From: a virus
Direction: 5' to 3' (one strand)
Length of the DNA stretch: 64,000 nucleotides
Virus record (IMG/VR): IMGVR_UViG_3300049216_000035
Span: 1-64,000 of that record
Shown piece by piece: positions 1 to 64,000 of this stretch. Each line of letters starts with the position of its first letter. Positions within the stretch are counted from its first letter, which is position 1. The position numbers and the translations under genes were made by a program. The notes beneath the pieces were generated by a model. It was not told the DNA's origin, did no database searches, and worked only from the letters and a program-made list of their open reading frames with translations.

Positions 1-248
1 TCGATGTAGTCTGGATCGACCATGAAACTGATCCTCAAACGACCGTCTCCAGCCCACGTCGGCGCTGTTGGTTTGATCGCTTCAAGCGGCAAGTTCTTCT
101 CTTGTGCGTATCGATTCATCTTACGAACAAGTGTTTTTATCGCATCACCATTAGCAATCAATGTGCGTAAATACTTGCTATTCTTACGATTACGAAACTC
201 TTCGAATAGATCAGCTTGGTCGTCAAATACGAGTTCAGATTGTGTCAT
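1..248 (-). CDS. Hypothetical protein, C-terminus beyond window edge
   Basis: Open frame from an ATG at 248 to the window edge, with about 82 codons visible and no stop. The product begins MTQSELVFDDQADLFEEF and is charged and probably helical. The ATG overlaps the TGA of the upstream gene (ATGA), the coupling used throughout this genome, which supports the start. It lies in the distal part of the leftward portal/head operon, so a structural or head-tail role is possible. I do not recognise the family. Confidence 0.7.
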   Translation of the reverse strand, partial: MTQSELVFDDQADLFEEFRNRKNSKYLRTLIANGDAIKTLVRKMNRYAQEKNLPLEAIKPTAPTWAGDGRLRISFMVDPDYI

Positions 249-589
249 CTCTTACTCACATCTTCGAGCGTTAGGATCAGCGCACAGTCGTCACTGGTGA
301 GTTGGTCATGTTCGACGGTCTTATCTACTGAGTTTTCAGCTAGGATGGTGAGCGGTAAAATCTCCCCCCGCCAAACAAAATCCACGATCCTGACATCTTC
401 CATCTCGATCTGATGGAAGTGAGCGAACGTCTCGATAGCTCGCAAGACGTTCATTATCAGATCGCCAACGCCAAAGTTACCGCAGTCCATGAAGAAGTCC
501 ATCGGCTGTTCTTTGATCCAGTCGGCTGGACTTGCGGGCTCTTTAACGGTGTTGGTTGGGTTGCTCAGATAGTCTGCGAAGTCGATCAT
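245..589 (-). CDS. Hypothetical acidic protein (114 aa)
   Basis: 114-residue acidic protein starting MIDFADYLSNPTNTV. It has no signal peptide or membrane segment and no motif I recognise. The middle is hydrophobic and beta-like (around VRIVDFVWRGEILPLTIL). It overlaps the next gene by 4 bp (ATGA) and lies in the distal portal/head operon. Position alone hints at a head or connector accessory protein; the function is unknown. Confidence 0.7.
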   Translation of the reverse strand: MIDFADYLSNPTNTVKEPASPADWIKEQPMDFFMDCGNFGVGDLIMNVLRAIETFAHFHQIEMEDVRIVDFVWRGEILPLTILAENSVDKTVEHDQLTSDDCALILTLEDVSKR

Positions 590-634
590 AAGGCGGTAGG
601 AATGGGCACGGCGGTAAACTCCTAGTTTTTAATA

Positions 635-805
635 CTACTCACAGCCGCCACGCGGACACCACGGGGTAAATCCGTTCAGATAGCTCACGCTGGCGAGTTC
701 TTTCTCTACAGATGATTGTACATCAAAGCGACGATGATCGTCGTTGCGGTATTGCGAAGCAACCTCACGAACAGTCGATACCTGCTCGTCAATCGTCCGG
801 TCCAA
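635..805 (-). CDS. Small hypothetical protein (56 aa), TTG start
   Basis: This frame fills the gap between two leftward genes. It begins with TTG at 805, about 9 bases after AAGGA, and codes for a charged helical peptide ending in a CPRGGCE tail. There is no ATG in the frame and a stop lies just upstream, so the TTG start is inferred. Colinearity with the operon and lack of a competing frame favour it being real. No family recognised. Confidence 0.45.
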   Translation of the reverse strand: MDRTIDEQVSTVREVASQYRNDDHRRFDVQSSVEKELASVSYLNGFTPWCPRGGCE

Positions 806-819
806 TTTTCTCTGATCCT

Positions 820-1284
820 TTACTTGGCTATGTAGTTAATTAACGCACCGCGAACCGCTTCAGCGAATCGCTTCTTGATCTTGGGTAGGGCATCTCTCAT
901 AGCTGCGCCCGCTGGATCGCGCAAACGCATGACGCTTGTGCCATAACGCAGATATTTGTAATGCTCAGATGTGTTGACGAGTTGAACACTATCACCATGA
1001 TCCTCGATATGCGAACTGTGTAAGAAGTCGCCGGATTGGATGTGAACATACTCGTCTGGATGGACGAAAGAATCGACCCCGTAGCGCGTAGAATATGGAT
1101 TCCCCAACGCATCGAGGTCTTTGAGACTATGATCGTCCAGATTGATAAACTTCTGCCATTCCGGCATCACATCGAGAGTCATGGCGTCCATCAAAGTACG
1201 CTTGAGATATGCTGCCGCACCACCGCCGATAGAGCGAATCTTGGAGATGGAAATCTCAAGGTCGTGAATGTGTGCTTCAATCAT
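820..1284 (-). CDS. HK97 gp10-like head-tail/tail completion protein
   Basis: 154 residues. The second half has the HK97 gp10-type pattern: a short strand and turn around SGDFLHSSHIED, then VNTSEHYKYLRYGTSVMRLRDP (quoted in two parts here: VNTSEHYKYLRYGTS and VMRLRDP), matching the usual 'V-x-N-x-x-x-Y-A-x-x-x-E-x-G-T-x-x-M-x-x-R-P' segment, then an amphipathic C-terminal helix (ALPKIKKRFAEAVRGAL). Proteins of this family act in head-tail joining or tail completion. It starts at ATG 1284, directly downstream of the linker-module genes. The family call rests on pattern recognition only. Confidence 0.55.
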   Translation of the reverse strand: MIEAHIHDLEISISKIRSIGGGAAAYLKRTLMDAMTLDVMPEWQKFINLDDHSLKDLDALGNPYSTRYGVDSFVHPDEYVHIQSGDFLHSSHIEDHGDSVQLVNTSEHYKYLRYGTSVMRLRDPAGAAMRDALPKIKKRFAEAVRGALINYIAK

Positions 1285-1313
1285 GTGATAACCGGGCCGT
1301 AAGACAAGAACAA

Positions 1314-1329
1314 CGACGCTTGCGCGTCG
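1314..1329. other. Short hairpin between leftward genes
   Basis: Perfect 6-bp stem CGACGC / GCGTCG with a TTGC loop in the 84-bp gap between the truncated P-loop gene and the gp10-like gene. There is no clear T-run on either side, so it could be an attenuator or an RNA-processing site rather than a terminator. Confidence 0.35.
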
Positions 1330-1368
1330 CTGATCGATTCGGGTGTTTGGTTAGTGTACCAGAAAATA

Positions 1369-1935
1369 CTAGGCTGCGGGATCGTCTTTCGGACGTATCA
1401 AGAGCCTGTTTTGCAGGTCAACGGTTGCGCCCTTGCCACTAGCTGGTCCGCCAATCATAAACACCGCCTGTTTGCGATCCCCTGGCATCGACCCACCACG
1501 TTGACCTGGCCGACCATCGTGTCCATAATTGCCTGATCCTGGGCCACCCTCCGTCATCGACTCACGAACTTCGTAGTCTTCGATGTTGAGGTTCTTGGGA
1601 ATGAATCGCGTTGCACCTAGATTGTGGTGCTGTTCTTCAGGCTCTAGCTCGCCCCCGAGCGCGCGAACTTTGGCGTTCAGATCGTCCTGATCCTTAGCAT
1701 CAATGTTCGTAGCGATATGCATGCCGTTGAAGTCGGCATGTTGCCATACGCGACGATCATCGCCAGCCATGACTGACATGATCTTATCTCGCGTATCAGG
1801 TGAGTAGATAGAATCGTCACCTGGATAGCGCGGTTCAGCATCAGCTTTCATATCCCACGGTGCAACAGGTCCGCTATATTCTTCAGCCCCCGGCGCAGCT
1901 TTATCAGGCCTTATCTCCAGGTGCGCTTCCGCCAC
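1369..1935 (-). CDS. Linker-module protein with truncated P-loop kinase start
   Basis: 188 codons from a GTG at 1935. The frame is the same as the gene ending at 1951, separated only by a TAG and five codons, so the two may once have been one reading frame. Residues 1-128 are an uncharacterised domain. Residues 129-149 carry a full linker (GSGNYGHDGRPGQRGGS). Then AVFMIGGPASGKGATV follows, a Walker A P-loop of the zeta-toxin/kinase kind, but the protein stops 22 residues later, so no complete ATPase exists. It could be a decayed module, or the start of a kinase lost by frameshift or deletion. Expression and function are uncertain. Confidence 0.5.
   Translation of the reverse strand: MAEAHLEIRPDKAAPGAEEYSGPVAPWDMKADAEPRYPGDDSIYSPDTRDKIMSVMAGDDRRVWQHADFNGMHIATNIDAKDQDDLNAKVRALGGELEPEEQHHNLGATRFIPKNLNIEDYEVRESMTEGGPGSGNYGHDGRPGQRGGSMPGDRKQAVFMIGGPASGKGATVDLQNRLLIRPKDDPAA
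1489..1551 (-). repeat. Linker motif copy 5
   Basis: Codes for EGGPGSGNYGHDGRPGQRGGS, nearly identical to the copy at 3084-3149. It joins an unknown domain to a P-loop start. Confidence 0.8.
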
Positions 1936-1960
1936 GTTGCCCTGGTCGGCCTAAGTGGCT
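1916..1960 (-). repeat. Out-of-frame remnant of a linker motif
   Basis: In the -1 frame relative to the flanking genes, the DNA codes for SHLGRPGQRGGSAPG, the canonical second half of the linker. It begins exactly where the in-frame copy (ending GHAGRPG) stops. The two partial copies abut, so this looks like a motif-to-motif junction joined out of frame, or a damaged single region. Confidence 0.65.
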
Positions 1961-2661
1961 CCGGGTCTGCCTGCGTGACCGTAGTTTCCAGAACTAGCCG
2001 TGCCGACTTCAGTCAGATCGCCAGTCGTGACGTACCAGGTGTTGTTTTTGAGTTTGGGGACGTAGCTATCACCAGTCGCATCAGTGAGTGAATCAGCTAG
2101 AGCGTAAGCAGTAACATCATCTGAGATGCCGTTCTTGCCCATCTCGATAGCATCCGCGATCTGATCGGGGTCTTTGAGTAGATCGCTGGCTGCGTCAATA
2201 TCAGCCGAAGCTAAGGCATCGGAAAGACTTCTTACCCCGGCTGCGGCGTCATTGTTTAGCGCGTCTTCAAGCGTTTGATAGTCGTCAGGGTCAATCTCTT
2301 GCTTGAGGTATTCCATTGAAAGGCCACTATCGCTAAGAAAGCCTTCAACATCTGCCTTCGTCAGATCATAGTTCGTGAGTAGCGAATCTAGTACGTCACC
2401 ATATACGGCTGTTGCATCGCCTAAATCGAACTCACCAAAACCAATCGTTCCACGCCACGCCATAAGTTCGAAATCTTCAGGCGCGTCGTCTTCCATTTGA
2501 ACCATGTGGCGACAACGAGAACCACATTCGAAATCCCCCGGCTGCGGTACTTCTTCGCAGGAGTAAGGGTTATTTTGAACTGCATCGCTACAGCCGTCGC
2601 ATGAATCATCGTCATCTGGCCCGACGAACCAAGCGAGCAAGTCCTCAGCATTAACTATCAT
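1951..2661 (-). CDS. Head-morphogenesis-like protein with MuF-type cysteine cluster
   Basis: 236 residues. The N-terminus has a DDDDSCDGC segment, then P-x-PGDFECGSRCRH. This spacing resembles the cysteine/histidine cluster that ends Mu gpF-like (SPP1 gp7-like) minor head proteins. The normal helical MuF N-terminal part is absent here but could be residues 1-190 of the neighbouring 873-residue protein. Residues about 70-215 are acidic and unrecognised. The C-terminus ends in a linker copy, GHAGRPGAT, cut by TAG. It starts at ATG 2661 overlapping the upstream stop. Minor head protein is an inference. Confidence 0.55.
   Translation of the reverse strand: MIVNAEDLLAWFVGPDDDDSCDGCSDAVQNNPYSCEEVPQPGDFECGSRCRHMVQMEDDAPEDFELMAWRGTIGFGEFDLGDATAVYGDVLDSLLTNYDLTKADVEGFLSDSGLSMEYLKQEIDPDDYQTLEDALNNDAAAGVRSLSDALASADIDAASDLLKDPDQIADAIEMGKNGISDDVTAYALADSLTDATGDSYVPKLKNNTWYVTTGDLTEVGTASSGNYGHAGRPGAT
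1960..1992 (-). repeat. Linker motif copy 4 (truncated)
   Basis: Codes for SGNYGHAGRPG and then runs into a TAG at 1951-1953, losing the GGS half of the motif. Confidence 0.75.
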
Positions 2662-5279
2662 GCCGCACGACCTGCACGAGATTCAGATGGACGCAAATGA
2701 TCCTCGCGCGTGAAGTGTTCTTCACCGTTACCTAGATCATAGATCGCAATCTCATCACGCGCTTCGGCTTTATCGAGCGCGGTAGCTTTGTCGTTATGAA
2801 CTTCAGAAACATCGAGGTAGGTCTTGCCGTCGTTAACCCACCCGCCGATATAGTGGTTGGGCTGGCTGAGGATGTCTTTGTTTTCGTTGACGAACTTTTG
2901 CACGTCTTCGGGTTTCGCTTCGCCGTTAATAACGGTCTCGACCTTATCACCCGCCGCGTTACGGATTCCAGCTATAGCGAACCCACTACGCGGTCGAACA
3001 CCCGTCGTGCTGATCGTAATGCCGCCATCGCGCACAATGCTGCGAGCGATGATGTTCGGGACAATACTCGACCCACCACCAGCCGAACCACCACGCTGCC
3101 CAGGTCTACCGTCGTGACCGTAATTACCACTGCCTACTCCACCTTCGCGGTACTTTCTATGATTCTGCACTTCAGGGAAATAGCTATGGCGCATCTCATC
3201 AGCTATCTCAACCGGAAATGCGAAGGACTTCTGTTCCGGGAACGAGCGTTGCGAGACGGGCTTACCCTCGTTCTCAGGACTATGATTCACCCAAGCGTTC
3301 TGGGCTAGAGTTTCTGCCGCAAGTGCAGGCAGTGCATCCTTCGAGTACATGCGGCCGTGTGCTTGATAGGCTTTGAACTCGCCACGCTCGCCGAACGTAT
3401 TGTCGGGGAAGAAGTGGCCGTACATATCGTGAACGCCACGAAAGATCGTGTTCGCGGTTTGACCGTCTTCAACGACTTTTGAGAGCGGACTATCGTCAGG
3501 CAAGTCGTCTTTCGAGGATCGCACGAACAGCGTCTTCGTCTGTTGGACTGAACGACGCATATCGGGCTGATCTTTATATGGCTCACCTTTGTCTTCAAAG
3601 TCGAACTTATAGCCCGCCGCTTTGAGGTCGTGATACTGATCTAGCGTTTCTTTTATGAACGCCGCGTAGGCTTTCTGCGTTGCGGGATTCGTGGGGTCGT
3701 GTTTCGCGTCAGCGTATATCTGCGCGATCTTACGCAGCTTGTCGTTCAGATCACCAGTGCTACCAGAACCACCACGTTGACCTGGACGGTCAACATGATC
3801 CCAGTTCCCAGAGCCGCGACCGCCTTCACGCACCTTAATTCGCGGCTTGACTGTCTTGTACGTTACAGCTTCGTCAACGATCTTCTTCGATCCGAAGTCC
3901 ATATTGGAATGAAGAACCATGACGCGAGTATCACGATCAGCTTCCGCCATCGGTGCAGCCTTGAACGTGAACTCCCAATTATGAATGGAGCGGGATTCAG
4001 TGTACGGATTGTATGTTTCGCCGAGGTCTTCTTTGCTTGCGAGAATCCAATCATGCGTATTACCGCGTAGTACGGTTTCATGTTCGTCTTGCAGGTGTAG
4101 GATGCCGTTTCTGGGTTCCGTTAAATACGAGTCAAAGACATCGCTGCTGCGAACACCTTCAAAGTGTATAAGTGACCGACTGAACGACTTCGCTATATCT
4201 TCATCATCAGTTGCAGAGAGAAGCGGTCGGAATTGAACGCGGTCGCCCACAATGGCTTTTGCTAACGCCGCAGCTTCTACGTTGCCAATACCGCGAACAA
4301 GGCCAAGTGCATCATCCCCCATGCGCGTGAACTTCTCAAAGGCTTTGGCTTCCTTATCAGCCTGCTCGGCACACCACTGTTTGACTTGATCTTCGCTTCC
4401 GCCTAACGCTCGAATGTTGCGAAGTTCTGCATCGTACTGTGTTTGCAAGTCTTCCTTGCTACGATACGGCGTAACGAGATTGTCGAACCGATCTTTGCCA
4501 GCCGCCTCGTTCATCACCATTTGCATGAAGTGCGCTGTAGAGTCACGCGACGAGCCAATCCAGTGACCCATCAAATACGACTTGATTTCATCGCTCGTTA
4601 GCGTCTTAGCAGTCGAACCCTCACCGCTGGGCGCTGATCCGCCGACTTGACCAGGACGCCCGGCCTGATCGTGGTTGCCTGAGTTCTCGTTGCCGACTTC
4701 GACCATCGACTCTTTGACTTTATCCTGACGATCACGAGCTTTCACTGCCGTCTGAAAGTCAATCATCGCCTGGATGTAGGCGCGTTCGGCCGCTTTCCAC
4801 AAGAAGTGTCCGTACAGCTTGATACGCGCGATCCGCGCCTTGTCGGACATCCCAGCTTGCAGGTCTGGCTGCAGCGACGTGGTGAGATACTTCTCGTTTT
4901 CGGTCAGTATAGATTGGATGACAGACTGAGGGGCATTAGCGGGAGTGACGGGAGTATAAAACCCCAACCACCCGTTGGTTTTCAGATCGCTAAGACCGCG
5001 CTGATAGCCAGCCGCCACAGCTTGCGGAACGTAGAGTTGCGCCAAGTCCTTGAGTTGCGCGATGCGAGCAACGGGCTTCTTATCAGCACGAGCCGCTTTC
5101 TCAAGATCGCTCTGGTAGCGGCCAATCATCGCCTCAATCGTGAAGATGTGCTTCGAGTGGACGCGCTTCAAGACTGCGGATAGGTTCTTGGTAGTCTCCG
5201 CTCGGAGAGTTTCCGCCTTTTCAGCCGCCTCGATTAAGCGCGAAGCCTCCTCTAGCTTACTCGTCTCCGAGGAGTTCAT
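2658..5279 (-). CDS. Linker-joined multi-module head protein (polyvalent-protein-like)
   Basis: 873 residues in four modules separated by three glycine-rich linkers (residues 196-215, 484-505, 711-732). Module 1 (1-190) is helical and resembles the N-terminal part of MuF-type minor head proteins. Module 2 (216-480) has features of an ADP-ribosyltransferase fold: LVRG (R329), an LLSATD segment (S355) and IVDEAVTY (E470), in the R-S-E order of that superfamily; this is tentative. Module 3 (506-700) has conserved-looking HDMYGH, RGEFKAYQAHGRMYS and AETLAQNAWVN segments that I associate with large phage polyproteins, function unknown. Module 4 (733-873) has a C-terminal GGW..YLDVSE..EIAIYDL pattern that I recall from phage minor head proteins. 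The start at ATG 5279 overlaps the portal gene by 23 bp. Likely packaged in the capsid and perhaps delivered to the host (inference). Confidence 0.65.
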   Translation of the reverse strand: MNSSETSKLEEASRLIEAAEKAETLRAETTKNLSAVLKRVHSKHIFTIEAMIGRYQSDLEKAARADKKPVARIAQLKDLAQLYVPQAVAAGYQRGLSDLKTNGWLGFYTPVTPANAPQSVIQSILTENEKYLTTSLQPDLQAGMSDKARIARIKLYGHFLWKAAERAYIQAMIDFQTAVKARDRQDKVKESMVEVGNENSGNHDQAGRPGQVGGSAPSGEGSTAKTLTSDEIKSYLMGHWIGSSRDSTAHFMQMVMNEAAGKDRFDNLVTPYRSKEDLQTQYDAELRNIRALGGSEDQVKQWCAEQADKEAKAFEKFTRMGDDALGLVRGIGNVEAAALAKAIVGDRVQFRPLLSATDDEDIAKSFSRSLIHFEGVRSSDVFDSYLTEPRNGILHLQDEHETVLRGNTHDWILASKEDLGETYNPYTESRSIHNWEFTFKAAPMAEADRDTRVMVLHSNMDFGSKKIVDEAVTYKTVKPRIKVREGGRGSGNWDHVDRPGQRGGSGSTGDLNDKLRKIAQIYADAKHDPTNPATQKAYAAFIKETLDQYHDLKAAGYKFDFEDKGEPYKDQPDMRRSVQQTKTLFVRSSKDDLPDDSPLSKVVEDGQTANTIFRGVHDMYGHFFPDNTFGERGEFKAYQAHGRMYSKDALPALAAETLAQNAWVNHSPENEGKPVSQRSFPEQKSFAFPVEIADEMRHSYFPEVQNHRKYREGGVGSGNYGHDGRPGQRGGSAGGGSSIVPNIIARSIVRDGGITISTTGVRPRSGFAIAGIRNAAGDKVETVINGEAKPEDVQKFVNENKDILSQPNHYIGGWVNDGKTYLDVSEVHNDKATALDKAEARDEIAIYDLGNGEEHFTREDHLRPSESRAGRAA
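3084..3149 (-). repeat. Linker motif copy 3
   Basis: Codes for REGGVGSGNYGHDGRPGQRG plus GS, between modules 3 and 4 of the 873-residue protein. Confidence 0.85.
3765..3830 (-). repeat. Linker motif copy 2
   Basis: Codes for a variant with GSGNWDHVDRPGQRGGS between modules 2 and 3. Trp-Asp replaces Tyr-Gly and Val-Asp replaces Asp-Gly. Confidence 0.85.
4635..4694 (-). repeat. Linker motif copy 1
   Basis: Codes for ENSGNHDQAGRPGQVGGS between the helical head module and the ADP-ribosyltransferase-like module. Confidence 0.85.
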
Positions 5280-8200
5280 TGGCGGATTCCACGTTTTCGG
5301 TGATCGACGTAGCGAGTTTCTGAATTGTGTCCATAGCGGGGAGCATGGCTTCCTTGAGGAGATTCATGCGAATAGCACGTTGCAACGACTGCTTACTACG
5401 CATGATCGATGCTTTGCCTTCGTTCGCCATTGGGTTCTTTGCAGCCGAACTGTAGCCACTGGACGGAGCGGTTGGATCGGTATGGATCGGGTCCATCCCC
5501 GCCGCTTTGTTCGTTTTCGTGCTGCCACTGTTCGGCGCTTTACCGGGCGCTGCACTTGGGTTGGATTGTCCACCCGTTCCAGGTGCGCCGCCCTTGGCTT
5601 GTTCTGGCATGAGTTTGTCGCCAGCCACAGCCGGAGGAGTCGGCACGTTGACCATCTGGTTCTGAGGAGCAATCGGCTGCTTCGCGGCCATCTCGGCCTG
5701 CACGTCTTGCGCAATACTCGTCTGAGGAACATGCTCGTTGTCTTGAGTGTAGACGTGAGCGATGGACATCCCGAGTTGCGACTCTTCGAGGATCGTCTGC
5801 CACGAGTCTTCGAAGCTGTACGTCGTGATGTTGAGTTCCTTGGCTGCAATCTTCGCGGCCATAGACTTCGGCATCCACTGCATAGCTTCAGCGAGCGCGA
5901 GGTCTTTCAGCTTCGCACTGCGATCTTCTTGGGCAATAGACGGGAAGATGAACTCTAAGAACTCTTTGGCATAGTTCTGAGACTGTTTGAGAAGTTTTAT
6001 CCGCTTCTTCTGGTCGTCGTTAAGCGGTTTATCGTCGTCGTTGTTTCCGTTGACCGTCTTGTTGAGGTTCTGGTTTGGCTTCTGCTGCGGGTTGTTTGGA
6101 TCGGGGGCTGCTTCGTTGTCCTGATCCTGCGGCTGATTGCCAGCACGAAGCATAGCTTCGCGTAGCTCGAACCCATACTTTGCGGCGACTTCTTCGGGAG
6201 TCATACCCTTCTTGAAGTCGTGGATCGCGGCAGAGAACGGGCTTAGGTCGTGCTTGCCGACCCCGACGCCGTACTTGCCTTTGGAATCGCGAAGCTGATC
6301 GGGATGACCCTCGATCAGTTCAGACTCGGTAAGAGACTCACGCTGCTTGCCAGGCGGAGGTGCCTGTTGCGGGCCATTCTGACCCTGCTGAGGTGGTTGT
6401 TGCCCAGGTTGCGGCTGTTGGCCCGGCTGACCGGGTTGCGGCTGTCCTGGGCCAGCGTTTGGCCCTCCCGGACCCATCGGTGGCGCACCACCAACACCGT
6501 TGAGGCCGAGATTGATATTCGTCTTCGCGCCCGGCTTGTTCAATGCCGTCATGGCCTGCTTGTGCTGCATGCCAAGAGACTGCTTGTCCATCTCGTGACG
6601 GTGCTGCTGATCTTGGACAGACATCGAAAGCGTGGTGTCGTGCAGTTCTTGGGCGTTCTGCTGCTGTTGCTTCTGCTGATCCTGAGCGGCTTGATTCGCC
6701 TGATCCTGTTGGGCCTGTAAATCAGCTTGCAGCGCATCACGATCCGGCAGATCGGTATTGCTCTTAGCCAGCTTCGTTACCGAACGCGCATCAGGAAGGA
6801 TGTCGTTCAGTTTGAGGCGACCACCCTTGATTGCATTGTTAATGACGCGATTCGCCACTGCTTGGCAGAACGATTCAATAAGGCGCTGACGCCGCTCGAA
6901 CCGCTTTACGCCCGGTTCAGTAGCAGTGAGCGCACCGGACTTACCACCCTTACCACTATCTCCGATGAACTCTTTGGGTACGCCAAAACCGACCGCAATA
7001 AGATTGACCAAGGCCGAAATGTCGGACGTAGATTCGTTAGCCTTAATTTCAGAACCAACGGGCTTGAGTTCGAGATTCTTGTTGTGGACGAACGTCGATC
7101 CGGGTTTGTACGGATCGGGAAGGTTTAACTGGACACGCGAGATGTCTTCATTACCGCTGTTGACCGATACGTCCCACACGAACGCTGCTTCGAGTTGGCC
7201 TTTGACCACGCGCGCGTTCATAAGGTCTTGGAGGCGCTTCAACCACCCAAGAATCGAAAACAGGTCACTGCGACCGCGCTTCTCGTACTTCGAGACATTC
7301 AGTTTGATATGCAGGACGTTGTTCGCCGGAATATCCCGCAGAACGTAGCGCATCGAAGGGATGTTGCCCTTCGTATACATTTGATACGCAGTAGAATACT
7401 GCTGACGCATGTAGAAGACTTTTTGGATGTCTTCAGGATCGGTGATAATGTCCCAGATTGTGGACGGATCGATCATCCGATAGTCGGTGTAGCCTTTACC
7501 CAGCTTCGGAACGCTATCGATGAACTCAAGCATGAGTTCACCCGCCCACCACGCATCAGTCGCGATGTTCTCAAGGTCGGTGTAGAAGTCCGTGCGATCC
7601 ACGAACTCGCGCCAGACTTCATCGACTTCTTCGTTCGTAGACGTATGGTCGATACCGCGTCCGAGAACGAACGAGGTTTGTAGTTCGCAGAGTTGGTGCG
7701 CCACTGGGTTGTGGTTGTAAGCCTGAAATGCCTTACGGTGCATGTCAAGCATGTCGTACTGATACAACTGCTTAGACTCTGGTCCGCACATCATGGGGAT
7801 GTACTCTGCGTTAGGATCGCGACCGGAGCCATACGGCGGCATCGCCGTGCCTTGATATGCACTACCACCGCCGAAGTCGTCAGCGTATCCACCGCCGTCG
7901 AAGCCTTCGAGCAAACGATTAGCGGCGGCTTCGATTGCTTCTTCGCGAACGCTATCAGCTTCGCGAAGCGTTACGCCGTAGACATCGGGCGCTTTGTTCG
8001 ACTCGACAAGTTCTTGCCAGCGCGCTTGACCTTCACGCAGCCGCTTCTGAAGTTCCTCACGCGAATTGTACTTCTGAAGACGATACGTCCCGTCAGTACC
8101 AACTTCGAACAGCGTTGCTTGGATTTCCCAGTCAACCTCTTCACCGTTCGGCCCAATCTGTTTGTCAGAAAAGAAGTCGAACTTTCCGACAGTCGGTTCA

Positions 8201-8394
8201 AGAGCTTCCATGAACTCTTTGTCGGGCTGGTAGGGTTCGATAGGGGCTTTGGTCTGGAAAGACTGGGCGAACGTCGCAACTCTCGCTACGGCGCTCTCAG
8301 AGACTTTCTGTGGACTACCACTCTGGTCAACGACAAGAGCCACAGCACTCGACTGTGGCGCGGGGGGTCGTTTTCTAGCTCTAGTCCGTCCCAT
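5257..8394 (-). CDS. Portal protein with long C-terminal extension
   Basis: 1045 residues, about twice the usual portal length. Residues about 190-570 have the portal pattern: a loop with PMMCGPESKQLYQYDM, a helical stretch FQAYNHNPVAHQLCE, WAGELMLEF, MIDPSTIWDI, HIKLNVSKYEKRGRSD (stem and wing) and GVPKEFIGDSG. Residues about 580-690 are Q/P/G-rich and disordered. Residues 696-709 carry GHPDQLRDSKGKYG, a variant linker used in other phage head proteins. The C-terminal 330 residues are low-complexity and helical, unlike simple portals. It forms the dodecameric DNA channel and the terminase docking site. It starts 8 bp after the terminase stop and overlaps the module protein downstream. Confidence 0.85.
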   Translation of the reverse strand: MGRTRARKRPPAPQSSAVALVVDQSGSPQKVSESAVARVATFAQSFQTKAPIEPYQPDKEFMEALEPTVGKFDFFSDKQIGPNGEEVDWEIQATLFEVGTDGTYRLQKYNSREELQKRLREGQARWQELVESNKAPDVYGVTLREADSVREEAIEAAANRLLEGFDGGGYADDFGGGSAYQGTAMPPYGSGRDPNAEYIPMMCGPESKQLYQYDMLDMHRKAFQAYNHNPVAHQLCELQTSFVLGRGIDHTSTNEEVDEVWREFVDRTDFYTDLENIATDAWWAGELMLEFIDSVPKLGKGYTDYRMIDPSTIWDIITDPEDIQKVFYMRQQYSTAYQMYTKGNIPSMRYVLRDIPANNVLHIKLNVSKYEKRGRSDLFSILGWLKRLQDLMNARVVKGQLEAAFVWDVSVNSGNEDISRVQLNLPDPYKPGSTFVHNKNLELKPVGSEIKANESTSDISALVNLIAVGFGVPKEFIGDSGKGGKSGALTATEPGVKRFERRQRLIESFCQAVANRVINNAIKGGRLKLNDILPDARSVTKLAKSNTDLPDRDALQADLQAQQDQANQAAQDQQKQQQQNAQELHDTTLSMSVQDQQHRHEMDKQSLGMQHKQAMTALNKPGAKTNINLGLNGVGGAPPMGPGGPNAGPGQPQPGQPGQQPQPGQQPPQQGQNGPQQAPPPGKQRESLTESELIEGHPDQLRDSKGKYGVGVGKHDLSPFSAAIHDFKKGMTPEEVAAKYGFELREAMLRAGNQPQDQDNEAAPDPNNPQQKPNQNLNKTVNGNNDDDKPLNDDQKKRIKLLKQSQNYAKEFLEFIFPSIAQEDRSAKLKDLALAEAMQWMPKSMAAKIAAKELNITTYSFEDSWQTILEESQLGMSIAHVYTQDNEHVPQTSIAQDVQAEMAAKQPIAPQNQMVNVPTPPAVAGDKLMPEQAKGGAPGTGGQSNPSAAPGKAPNSGSTKTNKAAGMDPIHTDPTAPSSGYSSAAKNPMANEGKASIMRSKQSLQRAIRMNLLKEAMLPAMDTIQKLATSITENVESANELLGDE
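6268..6309 (-). repeat. Variant linker motif in portal
   Basis: Codes for GHPDQLRDSKGKYG (residues 696-709). It shares the G/H-x-x-R-x-x-G layout with the SGN-GRPG linkers and occurs at the junction between the portal core and its extension. Confidence 0.5.
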
Positions 8395-8402
8395 CTGTCT
8401 AA

Positions 8403-10022
8403 TTATACGCGATCAAAGCGACGGTAGTTAGCAACCCGAGTCTGGAAACTAGAGCCAATCGTTATGGCTTTGGGGCCACCGCCCTTGAACTGGGACATCG
8501 CGATGGCACTGTAGCTGTTGGCATGAGCATAGTGGTCCGCCCCCAGCTTCTTCCAAATCGCCTTCTGAAGTCCAGTATCTTCGTCCGTGTCGATGACCTT
8601 CGCCATCGCGACAACCTGCTCGATAAACTCTTTGCGGGTGTCGTCTGGCATGCGCGGCAGGATCAGATCGCGGCGCGTAATCTCTTCGTACATGGCATCG
8701 AGCGATTCCGTTCGATTGACGTTAACCGCCCAGTCCTTGAACTCGTCCTGAGTGTTCTCACCCGGCCGAATCCACTTGTACGAGCCCTTCTGTGTGTCAA
8801 CATAGTAGCACAAGTAGACACGGCCACCGAACCGCTTCGCAAAGTCACGGGCTGAGTGCTGATTCGGCAGGCCGTCGATCACGCATATATTCACATCATA
8901 TTCGCGCATGTAGCGATCTAGCTCGAAGAACGTCGCCACCTTGCCGACAAACAGAACGCGCGGTCGGCCAGTGATCTTATCGTTCTGGCGGATGACGATG
9001 TGCAATTCTGATCCACGTTGGTCAACGCCCATGTAGCTGCGCTCGCCCTGGATCATCGCCATGTCTGTGCCTTGATCCATGCACGATTCAACCATGTCTG
9101 CCGTGACGCGCATGTCGCTCGAAATCCACGGAATACCGAGGTCCGAACGCATGAACTCTTCACGACCGCGACCGCTCTCGTACTTGTAGAGCATTTCCGA
9201 TAGATCGGCGACGCCGCCATACAGCCCGCAAAGGTGATAGCCGCGAACGCGCTCAGTCTTCTTTTCTGGTTTCCAGAAGCCGTAGCATTTGTCGAGTTCG
9301 CTATCGCACTTGCGACATACGAGGATCGCCTTCGTCTCGCTGATACGCTTGATAATGTCGGGGAATTGAAACTCGCAGATGTTGTGCGTCTCGCACTTCT
9401 TGCACACGAGATTCCAATAGCGTTTATCCGACAGACCGAACTCGTAGTCGATCCCATAACCATCGAACGTCGGCGTCGATAGCATATACTTCCACTTCAG
9501 ACTGGAGTGGAGCAGCCGCTTCTCGGCGAGTTCTTTCTGATCGGGTGTGACTTCATCGAGTTCGTCAAAGACGAGCATGTCGCCAGGAACAGACTTCAAG
9601 CGAATGTTCGAACGCATGCCTCGGAAATACAAAAAGCCGCGCCCAATCTGACGCAAGCCTACGGAGTCAACATCCTTCGAACCCACGAGTCCTGAAATGT
9701 AGGGACTGTCTTTGATGATCGGCGCAACGCGAGACTTACTAAATTCTCTCACGTCCTCATCGGTCGGGAAATAGTACAAAACATTTTTCCCTAATTTATC
9801 ACAGACGTATAAGGACTTAATCATCCCCAATACCGAAGCACCCATTTGTGCCGATTTTTCAACCACTTGGTATGGGTGAATGTCAGCGTACATATCAATC
9901 AAATAGGCGTGGTCTTCGAAAGAGAACGGCTTGCCGTCCACCTTCACATATTCCTGGGCATACCCGATAAGTGAGGAGTCTGCAATCGCTTGAGCAATCG
10001 CCAGTTCTTCTTTGCTTGCCAT
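8403..10022 (-). CDS. terL: Large terminase subunit (GpA-like)
   Basis: 539 residues from ATG 10022, which overlaps the stop of the upstream gene (TAATG). ATPase: a variant Walker A at residues 55-63 (EKSAQMGAS) and Walker B VFDELDE at 151-157. A cysteine cluster (VCKKC, then VCRKCDSELDKC) around 210-250 is typical of GpA-type terminases. The nuclease part has MGVDQRGSELHIVI with the first acidic residue and CVIDGLPN with a later one. It drives DNA packaging through the portal and cuts the concatemer. The order small terminase - endonuclease VII - large terminase - portal suggests a homing insertion between the two terminase genes. Confidence 0.9.
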   Translation of the reverse strand: MASKEELAIAQAIADSSLIGYAQEYVKVDGKPFSFEDHAYLIDMYADIHPYQVVEKSAQMGASVLGMIKSLYVCDKLGKNVLYYFPTDEDVREFSKSRVAPIIKDSPYISGLVGSKDVDSVGLRQIGRGFLYFRGMRSNIRLKSVPGDMLVFDELDEVTPDQKELAEKRLLHSSLKWKYMLSTPTFDGYGIDYEFGLSDKRYWNLVCKKCETHNICEFQFPDIIKRISETKAILVCRKCDSELDKCYGFWKPEKKTERVRGYHLCGLYGGVADLSEMLYKYESGRGREEFMRSDLGIPWISSDMRVTADMVESCMDQGTDMAMIQGERSYMGVDQRGSELHIVIRQNDKITGRPRVLFVGKVATFFELDRYMREYDVNICVIDGLPNQHSARDFAKRFGGRVYLCYYVDTQKGSYKWIRPGENTQDEFKDWAVNVNRTESLDAMYEEITRRDLILPRMPDDTRKEFIEQVVAMAKVIDTDEDTGLQKAIWKKLGADHYAHANSYSAIAMSQFKGGGPKAITIGSSFQTRVANYRRFDRV

Positions 10023-10432
10023 TAAGCTGCCACCGATTTTCGCGTTGCGAGATAATAGAACGCAGCCGCAACTATAGCGCGACGATCCTTGAACATACCC
10101 AGTCCCGCGTTGCAGTTGAAACATAGCATGCCACGAACCTGACCTGTCTCGTGATCGTGGTCAACGAGTAGCTTCTGGCCTTCTTCGGGAACCATCGCAC
10201 AGATGTTGCACTTTGAATGATCGAGTGAGAGGTATTGTTCGCGCGTTAAGCCGTACTTGCGCTTGACGTGTCCCCAAAAGTCAAGTTCTTTCTTACAAAG
10301 CCCGCAAGTGTTCCAGGTATATCGACCAAAAAGTGCTTCGTCCACATACGCTTCACAACGCGAACACCACCGCAAGCCATCGTGCGGTGGTTTACGTTCT
10401 GATATAGGTGGACGACCTATCTTAGTCGCCAC
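10022..10432 (-). CDS. Endonuclease VII-type nuclease (homing-like)
   Basis: 136 residues from a GTG. Two CxxC pairs (WCSRC; TCGLCKKEL), then CNIC, LVDHDHETGQVRGMLC and FNCNAGLGMFKD, the signature of the recombination endonuclease VII family (DHDH plus GLLC-x-x-CN). T4 gp49 resolves branched DNA, but small versions beside terminase genes also behave as free-standing homing nucleases. It is wedged between the terminase subunit genes with overlaps at both ends. It could resolve branches before packaging, or be a selfish insertion. Confidence 0.85.
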   Translation of the reverse strand: MATKIGRPPISERKPPHDGLRWCSRCEAYVDEALFGRYTWNTCGLCKKELDFWGHVKRKYGLTREQYLSLDHSKCNICAMVPEEGQKLLVDHDHETGQVRGMLCFNCNAGLGMFKDRRAIVAAAFYYLATRKSVAA

Positions 10433-11015
10433 TAGGCAACGCCTTCACTTCTGCCTCTTCAACGACCGTAACACGCTTAGGTGGCGTATATGCGCCGAAG
10501 GTTCGACGCGCAGCTTCCACTGCAATTTCAACGAGATCAGTCTTGCTAAGTGATTCAGCGACGGGAGACTTGCGTTCGATGACTTCGCGTCGTTCCGTAG
10601 GATCGCCGACAATCAGCCGTTCAATCTTGATAGCTTCGTTGAAGTCCTTGAGGTCTGGGTCGATGGCGCGGGCGCGTTGTGCGTCGGTCAGATCGGGGTT
10701 GTTTGGATCAATGTTCAGGCGCTCGATAAAACGACGCTGCACCTTATGCAACGCCTCGATCTGCTCCTGAACCATGCTTTCGATCACGGGCTGCATGCGC
10801 TCCGTGACCTCTTCGACTACCTTATCGTTGACCTGCTCTGCGAGCTTCGGCCAACCGAATTGGGCCGACCAGCGTTGAATCTGACGGATCGTGATGTGCT
10901 TGTACTTCTCGTCCTCTTGAAGCAAAGCATGGAGCGCGTTAGCCGAACGGCCTTCTCCCATCGTCGCATACTGTTGGAAAACAGCCTGCTGTTCGGGAGT
11001 CATTTTCCCGGCCAC
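10422..11015 (-). CDS. Small terminase subunit
   Basis: 197 residues. The N-terminal third has a helix-turn-helix style segment (RSANALHALLQED then ITIRQIQRWSAQFGW), followed by a long amphipathic helix (MQPVIESMVQEQIEALHKVQRRFIERL, quoted in part) suited to ring assembly, and a C-terminal tail. This layout and its place just upstream of the large terminase support a DNA-recognising small terminase. The GTG start at 11015 overlaps TAG; an ATG four codons in (11003) is possible. Confidence 0.75.
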   Translation of the reverse strand: MAGKMTPEQQAVFQQYATMGEGRSANALHALLQEDEKYKHITIRQIQRWSAQFGWPKLAEQVNDKVVEEVTERMQPVIESMVQEQIEALHKVQRRFIERLNIDPNNPDLTDAQRARAIDPDLKDFNEAIKIERLIVGDPTERREVIERKSPVAESLSKTDLVEIAVEAARRTFGAYTPPKRVTVVEEAEVKALPSGD

Positions 11016-11338
11016 TAGGTGTTGTTCGATCTACCAGCCAGCCGCTGCTGCGCGAATGGTTTGACGGCGGGGTGCGTGACGTGCGGTAAACACTCTTGAC
11101 CATACGAACCAAGGCCGCGATTCGGGTGCGCCTCAATGAACGCGATCATCTTGCGAATGTCTTCGGCGAAATCGGGCTCGACGTTCTCGGCAAGCGTATA
11201 CAACGCAGCAAGATCAGCCGGATTCTTCGCCGGGCTGAGTACGATGGCGGGACCACATTCTACCGAATTAGAATCGTGATGATCCACGATACTGTACCGC
11301 TTCGTAAGGCGCTTAAAGCGTGGTTTGTCTGGGCTCAC
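11015..11338 (-). CDS. Hypothetical protein (107 aa)
   Basis: 107 residues from a GTG overlapping the preceding stop. The N-terminus is basic, followed by an acidic helical part (LAALYTLAENVEPDFAEDI). There are no recognisable motifs. It is translationally coupled to the small terminase, so a packaging role is possible. Confidence 0.6.
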   Translation of the reverse strand: MSPDKPRFKRLTKRYSIVDHHDSNSVECGPAIVLSPAKNPADLAALYTLAENVEPDFAEDIRKMIAFIEAHPNRGLGSYGQECLPHVTHPAVKPFAQQRLAGRSNNT

Positions 11339-11505
11339 AATGGCATCCTTTGTTGTCCCGGCAGTTCTTCGCGGGGCTTGTATTTCCGAAAGATTCGTTC
11401 GGCGTTCGAAATTATATCAATAGCCGCGTTACGCGACGCGACCTTAATTGTCACCGTGTATTCGGGATCGTCGCTGCCGTCTGTCAGTTCGAATAGTCTC
11501 AACAA
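11335..11505 (-). CDS. Small hypothetical protein (56 aa), TTG start
   Basis: Reading frame ending in a TGA that overlaps the next gene's GTG. The content looks protein-like (LRLFELTDGSDDPEYTVTIKV, then an amphipathic helix NAAIDIISNAERIFRKY). The only plausible start is TTG at 11505 or 11502. It overlaps the 68-codon frame upstream. It could also be the C-terminal part of that frame after a frameshift. Confidence 0.45.
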   Translation of the reverse strand: MLRLFELTDGSDDPEYTVTIKVASRNAAIDIISNAERIFRKYKPREELPGQQRMPL

Positions 11506-11650
11506 CTTGTGGCTCGAACGGAAACTCCCGCTCCCTCACTGTACGAAGCTGCCGTTGCGTTAGCACCGGATACTCTTGCGACTTCTCTTGCTCCGCGTTC
11601 GTGTCCAGATAGAGGTCGGCCACGCTTTGGAGTAGGTGAAAGTAGTCCAC
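11444..11650 (-). CDS. Small hypothetical protein overlapping regulator 3' end
   Basis: 68 codons from a GTG at 11650. The first 50 residues (VDYFHLLQSVADLYLDTNAE...) look like genuine helical protein; the last 15 are arginine-rich and may be past the true end. It overlaps about 150 bp of the sigma-like gene in another frame, so either that gene's C-terminus or this frame is spurious, or a frameshift joins them. Confidence 0.35.
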   Translation of the reverse strand: MDYFHLLQSVADLYLDTNAEQEKSQEYPVLTQRQLRTVREREFPFEPQVVETIRTDRRQRRSRIHGDN

Positions 11651-12101
11651 GTTTCTTAAGTGCGCTCCGCATCTGGTAGACGGCTGGAACGGATCGCCCG
11701 AGCTTCTTGGCTACGTCGGTCGCCTTCTCGGCGTGACTGTCGATCAGCGTGTCTATCTCGGCGCGACTCCACGGCACGTTCGACGGAAGCTTTTGCGTCT
11801 GGAGATAGACGAGCAGACGACGTAGACCTGCCCGAAGTAACTCGTACAGGGAGTTCGAGGTGATGCCCATCGCGATGGCCGTGTCGGCTGCGGAGCGTTC
11901 GTCCAGTAGGTTTAATCGGATTGCTTCTCTTTGGCGCGGAGTCAGTACCCGTTCATCATCGAGTATCTGTCCGAGGTCGAACAGCGTCACCGCCGCATCT
12001 ACGTCATCCGCACTGGATGCGAGCAGGCTGCGGTAGTTGCGGAGTACCTTGCGAAGTGCGGCGGTACTCTCACGCCAAGTATAGCGCGGAACGTCTGTCA
12101 A
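11499..12101 (-). CDS. Sigma-region-4-like transcription regulator
   Basis: 200 residues from TTG 12101. Residues about 50-95 read LTPRQREAIRLNLLDERSA..GITSNSLYELLRAGLRRLL, a sigma-70 region 4-type helix-turn-helix. A second DNA-binding segment (WSRAEIDTLIDSHAEKATDV..GRSVPAVYQMRSAL) resembles a SANT/Myb-like or HTH unit. The C-terminal 50 residues are basic and low-complexity and overlap another frame. It lacks regions 2 and 3, so it is not a full sigma factor. Lying just upstream of the packaging genes, it may activate late transcription (inference). Confidence 0.6.
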   Translation of the reverse strand: MTDVPRYTWRESTAALRKVLRNYRSLLASSADDVDAAVTLFDLGQILDDERVLTPRQREAIRLNLLDERSAADTAIAMGITSNSLYELLRAGLRRLLVYLQTQKLPSNVPWSRAEIDTLIDSHAEKATDVAKKLGRSVPAVYQMRSALKKRGLLSPTPKRGRPLSGHERGAREVARVSGANATAASYSEGAGVSVRATSC

Positions 12102-12541
12102 GTGTTAGTCCTCTCACGGTGCATGAGAGCGTACAAGTCGCGATCCTCGATCACATAGTAGACGCGGTTGGAGTTGTTGCCAAACCGTATCGAAAGAAGT
12201 GAACGCAATCCCCCGAGCATGGCTTCCGTTTGTACTTTACGGAGCCAACGATGCGGGATCGTGATCTGATCCTTGGCTGTGGTCTTGCACTCGACAAGCC
12301 ATTCAGAACGAACGCGAACGTCGCCCGGTGATCCTGGCTGGTTGCCGGAGCCGGGTGTCATCGTCACCTCGTCCTCGCCGTATACTTGAGCCAGGGCTGC
12401 CTGAACGGAGGACTCGTGACTTCTGCTACTCTTCTGGTTTGGCGTCTTAGGCAACAGCTTGCCCTCGAACGGCTGCGGGGTGTATGCGAGCGCCTTGCCG
12501 TGAATTGCACGATTTGCACTGACCGACAATGTTTGAAGCAT
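12098..12541 (-). CDS. PD-(D/E)XK nuclease, Holliday-resolvase-like
   Basis: 147 residues if started at ATG 12541. A start at TTG 12454 would avoid the 95-bp overlap with the HNH gene. Core motif: an acidic site in SPGDVRV, then LVECKTT (E-x-K) and a following helix, as in Hjc/VRR-type resolvases. SSVQAALAQVYG precedes it as the first helix. Probably cuts branched or damaged DNA in the phage recombination pathway. Coupled to the regulator downstream (ATGA-like overlap). The HNH insertion makes the true N-terminus uncertain. Confidence 0.6.
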   Translation of the reverse strand: MLQTLSVSANRAIHGKALAYTPQPFEGKLLPKTPNQKSSRSHESSVQAALAQVYGEDEVTMTPGSGNQPGSPGDVRVRSEWLVECKTTAKDQITIPHRWLRKVQTEAMLGGLRSLLSIRFGNNSNRVYYVIEDRDLYALMHRERTNT

Positions 12542-12929
12542 CGTGTTCACCGCCCCGCGACAGTGGTACAAGATGCCCAACAGTCAGGCGGCAGAACACC
12601 CCACAATCGAAGCAACGACTAGCCTGCGCCGCAACGATAGTCCGCCACTGGGTCGCCGTAAACGATCCAGATGCACCGTGTTCTCGCGCTCGGCGAGTTA
12701 AGGCATACTGCCGACGTTTAATCGGGTCTTTGACAACCGATGCTTCGTACTTCCGAGTATGTGCGCGAATCCGGTCGGGGTGTTCCTTTTGCCACTTCTC
12801 GACAAGTGCCCCGCGGCAAGACTTACACTGTCTGCGGTGGTGGTAGTATGTCACGCCCGCTTTGATCGACTTGACGATTTGAAAGTCTGATAACGACCTT
12901 TCTACGCCGCACAGCTTACACTGCCTCAT
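12447..12929 (-). CDS. HNH homing endonuclease
   Basis: 160 residues from ATG 12929, preceded by GAGGAAGAG. N-terminal CKLCG and CKSC form a zinc knuckle, then a basic helical region, then the HNH core CFDCGV..VGHLVPLSRGGEHDASNIVGQ and CKSCNSRQG. It sits between recA and a nuclease gene and overlaps both. The placement in a conserved recombination cluster and the family suggest a mobile homing element. Confidence 0.85.
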   Translation of the reverse strand: MRQCKLCGVERSLSDFQIVKSIKAGVTYYHHRRQCKSCRGALVEKWQKEHPDRIRAHTRKYEASVVKDPIKRRQYALTRRAREHGASGSFTATQWRTIVAAQASRCFDCGVFCRLTVGHLVPLSRGGEHDASNIVGQCKSCNSRQGARIHPAAVRGQAVA

Positions 12930-14007
12930 CGGACTCTTCCTCATCGTCTTCACTTCGGTTTAAGTCCATCATGCGAGTCAGTTCAGCCCGCGTCTTCGCG
13001 TCGATCTCTTCGAACAGAGCCTCGTCCTCAAGCAAAGCGGCCTTGAGTTTCTCCTGACCCTGCCACTTCTGATCGCCGTAGACATACCATGCGCCCGTTC
13101 GTTCGACAACGCGAGCGTATGCGGACAACTGAGCTAGTTCGGCGTAGCGATCCAGTCCAACGATTTCACCAAGGTTGTAGACATCGAACTGAGCGGATCG
13201 ACCTTGCGTCGCGTTCGCTTTGTTCTTCTTGACCGTGACCTTGGTGACGTGACCGACTTCGATGCCTTTCAATTCCAGTTCTTCGGCATCGCCCTTGTAT
13301 AGCTCACCCTTACGAACTTCGACACGGGTCGTGGCGTAGTAAGCCAGAGCGCGGCCACCCGTCTGCTTATCCTGTGGCGGCATGCCGTTGAATACGCGAA
13401 CGCCGATGTTGTCTCGACCCTGGCTGACGAAGAAGACGGTTGGCTGAACTTCGTTACGCGCGATCAAGCCGATGAGAATCCGCAGACCCTCTGACATGGC
13501 TTTCGCCGTCAGCATCGGTGCGCTTGCCTCTTGGCCTTTCTCCATCTTCTTGTCGAACTCGTCGCGCGTGACCATCGCGCCCGTCGAGTCGAAACACATG
13601 CAGGCATACTCGTCGCTCGACGTGAGGATCGCTTTCGCCATGTCGAAGGCTGGATCGAGTAGCAGCATCGGCTTGAAGTTGTCGTGGGTGATAACGTCTA
13701 GCATCTCAAGGTTTCCCCCAAGAGCTTCGAATCGCTTCGTGTCGTAAGTCCCTTCGAAGTCGAAGATCAGAGAGCGTTTACCTTCGCGCTTCTGGGCTTC
13801 AACTGCGGCGAGGTCAAACAAGAGAGTCTTGCCGCTGCCCTCTTTTCCAAAGAGTTGCACAATGCCGCGCTTAGGCCAGCCGCCTCCAAGTGCAACGTCG
13901 AGTGCAATCGATCCTGAACTGCGGTACTCACGCGGCGCAAGAGTTGACGCGGGGACGAGAACACCTTTACCGAACTGCTTCTCAAAGTCTTTCTGCCAGT
14001 CACTCAT
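12916..14007 (-). CDS. RecA/UvsX-type recombinase
   Basis: 363 residues starting at ATG 14007 behind GAGGCGGAAG. An upstream in-frame extension overlaps another gene and lacks a ribosome site. Walker A GKEGSGKT at 54-61, Walker B-like ACMCFDSTGAM, a lysine/glutamine switch region TVFFVSQGRDN, and PPQDKQTGGRALAYYATTRVEV, the RecA loop-2 area. The acidic C-terminus (EDDEEESDEAV) is typical of RecA. It catalyses strand exchange in recombination-dependent replication and repair. Confidence 0.92.
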   Translation of the reverse strand: MSDWQKDFEKQFGKGVLVPASTLAPREYRSSGSIALDVALGGGWPKRGIVQLFGKEGSGKTLLFDLAAVEAQKREGKRSLIFDFEGTYDTKRFEALGGNLEMLDVITHDNFKPMLLLDPAFDMAKAILTSSDEYACMCFDSTGAMVTRDEFDKKMEKGQEASAPMLTAKAMSEGLRILIGLIARNEVQPTVFFVSQGRDNIGVRVFNGMPPQDKQTGGRALAYYATTRVEVRKGELYKGDAEELELKGIEVGHVTKVTVKKNKANATQGRSAQFDVYNLGEIVGLDRYAELAQLSAYARVVERTGAWYVYGDQKWQGQEKLKAALLEDEALFEEIDAKTRAELTRMMDLNRSEDDEEESDEAV

Positions 14008-14146
14008 CTTCCGCCTCGAAGCCATCGCAATCGCAAAAGCCAATAGAGTTAGAGACATTAGGATGCCCCCAGCCCATGCATGGCCATGCCTCGCAAATCA
14101 GATGATCGGCCCTAGTGTGAGCGCAGTGTTTGCATCGGTCGTTCAT
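14000..14146 (-). CDS. Small cysteine-rich protein (48 aa)
   Basis: Open frame MNDRCKHCAHTRADHLICEA... with ATGA overlap to the upstream gene and an 8-bp overlap with recA. C-x-x-C near the N-terminus, H-x-x-x-x-C, and C-D-C near the end suggest a zinc-binding microprotein. It lies between recA and a helical protein and exactly fills the gap. Role unknown. Confidence 0.7.
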   Translation of the reverse strand: MNDRCKHCAHTRADHLICEAWPCMGWGHPNVSNSIGFCDCDGFEAEDE

Positions 14147-14658
14147 CGCTTTTTCTGTTCCATTCCGAAGATGTGTTTCTCAGTATCCCGCGCCGACATG
14201 ATCTTCTTGACGCCTTCATACAGCGCGGTCGCATGTTCGGTCTTGGCTTTCAATTTCTGATACACAGACTTAGCGATGTTGACAACGGACGACTCAGCCG
14301 CAAGTTGTAGCTCTGCGCGAGCGCGGCGTTCTTGCGCGTTGCGACCGTCCGCTTCGAGCAGCTTCTCAGCGAACATGATGTCGAGCGCAGCCTTCGCGAC
14401 CTCAGCCTCTAACGCACTTCGAGAGATGCCATCGCTAAGTCGGTAAAGAAGGACTGGTAGTCGTACCACCATCCGTTGAAGTTCAAAGTCCGACCAACTT
14501 TCACGACTCTCGTTGAGGTATTCATCCACGCGAGCCACGAAGTCATCAAGGTCTTTGGTGAACTGCCTCGCGACTCTATCGGCCAAGTCCGTCGCAACAG
14601 AAGCGGTCTTAACAATAGACTCGTAAGTAGACATAAGACGAACGTCTTCATTCACCAC
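14143..14658 (-). CDS. Helical protein of the recombination cluster
   Basis: 171 residues, nearly all helical and charged, with no enzyme motifs (DLADRVARQFTKDLDDFVARV; AQERRARAELQLAAESSV). GTG start at 14658 eight bases after AAGG; an internal ATG at 14634 lacks a ribosome site. Sandwiched between a nuclease and recA, it could be a recombination mediator (UvsY-like) or a nuclease partner. That is inferred from context only. Confidence 0.6.
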   Translation of the reverse strand: MVNEDVRLMSTYESIVKTASVATDLADRVARQFTKDLDDFVARVDEYLNESRESWSDFELQRMVVRLPVLLYRLSDGISRSALEAEVAKAALDIMFAEKLLEADGRNAQERRARAELQLAAESSVVNIAKSVYQKLKAKTEHATALYEGVKKIMSARDTEKHIFGMEQKKR

Positions 14659-15022
14659 TTGGCACCTTCAGCGCGTCCATGACGCCTTCGATCTGGAGTA
14701 GCTTGTTCCACAGCCCGCCATCGACCGTGACAAGCCAGCCATGATCGTGCTTCTTCTTGGTGTAGAGGATCGCGTGACGCTTCTTGTGCTTCACGGCGTC
14801 TGCGACGGCATCGGCGAACAGTGTGTGGTGCGCGAACGATGCGCGCAGTTTGCACTCGACCAGAACATCGAGCCCTTGAGGAATGATAACATCCCCACCA
14901 CGCGGGGAGCCGTCGTCTTGCCGACTATTCGCACCGGACAGTGGGTTGCGCTTCGAAGCCCAATCCTGCGCTGCGACTCTGCGCTCGAAACCAGTCCAAC
15001 AGCTTTTACTCGTCTTAGCCAT
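14648..15022 (-). CDS. Resolvase-like PD-(D/E)XK nuclease
   Basis: 124 residues. FERRVAAQ (first-helix Glu), GGDVIIP (Asp), LVECKLRA (E-x-K), then a helix with HHTLFADAVADAVKHKK and a strand AILYTKKK. This is the Hjc/VRR-NUC layout of small nucleases for branched DNA. ATG 15022 overlaps the stop of the Cas4-like gene upstream. One of three such folds around recA. Confidence 0.75.
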   Translation of the reverse strand: MAKTSKSCWTGFERRVAAQDWASKRNPLSGANSRQDDGSPRGGDVIIPQGLDVLVECKLRASFAHHTLFADAVADAVKHKKRHAILYTKKKHDHGWLVTVDGGLWNKLLQIEGVMDALKVPSGE

Positions 15023-15815
15023 GAATCGCTTTACAGGCTTTCTGCCACGGGCAGTACATGCACCAATCAGTATTCAAAGGCAGCGTGGGTTCGATGCCGT
15101 CCCAAAGCTCCAGCCTGTCGTAGTTCTCACGAAGTTGGTGCAGCTTCGCGTCCTCGAACGGGCGGTCGTAAATCTTTAGCTCGTGGGTGTTCTTATTCTC
15201 GTACAGGATGCAGTAGCGAGTCGGCTGGGTGTACTCAGATAGCCCCGTCATCAAGAGTTTATAGGCATGCACCTGATCGATGTATGCCTGCTGTGGCCCG
15301 AGAAGCTGCTCCCAGTACCGCGCCTTGATGGTCTTGAAATCCAGAATGATCGGCGCGCGATCTAGGATCGGAACGCGGATGATGCGGTCTGGACTACCGC
15401 CAAGTTGCAGTTTCAGATTTGAGAACCGAACTTCGGCTGCGATTGTCTCGACCAGCCCCAGATCGTGCAGCGCGTCGAAGACCATGTGCCACCGAACGCC
15501 AATGAACGTGCCCGTGGAAAGGGCGCGCTGCTGCGCGGGCTTACGGTTGACGACATCCGTCTCCGGCCAGTCACGGGCTTTGAACGCCTGCTGTTGCAAG
15601 CACTTCCCCGCCGAGCTTGCACGATACGGCTGACGTGTGATCCCGTCCGGCTTTGTGAAGTACAGCTTGACCTTATCGAGATGGTCGGCAACGTAGTCGT
15701 CCAGTCGATCTGGGTCGGCCATGTAATCATCAATGACTTTGACGAGATACGCGCTCACGTCTTCTTGCGCGCGATCCTGGCGTTTGAACTCTTTCGCGAA
15801 ATCAGCTAATTTCAT
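15015..15815 (-). CDS. RecB/Cas4-like exonuclease with likely Fe-S cluster
   Basis: 266 residues. An N-terminal SSAGKC cysteine, an early His (GVRWHMVFDAL), GGSPDRII (Asp), IILDFKTI (D-x-K), QVHAYKLL (QxxxY helix) and a C-terminal WCMYCPWQKAC. The single early Cys plus three late Cys match the [4Fe-4S] arrangement of Cas4/AddB-type PD-(D/E)XK nucleases. Probably an end-processing exonuclease for RecA-mediated recombination. Overlaps neighbours by 4-8 bp. Confidence 0.82.
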   Translation of the reverse strand: MKLADFAKEFKRQDRAQEDVSAYLVKVIDDYMADPDRLDDYVADHLDKVKLYFTKPDGITRQPYRASSAGKCLQQQAFKARDWPETDVVNRKPAQQRALSTGTFIGVRWHMVFDALHDLGLVETIAAEVRFSNLKLQLGGSPDRIIRVPILDRAPIILDFKTIKARYWEQLLGPQQAYIDQVHAYKLLMTGLSEYTQPTRYCILYENKNTHELKIYDRPFEDAKLHQLRENYDRLELWDGIEPTLPLNTDWCMYCPWQKACKAIHG

Positions 15816-16059
15816 TGAACCCGCGTATGCCTAGATCGTGCGTCGCCTGGGCTGCGAGTATGGCTACGGCCACGCTCTCAAAGCCACTATCGATCCACTT
15901 TAGGAAGTTGACGTAGAATCGCCAAAAGAAGTACGGATACTCAGTCCCACAGAACACCTTGGGGATCGGTTCCCCCGCTTCAACACGCGCAAGCAGTCCA
16001 CGAATACGCAGACAGGTTGGGTCGTTGTCGGGGGGATAGAGTATCGCCTCCAGTGCCAT
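15802..16059 (-). CDS. Hypothetical protein (85 aa)
   Basis: 85 residues from ATG 16059, part of a TAATG overlap. It is rich in aromatics in the middle (EYPYFFWRFYVNFLKWID) and has no clear membrane segment. Unknown function within the replication operon. Confidence 0.65.
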   Translation of the reverse strand: MALEAILYPPDNDPTCLRIRGLLARVEAGEPIPKVFCGTEYPYFFWRFYVNFLKWIDSGFESVAVAILAAQATHDLGIRGFNEIS

Positions 16060-16325
16060 TAGGACTGCTGAATCTCTTTCGCCACCTTCAGCATGTCGTA
16101 GGTGAACTGGAAAAAGCACTCCTGGCAGCAGTTAAGCTCCACGCGCGCTTTGACAGGCACCTTGGCAATCGAGCCGCCGACATCAGCGTCGCCAATAGTC
16201 GTCTTCTCAAAGGTGATATGCACGAACTTCTCGCTCGCTTCGTGCGAGGGGTCTAGTTCGCAAGGGCGGACGAGTCCACCCGGAGTCTTAAAGGGCTCTG
16301 CCCGGAAGAGGTCACGCAGCTTCAT
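16059..16325 (-). CDS. Hypothetical protein (88 aa)
   Basis: 88 residues from ATG 16325 (MKLRDLFRAEPF), overlapping the polymerase 3' end by 14 bp. Contains FVHITFEKTTIGDADV and an NCCQECFFQFTYDML stretch with clustered cysteines. Not recognised; coupled to the polymerase. Confidence 0.65.
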   Translation of the reverse strand: MKLRDLFRAEPFKTPGGLVRPCELDPSHEASEKFVHITFEKTTIGDADVGGSIAKVPVKARVELNCCQECFFQFTYDMLKVAKEIQQS

Positions 16326-19300
16326 CGTCTTCCCAATCGTCGTCAGTAATCTTGTCGCCCCATCGTGTGAGAACGTCCACCGACACCTTGATCGGTACGC
16401 GGAGGGGCACCGCATTTGACATTATACCAGCTAGAACATCCAAAGTGTGTCGGTTCTTTTGAAGCCACGCGAGCGGTACTTCAAATACGAGTTCGTCGTG
16501 GATTGATAGCAAGAACTGGAACGGCCAATGCTCGTCCTTGATCTTGTTGTTGACCTTGATCGCCGCGACCTTAATCATGTCGGCGCTCGAATTGTGCGTT
16601 ACAAAGCCATTTACGCAGAATTGACCCGTCTCGCTGTTTACAACATCAAACATTTCAACATCGAAACCAGTGGTTTTAACCGAACGTACAATCTCAGAAC
16701 GGCCGTAAATTGACGAGATGCGCGAAGGTACTACGGCTGCAAGTAATTCAGCTTTTCGCCGTGACTCGAACCCGATTATATCCTGAAACAAATGTGCATC
16801 TCCGGCCATGACGCTAACTTTGGTTGAATCAGTGTTAAACGCGAGCCGTGAACGTATTCCAAAGAATCTGAGCGCCCTCTGAACTTCACGCGCCCATGCT
16901 AGTTTCTCTCGCCCTTTACCGAAAGTTAAAGTCGGAGACTTGCCTTGCAGCCCACCGTCTCCATCAAATAAACCACGCAAATAGCTTCGAAGAAGCACAC
17001 TGTCAGACCAAACCACGTCGGGGATTCTGTACTTCAAGTCCATCTTTATGGCTTGTTCACCGAGAGTTTTAGAACTCAGGTGATAGCGAAAAAGTTTCTT
17101 GTAGGGTTTACCATGCTTCGTTAATCCGCGCCCAGAATGGCGTTCGTCCACACTAACCGAACCAAGTAGCGCAAGTCCCCTGTCGATAAGCCTGCCGGAT
17201 ATATCGGCCTCGTGCTCGGCCACAAGCACCGTAACACCGACGCTAGAAACGCTACCATCACTCGCGATACGCCCCAGCAAAAAGCCAAGATCAGCACGAT
17301 CTTCAATGTTGGCAAATGATGCTACATGGGCGTTGGCACAATTAGATGTGAAAGTTCGTGGAAACTTTAGATCGTCCGCGCGCCAGATCGGCTGGGTGTC
17401 AGACGCGACGCAATACATTTGGCCGTTAAGGTCTTCAGCACGAACCCAAGATTCGTTACCTTTCGTGTTGCGAACCAAAAATATATGATCGGGGCTGCAC
17501 AATATCTCATGTCTCCCGCCGATATTTACACGAAGCTGACGTTTCTTACCACTTGGTAATACGCTTGCGCTTACGAACTTAGCACCGTCCCAAATTGAAA
17601 CAGCTTGATTGACGACTGTCTCGATAGGTACAATGCCTCGATCTTCAAGCAGCACAAGGCTATCGCCGCTTAAGCACCCTTGGATCGGCGAGTTCACGGC
17701 TTGGCGCTCGGCCATCGAGGCGAACTTGCGATCCGGGTTGTTAATCGGCTTATGCAGCCGACGCTTGCGGCCGAGGATCGTCTCGACATATCCCTGCTGG
17801 TGTGCGAGCAGCTTCGATCCGTCGATCCACGCCTTCACGCGAGGATAGGCTTTGAAATACGCTTTGACGGCGGCTTGCGAACTGACTTCGGTCAAGAAGC
17901 CTTCGGTTGCGCCTAGCTCCTGAAGCCGGATGTTCACGGTGTCCATCAGCTTCGGCGCACCGATGCCGTAAGGGATACCGAAGTTGACGTTCTTGGCCGT
18001 AATACGAGGTGGCATGTCCTTGTCAGCTTCGAGGGCTGCAAGCGATATGCCGAACATGTTGTGGGCGGTCATCGAATGAAAATCTTCACCCGACATAAAG
18101 CCCGCGATCATCGCCTCGTCACCCGATAGGTGCGCGAGGATGCGTAGCTCGATCTGCGAGTAATCGAACGTCACGAGGACCATTCCCGGCGAAGGAACGA
18201 AACCACGCCGGATCACTGGACCGATGGCTTGCTTCGGCAACTGTTGAAGATTAGGCTTACTGCACGATAGCCGCCCGCTCACTGCCCCGATTGGCTTCAA
18301 TGAACAGTAGATGCGGCCGCCTTCTACGAACGTCGGTAACTTGTTCACGAATAGCTTGCGGATCGTATCGTACTTCCGCCAATTCGTGATAAGCGGAATG
18401 ACCGGATGCTCGTCCTTGATCTTCGCCAGCGCCCGCTTGTCGGTGCTGCGGTTGCTAAGGTCTGGGAGGTGAAGCCCATCGAACAGCGCGGATGCGAGTT
18501 GTTGCGGCGATCCGGGGTTTATATCACCGAGAACGTCCGTGACCTTCTTGAGAGCCTTTTGATACTCGTCCTCGATGGTCGGATACATTACGTCCCGATA
18601 GTAATCCCAGTCCCACTGAACGCCTTGCTTCTCGCCTTCGTAGAGAAGCTGGCTGTGCGGCATCTCCACGTCGTACATCAGCGACCACAGCTTCGGCTGC
18701 TGCTTCAGATGCTCGCGCTGAAACTCGGCCAGTGCGAACGTACCTTCCACGTCTTTGCCGAGATATATCGTCGCCATCTTCAGGGGCCAGTTGCCGAACT
18801 TACCGTCTTGCTTGATCTTGTAGTCCGGCCAACCCAGATACAGCGAAAGGTTATCTTCGAGGCCGTGATCGATCAGATTCTCGTCAAGCAACCAGGATGC
18901 AATCACGGCGTCATGCTCGATGCCGCCAATTTCAAGGCCAAAGGTGCGGCGAATCGCATGCTGGTCGAACTTGCCGTTTGCGACGTACTTCTTGATCGTC
19001 TCACTACTGAACACGTCGCCGAGTTCGTCTTGCATGACGCCACGGTCGAAGTTCTGCTCTGCGTAGATCATACCGTTCGGAATGATGTACGCCTCGTTAG
19101 CGACGAATATACCAGTCGCCACCACGCGGAACTCTGGCTTGTACCAGTGAAGCCCTGTCGTTTCCGTGTCAAACGAGAATAGACCAGTATCGCGACACGC
19201 CTGGGCGCACTCGCGAATCTGGTCGATGCTCGTAACGAAATGGAAGTTGTCCGGGACCACGGCTGTACGCTCGCGTTCGCGGAGAGACTTCAGGACCTTG

Positions 19301-19374
19301 ATGTCGCCATCGTGACTCGGTAAGTCATCGAACAGTGCGACTTGGCCCTCAGCGACTTTTGGTTTTCGCGGCAT
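16312..19374 (-). CDS. polA: Family A DNA polymerase interrupted by an intein
   Basis: 1020 residues, about 658 after intein removal. 3'-5' exonuclease: FDTETTGL (D69, E71), NGKFDQHA (D137), and a later acidic site in the helix after HDAVIASWLLD. Polymerase motif A FDYSQIELRILAHLSGD (D404). Motif B R457-x3-K461-x3-F465 in RITAKNVNFGIPYG; Phe at the E. coli 762 position predicts discrimination against dideoxynucleotides. Motif C SIHDE (H959-D960-E961). No 5'-nuclease domain. The intein splits NSPIQG from SSADMIK, the conserved motif that binds the template strand, so splicing is required for activity. Replicative polymerase of the phage. Confidence 0.95.
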   Translation of the reverse strand: MPRKPKVAEGQVALFDDLPSHDGDIKVLKSLRERERTAVVPDNFHFVTSIDQIRECAQACRDTGLFSFDTETTGLHWYKPEFRVVATGIFVANEAYIIPNGMIYAEQNFDRGVMQDELGDVFSSETIKKYVANGKFDQHAIRRTFGLEIGGIEHDAVIASWLLDENLIDHGLEDNLSLYLGWPDYKIKQDGKFGNWPLKMATIYLGKDVEGTFALAEFQREHLKQQPKLWSLMYDVEMPHSQLLYEGEKQGVQWDWDYYRDVMYPTIEDEYQKALKKVTDVLGDINPGSPQQLASALFDGLHLPDLSNRSTDKRALAKIKDEHPVIPLITNWRKYDTIRKLFVNKLPTFVEGGRIYCSLKPIGAVSGRLSCSKPNLQQLPKQAIGPVIRRGFVPSPGMVLVTFDYSQIELRILAHLSGDEAMIAGFMSGEDFHSMTAHNMFGISLAALEADKDMPPRITAKNVNFGIPYGIGAPKLMDTVNIRLQELGATEGFLTEVSSQAAVKAYFKAYPRVKAWIDGSKLLAHQQGYVETILGRKRRLHKPINNPDRKFASMAERQAVNSPIQGCLSGDSLVLLEDRGIVPIETVVNQAVSIWDGAKFVSASVLPSGKKRQLRVNIGGRHEILCSPDHIFLVRNTKGNESWVRAEDLNGQMYCVASDTQPIWRADDLKFPRTFTSNCANAHVASFANIEDRADLGFLLGRIASDGSVSSVGVTVLVAEHEADISGRLIDRGLALLGSVSVDERHSGRGLTKHGKPYKKLFRYHLSSKTLGEQAIKMDLKYRIPDVVWSDSVLLRSYLRGLFDGDGGLQGKSPTLTFGKGREKLAWAREVQRALRFFGIRSRLAFNTDSTKVSVMAGDAHLFQDIIGFESRRKAELLAAVVPSRISSIYGRSEIVRSVKTTGFDVEMFDVVNSETGQFCVNGFVTHNSSADMIKVAAIKVNNKIKDEHWPFQFLLSIHDELVFEVPLAWLQKNRHTLDVLAGIMSNAVPLRVPIKVSVDVLTRWGDKITDDDWEDDEAA
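16591..17676 (-). mobile_element. Intein with LAGLIDADG endonuclease in DNA polymerase
   Basis: Residues 567-928 (362 aa). It starts with Cys567 (CLSGDSLVLLEDRG, block A), has block B with CSPDHIFLV, and ends VNGFVTHN (block G, His927-Asn928), followed by Ser929 as the +1 nucleophile. Two dodecapeptides, LGFLLGRIASDGS (696-708) and LRSYLRGLFDGDGG (795-808), form the LAGLIDADG homing endonuclease with one Asp each. All splicing residues look intact, so it should be both splicing-competent and mobile. Confidence 0.95.
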
Positions 19375-19516
19375 TTTCGGCTACACGTTTGGCGTCACAA
19401 ATCTTACAGGTGCCCTTAGCGCACTTGCGTCTGTGAACTGCTTTGAACAGGCGGACGAGCCCACCGAAGTCGTACCCCGGTAGGTCGTCCACGGCGACGA
19501 TCTGAGCGTGTTTCAA
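19349..19516 (-). CDS. Small zinc-ribbon-like protein (55 aa)
   Basis: Fills the gap between SSB and polymerase. A TTG start at 19516 overlaps no gene, and its end overlaps the polymerase start by 26 bp. Basic, with HRRKCAKGTCKICDAKR, a C-x4-C-x2-C cluster. DNA or partner binding is plausible; no family recognised. Confidence 0.55.
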   Translation of the reverse strand: MKHAQIVAVDDLPGYDFGGLVRLFKAVHRRKCAKGTCKICDAKRVAENAAKTKSR

Positions 19517-19519
19517 GAC

Positions 19520-20155
19520 CTAGAAGCGCGAACGACTCGCAGCCCCTTTGTCCTCGTCTTCGTCCCGAGCAACTGGCGTCACCGTGCTTGAATTGATGTA
19601 CGCCTTAACTCGCTGCGTAGCGAGCAGAAGATCGGCCGGAAGGAGTTCTTCCATGTCCGGGATTTCGAGCGCCTTTTCGGCTTCGCCAAGAGCGCCCTTC
19701 GTGTCGTTCTGCGCAATCCACTTGTAGGTCGTGTCGAGCTTGAGGCCCTTACGCTTGATCTTGAAATCAAAGTTCGTGATGTCGGTGCCTGCCGGAAGTT
19801 CCTCGATCTGCGAGACAACTTCTTCGAGAGCATTACGTCCGTACTCGATTACCTGGACACGCGATTCGTTCTGGTCGCCGCGCACTCGCACGGGGATGAA
19901 CGTCTTGACGGAACGCTTCGCTTCGCAGAGGCAAAGTGGGCACTTGTCCGGGTCTTTCTCCAGCGTTTCGGACAAGCAACGAGTGGACTTGAGCCCCTTG
20001 TTGAAGTCCTGGTGAATCGCCAGACACACCCATTCGTCTTGGGGCTGGAGGACGCGCACGACGGCACTCTCGCCGTCCTTTTCGAGCTTGAACGGCATGT
20101 AGCCGAGGCCCGTATTGTTCTTGTGATACTCTTGGGCTGCTTTGTATCCGCGCAT
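19520..20155 (-). CDS. gp32-like single-stranded DNA-binding protein
   Basis: 211 residues. The N-terminal segment binds partners; a zinc site of gp32 type is suggested by H48-x.. through CPLCLCEAKRS; an OB-fold region follows with TFIPVRV and VIEYGRNALEEV. KIKRKGLKLDTTYKW resembles the basic binding strand. The acidic tail (RDEDEDKG) matches SSB tails used to recruit polymerase and helicase. Sits between primase and polymerase. The exact zinc ligands are not certain. Confidence 0.75.
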   Translation of the reverse strand: MRGYKAAQEYHKNNTGLGYMPFKLEKDGESAVVRVLQPQDEWVCLAIHQDFNKGLKSTRCLSETLEKDPDKCPLCLCEAKRSVKTFIPVRVRGDQNESRVQVIEYGRNALEEVVSQIEELPAGTDITNFDFKIKRKGLKLDTTYKWIAQNDTKGALGEAEKALEIPDMEELLPADLLLATQRVKAYINSSTVTPVARDEDEDKGAASRSRF

Positions 20156-20162
20156 TGTTGTT

Positions 20163-21104
20163 CTAGCCTTTTTGTTGTATGAGTTTTGCGGTTTGTACGA
20201 TCTGTTCGTATGTCATCGCGTTTGGGTCTTTGGGTCCCACTGGGTACTCGGCCGCGACTGTCTTACAGCCGCCTTCGAGTAGCTTGGAACGAACGATAGC
20301 TTGGGCTGAGGTGCCCGCCTCGTCGTTATCAAGCATAAGCACAACCAGTGAGGGTTGCTTGCGAACGAGTTCCGCTACTTGACCTGAGTGTATGTCTTTT
20401 CCGCCGAGCGCGCAGGCCGAGAACTTCTCGAAGTGTGCGATCCGAAAAACTTGGTCGAGGGTCATCGCGTCTATCTCGCCCTCAGTCAACCATACCACAT
20501 TCTGTGGCCTCACAAGGTTGAGTCCGAAGAGAGTCTTGCTAAGATCAGCACCGGGAGTGAACAAGTAACGTTTCTCATCCACGTTCCGCTTTTTGATCGC
20601 TACGAGATTTCCCGAACGGTCGAACCACGGGATCGTGATTGAGTTTGACTGCTTGTCGAATCCGATGTCAAATCTTCGCAGTGTGTCTTCGTTCAGTCCA
20701 CGCTCGTAGAGATAGGGGTGTCTCCACGCATACTCTTCGAGGACAGACTTATCCGGCGGCGGACTCTTGGGAGCGCGCTCCGGGACTCCATCTTCTTCGA
20801 CTCGAAGTCTAATTTTCCTGCAAAACTGGAGTATCTTCACTAGCGGCCAGCCAGTTAACTGGACTAGATACGTTGTGAAGTCTCCCTTCGCCCCGCACAC
20901 GAAACAGCGAAACACACCGGGCTTGTCTTGCACATTCATCGAGAAGTTGGGCTTACCCGTGTCGTTGTGAAAGATGCACGGCATGACCGCTTCTTTCTCG
21001 GACGCCCAGTAGTCTACGTCAAGCGAATCGAGAGCTACGAGAACCATGTCCCCCGACAACATGCGCTCGATCTTCTCCTCCGCGCCAGCCGATGATGGTC
21101 GCAT
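20163..21104 (-). CDS. DnaG-type DNA primase
   Basis: 313 residues, shorter than bacterial DnaG (about 580) because the helicase-binding domain is missing. Zinc finger C43-x2-H46...C67-x2-C70 (MPCIFH; CFVCGAKGD). Toprim domain: LTEGEIDAM (Glu) and VLMLDNDEAG (D-x-D). Makes RNA primers for lagging strands. Start ATG overlaps the helicase stop (TGATG), implying co-translation of primase and helicase. Confidence 0.9.
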   Translation of the reverse strand: MRPSSAGAEEKIERMLSGDMVLVALDSLDVDYWASEKEAVMPCIFHNDTGKPNFSMNVQDKPGVFRCFVCGAKGDFTTYLVQLTGWPLVKILQFCRKIRLRVEEDGVPERAPKSPPPDKSVLEEYAWRHPYLYERGLNEDTLRRFDIGFDKQSNSITIPWFDRSGNLVAIKKRNVDEKRYLFTPGADLSKTLFGLNLVRPQNVVWLTEGEIDAMTLDQVFRIAHFEKFSACALGGKDIHSGQVAELVRKQPSLVVLMLDNDEAGTSAQAIVRSKLLEGGCKTVAAEYPVGPKDPNAMTYEQIVQTAKLIQQKG

Positions 21105-22417
21105 CAGAACACGCTCGACGGATCGCGTTCGATCAGTTGCTCTTGGACTTGATAAAGCACCGCTTGCACAACCTGATCGACTTCCTGATCGCCGTCGATC
21201 CGAACGTCCTCTTCGAAACGTCCACGGTCGATGTCGTGCCGCACGGAGATGAATCGCCCGCTCGGGCCGTTGCGGTTCTTGCGAACACCCATCAGCAGTT
21301 GCCCACCGACGCGCGCGAGTCCGATGGCGCGGTTCGCATACTGCTCGACGGAGCCAGACTCAGCCATGTGGTGCAGCGACGGAATGATGTCTTCGACCAC
21401 GACCGCATCGCGGCGACGTGGCTGCTCGCTCGAACGATTCGCTTGGTGCGCGAGCCGGATCGGAATACCCGTCTCGACCGAGATGTCTTTTAGCTCGGCC
21501 ATGACATTGATAATCCGCTTGCGGATGTCTTTGTCTTGGCGAACTGGCTCGATCAGCATCAGACCGTCGATGCATACGACGCCCGGCTGCTCGTGGCGAA
21601 TGATCTGCATTACGTCAGCCGTGGTGAACTGCCGACCAATAGTGGACGGCTCGTAGAACAAGATCGGTTCGCCTTCGCTCGCATGCTTCATCGCTCGTGA
21701 TCGGAACGCCTCAATCTCTTCGGAGTCCATGTCACCGCTAAAGAGGTCCATCGAACTGACATGCGTGACGTAGCTCGCGTAACGAGTTCCGACTTCGAAT
21801 CGATCCATCTCTGGGCTGATAAAGGCAACCTTGACGCCAGCGCGTGAAGCGGCCAGCGCACCCCACAGTAAAACAAAAGACTTACCGATACCCGGACGTG
21901 CGAAGTAAACCTCGATCTCTCCTGGCTGTGTTCCCTTGCATACATCGTCCAGTAGGTCAAAGCCAAGGGTAACGCCCGTAATGCCAGATGCTTTCCGGCG
22001 TCGTTCAATCTCGTCAATAATCGGTTGGGCATCGCGTAAGTCTCCACTACTGCTGATCGCGCCGCCCATGTACGCAAGCATGTCGCGCGTCGCGTCACTC
22101 AGCGAAAGAATCGCTTCGCGCGGGTTCGTATCGCACTGTGCCTTGATCGTTTCGAGATGCAGCGCGATCTTCGCTTCGATGAGGTCTTGCTCGACTTCAT
22201 CGCGTAGCCAGTGCGCGGTGACACCCGTGTCTGAAAACTCGAAGCCGGGGAACTGCTCTACGAACGTCTCGCGGTTGGGGTACTGGCCGTTCTGTTGGTG
22301 ATAGGTCTTGAGAAAGTCCCATTCATCTTCGAACGACTTGAAGTATTCGTCGCGCAGATCGCGTGGCGCAATCTCCTGCGCGATCACGAGACGAGAGAGA
22401 AGTTCGGCGACTCTCAA
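21104..22417 (-). CDS. Replicative DnaB-type helicase
   Basis: 437 residues. The N-terminal helical domain is about 130 residues; RecA-like motor: Walker A ARPGIGKS (173-180), H1a FARPG, Walker B GVVCIDGLML, a QANRSSE segment and the arginine-finger region VRKNRNGPSGRF. TTG start at 22417 overlaps the DnaC-like gene's TGA. Unwinds DNA at the fork with the adjacent primase. Confidence 0.92.
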   Translation of the reverse strand: MRVAELLSRLVIAQEIAPRDLRDEYFKSFEDEWDFLKTYHQQNGQYPNRETFVEQFPGFEFSDTGVTAHWLRDEVEQDLIEAKIALHLETIKAQCDTNPREAILSLSDATRDMLAYMGGAISSSGDLRDAQPIIDEIERRRKASGITGVTLGFDLLDDVCKGTQPGEIEVYFARPGIGKSFVLLWGALAASRAGVKVAFISPEMDRFEVGTRYASYVTHVSSMDLFSGDMDSEEIEAFRSRAMKHASEGEPILFYEPSTIGRQFTTADVMQIIRHEQPGVVCIDGLMLIEPVRQDKDIRKRIINVMAELKDISVETGIPIRLAHQANRSSEQPRRRDAVVVEDIIPSLHHMAESGSVEQYANRAIGLARVGGQLLMGVRKNRNGPSGRFISVRHDIDRGRFEEDVRIDGDQEVDQVVQAVLYQVQEQLIERDPSSVF

Positions 22418-22938
22418 AGTGAAATGTACTTTCCTGTCTTGAGGACTTCGGCAAGGTTGTCAGGGATCGTTGCCGTAGGCGAGAGCGTAACCACCGTCAT
22501 CTTACGGTTATTGCGTCGCGTTCGAAGAAGGCTCGCGATGTTGTCCTCGGGCGGCAGGTCGCCAATCTCGGTGAGCGTGAGGTATCGACATGCCTCCATT
22601 ACGATATTGAAGTCGTCGTCCTCATCGCTGCGCCGGATCGCGACCTTGTAGCGAGTCATCGCCAAGCCCGCTTCGCTCATGTAGAAATGCAGATCGTCGG
22701 GCAGCGCGAGTTGTACGGACTGGGCTAGGTGGTAGCGCGCGAGATACGCCGCCGCGCCTGTGCGCTCGATTTCCGAGCCACCCGAAATGGTGAGCAGTGT
22801 CGTCGGCGTCGTCAGCCACGCCTTATCAAGTGCGGGCTCGACGGCCAACTTAGCGGACTGGGAAACGGGAAGCGTGGGGATTTGACACACACGATGCCAG
22901 TCTTCAAGTTCAGTGGGCGTGAGTCTAATGCTGTTCAC
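22414..22938 (-). CDS. Degenerate DnaC/IstB-like ATPase (probable helicase loader)
   Basis: 174 residues from a GTG. The order resembles DnaC/IstB AAA+ loaders: a P-loop position reading LLTISGGSEIERTGAAAYLA, where Gly-Lys-Thr has become Arg-Thr; a Walker B-like strand YLTLTEIGDL in place of the usual LLIDE; then RRNNRKMTVVTLSPT in the sensor position (R..k.tIiTTN). It lies between the initiator and the helicase, exactly where loaders occur (lambda P, DnaC). The loss of the catalytic Lys suggests it does not hydrolyse ATP. Function inferred. Confidence 0.5.
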   Translation of the reverse strand: MNSIRLTPTELEDWHRVCQIPTLPVSQSAKLAVEPALDKAWLTTPTTLLTISGGSEIERTGAAAYLARYHLAQSVQLALPDDLHFYMSEAGLAMTRYKVAIRRSDEDDDFNIVMEACRYLTLTEIGDLPPEDNIASLLRTRRNNRKMTVVTLSPTATIPDNLAEVLKTGKYISL

Positions 22939-23728
22939 TGAAAATCTCGCTCACCGTCCGCCCCTTCGGTTTCTTGTTCTTGAACTTCCAAGTTGGAGCG
23001 AAATGCTCGACGCGGTATGAAGTGCAGGGCCCATCCCAACTGGGCCAAGGATGCTCCTGAAAGTTACGGAACGCGGCTTCAACAAGTTCGATGCCTTCAG
23101 CGCCGGGGAACTGTCTGGCTAGGAGGAGCCAGCGTTCGCGATCCCTGGCTGTACGCCCGAGTGTAACACCATTCAAGGCATCAAGGCGGTCAGCCATAGC
23201 TTCCGCATCAGGAGTCAGTGCCGTGCGCTTCTCTTTCTGCTTTTCAAGTTTAGCCGCAATCCCGGTTGAAAGACCGTCACGTTTTACCGTAGCTTTTCCT
23301 GACACTCGTGGTTGAATATCGTCGTCTTCCGAGACTCGCTTTACTCCAGTAATCTTCAAATCGGCTGTTCCTGTATCTGTTCTTTCTCTGTTATATGTAT
23401 AGGGGTCCGCCACGGCGGACTTTTCAGTCCGCGACGGCGGACTTTCTGGTCCGTCTAGGCGGACTCCAGTCCGCGACGGCGGACTCCCGTCGAAGTCCGA
23501 AAAGATGAAGTATCGGCCTGGTCCGTTTCGCTCGATCCAGCTTTCCTCACGCAAGAACTTCAAAGCGTCGAAGATCGCGGTCTGCTTCAGTCCAGTGTAT
23601 TCTTCCAGTGTCTCGATAGTGGGCCACGCCTCCCCATTTCCGTTCGCGCATGCAGAAAGAGCCGTGAACACCTTCAGTGGGGTGCCCGGCATCTTTGCGG
23701 CGGAGAGGGGAATCTTACCAAACCTCAT
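22925..23728 (-). CDS. Winged-helix replication initiator
   Basis: 267 residues. Residues 13-70 form a helix-turn-helix of the phage O-protein/HTH_36 kind (PLKVFTALSACANGNGEAWPT, ETLEEYTGLKQTAIFDALKFL, partially quoted). The middle has the repeat-coded SPPSRTE/SPPSRTG segment produced by iteron-like DNA. The C-terminal half (ALTPDAEAMADRLDAL, later ERWLLLARQFPGAEGIELV) is helical, as in primosome-interacting initiators. By analogy with lambda O, it binds the repeats within its own gene and recruits the DnaC-like protein and helicase. Start ATG 23728 has no clear Shine-Dalgarno site, only the decamer repeats. Confidence 0.75.
   Translation of the reverse strand: MRFGKIPLSAAKMPGTPLKVFTALSACANGNGEAWPTIETLEEYTGLKQTAIFDALKFLREESWIERNGPGRYFIFSDFDGSPPSRTGVRLDGPESPPSRTEKSAVADPYTYNRERTDTGTADLKITGVKRVSEDDDIQPRVSGKATVKRDGLSTGIAAKLEKQKEKRTALTPDAEAMADRLDALNGVTLGRTARDRERWLLLARQFPGAEGIELVEAAFRNFQEHPWPSWDGPCTSYRVEHFAPTWKFKNKKPKGRTVSEIFSEQH
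23405..23484. repeat. Four iteron-like palindromic repeats inside initiator gene
   Basis: Four 16-bp units at 23405, 23427, 23449 and 23469 (spacing 22, 22, 20 bp): GTCCGCCACGGCGGAC, GTCCGCGACGGCGGAC, GTCCGTCTAGGCGGAC, GTCCGCGACGGCGGAC. Each is an inverted repeat with GTCCG / CGGAC arms. An AT-rich stretch containing GTTATATGTATA adjoins at about 23360-23402. Iterons in the initiator gene followed by AT-rich DNA is the layout of the lambda origin. Probable replication origin. Confidence 0.65.
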
Positions 23729-23958
23729 CTAGTCTTATTTCGTCTTATCAAGTCTTATCTCGTCTTACTCCCTCAGATAGCACGAAAGGGGAGGCTTGTT
23801 TTTTCGCCTTCCCCCTTTCGCTACTGAGCGTCGATCACAATCGCTACTTACCCGAAACCACAGCCCTTGACGTTTAGTTAGAGTGTGAAGTAAGTATTGT
23901 GGGAGTGATCCACGATAGCAGTATACACCCGCCGTCAAGATAGAGTTGCACTAGACTT
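23729..23958. promoter_or_regulatory. Divergent control region
   Basis: 230 bp without a gene between the leftward replication operon and the rightward island. It contains the decamer repeats, a dyad GTGG-gagtgat-CCAC at 23899-23913, and a TATACA hexamer near 23922 that could serve rightward transcription. No promoter is certain. Confidence 0.5.
23731..23770. repeat. Four tandem 10-bp repeats upstream of initiator gene
   Basis: agtcttattt / cgtcttatca / agtcttatct / cgtcttactc: four head-to-tail decamers with invariant GTCTTA, 3 bp before the initiator start codon. A 10-bp phase puts each unit on the same face of the helix, suggesting a cooperatively bound operator. Confidence 0.65.
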
Positions 23959-24216
23959 ATGTTCATCTCCGAAATTACGTTCTCTCTCGGAAACTCCATG
24001 CCACTGGAGGTTATCACACGGCACCCCGATGATCGGTACGCCAGTGTGAAACCCCACGCTAGCGCGAAGGTCTGCTTCGATCCCCACGAGTGCGATCCCG
24101 AAACCGAAGCTGGTCAAGCCCTCATCAATCAGGCTTTTGACAATCTCTTCGGGATCGTATTGTCCAAGGTCGTCCAGTTCAAGCACGAGTTCGAAGAGTT
24201 CGCCAAACCCACCTAG
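23959..24216 (+). CDS. Small hypothetical protein (85 aa)
   Basis: First gene of the rightward island. Begins MFISEITFSLGNSMPLEV; the C-terminal half is helical and acidic. It is vaguely like small phage early proteins with an N-terminal beta strand and NLGN-type turn, but I cannot name a family. No strong ribosome site is visible. Confidence 0.6.
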   Translation: MFISEITFSLGNSMPLEVITRHPDDRYASVKPHASAKVCFDPHECDPETEAGQALINQAFDNLFGIVLSKVVQFKHEFEEFAKPT

Positions 24217-24230
24217 TCTGCTATACTAGG
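24212..24230. promoter_or_regulatory. 19-bp dyad CCTAGT-N7-ACTAGG, site 1
   Basis: CCTAGTCTGCTATACTAGG, at the end of one rightward gene and 42 bp before the next. Same arms and length as the site at 27875. A TATACT hexamer lies within it, so a bound protein would block a promoter there. Confidence 0.55.
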
Positions 24231-24271
24231 GGAACCGCCCCAACTCGAACTATAGTTAGGATCATTAGAGT

Positions 24272-24499
24272 ATGTCCGCAACAGGTGGAAGCATCAGTGG
24301 TGGCCCGTACCGGGTAGACGTTACGCCGCAGGTACCGACGTTCTATGCGCTGCCGGACGCCAAAGCCCCGGACGCCACCGCGTCTAGCGCCCCGTTCACC
24401 CTCGTCGGTGATACGTCCACGGCGCAGATCGAAGTGACTCAGGGCTGGCCGCACGTCCGCCCGAATGAGTCCCCGGCTCGCGTAGTTACCCCGGTCTAA
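24272..24499 (+). CDS. Small hypothetical protein (75 aa)
   Basis: 75 residues (MSATGGSISGGPYRVDV...), Gly/Thr/Pro-rich, with no charge clusters or membrane segment. Preceded by TTAGGATCATTAGAGT. Unknown. Confidence 0.55.
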   Translation: MSATGGSISGGPYRVDVTPQVPTFYALPDAKAPDATASSAPFTLVGDTSTAQIEVTQGWPHVRPNESPARVVTPV

Positions 24500-24514
24500 A
24501 CCCGGACCAAAGCG

Positions 24515-24751
24515 GTGGAACGACACCCTCAGTGGCGGCTGCTGGACATCGTTCTGGCATCCGTCGCTGTTGCATCCGCGATGACAATCATCCAGATCGA
24601 GCAGCGTCCGCACAACTGGCGGGAGATGAACTTTTGGGGCGTCCGTGATCGTGGTCGCTGCCGTCGGTGCGGGGTCGCCCCAAAGGATCACGACGGACTC
24701 CCACGGCCCTGTTTAGAACTTTCGGCAAAGGTCGAGCAAGACTTGGACTAG
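24515..24751 (+). CDS. Small membrane-anchored zinc-knuckle protein (78 aa)
   Basis: GTG start at 24515. A hydrophobic segment LLDIVLASVAVASAMTII near the N-terminus could be a membrane anchor; then GRCRRCGVAPKDHDGLPRPC gives a C-x2-C...C cluster. Unknown role. Confidence 0.5.
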   Translation: MERHPQWRLLDIVLASVAVASAMTIIQIEQRPHNWREMNFWGVRDRGRCRRCGVAPKDHDGLPRPCLELSAKVEQDLD

Positions 24752-24831
24752 ATTCGGAACTTTTGGTGAGAGTCCGGCAGGACTTAGACCAGAGTCGGCG
24801 AATAGAGACACAGCGGGTCCCCGCCTGTTAA

Positions 24832-24862
24832 AAGGTCACGACGTGAAAGCGTTCGTGGCCTT
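24832..24862 (+). terminator. Probable terminator or attenuator hairpin
   Basis: AAGGTCACGACG - TGAAAG - CGTTCGTGGCCTT, a roughly 12-bp stem with one wobble and one bulge, followed by TCTCTATTTTCT. Placed before the SNF2 gene, it could limit read-through from the small genes. Confidence 0.5.
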
Positions 24863-24881
24863 CTCTATTTTCTGAGGTTCA

Positions 24882-26528
24882 ATGGTCAGTATTCACCGAG
24901 AAGGCGACGTAGCCAGGATCGATACAGACGGTCTAAGCCCCGCCATGCGTACCGTGCTAGTTGGGCTTGCCCAGTTAGACTGGGAGCGTCGGCAGTTCAT
25001 CATGCCCGCGACCCGACTGCCTCGGTTTGTACGCCAGTTCGGGCGCTCTGCGTTCGACTTGTCTGCGTTTCAGGACATCGAGGAGCTTCGACCGTACTGG
25101 GTCCCGCACATCGCTGAGGGCTTCGCGCCGTACCTCCCGACCTACACCGCGATCAATGACCCCATCTACGCGGGAACGGATCGAGATTTCCAGGCGGTCG
25201 GCTCGACCTTTCTGATCGATCACGAAGCCTGCATCCTCGGGGACGAGCAAGGGCTCGGGAAGACCAAGCAATTCATCGACGCCGTTATGTACGTTGCCCC
25301 GCGCGAAGCCCATAGGCCCGGCTACGATCCCGTCTATCAGGTCTTGGTAATTACGCGCAAGAGCGTGGTAGATGTCTGGCTTGACGAAATCGCGCGCTTC
25401 GCGCCGTCCGCCTATATCGGAGACTTCTCCAGCGCCGCCAAGATCGCAGAAACTCCCACGACCGACGACCCGGTGCAGTTCTACGTCACGACGTTTGAAA
25501 CGATGTCTGCCTACAGCGAGATGTTCGGGAACTTCGGCTTCGATTGGGTGTGCATCGACGAAGGCCACAAGATTAAGTCCAATCCGATGGTTAAGCAGGC
25601 TGCGGTCGCGATTAACGTCCACGACATCTGGGCACCTCGTCGCACGATCCTGACGGCTTCGCCCATGACGCTCGGGCCGGAAGATGCGTGGAACCTGTTC
25701 CACTGGTTGGAAATCGACACGCGCCCGTGGGAGCAGTTCAAGTCCGAGACGATCAAGATTGATCTTGAAAAGTCGAGCAAGAATCGATTCAGCGTAGACT
25801 ACATCCCGGCCGGGCTCGACACGATCCGCGAGATGTTCGAGAAGTACATGCTCCGTCGCCTGAAAGCCGATGTAGTCAACCTACCGGGTAAGATTCCACG
25901 CACAGTCGATTACGTCTTAAACGCAGAAGAGACGGCGCGTTATCTCCAGGCCGAGCAAGAACTTCTATACCTCGCGCATGAAAAGTACGGCGGCGACGTT
26001 CGTAAGATTCCGAACGATCACGTTCTGGTTTTGAGACTTAGGCAGATCACATCTGCGGCTAAAGTTTTAGTTGCTAAAGCAATCGCAGAAACTCACGCTC
26101 TCTCTGCGAAACTGATAATATATTCACAGTACCGCGACGTGATCGATGACCTTGCTCGCGAACTGAAGCCGCTTAATCCCGTGGTCCTCACTGGGTCAAC
26201 CACCAAGCGCCGCGAGGTCGTTAATACGTTTCAGTCCGAGGACTGGTGTCGTGTCTTCATCGGATCGACTCCCGCATGTCGCGAGGGGATCACGTTGACT
26301 GCCGCTACGCACGTCGTCTTCGTGGAAAAAGAGTGGTCCCCTAAGTACACCGAGCAGGCCATCGACCGGGCTCACCGGATCGGGCAGACCGATCCCGTGA
26401 CCGTCTGGACGATCAATACGCTGATCGAGGACGCGCAGGGACACCGTAGACCCACCATTGACCTCGGCGTCGAGTTAAACGCCAAACGTAAACAGAGAAA
26501 CATCCAGAGGGTTTTAGCTAGTGCCTAA
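24882..26528 (+). CDS. SNF2-family DNA helicase/translocase
   Basis: 548 residues. Motif I GDEQGLGKT (120-128), Ia VLVITRKSVVDVWLDEI, II DEGH, III LTASPM, a second lobe with AKLIIYSQYRDVI (IV), motif V GITLTAATHVVFVEKEW and motif VI QAIDRAHRIGQ. All SNF2 motifs are intact. Such helicases remodel protein-DNA complexes or act in phage replication and defence evasion. It heads a compact group with a HTH protein and two membrane proteins (overlap of 8 bp with the next gene). Confidence 0.92.
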   Translation: MVSIHREGDVARIDTDGLSPAMRTVLVGLAQLDWERRQFIMPATRLPRFVRQFGRSAFDLSAFQDIEELRPYWVPHIAEGFAPYLPTYTAINDPIYAGTDRDFQAVGSTFLIDHEACILGDEQGLGKTKQFIDAVMYVAPREAHRPGYDPVYQVLVITRKSVVDVWLDEIARFAPSAYIGDFSSAAKIAETPTTDDPVQFYVTTFETMSAYSEMFGNFGFDWVCIDEGHKIKSNPMVKQAAVAINVHDIWAPRRTILTASPMTLGPEDAWNLFHWLEIDTRPWEQFKSETIKIDLEKSSKNRFSVDYIPAGLDTIREMFEKYMLRRLKADVVNLPGKIPRTVDYVLNAEETARYLQAEQELLYLAHEKYGGDVRKIPNDHVLVLRLRQITSAAKVLVAKAIAETHALSAKLIIYSQYRDVIDDLARELKPLNPVVLTGSTTKRREVVNTFQSEDWCRVFIGSTPACREGITLTAATHVVFVEKEWSPKYTEQAIDRAHRIGQTDPVTVWTINTLIEDAQGHRRPTIDLGVELNAKRKQRNIQRVLASA

Positions 26529-26823
26529 CTTTGAAGAGTTGCAATCCCCGCTCATCAGCATGGAGCAGTTGGCGAAGTATGTAGGACGCCATGTCCAGCT
26601 ACTTCGACGTTATTTTGCCGAAGGTGCCCTTCCAGAGCCCGAATATCGGGTCCAGCACAAGCGTAAGCTGATCCGACGTTTCACCCGCGCGGAGGCAGAT
26701 CGCGTGAAGGCCGTGTTTGATAATGTCGGCTACGGCACCATCGCCAAACGCAAGAAGAACGCCGCGCTGACCCGTCGCGAGCCGCTGATCGAGAGCAAGG
26801 CCGATGACGCCGGAACTCAGTAG
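26521..26823 (+). CDS. Helix-turn-helix DNA-binding protein (100 aa)
   Basis: GTG start overlapping the SNF2 gene by 8 bp. SMEQLAKYVGRHVQLLRRYF..LPEPEYRVQHKRKLIRRF (quoted in pieces) looks like a MerR/excisionase-type winged helix: a HTH followed by a wing with tyrosine and basic residues. The C-terminus is basic (AKRKKNAALTRRE). Possibly a DNA-targeting partner of the helicase. Confidence 0.65.
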   Translation: MPNFEELQSPLISMEQLAKYVGRHVQLLRRYFAEGALPEPEYRVQHKRKLIRRFTRAEADRVKAVFDNVGYGTIAKRKKNAALTRREPLIESKADDAGTQ

Positions 26824-26962
26824 CCTTCTGTTTATCGCGACGCTCGTCGCGCTTCTCTGCTACAAGCTTGGCTTTTACCACGGTCGGGCTCACGCTACCC
26901 AGACTACCGCGCCCAAACGGGACTCCAACGGAAGGTTCACCAAGAAAAATGTCCGCCGCTAA
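26804..26962 (+). CDS. Single-pass small membrane protein (52 aa)
   Basis: Overlaps the HTH gene by 20 bp. MTPELSSLLFIATLVALL.. gives one N-terminal membrane helix followed by a basic tail (KRDSNGRFTKKNVRR). Too short for signal-peptide processing to be clear. Unknown. Confidence 0.6.
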   Translation: MTPELSSLLFIATLVALLCYKLGFYHGRAHATQTTAPKRDSNGRFTKKNVRR

Positions 26963-27158
26963 CCCTACCGACAACGAAAAGGCCATCGGTGGCCTTGTAA
27001 TCGCACTCTGGGCGCTGATCTTCGCGTTCGTCATCCGGCCGTATTGCTTCTGCCTGGTCATCGGCCACGTTCTCGGCGGGATTCACGTCTCGTACTGGGA
27101 CGGATTATTGCTCGCGATCCTGGTCGGCGGACCTGTGTCTGTCTCGAACAAGAAGTGA
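26949..27158 (+). CDS. Small membrane protein (69 aa), two hydrophobic segments
   Basis: ATG 26949 overlaps the preceding gene by 14 bp. Two membrane spans: GGLVIALWALIFAFVI and a second around DGLLLAILVGGPVSV. Ends in a GTGA overlap with the next gene. Could be holin-like or an envelope effector; no evidence decides. Confidence 0.6.
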   Translation: MSAANPTDNEKAIGGLVIALWALIFAFVIRPYCFCLVIGHVLGGIHVSYWDGLLLAILVGGPVSVSNKK

Positions 27159-27559
27159 CGGAGCCCGAACTCCGGGGGCTCGCCGCAGAGTGGCGAGAAC
27201 TCAAAGCAGCCCAGGCCAGACTCTCCGAGAAGGAAGGCCGACTCAAGAAAGAGTTAACCAAGGCCCTCGGCGATCAGGCCGCGATCCCCATCGCGATCAG
27301 TGATCGGGAGCGTTACGTCTTGAAGCGGGTCGAGCGTGATAATCGAAAGCCAGACCTCGTGAGGCTGGCGCAGATCGCACTAAAGAAGGGCGTTCCAAAG
27401 GAACAGTTCAGCCTGACCCTTACGGAAGCGGACGCCGTGACTCTACTGGAGGACGGAACCCTGGATCGGGCCGACTACGAGGCCGTACTCAAGGGCAACG
27501 TCACTTCGTATGTCGAGATGCGCTTGCAAGAAGTCGAATCGGATGATGGCACCGCGTAG
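27155..27559 (+). CDS. Hypothetical protein with N-terminal coiled coil (134 aa)
   Basis: GTG start in a GTGA overlap. Residues 5-40 are strongly helical (LAAEWRELKAAQARLSEKEG), then a mixed domain with ISDRERYVLKRVERDNRKP. Nuclease-like or SSB-like features are not visible. Last gene of the SNF2 group. Confidence 0.6.
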   Translation: MTEPELRGLAAEWRELKAAQARLSEKEGRLKKELTKALGDQAAIPIAISDRERYVLKRVERDNRKPDLVRLAQIALKKGVPKEQFSLTLTEADAVTLLEDGTLDRADYEAVLKGNVTSYVEMRLQEVESDDGTA

Positions 27560-27654
27560 AGCTTACGCGCCCGGTAGCGGGACTCGATAGCGTTGAACGC
27601 CTGAGCCTCCGCGATGTCCACGAGCCGAGCCATGCACTCTAGCTCGACTAGCAT
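27475..27654 (-). CDS. Small hypothetical protein (59 aa), convergent overlap
   Basis: ATG 27654 overlaps the TAG of the zinc-finger gene upstream. Product MLVELECMARLVDIAEAQAF..., helical. Its 3' end overlaps the convergent rightward gene by 85 bp, which lowers confidence. Confidence 0.45.
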   Translation of the reverse strand: MLVELECMARLVDIAEAQAFNAIESRYRARKLYAVPSSDSTSCKRISTYEVTLPLSTAS

Positions 27655-27815
27655 GGGCGCGAACCTTCGCAGTGTTCGGATGGTTTTCCGGTAACGATGC
27701 GTTCCATACGCGAATTGTATCGAACACCCAAGGAACAACCGCAACGGTCGCACACAAGTTCGAAACTTCCGTCTGACTTTGGGTTCGTCGTGGCCTGGAT
27801 GTGTGATTCGTACAT
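27648..27815 (-). CDS. Small zinc-finger protein (55 aa)
   Basis: ATG 27815 after a strong ribosome site (GTAAGGAGG). LVCDRCGCSLGVRYN and HCEGSRPC supply four or more cysteine/histidine ligands. Possibly a host-directed regulator; transcribed divergently from the gene at 27926. Confidence 0.7.
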   Translation of the reverse strand: MYESHIQATTNPKSDGSFELVCDRCGCSLGVRYNSRMERIVTGKPSEHCEGSRPC

Positions 27816-27874
27816 TTTGAAAGCCTCCTTACGAGACTCATAACAAGACTTGAAAGTCAGTGATTGCACTGAAA

Positions 27875-27893
27875 CCTAGTCTTTAAAACTAGG
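27875..27893. promoter_or_regulatory. 19-bp dyad CCTAGT-N7-ACTAGG, site 2
   Basis: CCTAGTCTTTAAAACTAGG, followed by ATTATGAGG. The wider pattern GAAACCTAG-N14-xTTATGAGG recurs at 55959-55990 with the same spacing, so the site probably overlaps a rightward promoter. Confidence 0.6.
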
Positions 27894-27925
27894 ATTATGA
27901 GGAACGTAAAGGAGATGCAACCAAA

Positions 27926-28169
27926 ATGGCTACATTCGTAATCCAGGTCCTGGAGCCCGGCAAGAAGAACCGCAAGATGTATGCGGGCGGGGGGTCAATT
28001 AACGACCAAGTGGATTCACGCCAAGCAATATCGCGTGACCGACCCGCAATCGCAGTTTGAGGTCGATTCCCTCGTCTCGTGGATGAACGATCACAATCCT
28101 GACTTCGAGTTTCGAACCAAAGACATCACCGGAACCGGGCACGATATGTACCGCAACGAAGCGGCCTAG
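27926..28169 (+). pseudogene. Small protein gene broken at a G6 run
   Basis: Strong ribosome site (AAAGGAG) and ATG 27926 begin MATFVIQVLEPGKKNRKMYA, then GGGGGG at 27989-27994 shifts the frame into early termination. In the next frame the protein clearly continues as QLTTKWIHAKQYRVTDPQSQ and on to MYRNEAA at 28169. Removing one G restores an 80-residue protein. This is a sequencing error, a true mutation, or a programmed slip. Function unknown. Confidence 0.6.
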
Positions 28170-28936
28170 ATCGTCGGGTCGGGAGCGACTGCTTTACGCG
28201 GTCGCTTTGCCACTTTCTTTGGCTCAGGACGCACGGGAGACTTGCCCAGGGTAGGAATACTCGTAATCTCGTCTACGAAGCCCTCAGCGAGAGCTTCTTC
28301 GGCTGAGACGTAGAAGTCTTTGCCGTCCACGAGCTTTTGATAATACGAGATGGGGCGACCCGTTCGCGCCGACAGAACCTCGTAAATCTGCTTCTCCAGC
28401 TTCTTGGAGAACAACGCATCGCGGAGATGGTTGCTCGTCGCATCCGCCGACTTACCGTACTGCGATTCGTGCATCATCATGCCGCCCTGCGGATCGATGG
28501 ATCGGTGATCGCAGAACTGCACGATGTCGAAGGCGGCCGACAGGGCAAACCCCGTGACGTGCGCGTTCACGACGCGGCCTTCTCGCCGCATCCGCGAGAT
28601 AGCACCGATGACCGCGAGGCCGAGCCCAACGTCGCCGCCGACCGACGAGATTTCAAGAGTAATGGGCTTGTCAGGCGGGAGTACGAGGTGAACCCGCTCT
28701 AACCGCGCCAGCAGTGAGGAGCCCATCGTTTGGCCGTCGTTGCTCGGGTCTTCTTCGTCCAGCATACCGACGAACGCGACGATGCCCTTGTCTTCGTTCG
28801 AGGGAGTAAACGCTTCTTCTGGTAGAAGCGCCACGAGCTTCGCCGCGAGCGAACGATCTATGTCGGCGCTCTCAGCCGTCATCGTCTGGATGAACAGGTC
28901 GATCAGCTTGGCGCGGGTCGAGAGTTCCTCAGCCAT
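28166..28936 (-). CDS. ClpP-like serine protease
   Basis: 256 residues from ATG 28936. ISSVGGDVGLGLAVIGAI matches the ClpP oxyanion-loop region. Nucleophile candidate S133 in GFALSAAFD, catalytic His156 in GGMMMHES, and the Asp near VDGKDFYVSAEEALAEGFVDEI. The ClpP fold is often used as a phage capsid protease, but here the gene sits with metallophosphoesterase and HNH genes, and a separate prohead protease exists at 52 kb. The C-terminus is basic (KKVAKRPRKA). Confidence 0.8.
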   Translation of the reverse strand: MAEELSTRAKLIDLFIQTMTAESADIDRSLAAKLVALLPEEAFTPSNEDKGIVAFVGMLDEEDPSNDGQTMGSSLLARLERVHLVLPPDKPITLEISSVGGDVGLGLAVIGAISRMRREGRVVNAHVTGFALSAAFDIVQFCDHRSIDPQGGMMMHESQYGKSADATSNHLRDALFSKKLEKQIYEVLSARTGRPISYYQKLVDGKDFYVSAEEALAEGFVDEITSIPTLGKSPVRPEPKKVAKRPRKAVAPDPTI

Positions 28937-28937
28937 T

Positions 28938-29486
28938 TTATGCCGCCATCTCCGTTCTGTCAAAAAGGCTGAACTGCGTTCCGACCGCAATCGTGTGCCG
29001 CTTTGCGGAATTACAGCTTATGCACAAGCCTTGAATGTTGTGGATGAAATTATTGCCTCCGCGCGCAAGCGGAATTATGTGATCGCGTTGTAGCTTTGCT
29101 TTCACGCCGCACCGGGCGCAACAGCCATTCTGTGTTGCGATGACGGCCTGCCATTCTTGCAACGAATGTGAACCAAAAGCGCCAAGTCGCGCAGCCCGGC
29201 GACGCGCACAAATCGCCCGCCATTCATCCGGGTGCGATCTGATCCAGGCTTGGTTTCGGGCACGTTCTTTATCGCGATTAGTGGCGTATTCGGCTTTTCG
29301 TTTTATCTGATACCTTGACTTATGCTTACGATAGTGTCGGGCACACTTCGCGCGTGATTGTTCACGAAACGTATCAGTCTTACTGTAGATCGTTCTGCGT
29401 CTATGACTATCGCAAGTTTTGCAAAACGCTTCTCCCGCGAGTTTTATGTGCCCGCATTTTCGTGGATGACCTACGGGTATCATCAC
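28938..29486 (-). CDS. HNH homing endonuclease
   Basis: 182 residues, ATG overlapping the upstream stop (ATGA). N-terminal zinc knuckle (FCKTCDSHRRR), a basic middle, then CCARCGVKAKLQRDHIIPLA and LCISCNSAKR, the HNH active site with two CxxC pairs. Inserted between metallophosphoesterase and ClpP genes. Probably mobile. Confidence 0.85.
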   Translation of the reverse strand: MMIPVGHPRKCGHIKLAGEAFCKTCDSHRRRTIYSKTDTFREQSRAKCARHYRKHKSRYQIKRKAEYATNRDKERARNQAWIRSHPDEWRAICARRRAARLGAFGSHSLQEWQAVIATQNGCCARCGVKAKLQRDHIIPLARGGNNFIHNIQGLCISCNSAKRHTIAVGTQFSLFDRTEMAA

Positions 29487-30814
29487 GATGCAGCGTCATA
29501 GCCGTAAGTAGAGACGATACCTTCCGTGAAATCTCGCACCTCGAAATGTTGTCCTTGATATAAAGCCGCGCCTTCGACTATATGAATGGGATGAATCTGG
29601 TGCTTAGATTCGCCACCGAAATCGATCCACTCGAAGTGGATGATCCCCTGGAGCCAGTTCGTGCGCGCCTGATCGGACGGCACGGAGGTCTGCATGAGGC
29701 GACGCTTGCTCGTCGTGGCGTCTGTCCGGCAGAGGCAGCCAGTATCATAAGTCAAGTATTCTCGACGCCCCGCGCTTGAATGGACGACGTGGGTCGTAGC
29801 CTGTCCTAACTTATGCAAATGGCCGTGAATAACATTAGCCGCAAACTCTTTGGCCTTCGGCGGGGCGTGCATCAGCGCGAGGTCGTCCAGGACGTAGTAC
29901 GCGCCGCCCGGATACTGACCTGAGAACTCGATCCCTAGCTCGTCGTAGCGGAGCAAGAACTGCTCGCTGAAGACAGGCCATTCGGTTGGGTCGCCCGGAC
30001 GTTTTGCTCGCGTAAGGCCAAGCGATTCGCGGTTGTATTCGAGGAGGAAGACTTCCGGCCGGATCGCGTGGTTCGAGCCAATCTCGACCTTCTTCGCGCT
30101 CGACGGGGCAGCAGCGACAAAGCGCGCCTTCCACTCGTAGCCCGCTTGGATCGACGGTTGCGCGATCCCGAAGAATTCGGGGCGCTTCTGCCAGCGACTA
30201 ATCCAAGAGAAGTCCACCCAGTCGCCGATGAAGCCCATGAACTCCGGCTGGATGGAACCGATGATCTGCCGAGTCACTTCCATCGCCATCGGATCGTGGA
30301 TCGGTTCGACCTCACCACTCTCAATGTCGCGTAGGTAGCCAATCTGCGCGTCGCTAATGATAATGCCCTGATGGACCTTACGCATGATGCGCGGCGCGTC
30401 GTTGTATACAATCGTCGTCGGAGTAGCTGGCTGGACGAGCGGAAACTCGGGCGACGGGGGTATGATCCGCATCGCCTTCTTATAGAGGCCATGCTCCTCC
30501 CACTCACCGTCCTTGTTCTTGATACCGCCGCCCCACTCCGAAATATCGACGTGCTTGACGGTGCCGATGGACTCGACATCAATTGAGTTGTTGTCGATCA
30601 GTTCTTGAAGGCGGTTCGTCCGTTCGGGAATTGACCTTTCAAAAACAGTCGGGCGATTCGATGTGCCCGCGAGCCGGATGCGAGCGATGCGCTTCCGCAC
30701 TTGAGACGCAGAAAGGCCCACGACCTTTGCGGTCTGGGCAGCATCTTGTTCCAATGCAGTGTATGTTTTAAGAAGCTCGGCATCGCTAACGATGTAGCTC
30801 GGAGTCAAGTCCAA
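29483..30814 (-). CDS. Metallophosphoesterase with N-terminal HTH
   Basis: 443 residues from TTG 30814 behind AAAGG. Residues 10-45 form a HTH (DAAQTAKVVGLSASQVRKRI). Phosphoesterase motifs in order: ISDAQIGY (D-x-H variant with Gln), GDWVDF (GDxxD), GSNHAI (GNH), MHAPP, and VIHGHLHKLG (GHxH). Gln in place of the first His may alter metal binding. Possible activities include nucleic-acid or nucleotide phosphodiester hydrolysis; the HTH suggests DNA association. Confidence 0.8.
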   Translation of the reverse strand: MDLTPSYIVSDAELLKTYTALEQDAAQTAKVVGLSASQVRKRIARIRLAGTSNRPTVFERSIPERTNRLQELIDNNSIDVESIGTVKHVDISEWGGGIKNKDGEWEEHGLYKKAMRIIPPSPEFPLVQPATPTTIVYNDAPRIMRKVHQGIIISDAQIGYLRDIESGEVEPIHDPMAMEVTRQIIGSIQPEFMGFIGDWVDFSWISRWQKRPEFFGIAQPSIQAGYEWKARFVAAAPSSAKKVEIGSNHAIRPEVFLLEYNRESLGLTRAKRPGDPTEWPVFSEQFLLRYDELGIEFSGQYPGGAYYVLDDLALMHAPPKAKEFAANVIHGHLHKLGQATTHVVHSSAGRREYLTYDTGCLCRTDATTSKRRLMQTSVPSDQARTNWLQGIIHFEWIDFGGESKHQIHPIHIVEGAALYQGQHFEVRDFTEGIVSTYGYDAAS

Positions 30815-30828
30815 GGTATTTCTAGCCT

Positions 30829-31110
30829 TTACTTAGCGGGGTTAGTCGGCGCGGGGGGCGTGACCGGAGCGTTCGTTGAGGCCGAACGCGGATTCACGAC
30901 CGACGAGACATAGTTGTGGAACAGGCCCACACCAATGACATACGCGACTGCAGCGACTGGGTGCGCCGTCAAGTACGCCTGAGTTCCGCCAGTCGGGTTC
31001 GTGAGAACCGTATCGACTGAATTAGCCGCCGCAGCCAAGGCTGCGCCAGCGATCTGCGAAAACAGAGTCTTGAGAAAAGGGTTACTGCCAATAGAGTTCC
31101 AGATAGACAC
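30829..31110 (-). CDS. Small membrane protein (93 aa), possible holin
   Basis: GTG 31110 after AAGGACTTTCC. Hydrophobic stretches FSQIAGAALAAAANSV and HPVAAVAYVIGVGLFHNYV, then a Pro/Thr tail. Size, two hydrophobic spans and location in the lysis region fit a holin or antiholin, but this is inference. Confidence 0.55.
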   Translation of the reverse strand: MSIWNSIGSNPFLKTLFSQIAGAALAAAANSVDTVLTNPTGGTQAYLTAHPVAAVAYVIGVGLFHNYVSSVVNPRSASTNAPVTPPAPTNPAK

Positions 31111-31124
31111 GGAAAGTCCTTCCT

Positions 31125-31358
31125 TTACTCCCTTAGTGTATCAGGAACCGTGGAGACAAGGGTAGTCTCGGCGGCGTCAAACCGGACTTGACTTAGCAGA
31201 AGACCAGAGAACAGTCCCGAAAAGTAGACTAGCGCCAGAGTCGTACCAATCTGGACCCACTCGTGACGGGTGAAGTGGTGGAACTGATCCACGATGATCG
31301 CTGCACCCACGAGCAGCAGAATGATAATCCCGAGGACCGCGCGCTGAATCCCTACCAG
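31125..31358 (-). CDS. Small membrane protein (about 77 aa), possible holin/spanin
   Basis: Two membrane segments, VLGIIILLLVGAAIIVD and WVQIGTTLALVYFSGLFSGLLL. No ATG, GTG or TTG is placed well; CTG at 31358, overlapping the preceding stop, is the likeliest start. Upstream codons in the same frame are shadows of the 31352-31663 gene. Confidence 0.55.
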   Translation of the reverse strand: MVGIQRAVLGIIILLLVGAAIIVDQFHHFTRHEWVQIGTTLALVYFSGLFSGLLLSQVRFDAAETTLVSTVPDTLRE

Positions 31359-31663
31359 TCGTCGCTGGGCGATACGGGTGGGGGCGTCTCCGTAGGCGGT
31401 TTGGATGAAGACGGGTTCCGATTGTCCAGGTCGAATCGGATCGGGAAGAGTCTGCTTTTGACTTCCAGACTGATGCGTAGGCCCTGGAGCAGCGAGAGCC
31501 AACTGCCGTTCCCGAGGACGCTGACCCCAATCATCAAACCGAAAAGTTTCAATAGCACTGGCCTGTCCGCGTGTTCCCATATCGTCTCGTAGAGAACGCC
31601 GCCGATTCCAACCACTTGAGCTAGAATCAGCACCCACTGACGCACCAAAGTTATGAGTGCCAT
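31352..31663 (-). CDS. Membrane protein of lysis region (103 aa)
   Basis: MALITLVRQWVLILAQVVGIGGVLYE is the first span and KLFGLMIGVSVLGNGSWLSLL the second (quoted in parts). The cytoplasmic tail is charged and ends PPTETPPPVSPSDDW. With the next two membrane genes it forms a possible holin/antiholin set next to the endolysin. Weak ribosome site. Confidence 0.6.
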   Translation of the reverse strand: MALITLVRQWVLILAQVVGIGGVLYETIWEHADRPVLLKLFGLMIGVSVLGNGSWLSLLQGLRISLEVKSRLFPIRFDLDNRNPSSSKPPTETPPPVSPSDDW

Positions 31664-31701
31664 TAGCCCATCCCAGGACGGTAGAAAGTGAAAGCATACA
31701 C

Positions 31702-32406
31702 TTATCCTTGAAGTGCAAGTTTGTAAGAGCGGATTAGAGTGCGGAGCGCGTTTCCGCAGATCGTCGCCGAGTCAGCCGTCACTGGTCCCGGTACGAACGC
31801 TGCGAGGTCCCAACGCTCTACATCGCCTATGGGAGACGGACCATAGGGCGTATATGCGGCTGGCGTACCCGGAAGGTTCGCAGCCTCGGCGTGAGTCAGC
31901 ACGTTGACTTCGCCGTAGAACGGGTCAGTATCTAATGATAATCCCGAGATGTCGATGCCGTACTTCGTCGCGACCGCAGCCGCCGCAGCGCAAAGCCACG
32001 TCAGCCCTTCGACCGTTACGCCGTCCGGGCCAAAGTTGTCTGCCGTTGCGCCGTCCATGCCATCGAGCGCGATCCCGACACCGCCCGTATTGCGGTGATA
32101 GGTATGTTCGGCGTAGCCGTTAGAATCGAACGTGGATCGGGCGTTCTTGCGAACGTCCGTTGAATGATTGATCGCGTAGTGGCCGTTCGATTCCGTTATG
32201 ACGAAGTTGTAGGCCGCATCGACGCAGCCCATCGCCTGGACTGACCAGTGCAAGTAGATGCGCGTCAGATCGGGATCGGCGTAGTCTACGTTGGATCGAT
32301 TCCCCATGTTCACATCGGGGAGCGTAGCCATGAACGCCTTCGCCGCTGCGAGGATCGCAGGATCGACGGGGGCTTTCGGATCGAACGCCCCTAATGGAAA
32401 ACTCAT
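31702..32406 (-). CDS. N-acetylmuramoyl-L-alanine amidase endolysin
   Basis: 234 residues. Amidase_2/PGRP-like: zinc ligands H53 (IYLHWS), H172 (NVLTHAEA) and D200 (ERWDL), and a substrate-groove region YNFVITESNGHYA. No separate wall-binding domain and no signal peptide, so it needs a holin. Cleaves the amide bond between MurNAc and the peptide. Ends before membrane genes; ATGA overlap with the GIY-YIG gene upstream. Confidence 0.9.
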   Translation of the reverse strand: MSFPLGAFDPKAPVDPAILAAAKAFMATLPDVNMGNRSNVDYADPDLTRIYLHWSVQAMGCVDAAYNFVITESNGHYAINHSTDVRKNARSTFDSNGYAEHTYHRNTGGVGIALDGMDGATADNFGPDGVTVEGLTWLCAAAAAVATKYGIDISGLSLDTDPFYGEVNVLTHAEAANLPGTPAAYTPYGPSPIGDVERWDLAAFVPGPVTADSATICGNALRTLIRSYKLALQG

Positions 32407-32936
32407 GCCGCCAACCTCGCTTTGACGGATTCACTGATCCGCGCTCGCGTTACGTCTGAAACGGCATGACCTTTCAGAGTCGCTGCGATCCTGGCACGGT
32501 ATTCTGGAGTGCTGCGTTTGCGAGCGGCTTCGGCCATTCTCTCACGGGTTTCCGCAGACTTAGGTCGGCGCGATGACGGCTTCGATACTCCGCGTTGGGC
32601 AAGTGCGATCTTCGCACGGCGCTCGGCGGGCATCGGGCCGTGCTTTACCCCGAGGCAATTTCCGGCTATCTTCGCCTCGTTGAACGCGGGCCGGAGTGTG
32701 TCCAAGAATAACTGCTCACGCGCCAGTAGGTCGGGACTTGCACACGTCTCAAGAATGACAAAGCCGAACGCATCGGGACCATACTTGTCCCAGGCGCGTT
32801 GGAGGAACGCCGAGTGATGAAGCCCCTTACGCAGATCGCGCTTATGCCGCAGCCAGCGATCTTCGACGCTAACGCTCGATCCGACGTACTGCCGACCTGT
32901 TGCGAGATGCTGTATCGCGTAAATGCCGCTAGTTTT
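32403..32936 (-). CDS. GIY-YIG homing endonuclease with NUMOD3 repeats
   Basis: 177 residues from ATG 32936. SGIYAIQHLATGRQYVGSSV is the GIY-YIG core; R28 region and a Glu (ILETC) follow. The C-terminal half holds NUMOD3-like DNA-binding repeats (SAETRERMAEAARKR, SDVTRARISESVKAR). Inserted between two cell-wall enzyme genes. Confidence 0.9.
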   Translation of the reverse strand, partial: KTSGIYAIQHLATGRQYVGSSVSVEDRWLRHKRDLRKGLHHSAFLQRAWDKYGPDAFGFVILETCASPDLLAREQLFLDTLRPAFNEAKIAGNCLGVKHGPMPAERRAKIALAQRGVSKPSSRRPKSAETRERMAEAARKRSTPEYRARIAATLKGHAVSDVTRARISESVKARLAA

Positions 32937-32941
32937 CATAT

Positions 32942-33466
32942 CTAGGGCCACACAACGTCCAATTTGACGACTCCGCCCTGGGCCTGAACCCATTTAACGA
33001 AAGGTACAAAGATTTGTTCATTGTCGTGGTTTTGCAGGCGCAAGCAACCGAATGTGTACTCAAACCCTTGGTACATCGCGAACGGGTCGGGAAGATCGGA
33101 GCCGCCCCCGTGGATGCCGATACCGCCGCGTCCGTGGATCGCGAACGAGTGCTGATCGGAATCACCGAGCGGGGTGAACCAGCAGCCGTAGGCCGGATCG
33201 TCGCTGTTGTTGAGATGGACCTGCCCGTCCGTAAGGCGCGTAGCGCACGGTTCCGGGGCCATGACGGCGTAGTTCGTGCCCGGCGGGCACTTGCAGTCGT
33301 GGCCGTAGACATCCTCGCCCTGGGTGATCGTAGAGTCGTCTACGCCCACGTCATGGCAAGGGACAGTATGAAGCAGACCGTCCGGCTTCCCGAGGGCGGC
33401 CGCTCCCTTGATGAACATCTTCAAGACGCGCGAAGCGCCGTTGAACACCAAGTGTCCTTCGATCAT
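32942..33466 (-). CDS. L,D-transpeptidase (YkuD-like) catalytic protein
   Basis: 174 residues. The C-terminal half shows the YkuD signature: FAIHGRGGIGIHGGG (H111/H119) and YTFGCLRLQNHDNEQIF with Cys141 as the nucleophile in the GC-(L/I)-R-(L/M) motif. There is no signal peptide or LysM domain. Bacterial members make 3-3 crosslinks; in a phage lysis cluster it more likely cleaves or modifies peptide stems. Family call fairly secure; the reaction is inferred. Confidence 0.7.
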   Translation of the reverse strand: MIEGHLVFNGASRVLKMFIKGAAALGKPDGLLHTVPCHDVGVDDSTITQGEDVYGHDCKCPPGTNYAVMAPEPCATRLTDGQVHLNNSDDPAYGCWFTPLGDSDQHSFAIHGRGGIGIHGGGSDLPDPFAMYQGFEYTFGCLRLQNHDNEQIFVPFVKWVQAQGGVVKLDVVWP

Positions 33467-33538
33467 ACTATCTCTTGATTTGAAAACTAGAGTGAGGCGG
33501 TACTCTTAGTCTACCATCAAGAGAGAGTCAAGTGTTAG
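33467..33538. promoter_or_regulatory. Intergenic inverted repeat before lysis genes
   Basis: TCTCTTGAT (33471-33479) and ATCAAGAGA (33516-33524) form a 9-bp inverted repeat with an inner GAGT/ACTC pair. On the minus strand a TTGACT hexamer near 33530 lies upstream of the transpeptidase gene and could be a -35 box. Promoter/operator is plausible, not proven. Confidence 0.4.
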
Positions 33539-36500
33539 CTAAACACTCCACAGGCGGGGTGTTCCGTCTCCGGCGACTTTTCGATCAGTATCAATAGTAT
33601 AGCGGAGGTCTTTGATCTGTACGATATTCGAATCGGTGAATAGGCCAATGCCCATTCCCTCGGTAGTGAAATTGAGAGATAGTGGTCCGCATAGAGTAGA
33701 GTACCCGTTGTAACTTAGGTACATCAATACCGTCCCATCGCCGCAATCTGTCAAGGTGATGCGAAAGTAAACGTACTGATTTGAAGACGGCGGATACTGA
33801 GTATCGTCATTAACGGAGTTTGTGTATGTCGCGGTACCGCTCGTAGGGTCTCCGGTATATGTATAAAATACGTCGGCTCCGGTACCAGAATCGCTTCTAC
33901 CAATTACGATAACGCCGCCAGTCGAGTTACCCATTAAAAGACCAAAGGCACCCGTTCCGCTGTTGGACTTCATCCAGCCATCCATTACGACTGTTGCGCC
34001 GACGGCATATGCGGCGGTTTGATCTGCGAAGATGGCTCTTATCCCGCCAGAAGTGGTTCCGGGCGTAACGATGTACGTTCCATCGCTTTGCAGTACAGAA
34101 GACGTAGCGTGGGTGTTGAACGTAAGCGGTGTTGAAGTTATTCCGCCACCACCGCCCCCGCCCGCCGCTTTAAGGTCAATGTGACCAGCCGACGGAGTGA
34201 TCGTTACCGAACTGTCTGACGATCCGAGTGTGATCGCACCCGTTTCGCCTGCAAGCGAAGTAACGCCCCCGCCCCCACCACCGCCTGCGACTTCGAGAGT
34301 GATATTGCTACCGCTGGACCCAATGGTAACGGAACTATCGGGCGACGTAATGGAAACCGCACCAGTCTTGGAGTTAATTGAGCTAACGCCGCCACCGCCA
34401 CCTGCCGCTTCAAGGTGAATGACGCCGCCGGACTCAGAGATCGTAACGCTAGAGTCGGGAGAATTGAATGTAACGGCTCCCGTCGCACCCTGTACGCTCT
34501 TGACGGCCGCTTCAAGGTGAATGTCCGAGCCGGACGGCGTGACCGAAATCGAAGAGTCGGGCGAGTCAATAGTCAGCGCGCCCGCTTCACCGTTGACGGA
34601 CTTGACGCCGTTGTTCTCGATGTTTATGTCGGTGCCGGAAGCCGTGACCGTAAGCGAGCCGTCCGTCGATTCAATCGTCAGATCGCCCGTAAGTCCATTA
34701 AGCTCACCAACGCCACCACCTACTGCTTCTAGATGGATCGTATCCCCGGTCGAAGTGATCGCTATCGACGAGTCGGGCGAGTCGAGTACAACTGCACCAG
34801 TCTTCCCCTGGAGGCTAGAAACGCCCGCGCTCGCTCCCGTCACGGACAAATTGATACTTTCGCCCGTCACGGTAATATCTACCGAAGAGTCAGTAGACTC
34901 AATCGTGACATCCCCTTTAAGGGTGTTGAGGCTCGTAACAGCGACGTCAGTCAACGCGCCACTTTGAAGGGCAGATGACGGGATGCTACCCGGTTGGTAA
35001 TTATTCTTCCCGATACCGCCCTGAACGCGCAGGTCTTTGTTTCCGATGATGCTGCCGTTTTGAACACTGAAGCGCCAACCGGGAATGACGCCATTGTCAT
35101 ACGCCGGAGGCAGCCCCTTTACTACCTGGAGGCCAGGACCGCTCGGGCCCGTTCCAAACGATTCGTTTTGATTCTGGGCAAAGACGACGTGGTACGTCCC
35201 GTCGCCTGATTCTAAACTCGAACTGTCCTTCAACGGCAGCGTGATGTTACTGCCGCCCGTCGATACCGTCGTCGTGCCGCCGTAGAATACGCCCGTCGGG
35301 GGCGTAAAGGTAACGGTCGGGGGCGTCGTGCTACTGTCGTTAGATACATAATCTAAGCCAGCCTGGAGGTATGTTTGCGATACCTTGGTCGAGTTCGCCG
35401 CCGCCGCTTGTTGCGATTGTTGTGTCGTCGCTGCGGCACCGATAGCTGCGTAATATGCCTGGTCAATGTATGGGCGCGGCGCGGTGAACGAAACCTCTTG
35501 TTCGATGCGGTCCCCGTCTTCGGACTGGCCGAAAGACGTTACGACCTGAATTACGCGCACTTGCTTGACGTTTTGAGGGTGCGTCGTAGAGATTTCGTTT
35601 GTACCGATGATAAAGGTTTCGCCCGTATCTTGAATACCCGGTTCCATGATCTGGAGCCACTGACCGGATCGCATTTGATCGGTCGGCGCGAACTTCTTGA
35701 ACGTCCCTTGCGGCTGAGGGTAGCCGTTCATAATCAGGTACGCGGTCGCGTAGTTCGAAAGCGAAGCGGTTGAAATCAGGCTCGTGTCCGTAACCTGCTT
35801 TTGACGCAGCCCGTAAAGACTGATCGACGTCGAGTCCTTGAACGGCCCGTAGACCGTCAGTCCAGTCGTTGGGTCTTGTCCGCCGTATAGCGCGATTTGA
35901 TTTGCGAGGTCCGCCGCTGAGTTCTGGATCGAGTAGTCGTACATCGTGGAGTTTTTGTACTCCGGGAAATACGCTGATGCGATCTTACGCGCGGGCGTAT
36001 AATACGACTCCGTTACGAGTGCGGGGTCTTGTTGGGGCTGAATGATAAGTTGCGGCAGTCCGTAACGGGTGCCACGCACCCACCATTCGTACAGGTTTCC
36101 ACTTTCGTTCAGGACTTGCTTTACAACGGTATCAATACATTGATCTAACCCCGTACCGTCGAAACTGATCGCATCCAAACCGATAGGCATCGAAGCGACG
36201 AAGCTCGTCCCGAAATGTTCAGAGTCGAGATATGTCGTGATGAGGTGAAGGAGATACTCGTCCGCGTATTCGATCCCGTTATCGACGCCATTTGACTGTA
36301 CGCCAGGGGATAGCGTTTCCGTGACAATCGCACGGGACATGAACGTAGACCAGCCGTCCGTAATAACGGTAATCGAATCATGGTCGTACTCGTCATCGTC
36401 TTGGGTTTGATCGAACTCTGAAACGTAGCCGTCGTACCACGGATCAATAGAATCGTTCAAATAGAATTGAACACGGTAATCGTAGTTTATCCAGCCCACA

Positions 36501-36826
36501 TCTACGAAGTTACGCGGAACCTGGAAGGTGCCAGAACTAGAGCCGCCGTTGACAATATCCGTGAACGACCCTTGCAGCGCATCCACGATAACGGTGATTA
36601 ATTGTCCCGACGTGTTGAAGACGTAGATTGCGTAGGTTACATAGTCACCCTGCACGCCGAGATTGTCCAGGACTTCTTTGACAATATCGAGTGTGGGGCG
36701 CGCTGGGCTCGTGCGGGTGAACTGCGACGCTTTTGCAGTAAAGACGGAGGTTGTCGTTTGGCTTCTTGAATACTGACCCGCAAGGACAATAACTTCGTCA
36801 GGTTGAGGCGTAATAGGCGTTGGCAA
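33539..36826 (-). CDS. Tail fibre/central tail protein with repeat stalk and lectin-like tip
   Basis: 1095 residues from a TTG. Residues 1-450 resemble a tail-associated (Tal/gp27-like) hub: HDSITVITDGWSTFMSR and repeated beta segments. 450-490 is a helical Q/A stretch. Residues 630-893 are seven tandem units of about 35 residues with the consensus G-V-x-S-L-x-G-x-T-G-A-V-T-L. Residues 900-1095 look like a concanavalin/LamG-type lectin fold (GMGIGLFTDSN, VQIKDLRYTID). It probably links the tail tip to receptor binding. Confidence 0.7.
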   Translation of the reverse strand: MPTPITPQPDEVIVLAGQYSRSQTTTSVFTAKASQFTRTSPARPTLDIVKEVLDNLGVQGDYVTYAIYVFNTSGQLITVIVDALQGSFTDIVNGGSSSGTFQVPRNFVDVGWINYDYRVQFYLNDSIDPWYDGYVSEFDQTQDDDEYDHDSITVITDGWSTFMSRAIVTETLSPGVQSNGVDNGIEYADEYLLHLITTYLDSEHFGTSFVASMPIGLDAISFDGTGLDQCIDTVVKQVLNESGNLYEWWVRGTRYGLPQLIIQPQQDPALVTESYYTPARKIASAYFPEYKNSTMYDYSIQNSAADLANQIALYGGQDPTTGLTVYGPFKDSTSISLYGLRQKQVTDTSLISTASLSNYATAYLIMNGYPQPQGTFKKFAPTDQMRSGQWLQIMEPGIQDTGETFIIGTNEISTTHPQNVKQVRVIQVVTSFGQSEDGDRIEQEVSFTAPRPYIDQAYYAAIGAAATTQQSQQAAAANSTKVSQTYLQAGLDYVSNDSSTTPPTVTFTPPTGVFYGGTTTVSTGGSNITLPLKDSSSLESGDGTYHVVFAQNQNESFGTGPSGPGLQVVKGLPPAYDNGVIPGWRFSVQNGSIIGNKDLRVQGGIGKNNYQPGSIPSSALQSGALTDVAVTSLNTLKGDVTIESTDSSVDITVTGESINLSVTGASAGVSSLQGKTGAVVLDSPDSSIAITSTGDTIHLEAVGGGVGELNGLTGDLTIESTDGSLTVTASGTDINIENNGVKSVNGEAGALTIDSPDSSISVTPSGSDIHLEAAVKSVQGATGAVTFNSPDSSVTISESGGVIHLEAAGGGGGVSSINSKTGAVSITSPDSSVTIGSSGSNITLEVAGGGGGGGVTSLAGETGAITLGSSDSSVTITPSAGHIDLKAAGGGGGGGITSTPLTFNTHATSSVLQSDGTYIVTPGTTSGGIRAIFADQTAAYAVGATVVMDGWMKSNSGTGAFGLLMGNSTGGVIVIGRSDSGTGADVFYTYTGDPTSGTATYTNSVNDDTQYPPSSNQYVYFRITLTDCGDGTVLMYLSYNGYSTLCGPLSLNFTTEGMGIGLFTDSNIVQIKDLRYTIDTDRKVAGDGTPRLWSV
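34148..34939 (-). repeat. Seven ~35-residue repeats in tail fibre
   Basis: Seven units, e.g. GVSSLQGKTGAVVLDSPDSS and GVKSVNGEAGALTIDSPDSS, each ending IHLEA or similar; the last three are spaced by glycine runs. Typical of trimeric beta-prism fibre stalks. Identity is highest among the later copies, hinting at recent expansion. Confidence 0.85.
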
Positions 36827-36835
36827 AATATGACT

Positions 36836-37729
36836 CTATTCGTAACGCATCAAAATATGAGCACCCGCCGGATTAGACGGGGACTGTGCCGGATTTGACG
36901 TTAAGACCATGTAGTTATGATTGACCCCATCGTACATCGGAAGCGTTTGCGCGACGTAGGATGTGAAATCGGTTCCGAGATAACACGCGAAGTTCAGGCC
37001 CGGTACGCATGGATAGGTATTAAAGTAACCAGGGATCGCGACACCAATCTTTGACCCGGTTGCCATCGTCGGCAGCACGCGATTTAATGCAAGCGGCCAG
37101 TACGGCTGTGCAGTTGAAAATGGACCTCCAGCGCTTGTCGCTGGTAGCATGCCGATATTAACGGAGGCTGTGTTAGCGCCGTTACTGCAGAACGCAAATA
37201 ACAAACCCGCTGAAGAATCAGACCCGTCAAGATTCTTCGTTCGCTCGAAGCCCCATACGGCCGAATTGAAGACGTTCGGTCCGTCATTGTAGGCCATGCA
37301 GAATCTATTCGTATCACCAGAGAAATACGAATTGAGGCTCACACCGAGCGTACCGGAACTCATGTACGCGCCCCAATTGTAAGTGTCGGTTAGTTGTGTC
37401 CCAGTAAAATTACCAGCGCCGTCCGTTGCCGTTCCGAACGTCACTCCGAGATTAGTCTGAGAGTTGTTATAACTGAAGGAAGCTGCCTGGTATTCTATTT
37501 TTATGAAAAACGGTGCAGTAGCCTGGAGGGAGTCCCCAAACTTCCACATCTGATAGCCATAGCTTGTGGCGTCGCTCCACGTTAAAGACGACGGCGTGCA
37601 TTGACCCGTGTCGCTAGTTTGAACGAGCCCTGCCGCCGCAAGCTGGTTTGCGATTGTGCTATAGACTGACTGAAGCTGCGCCGTATTACCGACGTTTGTA
37701 GGCAGGCTGATTTTGTGTGCAATACTCAT
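36836..37729 (-). CDS. Structural tail protein, paralogue A (297 aa)
   Basis: 297 residues, beta-rich, without enzyme motifs. Shares with the next gene the identical length and matching blocks: FGDSLQATAPFFIKIEY, FSGDTNRFCMAYNDGPNVF, and the ending HILMRYE. Lies between fibre and Dit genes. Likely a tail-tip or receptor-binding component. Confidence 0.65.
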   Translation of the reverse strand: MSIAHKISLPTNVGNTAQLQSVYSTIANQLAAAGLVQTSDTGQCTPSSLTWSDATSYGYQMWKFGDSLQATAPFFIKIEYQAASFSYNNSQTNLGVTFGTATDGAGNFTGTQLTDTYNWGAYMSSGTLGVSLNSYFSGDTNRFCMAYNDGPNVFNSAVWGFERTKNLDGSDSSAGLLFAFCSNGANTASVNIGMLPATSAGGPFSTAQPYWPLALNRVLPTMATGSKIGVAIPGYFNTYPCVPGLNFACYLGTDFTSYVAQTLPMYDGVNHNYMVLTSNPAQSPSNPAGAHILMRYE

Positions 37730-37733
37730 ATGA

Positions 37734-38627
37734 CTATTCCCAACGCATCATGATATGGGTCGCCGAGTTACCGCAGGGTCCGCCTGCATATCCACCCGCA
37801 GCCCCAAAACCACTATAGCCATTCTGTAACGGCAAGTATGTATGCGACGCACCGTAGAGTTCAAACGATGTCGGAGTGTAAACCGGATAATCCGACCCGT
37901 AATAAAGAAGAACTCCAAGGCCGGGGTTATACGGAATGAAATTGAAAGGTACGCACTGTAACGTACCGATATTCGTTTCGTTGTTGAGTGTGGAGGAGTT
38001 GTAGTTGAACTGCGTATTCCACACGGGCTGATAACCCGCAACTGGGCCAGAGAACGGAAGGACCGTGCTTACGAGTCCCCCGGCCGGGCGCGTAACGTCG
38101 GAACTACCATCACCATCTCCTACGCAGGCTTGAATGATAATCCCGTCGCCCGTGTCGTTGCCGCTTGCATCCTTCGTGCGTTCAATGTTCAGGAAATAGT
38201 ATGCAAAAATATTCGGGCCTTCGAACAATGCGAGGCTTAGTCTGTTCGTATCGCCCGAGACGTAACAGTTCGAAATCTCACTATTGTCGTGCGATCTCGT
38301 TCCGTTTGATATTGCTTGCGGTAGACCCATGACTTGCCCCGCAGCGTTTGGGGCCGTACTAATAGTGAACGTATAGCCGAGGACGAATCCGGTCCCGCCG
38401 ACGGCACCATAATCTATGCGTAAGTGAACGGGGTACGTTGCTTGGAGACTGTCGGCGAATGAAAATAACTCATAGCCATTGACTTGACCACCTGTCCAGT
38501 CTATCTGTCCGGCGGTCCCGTCCTTGGTAATTCCCACGCTCGTGATATTGGTCCCAATGCGCGAGTTGGTTGCCCATCGCGACGTTAGTGAGCAGTCGGC
38601 CCAGACCTGAAATGCTGAAGTAGACAT
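37734..38627 (-). CDS. Structural tail protein, paralogue B (297 aa)
   Basis: 297 residues. Matching blocks FADSLQATYPVHLRIDYG, VSGDTNRLSLALFEGPNIF and the C-terminal HIMMRWE show it arose with gene A by tandem duplication followed by strong divergence. Predicted beta-sandwich; no catalytic residues. Confidence 0.65.
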   Translation of the reverse strand: MSTSAFQVWADCSLTSRWATNSRIGTNITSVGITKDGTAGQIDWTGGQVNGYELFSFADSLQATYPVHLRIDYGAVGGTGFVLGYTFTISTAPNAAGQVMGLPQAISNGTRSHDNSEISNCYVSGDTNRLSLALFEGPNIFAYYFLNIERTKDASGNDTGDGIIIQACVGDGDGSSDVTRPAGGLVSTVLPFSGPVAGYQPVWNTQFNYNSSTLNNETNIGTLQCVPFNFIPYNPGLGVLLYYGSDYPVYTPTSFELYGASHTYLPLQNGYSGFGAAGGYAGGPCGNSATHIMMRWE

Positions 38628-38631
38628 AATC

Positions 38632-39582
38632 CTATAGCCAAGTATTCAAGTAAGAGATAGAGACGCTGAAGTTTACGTTCGGATCGCCACCAACGCACCC
38701 AGCTTGAAGCGTCGTTGGCTCTGCGCCGGGGGAGATGAACGGGAAGAAGTACCGGAAATCCAAGTTATTTTGGAAATCGGACGGTTGAATATAGATCATA
38801 CCATTTTGGGGCAGTGCACCGGACGGGGTGTAAACTGCGCCACGCGAACGATATTCTGGGCGGGGATCGCACGTTACGACGAGGGTATCGCCGCCCTTGA
38901 GTGAGAGTTGCGAGAACGTAACGATAATGTGTTCGCCGCCGTAAGTACACTCAACATAGGGGCCGATTCCGCACACGACATTGGGCGCGGAAAGCCCCGT
39001 GAAGGTAAAGACCGGGAACGATAGAGTGTTTCCCTGGTGGGTTGCCGTTACGATGTACGGATCGAGCGTGCTTTCAATGTTAACGGGGCCGTAGCTCGTT
39101 GCGGTGATTCCGTAATAGCGAGGATCATCGGCGATAAACTTTAGATCGTAATCCGCATAACGAAATGCACCACCGTCCTGCTGCGGGTTGAAAGAGAACT
39201 CCGTCAGATATGCGTTCTGGTAGCGATCATAGCGGGTGAATAACGAAGAGCGTCCTTGATTCTGTAGGGCGGCCAGTGCGGCGCGCTCGGTTTCAAGATC
39301 GTCCGCAGTCTGAAGGACGGTACCGCTAATCCCAATCATGCCGGAACCTACTGTCCCGGTCAGATTTATCTCTCGTGCTTTAACATTCGTCGCGGGCGGG
39401 ATGTGGTCACCAATAAGCATCGGCACGCGCTTCTGGTCAACACCGAGCTTGATGTCACGCGATTTTTCTTGGAAGGTTAATGGAAATAGGTACGTCCCGA
39501 ACGCAAACTGACGATACCCAATGAGGGGTACGCCTGGCGTCCAGGTTGACGGATCGACGTATTCAGGATCGTAGAAAGGCAT
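38632..39582 (-). CDS. Distal tail protein (Dit-like)
   Basis: 316 residues. Position directly after the tape measure and content (VKAREINLTGTV, YLTEFSFNPQQDGGAFRYADYDLKFIADDP in part, a C-terminal galectin-like beta region SGALPQNGMIYIQP) match Dit family proteins, which cap the tail tube and anchor fibres. ATG overlaps the tape measure stop. Confidence 0.75.
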   Translation of the reverse strand: MPFYDPEYVDPSTWTPGVPLIGYRQFAFGTYLFPLTFQEKSRDIKLGVDQKRVPMLIGDHIPPATNVKAREINLTGTVGSGMIGISGTVLQTADDLETERAALAALQNQGRSSLFTRYDRYQNAYLTEFSFNPQQDGGAFRYADYDLKFIADDPRYYGITATSYGPVNIESTLDPYIVTATHQGNTLSFPVFTFTGLSAPNVVCGIGPYVECTYGGEHIIVTFSQLSLKGGDTLVVTCDPRPEYRSRGAVYTPSGALPQNGMIYIQPSDFQNNLDFRYFFPFISPGAEPTTLQAGCVGGDPNVNFSVSISYLNTWL

Positions 39583-42500
39583 TAGCCCGGAACCCTACCC
39601 ACTAAAGAACTCATGTTTCGTGTCGCGATCTTTTGCTGACGTGAAAGCTGCTGCTGAAACGCGGTGAGCGCGGGCTGCAGTGCTGCTGTAATTGTATCAG
39701 GATCGGTGCCGTGCACGTTCTCAATGTTGACATTAACCTGCGGCGTAGACGGGGCCCCATCCCCACCAGTTCCTCCCGGCGTAACAGAGTAGCCACCGTT
39801 GACCGTAGTCACGCCATTACCAAACATAGCCGCGAGATTCATATCCCCGGCCTGATCGTTCAAGTTCTGAAGCGATCCGACACTGTTCTGCACGGCCTGT
39901 GCGAACTGGTTAAGAAGCGTCGCTAGGGTCGTATAGCTCTCTTCAACGCCGCCGCCCGTGGTTGCACCCGTAACGGTCTGCTCACCAATGTTCTTACCGT
40001 AAGAGAGGCCGCCGTTCGATCCGCTGTTCTCACCAAAGACTTGCTCCAGTTGGTTGAACATCGGCTGCAACCACGCCGGGGCGTTCTGCTCCGAGCCGTA
40101 TTGCGCGAGCGTGTTCTGAACGGCCTGGATGCCGTTAAGGCCACCGAAGGTCTGAAGATCAGAAGCGGATTCGGTGAACGACTGACCGTTTGCCCCAGCC
40201 GTGCCGACGAGATTCGCGGTACCTTGGCCGTAGTTCTGAGTGTCGGTGATGTCGGGCTCGTCTTTGCCCGGCTTTTTACCAAACAACCCACCGAAGACCG
40301 TCATCGCAACAGTCAGCACCGCGATAGCTGCGCCGACAATGCCGAGGGCGGCGGTATTGGCCGATGTGGCTACCGTATTGCCCGTGACCGCAAGCGAGTT
40401 CCCGCCTGTAACGGCAGTATTTCCAGCCGTCCCAACAGTCTGACCAGTCGTCGCGGCTGTCTGTGCGGTGAGTGCGGTCGTTCCTGTCGTATGCGCGGTC
40501 GTGTTCGTTTGCGTGATCGCGTTATTCTGTTGCGTCGCCGCCGTGTTTTGGGTCGTCGCCGTCGTGCCTTGCGTATGGGCCGTCGAGTTTTGTTGAGTGG
40601 TCGTCGTATTTTGACGGAGGCTCGTGGAGTTGTGTTGGTGCGCTGACGTGTTTTGACGATTAGCCGCAGTTCCTTGCGTAACTGCCGAAGTGTTTTGTTG
40701 GTGCGCCGTATTGCTCTGTTGGGTGGTGGTGGTGTTCTGCTGCGTGGTGGTGCTGTTTTGCGTAGTAGAAGCCCGAGCTTGTTGGAGCGCCGCCGTGTTT
40801 TGGGTAACTGCTTGAGTTTCAGAAGTGACGGCTTGCGTGTTCTGCGTTTCAGCCGTACTCGCACCGCCGCCCGAAGCCGCCTTCTTCGCGCCGCCGAACG
40901 AGTTCTTGAACATGCCGAAGATGCCGCCGCCCTTGCCGAATAGGCCCTGGCCCATGACAACGGACAGAACCATACGGATGCCGAGCAGCGTACCAGCGAT
41001 CTCTCCGAGCTTCACTGCCTGCTGATTGAAGCCGTTGTTGAGGACGTTGGTCTGTTCTTCTTGCTTCGCGATTAGCGGCCCCCACTTGCCATCGTTGTAC
41101 TCGTTCATCGTCGGCAAGTCGTGGGTGATCTGCAAGAGCGGCTGCGCCGTCTGATTCAGATCGTTGAGGTTTGCGTTCAACATGTTAATTCGCTGCACGT
41201 TAATACCGAGCATGCGAATCAGGTCCACGAGGACGTTATACATCGCGAGGAAGACATCGACGCAGCCCATGACGACACCGAGCAACAGATCGACGGCCGG
41301 GCGCAACATGTCGAACACCTGCGCGAGCGCTTGCGAGATTTCCGTCAGTGCACGCTGCACGTCGCGGAACGATCCGCTCTGCGATACAAGCGCCTGAAAG
41401 ATCGCAACAAGCGGGTTCATGCCTGTTACAATGTTCTGGATTGCACCATAAAGCGGACCCGCAACCTGCTGCGCGAGCTTATCGAAACCGGAACGAACCT
41501 GCAGCGTCTGCTGATACGTCGCCATCGTGTCTTGCTTGAGGGTACGCTGCGCGTCCTCCAGATCGTTCGTCGCGGTGATCGCAGCCGTCTCAGCGTCGGT
41601 TAGCTCTGCGCGAGCTTCTGAGATTGCATGGAAATCGTTCGGCGTCTGCTCGAGGACATTGTTCAGTTTCTCTTGAGCGGTGTTCTGATCGTTCTGTGCC
41701 TGGGTGAGCTTCAGCGTCGCTTCTTGGAGGAGAAGCTGATCGTCGGCCGTCTTCTTCTCGTTCTCGTAGTCGGGATCGCTCTTGTCGATTTGAGATTCTT
41801 GCGCCCCCTTACTCGATTTAAGGCTGGCGATCTGCTGGTCGATCTTCGCGTTCGCGAGCTTGTTGCTATCCTCAATTTGCTGGTTCTTCAGCGCGAGGAT
41901 CGCCTTCTCTACTTCGAGACGTTCCTTGGCCGCGTCGCTCATACGCACGGCGACGGCCAGTTCTTTCTCTAGGATCGAGAGCGCCTTGGAATAGCTACCC
42001 GCGAGTTCTTCCTGACCCTTGAGGTAGTCCATCTGGGTCGTGAGGGCTTGTTTACGAATCTCTTGAATCTTCGATTCGTTCTCGTAGACCTTCGATTGAG
42101 CGCCCTGGCCTTCGCCCTTCATCTCGGTTGCGGCGGAAGTGTACTCGCGTTTGATCTTCGGGTCTTTTTGTTCCGAGGCGAGCTTGCTCAGACGCGCGGC
42201 GTCCGCGAAAGCCCTGGCCGCGAGTTCCTGCTCCAGTTGCTTCTCGCGGATCGTATTGGAAATCTGAGCGTTGTAGTACGCTTGGGCAGCCGCCAACTTC
42301 TGCGGTGTATTTATATCGCCCAGTTGTTTGATCGCAGCGTCGAGTTTGGTAGCTTCGAACTCGTTGTCTTTAAGCGCGCCCTTTAGCGGTTCGAGCCCCT
42401 GCTTAATGGCGTCAATGTTTTCACGCGCAGCTTCGCCCGCTTCACCTTTTGCGGGCGGGTTGGTGAGCATGGCGTCGCCATGATAATCGTCATCTTCGTC

Positions 42501-44540
42501 ATCGGTCGGCTTCTTTTTCTTCGCGCCGCCTTTATGTTTGCCGCCGCCCTTGCCGAAATTGTCGTGCAGCTTCTGGAGGTTGTCGGCGAGGTCTTTCGTG
42601 CGATCTGCAGACCATTGGGCCGCTTCCCCAATACCCTTGAGTGCGATGCCGACCGCTTCCATGCCGGGGGCTTTGGAAATGACATCGCCGAGGTATTCTA
42701 AGAACTTCGCAAGGCCACCAAGAACCATCGAAATCCAGCGCATGGTGTTTGCGCCCCACTGTTCGACGGTAGCGCCCCACTTACTCCAGTTCGCGATCAC
42801 CACACCCACAGCGACCGCGATCAGCAGGAAGATGATCTGGATTGCAGCGAGGATCGGATTCGAGAACATGAGTGCGATCAGCCCGAGTCGGAAGGCATTG
42901 ATTGCCCCAATCGCAACCTGAACTGCAGTGAATACGGACATGAATCCCCGTACGAGAAGACCGAGCCCGGCATAGGACGCCAGGATCGTGAGGTACGGGA
43001 TAAGCGTCGTGCCAATGGCAATCGCAATCGCGTTAATCCAGGTGCGGTTCTGCTGGTACCAGTTGACGCACTTGGCGAGCCACGAGATTACAACGGCGAG
43101 TGCGCTCGCAAGCGCCTGGACGACGCCGAGTGCCGCGCTCCATGCATCGTTGCTACTAAGGATCGAAGACGACGCATCAGCGAACTCTTGCAGAACAGGA
43201 GCGAGCGCCTTCGATAGTTCGGAGAGCGCGGGGCCGAGCGTGGAGTCGAAGATCGCCTTAGCTTGCGAGAAGAACTTCTCGGCATTCTGGGCAAGTTGCA
43301 GTAGCGCTTGACCGATTTCGGTAAGCGGGGCGCGGGCGTTTGCGAAGTTCGCCTGCCACGCTGCCGAGAACGTACCAACCAGCGCCACCAAGAGTCGAAT
43401 GGTACCAAGGAATGGTAATAGACCCTCACCCAGCGTGGTGAAGATGCCGGGCGTAAGACGACTCTTGAAGAACTCCAGGGCCTTCTCAGCCGAGAAGAAG
43501 ATCGCCGTAAGCCCCCCGAATACGATACCTAACTTAGACTGAGTGCTGAGACGTTCGAACGCCGCGTAGAGGTTCTGGACTCCCGTGATGACGCGATTAA
43601 TTGCGTCCATGAACGGGGCCACGAAGTCCGCCATGAACGTATCAGCCGTCTGGCTGAGTTGCATCATCTCGACGTGGAACTCGTGGAACTTCGCGAGGTT
43701 CATCTTGCCGATGACCGCGCCCGCGCCATCCGCCGAGGCTTCGAGTTTCTTCAGACCCGCCGAGCCCTGGTCGAGTAATGGTAATAGTTGTGGGCCGAGC
43801 AGTCGGCTAAAAAGGCTGCTGGCTGCTTGGGTCTGTTGCGACGATTCCTTGAGGTTGCGAATCTTGTCCGCGACCATGTTCAAGTTCGTCATCACATCGT
43901 TCCCTTGCATCGCTTTGGGATCGAGGCCGAGTCGTTCGAACTCGGACTTACCATTGTTTGCCGACGCCGCCTGCTCCAGCTTCGCCTGGAATTGGGCGAA
44001 CATACGCTGCGCGCGATCTGACGAAACGCCGACGCTCGCGAACGCATATTGGAGACGCTGAAGCTGTTCTTCAGAGTCTCCGGTTTCGAGGGAGAGGGTC
44101 TTCAGCTTAGTAGCCTTCTGGCCCAGTTCCTCGATCTTCTCTTTCATCGAGTCGAGAAACTTCAAACCCTCATAGGCGAATAGGGTGTTGAGTCCAGAGG
44201 CGAAGTTCTCAACAAACCCGCGACTGGACTCTTCACCCGCTTTAGAAGCCCCTTCGACCGCAGCCGTGTGGACTTTCTGCATACCGTCTTGGGTATGCCC
44301 TTCGAGTTTGTCGGTACCGTCCTTGAAGCCGGACGACAACTGCGACCCGGCTTCGGTTCCGGCAGCCTGGGCCTTGTCGGCCATGTCGGACTGGACGCCG
44401 GACATCGTGTCCGAGATGTTGTCACGCAGCGATTGCATAGCAGAGCCAACCGCCGAGGCCATGTTATTGATCGCCGAGATGGCGTCTTCAACTTTGGCCT
44501 GGAGTTCTACTACTACATTAATCTCTGCGTCGCCAGCCAC
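39582..44540 (-). CDS. Tail tape measure protein
   Basis: 1652 residues from GTG 44540. The N-terminus is helical (VEDAISAINNMASAVG), with a TMP-type segment SLETGDSEEQLQRLQYAF. Membrane-like hydrophobic helices occur around residues 340-400 and 460-560. Long coiled coils span about 720-1000. A 24-heptad Q/N/T-rich block is near 1230-1400, and the C-terminus is again hydrophobic then helical. It sets tail length; by the usual 1.5 Å per residue, it implies a tail of roughly 250 nm. The only protein here of this size and layout between chaperone and Dit genes. Confidence 0.9.
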   Translation of the reverse strand: MAGDAEINVVVELQAKVEDAISAINNMASAVGSAMQSLRDNISDTMSGVQSDMADKAQAAGTEAGSQLSSGFKDGTDKLEGHTQDGMQKVHTAAVEGASKAGEESSRGFVENFASGLNTLFAYEGLKFLDSMKEKIEELGQKATKLKTLSLETGDSEEQLQRLQYAFASVGVSSDRAQRMFAQFQAKLEQAASANNGKSEFERLGLDPKAMQGNDVMTNLNMVADKIRNLKESSQQTQAASSLFSRLLGPQLLPLLDQGSAGLKKLEASADGAGAVIGKMNLAKFHEFHVEMMQLSQTADTFMADFVAPFMDAINRVITGVQNLYAAFERLSTQSKLGIVFGGLTAIFFSAEKALEFFKSRLTPGIFTTLGEGLLPFLGTIRLLVALVGTFSAAWQANFANARAPLTEIGQALLQLAQNAEKFFSQAKAIFDSTLGPALSELSKALAPVLQEFADASSSILSSNDAWSAALGVVQALASALAVVISWLAKCVNWYQQNRTWINAIAIAIGTTLIPYLTILASYAGLGLLVRGFMSVFTAVQVAIGAINAFRLGLIALMFSNPILAAIQIIFLLIAVAVGVVIANWSKWGATVEQWGANTMRWISMVLGGLAKFLEYLGDVISKAPGMEAVGIALKGIGEAAQWSADRTKDLADNLQKLHDNFGKGGGKHKGGAKKKKPTDDEDDDYHGDAMLTNPPAKGEAGEAARENIDAIKQGLEPLKGALKDNEFEATKLDAAIKQLGDINTPQKLAAAQAYYNAQISNTIREKQLEQELAARAFADAARLSKLASEQKDPKIKREYTSAATEMKGEGQGAQSKVYENESKIQEIRKQALTTQMDYLKGQEELAGSYSKALSILEKELAVAVRMSDAAKERLEVEKAILALKNQQIEDSNKLANAKIDQQIASLKSSKGAQESQIDKSDPDYENEKKTADDQLLLQEATLKLTQAQNDQNTAQEKLNNVLEQTPNDFHAISEARAELTDAETAAITATNDLEDAQRTLKQDTMATYQQTLQVRSGFDKLAQQVAGPLYGAIQNIVTGMNPLVAIFQALVSQSGSFRDVQRALTEISQALAQVFDMLRPAVDLLLGVVMGCVDVFLAMYNVLVDLIRMLGINVQRINMLNANLNDLNQTAQPLLQITHDLPTMNEYNDGKWGPLIAKQEEQTNVLNNGFNQQAVKLGEIAGTLLGIRMVLSVVMGQGLFGKGGGIFGMFKNSFGGAKKAASGGGASTAETQNTQAVTSETQAVTQNTAALQQARASTTQNSTTTQQNTTTTQQSNTAHQQNTSAVTQGTAANRQNTSAHQHNSTSLRQNTTTTQQNSTAHTQGTTATTQNTAATQQNNAITQTNTTAHTTGTTALTAQTAATTGQTVGTAGNTAVTGGNSLAVTGNTVATSANTAALGIVGAAIAVLTVAMTVFGGLFGKKPGKDEPDITDTQNYGQGTANLVGTAGANGQSFTESASDLQTFGGLNGIQAVQNTLAQYGSEQNAPAWLQPMFNQLEQVFGENSGSNGGLSYGKNIGEQTVTGATTGGGVEESYTTLATLLNQFAQAVQNSVGSLQNLNDQAGDMNLAAMFGNGVTTVNGGYSVTPGGTGGDGAPSTPQVNVNIENVHGTDPDTITAALQPALTAFQQQLSRQQKIATRNMSSLVGRVPG
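40352..40855 (-). repeat. 24 tandem heptads in the tape measure gene
   Basis: About 24 consecutive seven-residue units with consensus x-x-x-Q-N-T-x (for example TTQQNTT, AHQQNTS, ANRQNTS, AHTQGTT, ATTQNTA). The DNA has a 21-bp period with diverged bases, so selection keeps the pattern at protein level. Confidence 0.85.
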
Positions 44541-44543
44541 GCT

Positions 44544-45439
44544 CTATGCGTCCCTCGTCTTGAAGAGTTCACTCTTCAGTGTCTTTCCGGTTTTGAGACG
44601 GTGCTGTTCCGCGAGTAGCACGGATCGCACGTCTTCCGGTAGGTCTTCCATGTTCATCGCTCGCACTGGGCCAGCGTCGAACCCACCCACGACTTCCGAG
44701 ACAGTCGGAAGCTCGGCGTTCTCTTCCGCCTCGTCTTCATGTCCGACGTAGCCGAGAATGACTTCTTTGATGCCTGCTTCCGCACGCTGTTGCATCTGCA
44801 TCTGCTCACAGTAGAGAAGCAACTGGGCAAAGGTGAGGTCGTCCCAAACCGATGCTTCGCTCCATCCAAAGTGTTTCGAAACAAATGCAACAACGGGGAT
44901 TATGCCGCCGTCAACGCGCTTTTCGGGCTTCCCGACTTGGATGTCGGGCCGCCCGACTCGCCTTTTGGGCCGAACATCTTGTCCAGGGCGTTCTGCTTCA
45001 GGAAGATCGGAATGATAATCTGAAGGTCGAGTAGGATGTCGAGATTCTCTTCGATCCAATCCTTCGAGACGTTGTTACCGCGCTCTAGGATGATCCCGAT
45101 TAGCTCCGGCACCTTTTCGATGTTCGGGCCGATAGCCGAGATAAGATCAGCGAGTGAGATGTTCGTGTTCGCACGGAACAGCGAAGCGAGCGGGAGGACG
45201 ATTTCCTGGATGAGCCCGTAAGCACGGATCATCTGGCGCGGGTTCAATGGCCGGATCACGACCTTGCGGCGCTCGTCGCCGGAGCCAATCCAGACTTCAG
45301 ACGGGTCGGCTTTGATGACTTCGATTTCCTCGGCCGAGGTGAACAACTTGTAGACCCGTTCGGTCTTTTGACCTTGGCCGTTAGGGTTCACGGGTGCCCC
45401 CGGATACGCGGGGCGGGAGACTTCTTCGTCGTCGGGCAT
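44544..45439 (-). CDS. Tail assembly chaperone, -1 frameshift fusion (gpGT-like)
   Basis: A -1 slip at CCCAAAA (44963-44969) would extend the 179-residue upstream frame into the overlapping frame, giving a 298-residue protein that continues RRVGRPDIQVGKPEKRVDGG and ends in acidic, helical residues at 44544. Organisation, place before the tape measure gene and a classic slippery heptamer match lambda gpG/gpGT. The fusion recruits the tape measure and tube protein during assembly. Confidence 0.8.
44900..45439 (-). CDS. Tail assembly chaperone, short form (gpG-like)
   Basis: 179 residues from ATG 45439 (preferred to TTG 45451, which lacks spacing from AAGGA). Middle region VIRPLNPRQMIRAYGLIQEIV resembles chaperones of the G family. 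The C-terminus past the slip site is low-complexity (GESGGPTSKSGSPKSALTAA). Expected to be the major product. Confidence 0.8.
   Translation of the reverse strand: MPDDEEVSRPAYPGAPVNPNGQGQKTERVYKLFTSAEEIEVIKADPSEVWIGSGDERRKVVIRPLNPRQMIRAYGLIQEIVLPLASLFRANTNISLADLISAIGPNIEKVPELIGIILERGNNVSKDWIEENLDILLDLQIIIPIFLKQNALDKMFGPKGESGGPTSKSGSPKSALTAA
44963..44969 (-). promoter_or_regulatory. -1 ribosomal slippery site CCCAAAA
   Basis: Read on the minus strand as C-CCA-AAA; slipping gives CCC-AAA. It fits X-XXY-YYZ. It lies in a 160-bp overlap of two open frames, and the downstream GC-rich sequence may form stimulatory structure. Confidence 0.8.
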
Positions 45440-45472
45440 TGGTAATGACAATCCTTGTTAGGGTGAGACGGT

Positions 45473-45501
45473 GTGCCATTGATGGCTAAATACAGTATAG
45501 T
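45473..45501 (+). promoter_or_regulatory. Possible rightward promoter
   Basis: TATAGT at 45496-45501 within AATACAGTATAGTGAG is a good -10 box about 47 bp before the first rightward gene; the -35 region (GTGCCA) is poor. Needed to explain an isolated rightward unit inside the leftward operon. Confidence 0.35.
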
Positions 45502-45547
45502 GAGAGTATCGACTGCCCAGACTCTATGGGCAGCATAAAGGATTAGC

Positions 45548-45703
45548 ATGAAATTACGCACAGTGGAAGACAACTTCCAACCCTACAGAGAGTCTGTTAA
45601 ACTAGAGAAGTCCCCCGATGGGGAGACGACTTCTAAGGAGAAGACCCCTAGTGAACGTGATCGAGAAACAAGCGATCTCAATCGTACTTCAAGCGTTGCT
45701 TGA
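45548..45703 (+). CDS. Small hydrophilic protein (51 aa), moron gene 1
   Basis: ATG 45548 behind AAAGGATTAGC. MKLRTVEDNFQPYRESVKLE, then a charged, disordered tail rich in K, E, S and T. Overlaps the next gene by 53 bp. No homology recognised. Confidence 0.6.
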   Translation: MKLRTVEDNFQPYRESVKLEKSPDGETTSKEKTPSERDRETSDLNRTSSVA

Positions 45704-45968
45704 TGCCGCTGCGGCCAATAAGGCCAAGGTACTCGCGTACCTCCAGTCTCAGAACACGACTGTTCTGGAACTCGTCCAGGCTGCGGCAAACAAGATCAGC
45801 CCCGTCGCGGGTGCGGTTGTTGCCACTCTCGGGCCGGAAATTACCTCGTACCTGGGCAGCGAAGAGGATGCGATTTTCGCGATCCTCGTCGCGGACGTGG
45901 CCGCATACCAGGAAAGCCTGGGCGTGACGCTTCCGGCCCCGGTTACGGAAGCCGTTAAGGCCGCGTAA
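45651..45968 (+). CDS. Hydrophobic helical protein (105 aa), moron gene 2
   Basis: GTG 45651 with AAGGAG upstream. Alanine-rich amphipathic helices (AISIVLQALLDAAAANKAKV; ISPVAGAVVATLGPEI). Could insert in or bind membranes. ATGA-type overlap with the next gene. Confidence 0.65.
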   Translation: MNVIEKQAISIVLQALLDAAAANKAKVLAYLQSQNTTVLELVQAAANKISPVAGAVVATLGPEITSYLGSEEDAIFAILVADVAAYQESLGVTLPAPVTEAVKAA

Positions 45969-46186
45969 TGAATATCGCCGCGCAGATCGCAGCAGCCGTG
46001 CTCGCCGCGATCTTTACCAAGTCCTTCTCGGTGAGGCTCGGCCCTGGTACGCTCACAGCCTCGGATGCGACTGGTGCGCCGCAAAAGCTGACGGTGGCGC
46101 TGATCCTCAAGGCTGCGAGTCTTGCATACGCTAAGCAAACGGCGTTCATCCAGTCCGGCAACGTCAAGCTGACGTATACCGTCTAA
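45968..46186 (+). CDS. Small protein (72 aa), moron gene 3
   Basis: MNIAAQIAAAVLAAIFTKSF is a hydrophobic N-terminus, followed by a basic/beta part (FSVRLGPGTLTASDAT). Ends 18 bp before a strong terminator. Unknown. Confidence 0.65.
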   Translation: MNIAAQIAAAVLAAIFTKSFSVRLGPGTLTASDATGAPQKLTVALILKAASLAYAKQTAFIQSGNVKLTYTV

Positions 46187-46203
46187 AAGACTCAAGGGTA
46201 AAA

Positions 46204-46243
46204 AGAAAGAAGCCCTCGGATCGCTCCGGGGGCTTCTTTCTTG
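46204..46243. terminator. Strong bidirectional terminator
   Basis: AAGAAAGAAGCCCTCGGA - TCGC - TCCGGGGGCTTCTTTCTT: an 18-bp stem with one wobble, A-rich on one side and T-rich on the other. It lies between the convergent rightward cassette and the leftward tail-tube gene end, so it can stop both. Confidence 0.9.
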
Positions 46244-46264
46244 TGCCAGGACGGCTGTCAGTTT

Positions 46265-47080
46265 TTACGCGGCTGCCGAAACGCCGCCCGGATTGACCAG
46301 GAACATCTCGCCGAGGTTGCCGTAAGCGTCGATGAACGCCATGAAGTCGAGGTCGATGTACGTCCAGTCATCGAGTTTGAAGTCCATCTTGAGAGACGGA
46401 GCCAAGCAGGCATTGAAGCGAACGATGAACTGTTGCGCCTGATTCGTGAAGCTGTTCTTCGCAGCCGTACCGATGAGGGTAAGCTGGAAGGTCGCTGCCG
46501 AGTTCATGCCGACCTGTTGGATGTTAATCGTGTTCGAATTGACATCCATCGCCGGGGTGTAGAGGTAGCTCACGATCACCGTGAGGCCCGCATCCGCAGC
46601 CGCGAACGTCAGAACGCCCGTCGTGTTATTGATCGAGTATGCGCCGTTCGCTTGGCCCGCTGTCGAAGACGAGGCTTCGCTGGACGCCGCCACGCGATTG
46701 TAGTACACCGGGTCGCCCGTCGCGTCTACAACTGCAACGATTTCCGAACCCGCAACGAACGTCGAAGCGTTCGCAAGCGTCACGGTATGCGCCGAAGAAC
46801 CGACCGTCAACGTCTCGCCGATGGCTGCATGCTGTGCGCCATTCGAAAGCGTTCCACCGAGGACCGAGGAAAGCGTCTCCGGCCAGAACGATGCGAAGGT
46901 CACCTTACCCGACGCAGTGCCCTTACCGTCCGCGACGGCAATCGGGTAGCGATAGGGTCCGCGAAGTTCTTTCAGATCGACTTTGAGTTCAACCGAAGCC
47001 GACTGGACAACGCCAAGCTCGACGGGTTGACCACCACCCGCAGGAATCAAGCGGGCACGGCCCGCACCGAAATTAAACAC
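46265..47080 (-). CDS. Major tail (tube) protein
   Basis: 271 residues from a GTG. N-terminal ELGVVQSASVELKVDLKELRG and C-terminal QQFIVRFNACLAPSLKMDFKL segments flank a middle beta domain (VTLANASTFVAGSEIVAVVDATG in part) resembling an Ig-like insertion. Position after the tail terminator gene and beta-rich content support the tube protein. It ends just before the bidirectional terminator. Confidence 0.75.
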   Translation of the reverse strand: MFNFGAGRARLIPAGGGQPVELGVVQSASVELKVDLKELRGPYRYPIAVADGKGTASGKVTFASFWPETLSSVLGGTLSNGAQHAAIGETLTVGSSAHTVTLANASTFVAGSEIVAVVDATGDPVYYNRVAASSEASSSTAGQANGAYSINNTTGVLTFAAADAGLTVIVSYLYTPAMDVNSNTINIQQVGMNSAATFQLTLIGTAAKNSFTNQAQQFIVRFNACLAPSLKMDFKLDDWTYIDLDFMAFIDAYGNLGEMFLVNPGGVSAAA

Positions 47081-47447
47081 TTAGTTCTTCTCCTACGACT
47101 GTAGTGTGACTCGACTCGGACTCGATCCATTCTCGCGCCAGCGCGTCGGCTTCTTTGGCCGTAGCTGGCTCGGGCTTGGGTGCCGTGCCGTCTGAAAGAC
47201 GCAACAGACCATCCGTCTGGTGTGCGTCGAAGGTTAGGCGGTAAACTTCGTCATTGACTGTGACCGAAACGGACTTGGCGAAGTCGAAGTCAGATTCACC
47301 AGTCGCCACGCCATCTTCATTGGCTTTCAAGTTCAGGACTTTGGAACCGCCTCGGCTCGTGTCCTGGATAGCCAGAGTCGCCGTAGCTCCCGCAGGAACG
47401 CCACTTAGCGCAATCTTTTTAGTGCGTGTGTCGGCTGTTAAAACCAT
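47073..47447 (-). CDS. Tail-associated hypothetical protein (124 aa)
   Basis: 124 residues, beta-rich first half (KKIALSGVPAGATATLAI), a strand-turn region (SVSVTVNDEVYRLTF), then a helical acidic C-terminus. Between tail terminator and tube genes. Possibly a minor tail or assembly protein. Confidence 0.6.
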   Translation of the reverse strand: MVLTADTRTKKIALSGVPAGATATLAIQDTSRGGSKVLNLKANEDGVATGESDFDFAKSVSVTVNDEVYRLTFDAHQTDGLLRLSDGTAPKPEPATAKEADALAREWIESESSHTTVVGEELSV

Positions 47448-47461
47448 AGTCTCTTCACCTA

Positions 47462-47944
47462 TTATGCCGGAATCGACACGGGATTGACAGGGTTATCATA
47501 GACCCAAGTGCTGTACTCGGAGTGAATATGATAGGCCGCGAGCGCGTCGTCCCACAGATCGTCGCGCAAGATTAGCCGCTTGAAGCGGTAATTCGTAATG
47601 TGGCGGCTCGGAAGGGCAACTGGGAGAGGTGAGCCGCGCAAGAGTTGGTCAATTCTTCGATATACGGCGTAGGCGCTATCGAGCGAAGCCTTGTCCCATA
47701 CGCAGATTTCGATCTTCGGATTGTCCATACGCCCAGCGAACAAAGCATCTTCATCGAACAGCCCGTCGCGCAGGCCGCTACCAACCCGCCCCATCGTGAT
47801 TAATGGAAATACGGGATCGGCAACGTCCTGAAAGTGGTTCGTCGCAATCGAAAGTGAGTTGTCGGGCCGCTTACCAACGAGCGTCTGAAGAACAGAGTCG
47901 CCCTGGAACAGTATGTAGAGGCCGTTCAGAAGTGAATAGCTCAT
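47462..47944 (-). CDS. Tail terminator/tail completion protein
   Basis: 160 residues. VFPLITMGRVGSGLRD and VWDKASLDSAYAVYRRIDQLL match the DUF3168/gpU-like tail terminator pattern (strand, loop, then helix pairing). ATG overlaps the connector gene. Caps the tube at the head end. Confidence 0.65.
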   Translation of the reverse strand: MSYSLLNGLYILFQGDSVLQTLVGKRPDNSLSIATNHFQDVADPVFPLITMGRVGSGLRDGLFDEDALFAGRMDNPKIEICVWDKASLDSAYAVYRRIDQLLRGSPLPVALPSRHITNYRFKRLILRDDLWDDALAAYHIHSEYSTWVYDNPVNPVSIPA

Positions 47945-48351
47945 TAACCGTTCGGGACCTTGCCCTTAAGCGCGCGGCAACGGATGTACGACAGGTCTTG
48001 CGACGGTTCCAGTACCTCGGTAATGAGGTAGGTGTCGCCGACGTTGCCGTAGTTGCCGGGCTGCGGTGCGTAGACGATCACGATTTCGGATCGATCCGCA
48101 ATCGGAGTGCCGGGTTGAAAATGAATGATGTGCGTCAGCGTGGACTGCTGGCCGAGTTGGGCGAACACAAGCTGGTCCGACATCGGCGACACGTCGCACG
48201 GGAACACACCATCGAGCAACGTGAAGCCGGGGGTGCGCGATCCGACCCCGGTGTAGGTCGTGATCGGCACCTTGATTCGGCACCCGTATTCCAGTTGCAT
48301 GAACGGGATCGAGTCTGCGCCGACGATCCCCCCGCCGTTGAGAACCCCCAC
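47944..48351 (-). CDS. Head closure (stopper) protein
   Basis: 135 residues from a GTG. Beta-rich (RSEIVIVYAPQPGNYGNVG; DTYLITEVLEPSQDLSYIR), as in SPP1 gp16-type stoppers. Location between adaptor and tail terminator supports the call. Confidence 0.55.
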   Translation of the reverse strand: MGVLNGGGIVGADSIPFMQLEYGCRIKVPITTYTGVGSRTPGFTLLDGVFPCDVSPMSDQLVFAQLGQQSTLTHIIHFQPGTPIADRSEIVIVYAPQPGNYGNVGDTYLITEVLEPSQDLSYIRCRALKGKVPNG

Positions 48352-49032
48352 TTAGCGTCGGGGCGTCCAAGGGCGCGGGATCATCTGCTGGATCGCAAAC
48401 TGCGGGGACTCCTTAGAGCCGCTGCCACGGTAAGCGTCGTCGCGCATGAGTAGAGCCGACTTGCGGAGTCGATCCGACAGGTCTGCCCACTTTTTAGAAA
48501 TAGAGTCGCGGTCTTCCACGCGCTCTTGGAGTCGCTGGTTGTACCAGAGTCCGGTCTGCGAGGCCACGCGGCTGGCATACCAGGATCGCGTGAGTGCCTT
48601 CACCGCACCGAGGAACTGGTCCGGGATCACGGACACAGCTTGATCGAGCGACTGCGTGGTCGCGTCGTAGAAGTTGAGTTCTTCGAGCGCCGCCGTCACG
48701 AACTCTTGCCACGTCGCGTCCGGGAACAGATAGTAGTAGTAGTTCGCGAAGACGCTCGTAGTCGGGGCCGTCGCCAGCACAAACTGCCCGGTCGCCTCGT
48801 CTATCGACGTGACGCGAGCGTCAGTGTACGGATTGGCAATCAGCGCGTTGTCGATCCGAAGCTGGATCAGCCCGCCCACAGCGATAGGGGCCTTCTCGAC
48901 GTAGAAGACCTCGTTCGTACCGTCGATAGGAGAGTCGTTGTTGAGACAGTTCTCCGACCGGGCGTAGTTGTCCATCGGACCATCCCCGCTGAGAACGCGA
49001 ACGCTCGTCAGGAGTGTCGTCAGGTCAACCAC
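48352..49032 (-). CDS. Head-tail adaptor-like connector protein
   Basis: 226 residues from a GTG. An N-terminal helix LTTLLTSVRVLSGDGP, a beta insertion (GLIQLRIDNALIANPYTDAR), and long helices (DQFLGAVKALTRSWYASRVA; SISKKWADLSDRLRKSALLM), resembling connector adaptors. One-base gap with the closure gene. Confidence 0.6.
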   Translation of the reverse strand: MVDLTTLLTSVRVLSGDGPMDNYARSENCLNNDSPIDGTNEVFYVEKAPIAVGGLIQLRIDNALIANPYTDARVTSIDEATGQFVLATAPTTSVFANYYYYLFPDATWQEFVTAALEELNFYDATTQSLDQAVSVIPDQFLGAVKALTRSWYASRVASQTGLWYNQRLQERVEDRDSISKKWADLSDRLRKSALLMRDDAYRGSGSKESPQFAIQQMIPRPWTPRR

Positions 49033-49034
49033 GA

Positions 49035-49457
49035 TTACGCCGCTATCGCTTCCGCGATTTCCTCATACGTTGCGGAGCCCAGGATCGCGAGGTACTGATA
49101 GCCCTCGGCCTTGGCGTACTCACGCTTGCGCGCGATGTCTTTCGCCGTCTCTTCCTTCTGCGCGTCCGTCATCGGGGGCGAGAAGAAGTCAACGAGCAAG
49201 TTCAGCCCGTTTGAAAAGTAGAAGCGGTCGTAGACAATCTCTTCCGGGAGGCTCGAATACTTCACCGGGATCGAGAACTGCTTCGCTTCGATGTGCCCGC
49301 CAGGGGACTTCTTGAGGATTTCCGCGAGCGCCATGTCCAGCACGTCGGACGTGCGGAGGTTCAGGGGCTCTGCGAGTTCGGACGCTTCGCTATCGATCTT
49401 AGAGATACGATCCGAGCGGTCCAGGAGGTCGGTGCCCCCAATCGTCTTAGCAGACAT
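49035..49457 (-). CDS. Hypothetical head-tail region protein (140 aa)
   Basis: 140 residues. An N-terminal helical part (DSEASELAEPLNLRTSDVLD), a beta core around FSIPVKYSSLPEEIVYDRFYF, and a C-terminal helix of KEETAKDIARKREYAKAEGY. Within the connector series; function unknown. Confidence 0.6.
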   Translation of the reverse strand: MSAKTIGGTDLLDRSDRISKIDSEASELAEPLNLRTSDVLDMALAEILKKSPGGHIEAKQFSIPVKYSSLPEEIVYDRFYFSNGLNLLVDFFSPPMTDAQKEETAKDIARKREYAKAEGYQYLAILGSATYEEIAEAIAA

Positions 49458-49554
49458 TTGATAATCCTTGTAGGCGGTAGTCGGCGCGCACCGCCTCTAA
49501 CGCGCCGCCCACCTTGTATGCTCTCGTAGAGGCGATAGAGCGTATGGGGAAGTC

Positions 49555-49770
49555 TTAGCTCGGAGTCGTGACCGTAGCCGCGATAGCGACGAAGACCTTC
49601 TGATTCTGAGAAACAAGGTTGCCGCTAATGATAATCGCGTTGCCAGCAGCCGCAGCCGAGTTCATCGCCGTGGCGTCGGTCTGCGCCGCGCTCAGGGTCG
49701 AATACTCAGCTACCAGGTCTTCGCCGAACTGGGTCCGATACTGGATGAAACCACCCGATGCGGTAGCCAT
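49555..49770 (-). CDS. Small head protein (71 aa)
   Basis: 71 residues (MATASGGFIQYRTQFGED), alanine-rich middle, beta end (VFVAIAATVTTPS). Overlaps the GIY-YIG gene by 1 bp. Might be a head decoration or tail adaptor fragment. Confidence 0.55.
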   Translation of the reverse strand: MATASGGFIQYRTQFGEDLVAEYSTLSAAQTDATAMNSAAAAGNAIIISGNLVSQNQKVFVAIAATVTTPS

Positions 49771-50405
49771 TACGCTGCTTTCCTTACTGCCCAGCGCGTC
49801 AGTTGTGCGTCGCGCATCTTCTGACGAGTCTCTGGGCTGTGTTTCTTGCCTCGCAACGCGACGCTATTGGCGGCACCAATCTTCGCGCGATGTTCGGGCG
49901 TGAGTTTCGCACCCTTTCGCCCCTTCACCGCAGCCGCGACCATGATCGCCTTCTGCTCGGGGGTGTACTGGTACGGATTAGCCAGCTTCGATGCCCTGAT
50001 CTTCTCTTTTTTCTCTGTTGAACAAGGAATGCGTCGCTTATCGCCAGCCTTCTTTTGTGCCGCTGCGGAGTTGACTTTACGCCGTGCTATCGTCTCCGGG
50101 GAGAGATGGAACAACGGCGAATCAGCCGACTTAGTAGCATTGTATACTGGCTCTAATTTGTTAATCCAGTATTGTTCAAGGGCTACACGCTTTTCCGGCT
50201 CGCACAGTTCGATCACAAAGAAGTCGAACTGATCTTCACCATACTTTGCCCACGCGGCCCGCAGATGCGGGGTAACGTGCCCACCTGTTCTGAGTCGGTG
50301 CAAGTGCTGACGCCACCGGGAGTGGATGTCGATACTCGACCCTATGTACATGTTGCTGTTAATCTTGTTCTGGATTCCGTAGACTCCAGATAGTCTTTTT
50401 GACGC
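49770..50405 (-). CDS. GIY-YIG homing endonuclease
   Basis: 211 residues from ATG 50405. LSGVYGIQNKINSNMYIGSS is the GIY-YIG core; WRQHLHRLRTGGH and WAKYGEDQFDFFVIELCEP supply the Arg/His and the catalytic Glu. C-terminal NUMOD-like repeats (TPEQKAIMVAAAVKGRKGA; LTPEHRAKIGAANSVALRG). Placed between capsid and connector genes; 15-bp repeats flank its upstream side. Confidence 0.9.
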   Translation of the reverse strand, partial: ASKRLSGVYGIQNKINSNMYIGSSIDIHSRWRQHLHRLRTGGHVTPHLRAAWAKYGEDQFDFFVIELCEPEKRVALEQYWINKLEPVYNATKSADSPLFHLSPETIARRKVNSAAAQKKAGDKRRIPCSTEKKEKIRASKLANPYQYTPEQKAIMVAAAVKGRKGAKLTPEHRAKIGAANSVALRGKKHSPETRQKMRDAQLTRWAVRKAA

Positions 50406-50429
50406 CATATACCTAGTATAACTCATACT

Positions 50430-50471
50430 AGAGTGTGACAGTTACCCTACATAAGCAGAGTGTGACAGTTA
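50430..50471. repeat. 15-bp direct repeat at capsid gene 3' end
   Basis: AGAGTGTGACAGTTA at 50430-50444 and again at 50457-50471; the second includes the capsid gene stop codon (50469). A CTAGTAT-AACTC-ATACTAG palindrome adjoins at 50412-50430. A duplication of the capsid end produced by insertion of the GIY-YIG gene is one reading. Confidence 0.65.
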
Positions 50472-51617
50472 TATGCCATTTCCGGCGTATAGGTAACGGT
50501 ACTCGATGACCGCCGTCGCGTAGCGACGACGAACACGGTAGCGATACTCGTCCTTTTCGAAGGACGCGCCAGCGTTGCGGGCTTCCTGGAGCAGTTCGAG
50601 CGGATCGCGATCCTGCCACACGATGGACGTTTTCGGTTCCATCAGGTACCAGTAACCGTTGCCCGAGCCGTCAACAGGCAGCCATCGGCTGATCTTCAGC
50701 GTGTAGAGGCCCTGAAGGGGATTGATCGTCCCAGACCAACCCGTCGCGCCACCGCTGAAGAAGGCCGTCTGCGTCGCGCCCGTACCATTGGTCGTGGTAT
50801 TCGGAACGCTCGGTTGCAGCGTCGAGTTCAACAGCTTCGCAGCGTTGAACTTTTCAGCCGGAGCCGTGAGCAGAACGCCCGGCTTGACCATGATCTTGTT
50901 CCCGAGGGGATCGACCATGTTCATCAGAGCGATGTCGGCAGCTTCGAGGCCAGCCTGCGAGAGCTTCGCATACGAGGTCGGACGGTTGCCGATGGCAGTC
51001 GTGTACGACGTGTTCGCGACGCCCGTGATACCACGACCCTGGGTCGTGATCTTGAAGACATCGACGCCCATAACGTCCGCTTCTTCTTTGTAGCGGAGGC
51101 GCTGGCCGAGGCCCGTCGCGCGCTGTTCGATCTGGCCCGTCTGATCGTCATCAATCAGTTCGCGCTCGACCGTGAACATGCGACCGACCTTCTTGTTGAC
51201 GACTTCCACGTCAAGGCCGGACACACGCGAGTCCTCGAACTTGCCGCCGAGCGGCACGTCACGCGGAATCTCGACGCCGAACATCGGGGCGTACCATTCT
51301 TGGCGATTGCTCGACGGACGCGCCGACACGAGGTCGGTATACACGAAGTCGTCAACGCTCTTGTACGCATCGAACATGAAGTGCTGGACGCCGTAGCGCA
51401 GGAGTTGGCCGAAGGCCGTCTCCGACGTGGCTTCCGAGAGCTTCGCTTCAGCTTCCTGAAGGTTCTTGTTGAGACGGCCGAAGCTAAAGTTGTCGGACTC
51501 TAAGAGTTCCTCATACTTCTTCGGATCGACTTTCGCCGAGCGGCGGATCGATTCACCGAGGCGCGTTTGCTGCGCTTCGAGTGCGATTGCCTGACGCTCG
51601 ATCAGAGACTTTCTCAT
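50469..51617 (-). CDS. Major capsid protein
   Basis: 382 residues. A helical N-terminus (possible delta-like region), AFGQLLRYGVQHFMFDAYKS, and a beta-rich domain. The middle carries GVEIPRDVPLGGKFEDS and VNKKVGRMFTVERELID, and the C-terminal WLPVDGSGNGYWYLMEPKTS and YRYRVRRRYATAVIEYRYLY resemble HK97-fold P-domain strands. Position after the prohead protease and decoration genes, plus length, support the call. Confidence 0.82.
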   Translation of the reverse strand: MRKSLIERQAIALEAQQTRLGESIRRSAKVDPKKYEELLESDNFSFGRLNKNLQEAEAKLSEATSETAFGQLLRYGVQHFMFDAYKSVDDFVYTDLVSARPSSNRQEWYAPMFGVEIPRDVPLGGKFEDSRVSGLDVEVVNKKVGRMFTVERELIDDDQTGQIEQRATGLGQRLRYKEEADVMGVDVFKITTQGRGITGVANTSYTTAIGNRPTSYAKLSQAGLEAADIALMNMVDPLGNKIMVKPGVLLTAPAEKFNAAKLLNSTLQPSVPNTTTNGTGATQTAFFSGGATGWSGTINPLQGLYTLKISRWLPVDGSGNGYWYLMEPKTSIVWQDRDPLELLQEARNAGASFEKDEYRYRVRRRYATAVIEYRYLYAGNGI

Positions 51618-51634
51618 ATCTGTTCCTTAGCTCC

Positions 51635-52144
51635 TTACGCCAGCGTCGGGGTCGGATACGTTGCGACCACCGCAATCGGGATCGTTACGCCAGCCGCGCC
51701 CGTCACCGAGAGCGTACCGTTCATAATGAACTCGTTCGGAAGAATGACGTAGCCAATCTTCACCGTGCGAGCGCCGGAGTTCGTGCTGACCGTAACGGTC
51801 TGCGCGTCGGCAGTCTCGTTGAAGTAGACTGGCGCGAGGTGCGTGTAAACGTCACCCGCCGTCGTCTTGAAGTTGAAGACGTTCTTGAACGCCACTTCGA
51901 GCGTCAGAAGAATATCGTTCAACGAGTTGAGGATCGAGTTCTGAGTCGCGACGCCAATGTACTTGGCGAGGTCGGCCTGCGTGACCGCCGTGCGCGCTCC
52001 ACCCGAGCCGCCGTTCAACGTCGTGTCAAAGACAACGATGTCGCCCTGATTCACAACGTCGGTACCCGACTGATCGGGCGCGTAGATCAGCGTCCCGTCA
52101 TCGATGTCCTTGTTGTGCGTGTTTTGTGCCCCAGCAGTAGACAT
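51635..52144 (-). CDS. Capsid decoration/stabilisation protein
   Basis: 169 residues, beta-rich and of low charge (DIVVFDTTLNGGSGGARTAV; VKIGYVILPNEFIMNGTLSV). Location between protease and capsid genes is that of head decoration proteins such as gpD. Sequence-level support is modest. Confidence 0.55.
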   Translation of the reverse strand: MSTAGAQNTHNKDIDDGTLIYAPDQSGTDVVNQGDIVVFDTTLNGGSGGARTAVTQADLAKYIGVATQNSILNSLNDILLTLEVAFKNVFNFKTTAGDVYTHLAPVYFNETADAQTVTVSTNSGARTVKIGYVILPNEFIMNGTLSVTGAAGVTIPIAVVATYPTPTLA

Positions 52145-52148
52145 CTAC

Positions 52149-53819
52149 TTAGACTCCCATTCCCGCGAAGATGATCGATTCGTTGGCACGAGCATCGCTC
52201 TCGCGAATCTGGACCTGGCGACCGGGGTTGCCGACGATCTTCTTCGTGCCGATTTCGGCAACGTAGTTGACCTCAGTCTCGATCAGAGAGTCCATCTCCT
52301 CAGCCGTCTTGCCAACAAGCGACGGGAGAAGTTTGGTGGCCGCAGCCGCCGGGAGATTGCTCTCCTTCAGCTTGTTCTTGGCCGTCTCGATAGACTCGCG
52401 CATCTCATTTTTGGTGCGCTCTGCCTTGAGTTCTTTCTTGAGGCGCGCTACTTCGGCCGCAGCTTCCGCGCGAGCTTCCGTGAGCGCCGCTTGGAAAGCC
52501 GAACTATTGCGCGAGCGAACATCGCTCTCTTTAGTTTTAGATTCCGAAGTCTGCTCGGACTCATCGTCCTCGTCATCATCGTCATCTTGCGGGGCTTGTT
52601 CGCCCTTCGCAACGAACGGCGGGGCTTTCTTCCCACCGAAATTGGCCGTGCCAGCTTCCTTAGCTTTCGCCTCGGACATGCTCTCGGAACACTCGTCGCA
52701 CTTGCAGTCGTCCTTGTGCGCTTCTTTCATGTCCGTGCCGCTGGTGAGAGCTTCAACGAGCGTTGCGAGGTCTTCCGGGTCAACCGAACCCTCTTTGCTC
52801 TGAGCCTTCAGCCGCTTGGCAGTCTCCACGAGTTTCTTGTCCATCGTAGCTCCCTTATCGCTTTCGACTAGTGCGAGGAATCTGCCGCCCCGCGCGGGTT
52901 TCGTGACCAGATCGGCGCTGAAGGCGTCCGTAATCGAGTTCACATAGTTGACGGACATGCCGCCCACATCTTTAGGTGACACGTCGCCGTCTGCATTGAT
53001 GCTGATACCAGCGTAGACTTTGTTTGGAAATTGCTTCGAATACGCAATCGCCTCTTTGATGAGGCCAACCGCCCAGTCTTGTCCGTCCTGAATCTTGAGC
53101 TTGGCAGCGATAGCCGTCTTGCCGTTGTTCTGGACGATGTGCGAATCGAAGTAGTAACCGAACAGATCGCGCACCGAGCGTTCGGGACGATCAGTCTCTT
53201 CGAACGCGCTCGGATGATCCGCATACGCTTGCGCGCCATCGAACACTTTGTTGGCGACCGCTTTGATGAGCGTGTCTGCCGCGTAATAGTGCTTGTCGCG
53301 CTTGTTGCCCAGACCTTCCTCAATGATAATCACGCTCGCGGTGCGAGTCGCATCATCGTAGGTGCCTTCGATCAGACGAGGATTGAAGACCAGCGTTTCA
53401 CGGAGGTTCTGAACCGACTCTGTTATCGCCGACTCTTTACTCTTCGTGCCGAGCATCTTGTGCGCTCGTACTTTGATCTTCTTCTTATCTTCTGCCGAGA
53501 GGTTCTTGCCTCGCGATAGCATCTGGAGCGCCAGCCGTGCATGCTTCTTGTCCGGCATCGGGAACCGACCACCGGGAAGAGTCTCAGTACGCTGACGTAC
53601 CTTTTTGCCTACCGCCTCTTCGATGCTGTTGTCGGTCGGATGAGTCGTCTCAGGAGAGATCGTATCCGTCCGGCGAGTCTTGGCATCGAAGGGTCCGGGC
53701 ACTTTTTCAGTTTTCAAAGGCAGATAGGCCCTCGACTTACCAAGTCGGGGCTGTGCACCGTCCCGGAAGAGTTGTCCGGCCGCAGTTCCAGACTGCGCCT
53801 GACGCGAGGCGACCATCAT
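52149..53819 (-). CDS. Prohead protease-scaffold fusion
   Basis: 556 residues from ATG 53819 (preceded by AAGGGTGAG; an upstream start at 53846 lacks a site). Protease domain about 130-335 (full-frame numbering): AQAYADHPS with the catalytic His, GISINADGDVS with the likely Ser, and NSITDAFSADLVTKPA. The C-terminal half has a CKCDECSES cysteine motif, then a long helical coiled scaffold (RAEAAAEVARLKKELKAERT) and a tail. Protease-scaffold fusions build and mature the procapsid. Confidence 0.82.
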   Translation of the reverse strand: MMVASRQAQSGTAAGQLFRDGAQPRLGKSRAYLPLKTEKVPGPFDAKTRRTDTISPETTHPTDNSIEEAVGKKVRQRTETLPGGRFPMPDKKHARLALQMLSRGKNLSAEDKKKIKVRAHKMLGTKSKESAITESVQNLRETLVFNPRLIEGTYDDATRTASVIIIEEGLGNKRDKHYYAADTLIKAVANKVFDGAQAYADHPSAFEETDRPERSVRDLFGYYFDSHIVQNNGKTAIAAKLKIQDGQDWAVGLIKEAIAYSKQFPNKVYAGISINADGDVSPKDVGGMSVNYVNSITDAFSADLVTKPARGGRFLALVESDKGATMDKKLVETAKRLKAQSKEGSVDPEDLATLVEALTSGTDMKEAHKDDCKCDECSESMSEAKAKEAGTANFGGKKAPPFVAKGEQAPQDDDDDEDDESEQTSESKTKESDVRSRNSSAFQAALTEARAEAAAEVARLKKELKAERTKNEMRESIETAKNKLKESNLPAAAATKLLPSLVGKTAEEMDSLIETEVNYVAEIGTKKIVGNPGRQVQIRESDARANESIIFAGMGV

Positions 53820-53909
53820 TCTCACCCTTATCCGCCACGAAGTCACATTATTGTGGGGATAACGATAGAAACGGCAGGCTTAAATAAGAGTAGATAAGAA
53901 GATGGGCGC

Positions 53910-54440
53910 ATGAGTAAAGCACCAGTTCCTAGTCCTGGAACCCGCTATCCAGGACTGCGCGGGAACCTCACCGACATGTTCAAGCGAAACGCGGGCAAAT
54001 CGTTTGACATCACCCAACTTCGAAAGTCTTTCAAGGGCGTCTCCGAGTCGGCCCTGACCTACCACCTGAGCCAGATGAAGGCCGAGAAGCTGATCGACAC
54101 CCCAAAGCGGGGGTTCTATATCCTAAACCCGGAACACAAAACGGTCGAACAGATCAGGGAAGAGATTGCGAACCGCCCCAACCCCACTAGGATCGTTACC
54201 TCAGACGACGGCTTCGCTTATGGCAAGCAGAACGGGATCACTGGCGTCGACACATATTGGAAGCGCCTCCTCCACCGCTCTATCGAGAGTCTAATAGTAC
54301 GCACTGAGAGTGCTGCCCCCGCCAAGGAAGTTTTCACGTCCGAGGATCGGGACTTAGTTCGTGAACTGCTTCAGATCGCCACAGGCGAGCGTGAGGCTGG
54401 CAACGCCCGCATGAACGTAAAAGAAACAGCCCCCGCTTAA
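53910..54440 (+). CDS. Winged-helix DNA-binding regulator
   Basis: 176 residues. A HTH in ITQLRKSFKGVSESALTYHL and a wing KAEKLIDTPKRGFYILNPEH. The C-terminal helical domain may oligomerise. Isolated rightward gene with its own terminator, diverging from the protease gene, so it could control late transcription from that gap. Confidence 0.7.
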   Translation: MSKAPVPSPGTRYPGLRGNLTDMFKRNAGKSFDITQLRKSFKGVSESALTYHLSQMKAEKLIDTPKRGFYILNPEHKTVEQIREEIANRPNPTRIVTSDDGFAYGKQNGITGVDTYWKRLLHRSIESLIVRTESAAPAKEVFTSEDRDLVRELLQIATGEREAGNARMNVKETAPA

Positions 54441-54452
54441 GGGGCTGTTTCG
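54424..54452. terminator. Bidirectional terminator overlapping stop codons
   Basis: GAAACAGCCCC - CGCTTAA - GGGGCTGTTTC, a perfect 11-bp stem with T-rich flanks. The loop includes both the rightward gene's stop and the convergent leftward gene's stop. Confidence 0.85.
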
Positions 54453-54670
54453 ATCCTGGACTTCGGTACTCGTGGTCTTCGGATAATGGCAATCATACTG
54501 AGAGGGGCTGGCCGCTCGGCATACTGTCTGTCGCTCAGGTACCAGACGATCATCCCCCGCGTGGGGTGATCCTCCAGCCGCGTAACTGTACCGTTCTCGG
54601 CGCGGTAGAGTGAGTCGCCCTTGCGGTGGACTCTGACGCCGGGCACGAGGCCCTTGGTGGAAGTCCTCAC
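54437..54670 (-). CDS. Small basic protein (77 aa)
   Basis: GTG 54670 overlaps the TGA of the tiny zinc-ribbon frame upstream. KGLVPGVRVHRKGDSLYRAE and GMIVWYLSDRQYAERP resemble a small SH3-like barrel. Unknown role. Confidence 0.6.
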   Translation of the reverse strand: MRTSTKGLVPGVRVHRKGDSLYRAENGTVTRLEDHPTRGMIVWYLSDRQYAERPAPLSMIAIIRRPRVPKSRIETAP

Positions 54671-54729
54671 GGACAGTGCGTCCCGCCGTAGTATTCCTCG
54701 CCACAGACCGGGCACGTTAGATAGCGCAT
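54667..54729 (-). CDS. 20-residue zinc-ribbon-like peptide
   Basis: MRYLTCPVCGEEYYGGTHCP: a C-x2-C and H-C pair in 20 residues, ending GTGA with the next gene. Overlaps are tight, so translation is likely; a stand-alone function is unclear. Confidence 0.45.
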   Translation of the reverse strand: MRYLTCPVCGEEYYGGTHCP

Positions 54730-54739
54730 GAATGATAAT

Positions 54740-54763
54740 CCGGGGGCCGTTGCCGACCCCCGG
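54740..54763. terminator. GC-rich hairpin after DUF932 gene
   Basis: CCGGGGG - loop - CCCCCGG. On the minus strand it is followed by ATTATCATTC rather than a T-run, so it may be a weak terminator or an RNA-stability hairpin. Confidence 0.45.
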
Positions 54764-54773
54764 TTCCTTTCTC

Positions 54774-55826
54774 TTAGTTGAGGGAGAGGGCCGTCGATGC
54801 GATCCGTTCGAGTGCCACCCGAGCGTCGGGCTGGAGTTCGCGGGCCGTCGCCGTGATCGCGTTGACCACATCGTACTGGGTCGCGGTGTTGTCCGGCGCG
54901 ATGTCCGGTTGGAGTTCGGCGAAGATCGCCTTCTCTTCGCGCTTCGTCACGCGGTTGCGGGCCAGTAGGTTCCGCAGGTACTCGTCCACGTTGTCGATGG
55001 TCAGCCCTTGGCTGGCCGCGAACTGTTGGGCGAAGACTTGCGAGCCCCGGACGATCTCCTCGGCCTGCTCGACCACATACTTGGCGAGGTCCGAGGTGTC
55101 CCCGAAGTGGCGCTTCGAGAGTTGAACGTCGCCCTTACCGAAGGGCTTCACGAGGCCGTTCGCGCAGACCAACCGGTAGACTCCACCCTGAAGCCCGGTC
55201 GATCCGAGGCCGACTTCGCTGTTCGAGAGGTGGAGCATCGGGAAGAGGAAGTCTTCCGAGCCCTTCGGGAGGAAGCTGGTGTGCCCGGCGGCCGTCGCAG
55301 CATTGATCGCTTGGCTCTTGTCGCCGAAGCGGACGTGGAAGCTGCGATCCGTCTGCCAGAACTCCATGATTGAGAGGTCGGCCAGTCCGGCGTTCGCGAG
55401 GGCGTCGTGGGCGGCTTCGAGGACTTCGCGGTCATCGAGGATGCCGTACTTGTCGGAGAGGAACGCGCGGGCTTCGAACCCGGTCGATCCGCCCTGAAGG
55501 GTGCGGACCAGGAGGTCTTTGTCCTGAGGCTGCACGTTCAGCCAGTAGTTGACGTGCGGGACGATCAGGTCGCCCTGGCCGCGCTTCAGCATCTCTGCGG
55601 TGTACGGGGCCGGGAGTCCAATGCGGCGAGCCATCTGGCTCAGGCCGAGGTCGTTCAGACCGTAGCTGACGCCGTTAGCCGCGTCATTGATGTAGAGTTC
55701 CTTGCCGTTCGTGTCGGCCGAGAGTGCGCCGAACTTAGTCGTAAAGTCCGCCGCCTTGGAGGCGCGGGCTTCGACCGCTTGGGTGATGGCTTCCCAGGTC
55801 TTGGGGAGCGTGAGGGTTGTCGTCAT
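54774..55826 (-). CDS. DUF932 family protein
   Basis: 350 residues. A helical N-terminus, VSYGLNDLGLSQMARRIGLP, VRTLQGGSTGFEARAFLSDKY (in part), and C-terminal YRLVCANGLVKPFGKGDV, all characteristic of DUF932 (phage/plasmid-related protein TIGR03299). The family is widespread in phages and plasmids with no settled biochemical role. It has its own promoter region and hairpin. Confidence 0.8.
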   Translation of the reverse strand: MTTTLTLPKTWEAITQAVEARASKAADFTTKFGALSADTNGKELYINDAANGVSYGLNDLGLSQMARRIGLPAPYTAEMLKRGQGDLIVPHVNYWLNVQPQDKDLLVRTLQGGSTGFEARAFLSDKYGILDDREVLEAAHDALANAGLADLSIMEFWQTDRSFHVRFGDKSQAINAATAAGHTSFLPKGSEDFLFPMLHLSNSEVGLGSTGLQGGVYRLVCANGLVKPFGKGDVQLSKRHFGDTSDLAKYVVEQAEEIVRGSQVFAQQFAASQGLTIDNVDEYLRNLLARNRVTKREEKAIFAELQPDIAPDNTATQYDVVNAITATARELQPDARVALERIASTALSLN

Positions 55827-55933
55827 TGGTGGGTGTCTAGCCTTTCAGAAGTAGTGGTTACACCCCTTAGACCGCAGAACTAGAACGTGGGTTGCAAAAC
55901 TAGTCCCGATAGCCGGAGTGTGATATGGAGGAC

Positions 55934-55947
55934 AGTCTAGCTAGACT
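55934..55947. promoter_or_regulatory. 14-bp perfect palindrome AGTCTAGCTAGACT
   Basis: In the divergent gap between DUF932 and a rightward gene group, 15 bp before dyad site 3. Likely operator half of a compound control site. Confidence 0.5.
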
Positions 55948-55961
55948 CCCTAGACTTGAAA

Positions 55962-55980
55962 CCTAGACTTCGGGAGTCGG
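55962..55980. promoter_or_regulatory. 19-bp dyad-like element, site 3
   Basis: CCTAGACTTCGGGAGTCGG matches sites 1 and 2 at the left arm and at several right-arm bases. The flanks GAAACCTAG-N14-GTTATGAGG match site 2 exactly in spacing, suggesting a shared promoter plus operator. Confidence 0.5.
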
Positions 55981-55994
55981 GTTATGAGGGATGT

Positions 55995-56147
55995 ATGAAG
56001 ACACTGAACACCGCCGAGTTAGAACTCGAACTCCAAAAGCACAAGAAGCGTCCCCACAAAGGCATGGGCTTCGTGCAGTACGGCTGCTCGACTTGCCGGA
56101 TGCTGGAGTACGCGCTCGCGAATCGTAAAGCGAAAGGGAAGCCGTGA
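55995..56147 (+). CDS. Small protein with CxxC (50 aa)
   Basis: ATG 55995 behind GAGGG. Charged N-terminus (LNTAELELELQKHKKRPHKG), then VQYGCSTCRMLEYAL. GTGA overlap with the next gene. Confidence 0.65.
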   Translation: MKTLNTAELELELQKHKKRPHKGMGFVQYGCSTCRMLEYALANRKAKGKP

Positions 56148-56341
56148 ACTTAGACTGCAAAGCCTGCGGGGGCGAGTCCCCCGCCGAACAGTTCGGATCG
56201 AACACCTACGGTACCACGAACGCTCGCGAACTTCTCGGTAAGTACAAGAGCGAACTGTCCGCGACTCAACGCAAGAACCTGGACGGGGCAGTCGCACACC
56301 TTAACGAGGCGCGCCGCCTGCTGAACGAGGTGAACCAATAG
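56144..56341 (+). CDS. Small CxxC protein (65 aa)
   Basis: GTG start. LDCKACGGESPAEQFGS gives one C-x2-C, followed by two helices (ARELLGKYKSELSATQ; AHLNEARRLLNEVNQ). Confidence 0.65.
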   Translation: MNLDCKACGGESPAEQFGSNTYGTTNARELLGKYKSELSATQRKNLDGAVAHLNEARRLLNEVNQ

Positions 56342-56343
56342 AA

Positions 56344-56487
56344 ATGTACACGATCACCAAGCCAGACGGCTCACTTTACTTCGTCGGTGAACCGAAAGCA
56401 TGCCTAGAGGTCTGGAAGCAGCACCCCACCTACCTCGTGCGTGAGGGGCTGCTGACGGAACGCAAGAGGCTAGAAGCATGCGCCTAA
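56344..56487 (+). CDS. Small hypothetical protein (47 aa)
   Basis: MYTITKPDGSLYFVGEPKAC, a beta-hairpin-like start, then a helix and KRLEACA end. Two bases after the preceding stop and overlapping the next start by 10 bp. Confidence 0.6.
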   Translation: MYTITKPDGSLYFVGEPKACLEVWKQHPTYLVREGLLTERKRLEACA

Positions 56488-56834
56488 ATCTCAAACGTGC
56501 CGCCGTACTGGCGCTCTACCTACTCGCGGGCGCGGGGATCGGCGAGAAGATGCTCTTACAAGAACACGAGATGCACGCTGCCACCACCGTCTGCGGGCAT
56601 CCGAAGTACGTTCGGGTCGTATGGTCACTCCCCGGCCAGCGCGATGACGACTATTCCGACGACGGGGCGTTTGTTCCCGACTGCGGGTCTATCGATCCGG
56701 GCAGGGAGTCAGCGATCCTACAAGGCATGGCTGACCCACCGCACCAACCGACACCTGACGAGGTGAATGATAATCTCCGTCAGATCACGGCGGACGACGC
56801 AGCATTTGCCGCTAGGCTCTCAAAATTGAAGTAG
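56478..56834 (+). CDS. Membrane-anchored or exported protein (118 aa)
   Basis: A basic start and hydrophobic segment AAVLALYLLAGAGIGEK look like a signal anchor. The rest is hydrophilic with two cysteines (VCGHPKYVRVVWSLPG; FVPDCGSIDPGRES) that could form a disulphide outside the membrane. Possible superinfection-exclusion or envelope protein, by location and form only. Confidence 0.6.
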   Translation: MRLNLKRAAVLALYLLAGAGIGEKMLLQEHEMHAATTVCGHPKYVRVVWSLPGQRDDDYSDDGAFVPDCGSIDPGRESAILQGMADPPHQPTPDEVNDNLRQITADDAAFAARLSKLK

Positions 56835-56863
56835 GGGCAGCGCGCCCCACCTCGCACTGCCCC
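56834..56863 (+). terminator. Probable hairpin terminator
   Basis: GGGGCAG - 16 bases - CTGCCCC directly after the rightward group. No T-run, so strength is uncertain. Confidence 0.4.
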
Positions 56864-56918
56864 CGTCCACACGCGAAAGCCACCCTGGAGGACTAGGGGG
56901 CTCTCAAGCTGCGGACTC

Positions 56919-57128
56919 TTACAAGTCTACCAGATACGGCTTGTAGGTGTGGCCGAGTTCCGGGCACTGGAAGTGGAAGTGGAAGTCAGCTATTGGGACA
57001 CAGGCAAAGTCATGGAAATCGCACTGCTTCGCCTTGGTCAAGACATAGTGGCCTTCCGTGTCGGTCGCTCGTTGGATCGCCATTACGAAGTCCTCGAACT
57101 CTATCGGGCGAAGGTGAACGAGAGTCAC
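56919..57128 (-). CDS. Small hypothetical protein (69 aa)
   Basis: GTG start within a GTGA overlap. VHLRPIEFEDFVMAIQRATD, then FHFHFQCPELGH. Unknown. Confidence 0.6.
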   Translation of the reverse strand: MTLVHLRPIEFEDFVMAIQRATDTEGHYVLTKAKQCDFHDFACVPIADFHFHFQCPELGHTYKPYLVDL

Positions 57129-57364
57129 GCCGGAACCTCACGGTACCGGAGTACGGGCTGGCCGCCGTTGGACGTGTCGGTATACTGCTCGGCCCGAACG
57201 CCCCCAAACATCAGGGTGCGAACGCGGTCCTCAACCAGCTTGCCGAACGCATCTCGATCCTGGTAGTAGGCATTGTTGCCGTAAGTATCCCAGATACGCT
57301 GGCGTACAAGGCCGCGAAGTAGATCAATCTCCGCGAGGGTGTAGGAGAAGCGGGAGTCTACCAA
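57125..57364 (-). CDS. Small hypothetical protein (79 aa)
   Basis: TTG start at 57364. Helical N-terminus (YTLAEIDLLRGLVRQRIWDT), charged. One base after the basic protein's stop region. Confidence 0.6.
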   Translation of the reverse strand: MVDSRFSYTLAEIDLLRGLVRQRIWDTYGNNAYYQDRDAFGKLVEDRVRTLMFGGVRAEQYTDTSNGGQPVLRYREVPA

Positions 57365-57365
57365 C

Positions 57366-57515
57366 TTAACGGTTCACTCGGCGCGCGATCCGCGCCGCCT
57401 TGTTGGCCTTGCGCCGGGCAGGCTTGCGGGCCTTAACCGCGTTCGCTTCGACTTTCTTGTGCATCCGCGCCATCATTACGCGGAACCAGGGTGGTACGAG
57501 TCTCGTAGACTTCAT
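57366..57515 (-). CDS. Very basic small protein (49 aa)
   Basis: ATG in a TGATG overlap with the upstream gene. About 17 Arg/Lys in 49 residues (RKPARRKANKAARIARRVNR). Histone-like or RNA-binding peptide is likely; it could condense DNA or bind RNA polymerase. Confidence 0.65.
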   Translation of the reverse strand: MKSTRLVPPWFRVMMARMHKKVEANAVKARKPARRKANKAARIARRVNR

Positions 57516-58180
57516 CAGAATGTCTCCTCACCGTCGATGGCATAGGGATCGTCTGCACTGCTATAGCTCCCCGCCGCTCCGTTCATAAAGCACTGCGGGC
57601 AACCGGGGACCGTGCGATTGAAAATGTAGCCGTGACCGTTACGGCAGGCGTAGACTGGCTCGCCAGCCGCGTCGAGTCGCGCGCACTGATCGCCCCACTG
57701 ATTCTTCTCGCCGGGCACGACCTTCGGTGCTTGCGGCGTGGCCGGGAGGTCTGGCTCCGCGAAGGCGGCGTTCAGGTTGCTCGCGTTCTTCTCGCCGACG
57801 ATGGGGACGTAGTTAGCGCGGAGTCTGTTCTGCGCTTCAAGAGCAGCGTCGGCCGCTGCGTTAATGTTGTCGATGTCTTCCTGAGTGAAGCCCCTGGCTA
57901 TCTCTTTGGGGCCGAGGACTGCCCGGCCAGTGCCGCCCTGCGTCAGCGACGCGCGAATATCCGCGATGTCTAGCTCGGGGGTGCCGGGCGGGAACTTCGC
58001 GGGCGGCTCTACGTCTGCCGGATCGCGAATGCTAATGGCGACACCGGACTTGCGTGTCGGGATCGCGCCGGGCGGGGCACCCGTGATACCAGACTCCAGA
58101 CGTAGACGGACTCCAGGATCGAGTCCTGGGCCGACGTTGGCTAAGATGTCCCGGACTTCAGGGCCAGAGAGCGTAACCAT
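57515..58180 (-). CDS. Hypothetical protein with C-terminal zinc ribbon (221 aa)
   Basis: Pro/Gly-rich N-terminal part without recognised motifs (GLDPGVRLRLESGITGAPPG), a helical middle (DIDNINAAADAALEAQNRLR) and a zinc ribbon with C-x..-YACRNGHGY and CPQC. Unknown. Confidence 0.6.
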   Translation of the reverse strand: MVTLSGPEVRDILANVGPGLDPGVRLRLESGITGAPPGAIPTRKSGVAISIRDPADVEPPAKFPPGTPELDIADIRASLTQGGTGRAVLGPKEIARGFTQEDIDNINAAADAALEAQNRLRANYVPIVGEKNASNLNAAFAEPDLPATPQAPKVVPGEKNQWGDQCARLDAAGEPVYACRNGHGYIFNRTVPGCPQCFMNGAAGSYSSADDPYAIDGEETF

Positions 58181-58356
58181 TACGCCTTAGCCCCGTGCCA
58201 CTTGAACACGTCTAGCTCCGGCAGTTCGTTCAGCAGGTCTTCCGGTGCGCCGGAAGCCTCGGCTAAGTCAGCGTAGCGCCGAAGTTCTTCAGCGAACATC
58301 TTGCGCGTGAAATGCGGTGGGCTCGTGATCGTCAGGACGTGGTTCTCGTTCTTCAC
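58180..58356 (-). CDS. Small helical protein (58 aa)
   Basis: GTG at 58356 overlapping the DnaJ-like zinc finger gene (GTGA). KNENHVLTITSPPHFTRKMF, then an amphipathic helix and acidic end. Confidence 0.6.
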   Translation of the reverse strand: MKNENHVLTITSPPHFTRKMFAEELRRYADLAEASGAPEDLLNELPELDVFKWHGAKA

Positions 58357-58502
58357 GCGGCGTATCCTCGCGGCTGCGCCGCACCAGTCCCACGGCACTT
58401 GCCGCAGGTGACTTCCTCGAAGCTCCCAATCTCACGGATCGAGCCCCAGCCCTTACAGCGATGGCAGTGAACCACCGGATCATATTCCACGCAGAACGGC
58501 AT
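58353..58502 (-). CDS. DnaJ-type zinc-finger microprotein (49 aa)
   Basis: ATG 58502, overlapping the glycosyltransferase end. CHRCKGWGS and CGKCRGTGA are two CxxCxGxG repeats as in the DnaJ zinc domain, with no J domain. Possibly a chaperone-substrate mimic or regulator. Confidence 0.7.
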   Translation of the reverse strand: MPFCVEYDPVVHCHRCKGWGSIREIGSFEEVTCGKCRGTGAAQPRGYAA

Positions 58503-59265
58503 CGATTACCTCATCAGGATTCCAGTCGGGGCGTTCTGGCCCGAGCGACCGGACTTGGATAGACTCCGGCTCGGCTACCCACGCTTCGGGGTAGATCACC
58601 GGGGAGAGTACAACGTGACGCTTCACCCCCACCACTTGGGCGAGTCGGCTAGGGCCGGAGTCTATGGAGAGAACTCCGAACTCTGCCTTACGCATCAGAT
58701 AGCCGACATCGGATAGGGGTCGGCCATAGTAGTAGTCTACCTCATCCCAGGGTTGAGGATCACTGGCTGCGCCAACAACCGTGATCGGAACGTCCGCCCC
58801 AAGAAACGATTCGATGACATAGTTCCACTTCTCGACTGGCCACATGCGGTCGCGATCCTGGGTGAAGGGCGCGATCACGAGCCCCGCTTGCGGGACATCC
58901 GGCTTGTCGAAGGTCCCCGTTTCCTTGTTGAAGACTTCGAGCAAGTCGATACGGGCCTTGGGGATCGGCACCCCCGGCAGTCCGGCTTCCTTGAGGTAGT
59001 GCTGCTCGGGGGTACCGAGTCCACGCCCCCACCTACGGAAGCAGTTCTGGATCGAGAAGTGCTTGACGTGATAGAGCCCCGACTCCGGTATCTCGGAAAT
59101 AGACTTCGCGTTGCGGGGGCGCATGAGGAGTTCTACCTCCGCGTTCAGCGAATGGAGGTAGACCAGTTTACGATCCTTCGCAAGAACCTGGACGGCATGC
59201 ATAGCGCAGATCGCGTCCCCAATGTTCGGATCGGAGACGATAATGACGGTGGGTATCTCAGGCAT
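58480..59265 (-). CDS. Glycosyltransferase family 9-like protein
   Basis: 261 residues. VSDPNIGDAICAMHAVQVL (N-terminal Rossmann), VIAPFTQDRDRMWPVEKWNY, SIDSGPSRLAQVVGVKRHVV: the heptosyltransferase (GT9) pattern with the nucleotide-sugar binding Ser/Asp. Lacks a transmembrane segment. It could glycosylate phage DNA, virion protein or host envelope; substrate unknown. Confidence 0.75.
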   Translation of the reverse strand: MPEIPTVIIVSDPNIGDAICAMHAVQVLAKDRKLVYLHSLNAEVELLMRPRNAKSISEIPESGLYHVKHFSIQNCFRRWGRGLGTPEQHYLKEAGLPGVPIPKARIDLLEVFNKETGTFDKPDVPQAGLVIAPFTQDRDRMWPVEKWNYVIESFLGADVPITVVGAASDPQPWDEVDYYYGRPLSDVGYLMRKAEFGVLSIDSGPSRLAQVVGVKRHVVLSPVIYPEAWVAEPESIQVRSLGPERPDWNPDEVIDAVLRGI

Positions 59266-59395
59266 CGTGCCACTTCACCAAGCAGAACGGCCCGAACCAA
59301 TACCGCGAGAAGTTCGACGTTACGAAGCCGCCCATAAAACCGCCATCGTAATGGCGACGCCGGAACAAGAAGTAGCGGTTCCCAAAGTTAGGCAC
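59258..59395 (-). CDS. Small aromatic-rich protein (45 aa)
   Basis: GTG 59395. NRYFLFRRRHYDGGFMGGF, then SRYWFGPFCLVKWHDA. Overlaps both neighbours by a few bases. Aromatic and basic; unknown. Confidence 0.6.
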   Translation of the reverse strand: MPNFGNRYFLFRRRHYDGGFMGGFVTSNFSRYWFGPFCLVKWHDA

Positions 59396-59867
59396 TCGTG
59401 AGCGCCTTTCGCGGCGTACCGCCCATCGGAATCGGGGGCTTCGGATCGCTGCGCGGGGGTGACTTCAGCAGCATGATAATCTTCACCACGTCGCTGGCTG
59501 GGTCGCCCGTGCCCTCGAAGATCATGCGGGTCTTACCCCCGGTCATACCGTTCAGCCAGATCGCCAGATCGACTTCCACGTTCGCGCCGACCGAGTTCTC
59601 CCAACCCGGTAAGCAGTAGATGATGTCCGCCTCGGCGACCCGTTCGAGGTCCCACTTCGCGAACGTCTCCCACGGATCGAGATTGAGATAGTCGGCACTC
59701 GTTGCCCCGGTCGTGGGGTCGAAGCCCATCTCACGATCATGGTCGGCTGGGCTAAAGACGGTGATCCCCGCAGCCGCGAACATATCGCGCGCCTCATCGA
59801 ACGCGGGGAAGTTCCAGAGCGGAAACGACCTCATTGGACCTGAAAGATAGACAGAGTACCTACGCAT
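59388..59867 (-). CDS. Nucleoside 2-deoxyribosyltransferase-like (DUF4406) protein
   Basis: 159 residues from ATG 59867 behind GGAGTGAAC. SVYLSGPMRSFPLWNFPAFD, ITVFSPADHDREMGFD, WDLERVAEADIIYCLPGWEN, GANVEVDLAIWLNGMT: the Rossmann-like 2-deoxyribosyltransferase fold with the Glu of the SxGxxxE helix. Could salvage or modify nucleosides for phage DNA. Family firm; reaction inferred. Confidence 0.8.
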   Translation of the reverse strand: MRRYSVYLSGPMRSFPLWNFPAFDEARDMFAAAGITVFSPADHDREMGFDPTTGATSADYLNLDPWETFAKWDLERVAEADIIYCLPGWENSVGANVEVDLAIWLNGMTGGKTRMIFEGTGDPASDVVKIIMLLKSPPRSDPKPPIPMGGTPRKALTSA

Positions 59868-60387
59868 GTTCACTCCAGATTCGGCCACGCTTGATAGCCG
59901 AGATTAGGGACTTCGAAACCCCGAACTCTTGGGCGAGCCGCTTAACGACTCCATGAATCCCTACTGCGAGTTCCGCTTTGATGGTGGCGACCTGGGTTGG
60001 GTTCAGCTTCAGATAGGCAGGCGGGCGATTCTCGTACTCGATGGCCTTCAGGGCTTTTGCGGTATAACGATCTGAAAGCCAAGGCATCAAGCGATGCAGG
60101 ATGATCGGAACTTTCCAACCAGACACACGCCACGCATAACGGGGCTGTTTACCTAACCCGGATGCCGGAAGCGGGCCAGCGATTTCGTTACCGAACAGTT
60201 CTGAAAAGCGAACTAACGGATCGATGTCACATAGGGCAAATGACAATCGAGGCCGCTGATGCTCGTCAACGAAACCTATAGAGCCGTCCGCGCAAAGCCA
60301 GCCGGCGAACCACGCCATAGTGGGTTCGTCTATTGCGTCGATCCGCGCTTGGTATTCGGACACATCTTTTTGCCGTACAGGGGTCAT
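59860..60387 (-). CDS. LAGLIDADG-type homing endonuclease
   Basis: 175 residues. One LAGLIDADG-like helix MAWFAGWLCADGSIGF, strands RLSFALCDIDPLVRF, and a C-terminal HTH (VVKRLAQEFGVSKSLISAIK). Single-motif enzymes act as dimers. Overlaps the deoxyribosyltransferase gene; its start follows AAATAAGGCTAGATAAG, similar to the sequence before the initiator gene. Confidence 0.75.
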   Translation of the reverse strand: MTPVRQKDVSEYQARIDAIDEPTMAWFAGWLCADGSIGFVDEHQRPRLSFALCDIDPLVRFSELFGNEIAGPLPASGLGKQPRYAWRVSGWKVPIILHRLMPWLSDRYTAKALKAIEYENRPPAYLKLNPTQVATIKAELAVGIHGVVKRLAQEFGVSKSLISAIKRGRIWSEHA

Positions 60388-60635
60388 CTTATCTAGCCTT
60401 ATTTGCTCTTAGGGTTGCCCAAACCGTAGCCCGTGAGGATCGAACCACGTTTCGTGCGTGAATTGGGGGTGCGCTATGTTGTGGAAGGTATCTAATCTAA
60501 CACAAGATAAGGGCTAATAAGGCCCGGTAATGTTCAGCACTGTGTCTTCAAAACCGTAGAGGAGGGTCTCAAAAACCCTTTGGTGAGTTCGATTCTCACA
60601 CTCTCCCGCCTCAAAGTAGCCCAAATCGTTGCCCA
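60388..60635. other. Gene-poor gap with tRNA-like element
   Basis: About 250 bp without a coding frame I trust. Contains GATAAG-type repeats near 60390-60412 and 60504-60525, a GGGC-TAATAAG-GCCC hairpin, and a partial tRNA-like fold at the right end. Confidence 0.5.
60546..60611 (+). other. tRNA-like fragment
   Basis: A perfect T-arm (GTGAG-TTCGATT-CTCAC) and a perfect 5-bp anticodon-type stem AGGGT-CTCAAAA-ACCCT (nominal CAA anticodon), followed by CTCTCCCGCC. The D-arm is weak and no matching 5' acceptor strand (GGAGAGT) is present, so it is not a complete tRNA. Could be a decayed tRNA or attachment-site remnant. Confidence 0.35.
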
Positions 60636-60812
60636 TCAGCTTTTACGGTCGGTCAGATCGCTTATCGCGCCGCATAAGCACTCCGCGAATAGGAAGCGAA
60701 AGTCCGCGTCGCGGTCGGCAAGCTGCGCCTTTAGCTCCGCGATCTGCGGATAGAAGATCGAGACTGCGTAGTCGTAGCCTTTCCAGAATCCGGCCTTCTC
60801 GTCGTCGTTCAT
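60636..60812 (-). CDS. Small hypothetical protein (58 aa)
   Basis: ATG in an ATGA overlap. NDDEKAGFWKGYDYAVSIFY, then a helix AELKAQLADRDADFRFLFAE and two cysteines. Unknown. Confidence 0.65.
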   Translation of the reverse strand: MNDDEKAGFWKGYDYAVSIFYPQIAELKAQLADRDADFRFLFAECLCGAISDLTDRKS

Positions 60813-61189
60813 TTCGCGGCAGGCTCGTCCGTGGATTCGAACACCGCGCAGATATACTTGATGGCTTCCTCGGCGGCGATTCCAGGTGCTATATAATGGT
60901 GCATGTATTCATGTATCGCCTCGCGCTGCGCGTCCGTCACCTTGCGGGGCTGTGCGATGACGCACTTAAACCAAACCCGTTCACCCGTACTCACGTCTAG
61001 CTTATGTTGGTAACCGAACCCACTTAAAACCGCTTCTAGCCGCGCAATCTCTGCGTCTTTCTCCGCAACGACTTCACGAACTATGGCGGCGGCTACGTCA
61101 AAGCCGTTAAGCCAATGTGGATTTTGTCGTGTGTACGGATTCACAAGACGCTCGCGTTCCTCGGCGAGTTTGGTTTCGAGGTCAGTCAC
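60809..61189 (-). CDS. Hypothetical helical protein (126 aa)
   Basis: ATG overlapping the preceding stop. A helical start (LETKLAEERERLVNPY), coiled region VREVVAEKDAEIARLEAVL, and a C-terminal region YMHHYIAPGIAAEEAIKYIC. Unknown; accessory region. Confidence 0.6.
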   Translation of the reverse strand: MTDLETKLAEERERLVNPYTRQNPHWLNGFDVAAAIVREVVAEKDAEIARLEAVLSGFGYQHKLDVSTGERVWFKCVIAQPRKVTDAQREAIHEYMHHYIAPGIAAEEAIKYICAVFESTDEPAAK

Positions 61190-61410
61190 GTTGACTCTCC
61201 TTCTCGCGCGGCGATGTACGCGGTCGTTTTTGCGAACGCGGCCATATACTCACGACTCGGTTTCTTATCGCGTTCTTGCCCTGGTCGGTACGTGCGCCAT
61301 ATCTCGTCGCGCAGCGACTTCGGAAGCATAAACCAATGTCGCTTGCACGTATGCATTTTAGGGGGAACCGGAACGGCACAGTTGGGTGCATGACAATGGT
61401 GCGCGCTCAT
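61186..61410 (-). CDS. Conserved small phage zinc protein (74 aa)
   Basis: CHAPNCAVPVPPKMHTCKRH, WFMLPKSLRDEIWRTYRPGQ and EYMAAFAKTTAYI form a pattern I recognise from many phage genomes (C-x3-C, VPP-x-M, C-x2-HW, YRPGQ). Probable zinc-bound small protein; function unknown. Confidence 0.8.
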   Translation of the reverse strand: MSAHHCHAPNCAVPVPPKMHTCKRHWFMLPKSLRDEIWRTYRPGQERDKKPSREYMAAFAKTTAYIAAREGEST

Positions 61411-61810
61411 TCGTGACGCCCGCGAGCCTCGGCGAGCCGAATATCGAGGTCACTCATTTCGTCACCTGAGCGTACCAGGGACACCCGAGCGTCCCCGAAC
61501 ACCTGAGCGCTCCCGTACACCCGAGCAGTAGGTTCGATGTAGGCCGTGTCCGCAACCGTCGCGGTATCGGCAACCCAGCCTCCGCCGTTGGGGTGTTTGT
61601 GAGCGGGTACGGGCCCGTTACCGTCGCCAAAGTCAAACGTCGTGACAGCGGGCTTTTCGGGTTTCTCTGCGGGGGGGGTGCGTTCTCTGCGAGCATCTCA
61701 CGCACGACGGCGCGAACGTGCGCGTCGATTGCTTCGGCCTCCCTCGGACGCAAGCCGTTGACGGTCATCCGTGAGTAGGTTTCTGCGCTTGTGAGCAACG
61801 AATTGTCCAT
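61407..61810 (-). pseudogene. Left-handed beta-helix (hexapeptide) protein broken at a G8 run
   Basis: Frame from ATG 61810 codes MDNSLLTSAETYSRMTVNGL... and a helix up to EMLAENA. At the C8 run (plus strand G8 at 61671-61678) the natural continuation moves to another frame: EKPEKPAVTTFDFGDGNGPV, then HPNGGGWVADTATVADTAYI and EPTARVYGSAQVFGDARV, hexapeptide-repeat turns, ending at 61407. The unshifted frame instead gives low-quality sequence ending at 61454. One inserted C restores a roughly 134-residue protein. Confidence 0.65.
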
Positions 61811-61888
61811 TTAGAATGGGCGTCCTTTCAGGGTGTCTTTAATAGCTTGAATGTAGTAGGCGACCTTACGAAAGAACTTACCAATCAC
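61811..61888 (-). CDS. 25-residue basic peptide
   Basis: GTG at 61888 overlapping the preceding stop. MIGKFFRKVAYYIQAIKDTL, amphipathic and basic; the stop directly precedes the next ATG. May be membrane-active; small size limits confidence. Confidence 0.45.
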   Translation of the reverse strand: MIGKFFRKVAYYIQAIKDTLKGRPF

Positions 61889-61998
61889 GATGCTGCCCCC
61901 GGCATTAAATAGAGTACGAAAACCCAGACCCAGAGAAAGCACGCGAGGATCGTCAGTGCAGCGTTGAGGTCAATCTCTTCATCGTCTTTCACGGGCAT
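61885..61998 (-). CDS. Single-pass membrane protein (37 aa)
   Basis: ATG 61998. An acidic start and LTILACFLWVWVFVLYLM as a single membrane helix. GTGA-type overlap with the next small gene. Confidence 0.55.
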   Translation of the reverse strand: MPVKDDEEIDLNAALTILACFLWVWVFVLYLMPGAAS

Positions 61999-62237
61999 GT
62001 TGCCCCCTCGAACGAGTGCCGCCCACGGTGGCCTAAGTTAAACGCGCACGGCATCGTCGTGCGACCCTTGACGCCAATCTCGACGTACTTAACTGGGCAC
62101 TGGTCGTCCAGGTGCCCCTCAACATCAAACACCAACTGAGGATTCAAGTTACGGATCGCGTCTAAAGTCCGCTTCAGTCTAGCTATCTCAGCTTCACATT
62201 CTGCGTGAACTGGCCCACCCATAGTGTACTCAGACAT
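61989..62237 (-). CDS. Small protein with Cys/His motif (82 aa)
   Basis: ATG overlaps the preceding stop. A helical start (CEAEIARLKRTLDAIRNL), then CPVKYVEIGVKGRTTMPCAF and a GHRGRHSFEG..CP end. Zinc binding is possible. Confidence 0.6.
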   Translation of the reverse strand: MSEYTMGGPVHAECEAEIARLKRTLDAIRNLNPQLVFDVEGHLDDQCPVKYVEIGVKGRTTMPCAFNLGHRGRHSFEGATCP

Positions 62238-62508
62238 CGCGCAGCCACTTGATGACCTTGCGCGCGTCGCGGCTCACGCGGCGCTCGGCAAAACCGACTG
62301 TCTCAGAGGCGAACACGAGCGCGAACAGATCGGATGTGAATCTATCCATTTGCGCGAGTGTGTAGTCGTGGCGCTCACCCGGTTCGCAGTAGCCCCAACA
62401 GTTGAAGTGATTAACCAACTTCTGAACCGCAAGAAGCCAGTCGTTCGAAGTCCACAATTTAGGGTCTAAGCACCAAGGGCGCTCGTAGAACTTCTTTACT
62501 TTCGGCAT
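62230..62508 (-). CDS. Hypothetical protein (92 aa)
   Basis: ATG 62508 (MPKVKKFYERPWCLDPKLW) overlapping the upstream stop. Tryptophan-rich, with a C-terminal basic helix. Unknown. Confidence 0.6.
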   Translation of the reverse strand: MPKVKKFYERPWCLDPKLWTSNDWLLAVQKLVNHFNCWGYCEPGERHDYTLAQMDRFTSDLFALVFASETVGFAERRVSRDARKVIKWLRDV

Positions 62509-63143
62509 GCGAACTCCGCGTTCGATCCGGCGGAGCATGGCGGAGGGGTCGTACCCCCACCACCGAGATGCGTCACGCCGTAAATGATTCCACCGATAAT
62601 GGGAATCGCGTAGATACCGCTAGGCTGGGTCGCCGGAGCGGGGATCGAGTCGGGGTAACTCGGCGCTTCGCTCACCACGACGGGTGCGGGCTCGACCTGC
62701 GCGAGCGTCGGAACGTATGGCACCGTTGCCACATCGACCCGTGTCACGTTTTGATGCAGAATAACGTGACGAACCGGGATTGAAACGTAGGTCGGCTCGA
62801 CCACGCTTAAGTTGCCGCACGTCTGCGGAACGTACACCGTCTTGCCGTCATGCAGCCGCACACGCCAGCCGAGGACCGAAGAGGTCATCTGCGCGTTGCG
62901 GATCGCGTAAACGTGGCCGTGGTGGTTCCCCGCCATCGCATCGACGTGCCGGGGCAGGCGAACGTAGGCCGCATCCCCATCGAGCAGACGCTTCCGAAAC
63001 TCCGCATACTCTGCGGAGGTTAGCCCGACTTTCTCCGCAGCCTGTGCATAGACTGTGGATTGGGCTTTCGTATCGAGCCAGACTTCCTCAGCAGACTGCG
63101 GGCGAGTCTGGGCTAGGTGATCTGCGAAAAGATTAACGATCAT
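62496..63143 (-). CDS. Hypothetical protein (215 aa) with C-terminal hydrophobic tail
   Basis: A helical N-terminus (SAEEVWLDTKAQSTVYAQAA), a beta-rich middle, and PSGIYAIPIIGGIIYGVTHL as a likely membrane segment near the end, then GGGGTTPPPCSAGS. Possible virion or envelope protein; not recognised. Confidence 0.6.
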   Translation of the reverse strand: MIVNLFADHLAQTRPQSAEEVWLDTKAQSTVYAQAAEKVGLTSAEYAEFRKRLLDGDAAYVRLPRHVDAMAGNHHGHVYAIRNAQMTSSVLGWRVRLHDGKTVYVPQTCGNLSVVEPTYVSIPVRHVILHQNVTRVDVATVPYVPTLAQVEPAPVVVSEAPSYPDSIPAPATQPSGIYAIPIIGGIIYGVTHLGGGGTTPPPCSAGSNAEFACRK

Positions 63144-63378
63144 TTACGGCCAAAGGCTCCCAGTGGTAAGTGTCCATGTAGATGTCATCAATACGGGCGT
63201 GAACGCCACGAATCGTCCATTTTGAACCGCACCTATCATACGTCCCCACCGCTGTCTCCGACGAAAGCTGGACTGCTGGGTTATCGGGGTGGCATCCCGG
63301 AATGTCTTTCAGATAGACACTCGCGGTCGCATGACACGGCGGCGCTAATTGGAAAAGGTACCCTTTAGACTGCTTCAT
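63133..63378 (-). CDS. Small hypothetical protein (81 aa)
   Basis: MKQSKGYLFQLAPPCHATAS, four cysteines in all, and a C-terminal beta part (ARIDDIYMDTYHWEPL). Overlaps both neighbours. Confidence 0.6.
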   Translation of the reverse strand: MKQSKGYLFQLAPPCHATASVYLKDIPGCHPDNPAVQLSSETAVGTYDRCGSKWTIRGVHARIDDIYMDTYHWEPLAVNDR

Positions 63379-63473
63379 ACGATTCGAGACTTTCTGAGGG
63401 AGAACATGAGGAGGCCACCGACGAGACTAATCGCCAACGCGATACAGAGTGCGACATGCGCGGCTACGCCCAT
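63375..63473 (-). CDS. Single-pass membrane peptide (32 aa)
   Basis: ATG 63473 overlaps the transglycosylase stop. MGVAAHVALCIALAISLVGG, one membrane span and a basic tail. Next to the transglycosylase, it could help lysis; inference. Confidence 0.5.
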   Translation of the reverse strand: MGVAAHVALCIALAISLVGGLLMFSLRKSRIV

Positions 63474-64000
63474 TTCTTGCGAAGAGCTTCCGCGAAGTCA
63501 GCAACGGCTTTCGTGCCAAGCGTATTGTTTTTCAGAACTGATCCGTCAGTCGGGATCAGTGGATAGTCGAGCGGCGTCAGACCAAGAACATTACAGAACG
63601 CATCGTAGCGACCTACGACTCCGGCCCCGTAAGCGAAGCTCGTGGCTTCGACGGACCCTAGTTGTCCAGTGTTGTACGCCTGACTCCCAACAGTAAGTTG
63701 GCCGACGAACGGAGTATCGTCATCGCCCACCGAGACGGGTATCGTCTGAGCGAACGCGAGGTTCGCCGCGAGAACGCTCGTGACTTTGATGATAGAGAGA
63801 TTGATCTGGCCGAGGTACTCGGGCTGACCATTGATCTGTCCCAGACCATAGTCGGTGCGCTTCGCGATCACGTCCGGCGGATCGTTCGCACTCCCGTTCT
63901 GGTTGTTGGGGTTCTTAGCGAACGGATCGAAGCAAGACTCACCCGCAATCACGGCTGCGATGTACGGGTAGTGAACGGTGAACTTCTTACCGCCGACGAT
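63464..64000 (-). CDS. Lytic transglycosylase-like protein (N-terminus beyond window)
   Basis: Open to the window edge. IAAVIAGESCFDPFAKNPNN and DYGLGQINGQPEYLGQINLS match an SLT transglycosylase domain (catalytic Glu in GES; GLGQIN). The C-terminal 100 residues are beta/loop with TIPVSVGDDDTPFVGQL. Likely cuts peptidoglycan during entry or lysis. A second wall enzyme besides the amidase. Confidence 0.72.
   Translation of the reverse strand: MVGGKKFTVHYPYIAAVIAGESCFDPFAKNPNNQNGSANDPPDVIAKRTDYGLGQINGQPEYLGQINLSIIKVTSVLAANLAFAQTIPVSVGDDDTPFVGQLTVGSQAYNTGQLGSVEATSFAYGAGVVGRYDAFCNVLGLTPLDYPLIPTDGSVLKNNTLGTKAVADFAEALRKKWA

Follow-up and report, generated by a model that had tools for sequence, protein, structure and literature searches.

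The analysed window comprises 64,000 nucleotides of a 74.5-kb virus record (IMGVR_UViG_3300049216_000035). Behind the terminase and portal genes, three consecutive open reading frames of 873, 236 and 188 aa on the minus strand contain four full copies of a linker and one copy broken by a frameshift. Three full copies lie in the 873-aa ORF (2658-5279) and one in the 188-aa ORF; the broken copy is at the end of the 236-aa ORF. The first-pass annotation had counted at least five good copies and a variant. The recurring linker is real, with four full copies and a broken one, and the variant near 6309 is a portal segment of a different linker type. The core pattern carries about 45 bits, and thus a chance occurrence is excluded. 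The features are listed below, with the predicted cut marked by a slash.

8403-10124, minus: terminase large subunit (PHROG 675, 7e-106; PF05876)
5257-8394, minus: portal protein with a long C-terminal extension (PF05136, 1e-8; PHROG 21, 2e-22)
6241-6318, minus: second linker type, portal tail, ELIE/GHPDQLRDSKGKYGVGVG
4710-5279, minus: N-terminal helical segment of the 873-aa protein, ahead of linker A
4635-4682, minus: linker A (4635-4709 with predicted cut site), SMVE/VGNENSGNHDQAGRPGQVGGS
3837-4634, minus: module 2, probable ADP-ribosyltransferase (weak; PHROG 832, T4 Alt type, E=0.0094)
3765-3812, minus: linker B (3762-3836 with predicted cut site), KVRE/GGRGSGNWDHVDRPGQRGGS
3156-3761, minus: module 3, conserved HDxxGH...E...H domain, no assigned function (PHROG 3170)
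3084-3131, minus: linker C (3081-3155 with predicted cut site), KYRE/GGVGSGNYGHDGRPGQRGGS
2661-3080, minus: module 4, small conserved phage domain (PHROG 17808)
1951-2661, minus: 236-aa ORF with a cysteine-rich, minor-head-like N-terminus
1925-1992, minus: linker D, broken (1925-2019 with predicted cut site), DLTE/VGTASSGNYGHAGRPG
1561-1935, minus: module 5, no assigned function, now behind the broken linker
1489-1536, minus: linker E (1486-1560 with predicted cut site), SMTE/GGPGSGNYGHDGRPGQRGGS
1369-1488, minus: truncated start of a zeta-toxin-like P-loop kinase (PF06414, E=0.16, below the cut-off)
50469-51617, minus: probable major capsid protein (PHROG 371/133)
52149-53846, minus: head maturation protease with a scaffold-like tail (PHROG 15531, 2e-13)
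28166-28990, minus: second head maturation protease-like gene, Clp-type (PHROG 94, 3e-21)

Two linker copies in the window are exact (SGNYGHDGRPGQRGGS). In linker D the second half (LGRPGQRGGSAPGD) is in another frame, and HxGRPG is doubled across the two frames; this resembles the fusion of two linkers out of register, and the frameshift may be an assembly error. A segment similar to the second linker type, SNPDQPRNERGEWTTSG, precedes a module in the related phage L140. The head protease of the window contains a linker-like segment, KAKE/AGTANFGGKKAPP (52581-52655), between the protease domain and the tail.

The domains around the linkers were partly reassigned. The helical head part and the minor-head domain had been described as following linkers, whereas the helical segment lies ahead of the first linker and the cysteine-rich domain ahead of its own. 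The ART-like module, read in the window from the PHROG 832 match and from R-S-E-like motifs seen by eye, is weakly supported; an ART module is well supported in the sister phage L139. The AlphaFold model of module 2 (pLDDT 34) was unusable. Viral stretches with the module 3 domain number at least 588, and the domain often lies around residue 1110 of a protein about 2100 aa long. Only one of 80 loci with relatives of module 3 (L144-L223), on the contig of L050, has the linker, and thus the linker is not a part of this domain. In gp107 of mycobacteriophage Sebata, modules 3 and 4 are fused without a linker. The P-loop start noted after linker E is present, but it covers only about the first 25 residues of the zeta-toxin-like kinase (positions 13-38 of the 199-position profile) and breaks off 40 aa past the linker. 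Tails this short are rare (4 of the 149 ORFs whose stop was seen), which makes this probably the relic of a decayed module. The MuF domain PF04233 had no match in any linker protein of the window, a PDB sequence search gave no match, and the window modules can be only tentatively called effectors.

The window contains two protease-like head genes of different types (28166-28990 and 52149-53846), and its capsid and portal genes are far apart. Two ORFs (49770-50426 and 32403-32993), one of them adjoining the capsid gene, resemble GIY-YIG endonucleases by eye.

Modules, carriers and cargo

In the sister phage L139 the portal protein is 96% identical to that of the window, and the helical part is 97.5% identical at the DNA level. 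An extra linker and a PARP-type ADP-ribosyltransferase (PF00644, 1.9e-7) lie there between the portal and the helical part, and are absent from the window. A module consisting of a linker and an ADP-ribosyltransferase has evidently been gained or lost within 97%-identical DNA. In the more distant L140 (portal identity 54%), a linker with an ART-like segment comes first, then the helical part, and then another linker with a metalloprotease-like module; the ART-like segment and the first metalloprotease were read by eye. Next come the cysteine-rich gene and two more metalloprotease-like modules, each with a linker. The helical segment is found in both phages behind a linker and an ART module. 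The L140 homologue of the 236-aa ORF runs on through linkers into two metalloprotease-like modules. Modules 3 and 4, in this order in the window, have the opposite order in L081.

The full consensus of the linker, GGxGSGNFGHxGRPGxVGGS, is longer than the pattern used for scanning (a DNA pattern for GN[FY]GHxGRPGxxGG). The linker is widespread among uncultured phages, with at least 119 stretches from the scan of IMG/VR. Bacteria and archaea (85,000 genomes, 257 Gb) gave only 15 stretches, all in ORFs of like make-up. Linker-bearing loci also include prophages of Desulfosporosinus and Lachnospiraceae (L125, L127). One linker ORF, on a Nitrosotalea MAG contig (L136), is binned with an ammonia-oxidising archaeon, which is either a binning error or an archaeal virus. 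Taken together, the window and the viral loci among the matches listed contain 263 linkers in 190 ORFs, with a maximum of five in one ORF. The S, N, H, R and P of the linker are conserved at 92-100%. Outside the search pattern, GG, G and S at positions -4, -3, -1 and 0 are conserved at 95-99%, and S at +15 at 97%. In an alignment of 95 linker ORFs the linker is essentially the sole conserved block.

The linker as a BLAST query had no match in annotated phages, for which low-complexity masking is the probable cause; absence from cultured phages is not implied. Three linker-rich proteins had few and remote matches in cultured phages, with no linker in the two regions inspected. A text search of the open-access literature did not find the linker sequence.

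Among the matches listed, the 343 segments flanking linkers form 162 clusters, so the flanking domains do vary across phage genomes, a check suggested by the first-pass annotation. In this set, more than 100 unrelated cargo families are attached through the linker to a portal, protease, MuF or short leader segment, and one portal family of 22 ORFs has 17 different first-cargo clusters. These counts support the idea that one linker is reused to append swappable cargo, as do the module gain or loss in L139 and the reversed order in L081. Carriers matched by Pfam include portals, DUF2213, S78 and XkdF proteases, and MuF; the MuF domain (PF04233) was found in 9 of 145 scanned linker ORFs outside the window. 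Cargo matches include ADP-ribosyltransferases, zeta toxin, topoisomerase IB, PBECR3, Ntox50, NUDIX, 2'-5' RNA ligase/Acb1-like proteins, acetyltransferases and a lethal-factor-like metallopeptidase. The portal polypeptide of L119 (537-4337) contains, behind linkers, a 2H phosphoesterase with weak similarity to the anti-CBASS protein Acb1 and a complete zeta toxin. The linker heads cargo and is rarely terminal: of the 149 ORFs whose stop was seen, 145 extend at least 60 aa (mean 311) past their last linker.

The linker genes of the window are situated just downstream of the portal. In 13 of 17 portal_3 records, all linkers are downstream of the portal, on its strand and within 11 kb, mostly ahead of the protease, and two further records of the 17 fit this placement if the record is circularly permuted. 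Proteases co-occurring with the linker are of the DUF2213 type in 16 of 42 records, S78 in five and Clp-type in the window. A single protease family accounting for the linker was rejected, as several families co-occur with it.

The residues ahead of the glycines

Agreement within genomes was analyzed for 218 linkers from 90 genomes by comparing same-genome pairs with shuffled ones. Same-genome pairs agree in the residue just ahead of GG (position -5) in 80% of cases versus 16% for shuffled ones (z=28), although related sequences are not independent here, and the featureless flanks (6-11% identity at positions -9 to -24 versus about 6-7% expected) are the sole control for phylogeny. Agreement is also raised at positions -7 (z=9.6) and -8 (z=7.3), and weakly at -6 (z=2.6). 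By this residue the genomes fall into classes with D, L or A, K, N, and E. All 12 linkers of L010 have N at -5 despite differing upstream sequences; some linkers in the set deviate at this position. The peaks at -5, -7 and -8 resemble the P1, P3 and P4 positions of a protease site, a reading based on the combination of an invariant P1' side with phage-specific P1, P3 and P4. A shorter linker type, xxA/GGPGSGPQSGG, occurs three times in a DUF2213 protease protein (L233, 858-2609). It has GGPGSG and P1 in common with the main linker and is without NFGHxGRPG; the second half of the linker may be exchangeable.

The predicted cut motif appears to be common to the linkers and the major capsid protein of the same phage in two clades, A and B, whose loci were sampled by capsid protein and not by linker, and in the window. 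Where the variable N-terminus of the clade B capsid proteins meets the conserved fold, the sequence reads [LF]R[AST][LA]/[SA]PL or close, with [RK]x[LA]/ in 43 of 57 proteins. In all 37 nearby linkers P1 is L or A, and [RK]x[LA] is present in 29 of these 37 versus 21 of 181 linkers of other genomes; for example, the capsid site LRTL/SPL is paired with the linker RTL/GG. Clade A capsid proteins have TRFD/S, and P1 of the linkers is D in 17 of 20 cases, as in L347 with RRFD, RRFD and RRMD (e.g. RRFD/GG); the contrast between the clades is in essence one phylogenetic contrast. A scan for linker-to-capsid matches in 14 genomes gave p=0.006 by label permutation, and p about 0.05 and 0.2 within the two groups of these genomes. 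IRTL/KMSQ, a conserved segment in the interior of the capsid protein, is likewise matched by the linker weight matrix. In the window, hydrophobic-x-E/ is present in all five linkers. The capsid protein contains four sites of the form hydrophobic-x-E/[SAGV] in its first 62 residues (at 22, 40, 55 and 62) and a single one in the other 320; two of its LxE/[SA] sites are conserved in four relatives. A cut after GG, as in double-glycine leaders, is disfavoured, since the matching capsid sites lack GG.

Candidate function and alternatives

Judging from the conserved linker, the unrelated cargo, the gain and loss of modules, the position behind the portal, the P1, P3 and P4 preference and the capsid motif, the linker, placed ahead of each cargo module, most probably acts as a cut site of the prohead protease, with the cargo being freed in the head. 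We hold this reading with good confidence; that cutting happens, which protease is responsible, the packaging and the delivery into the host are inferred. The four residues ahead of the glycines would be the cut site for the capsid maturation protease of the phage, and the downstream consensus a universal exposed tether. On entry into the prohead, the cargo would be attached to a portal, protease, MuF-like or helical head protein, or preceded by a short leader. Every junction would then be cut at P4-P3-x-P1/GG by the protease that trims the capsid protein, giving individual enzymes capped with a linker, whose small size would allow them to exit together with the DNA. As each module would bring its own cut site, modules could be gained, lost, reordered and fused into polyproteins. 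A cleavage signal, a flexible spacer and a recombination target had all been proposed from the window; the P1 statistics and the capsid motif now clearly favour the first. The cut, earlier placed at GRPG or GGS, is likely ahead of GGxGS.

Protease docking or loading in the head would be our guess for the invariant NFGHxGRPG half. More tentatively, the entire consensus possibly serves as a shared tag that marks cargo for cutting, a functional docking, loading or ejection signal common to phage groups with unrelated proteases. The proteins behind it would then be virion-delivered effectors.

An uncut targeting or loading tag to which a phage-specific head partner would bind, similar to encapsulins, is unlikely, although the linker does head each cargo and has a near-invariant core. 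The leaders of different cargo proteins are also alike (score of at least 40) in 21% of within-genome pairs versus 0.9% of between-genome pairs, in some genomes only, as such a tag might predict. However, the phage-specific four-residue P4-P1 pattern recurs at capsid boundaries that have no GGxGSGNFGH core, and there is no need for a loading tag to recur at all junctions within a polypeptide. One leader family, MKFSRNPxSGxxExYTDEGVYxGxxxTMGD, was observed ahead of the linker and unrelated cargo in L009, L011, L016, L084, L103 and L111.

The gain, loss and reordering of modules, as well as the look of linker D, would also fit a DNA recombination target driving module shuffling. However, the third bases of the invariant glycines are the same in 33% of same-genome pairs versus 31% predicted from the glycine codons of these genomes. 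Hence it is the protein that is conserved and not copied DNA, and the linkers do not exchange DNA often. A recombination site as the main role was rejected, since third codon positions are near-randomised; it is very improbable, and homologous recombination could only be a by-product. Least probable is that the linker is no more than a flexible spacer, maintained by habit or mutation bias. The Gly/Ser-rich tract behind the core might speak for such a spacer, but this role was rejected because of the near-invariant S, N, H, R and P, the conserved residues outside the search pattern and the phage-specific P1.

If the linker is indeed a protease site, it would tag head-packaged effectors of uncultured phages with no need to know their function, and would read out the capsid-protease specificity of each phage directly from sequence. 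It would also provide a mechanism for mixing and matching injected enzymes, such as zeta toxins, ADP-ribosyltransferases and 2H phosphoesterases, and explain how portal-fused cargo may be released.

Relation to known systems

In phages T4 and SPN3US, the prohead protease cleaves targeting propeptides off head proteins at x-x-E sites, and SPN3US gp53 and gp54 have an identical propeptide start at the N-termini of diverged bodies (PMC5694885). The linker proteins are similar in that a short N-terminal segment precedes unrelated internal proteins and seems to follow the cut rule of the capsid protein; the predicted window rule, hydrophobic-x-E, resembles that of T4. On the other hand, a long near-invariant linker downstream of the cut site, its repetition in polyproteins and its position behind portal and protease domains differ from T4 and SPN3US, as does the variation of P1 between phages (D, L, K, N, A, E).

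The MuF polymorphic toxins of temperate phages (PMC5576092) also have a variable C-terminal effector on a head protein encoded beside the portal. In contrast to them, the carriers here include portals, proteases and short leaders, with several cargo units per protein; the text of that paper mentions no linker, motif or cleavage. Several effector domains per phage polypeptide, as in L119, are typical of the polyvalent proteins of phages and plasmids, and the domain sets overlap (ART-PolyVal, PBECR, 2H, metallopeptidases; PMC5512222). A word search found no linker described in that paper, where autoproteolysis by embedded peptidases is proposed, rather than a head-protease site at each junction. 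The pre-toxin element of bacterial polymorphic toxins (PMC3482391) is likewise a conserved element ahead of an exchangeable toxin domain, but here delivery would be by the phage head (as proposed), and the element is repeated between modules. Thus the principle is known from T4 propeptides, MuF toxins and polyvalent effectors; what appears to be new is the universal linker, its repetition in polyproteins and the phage-specific P1.
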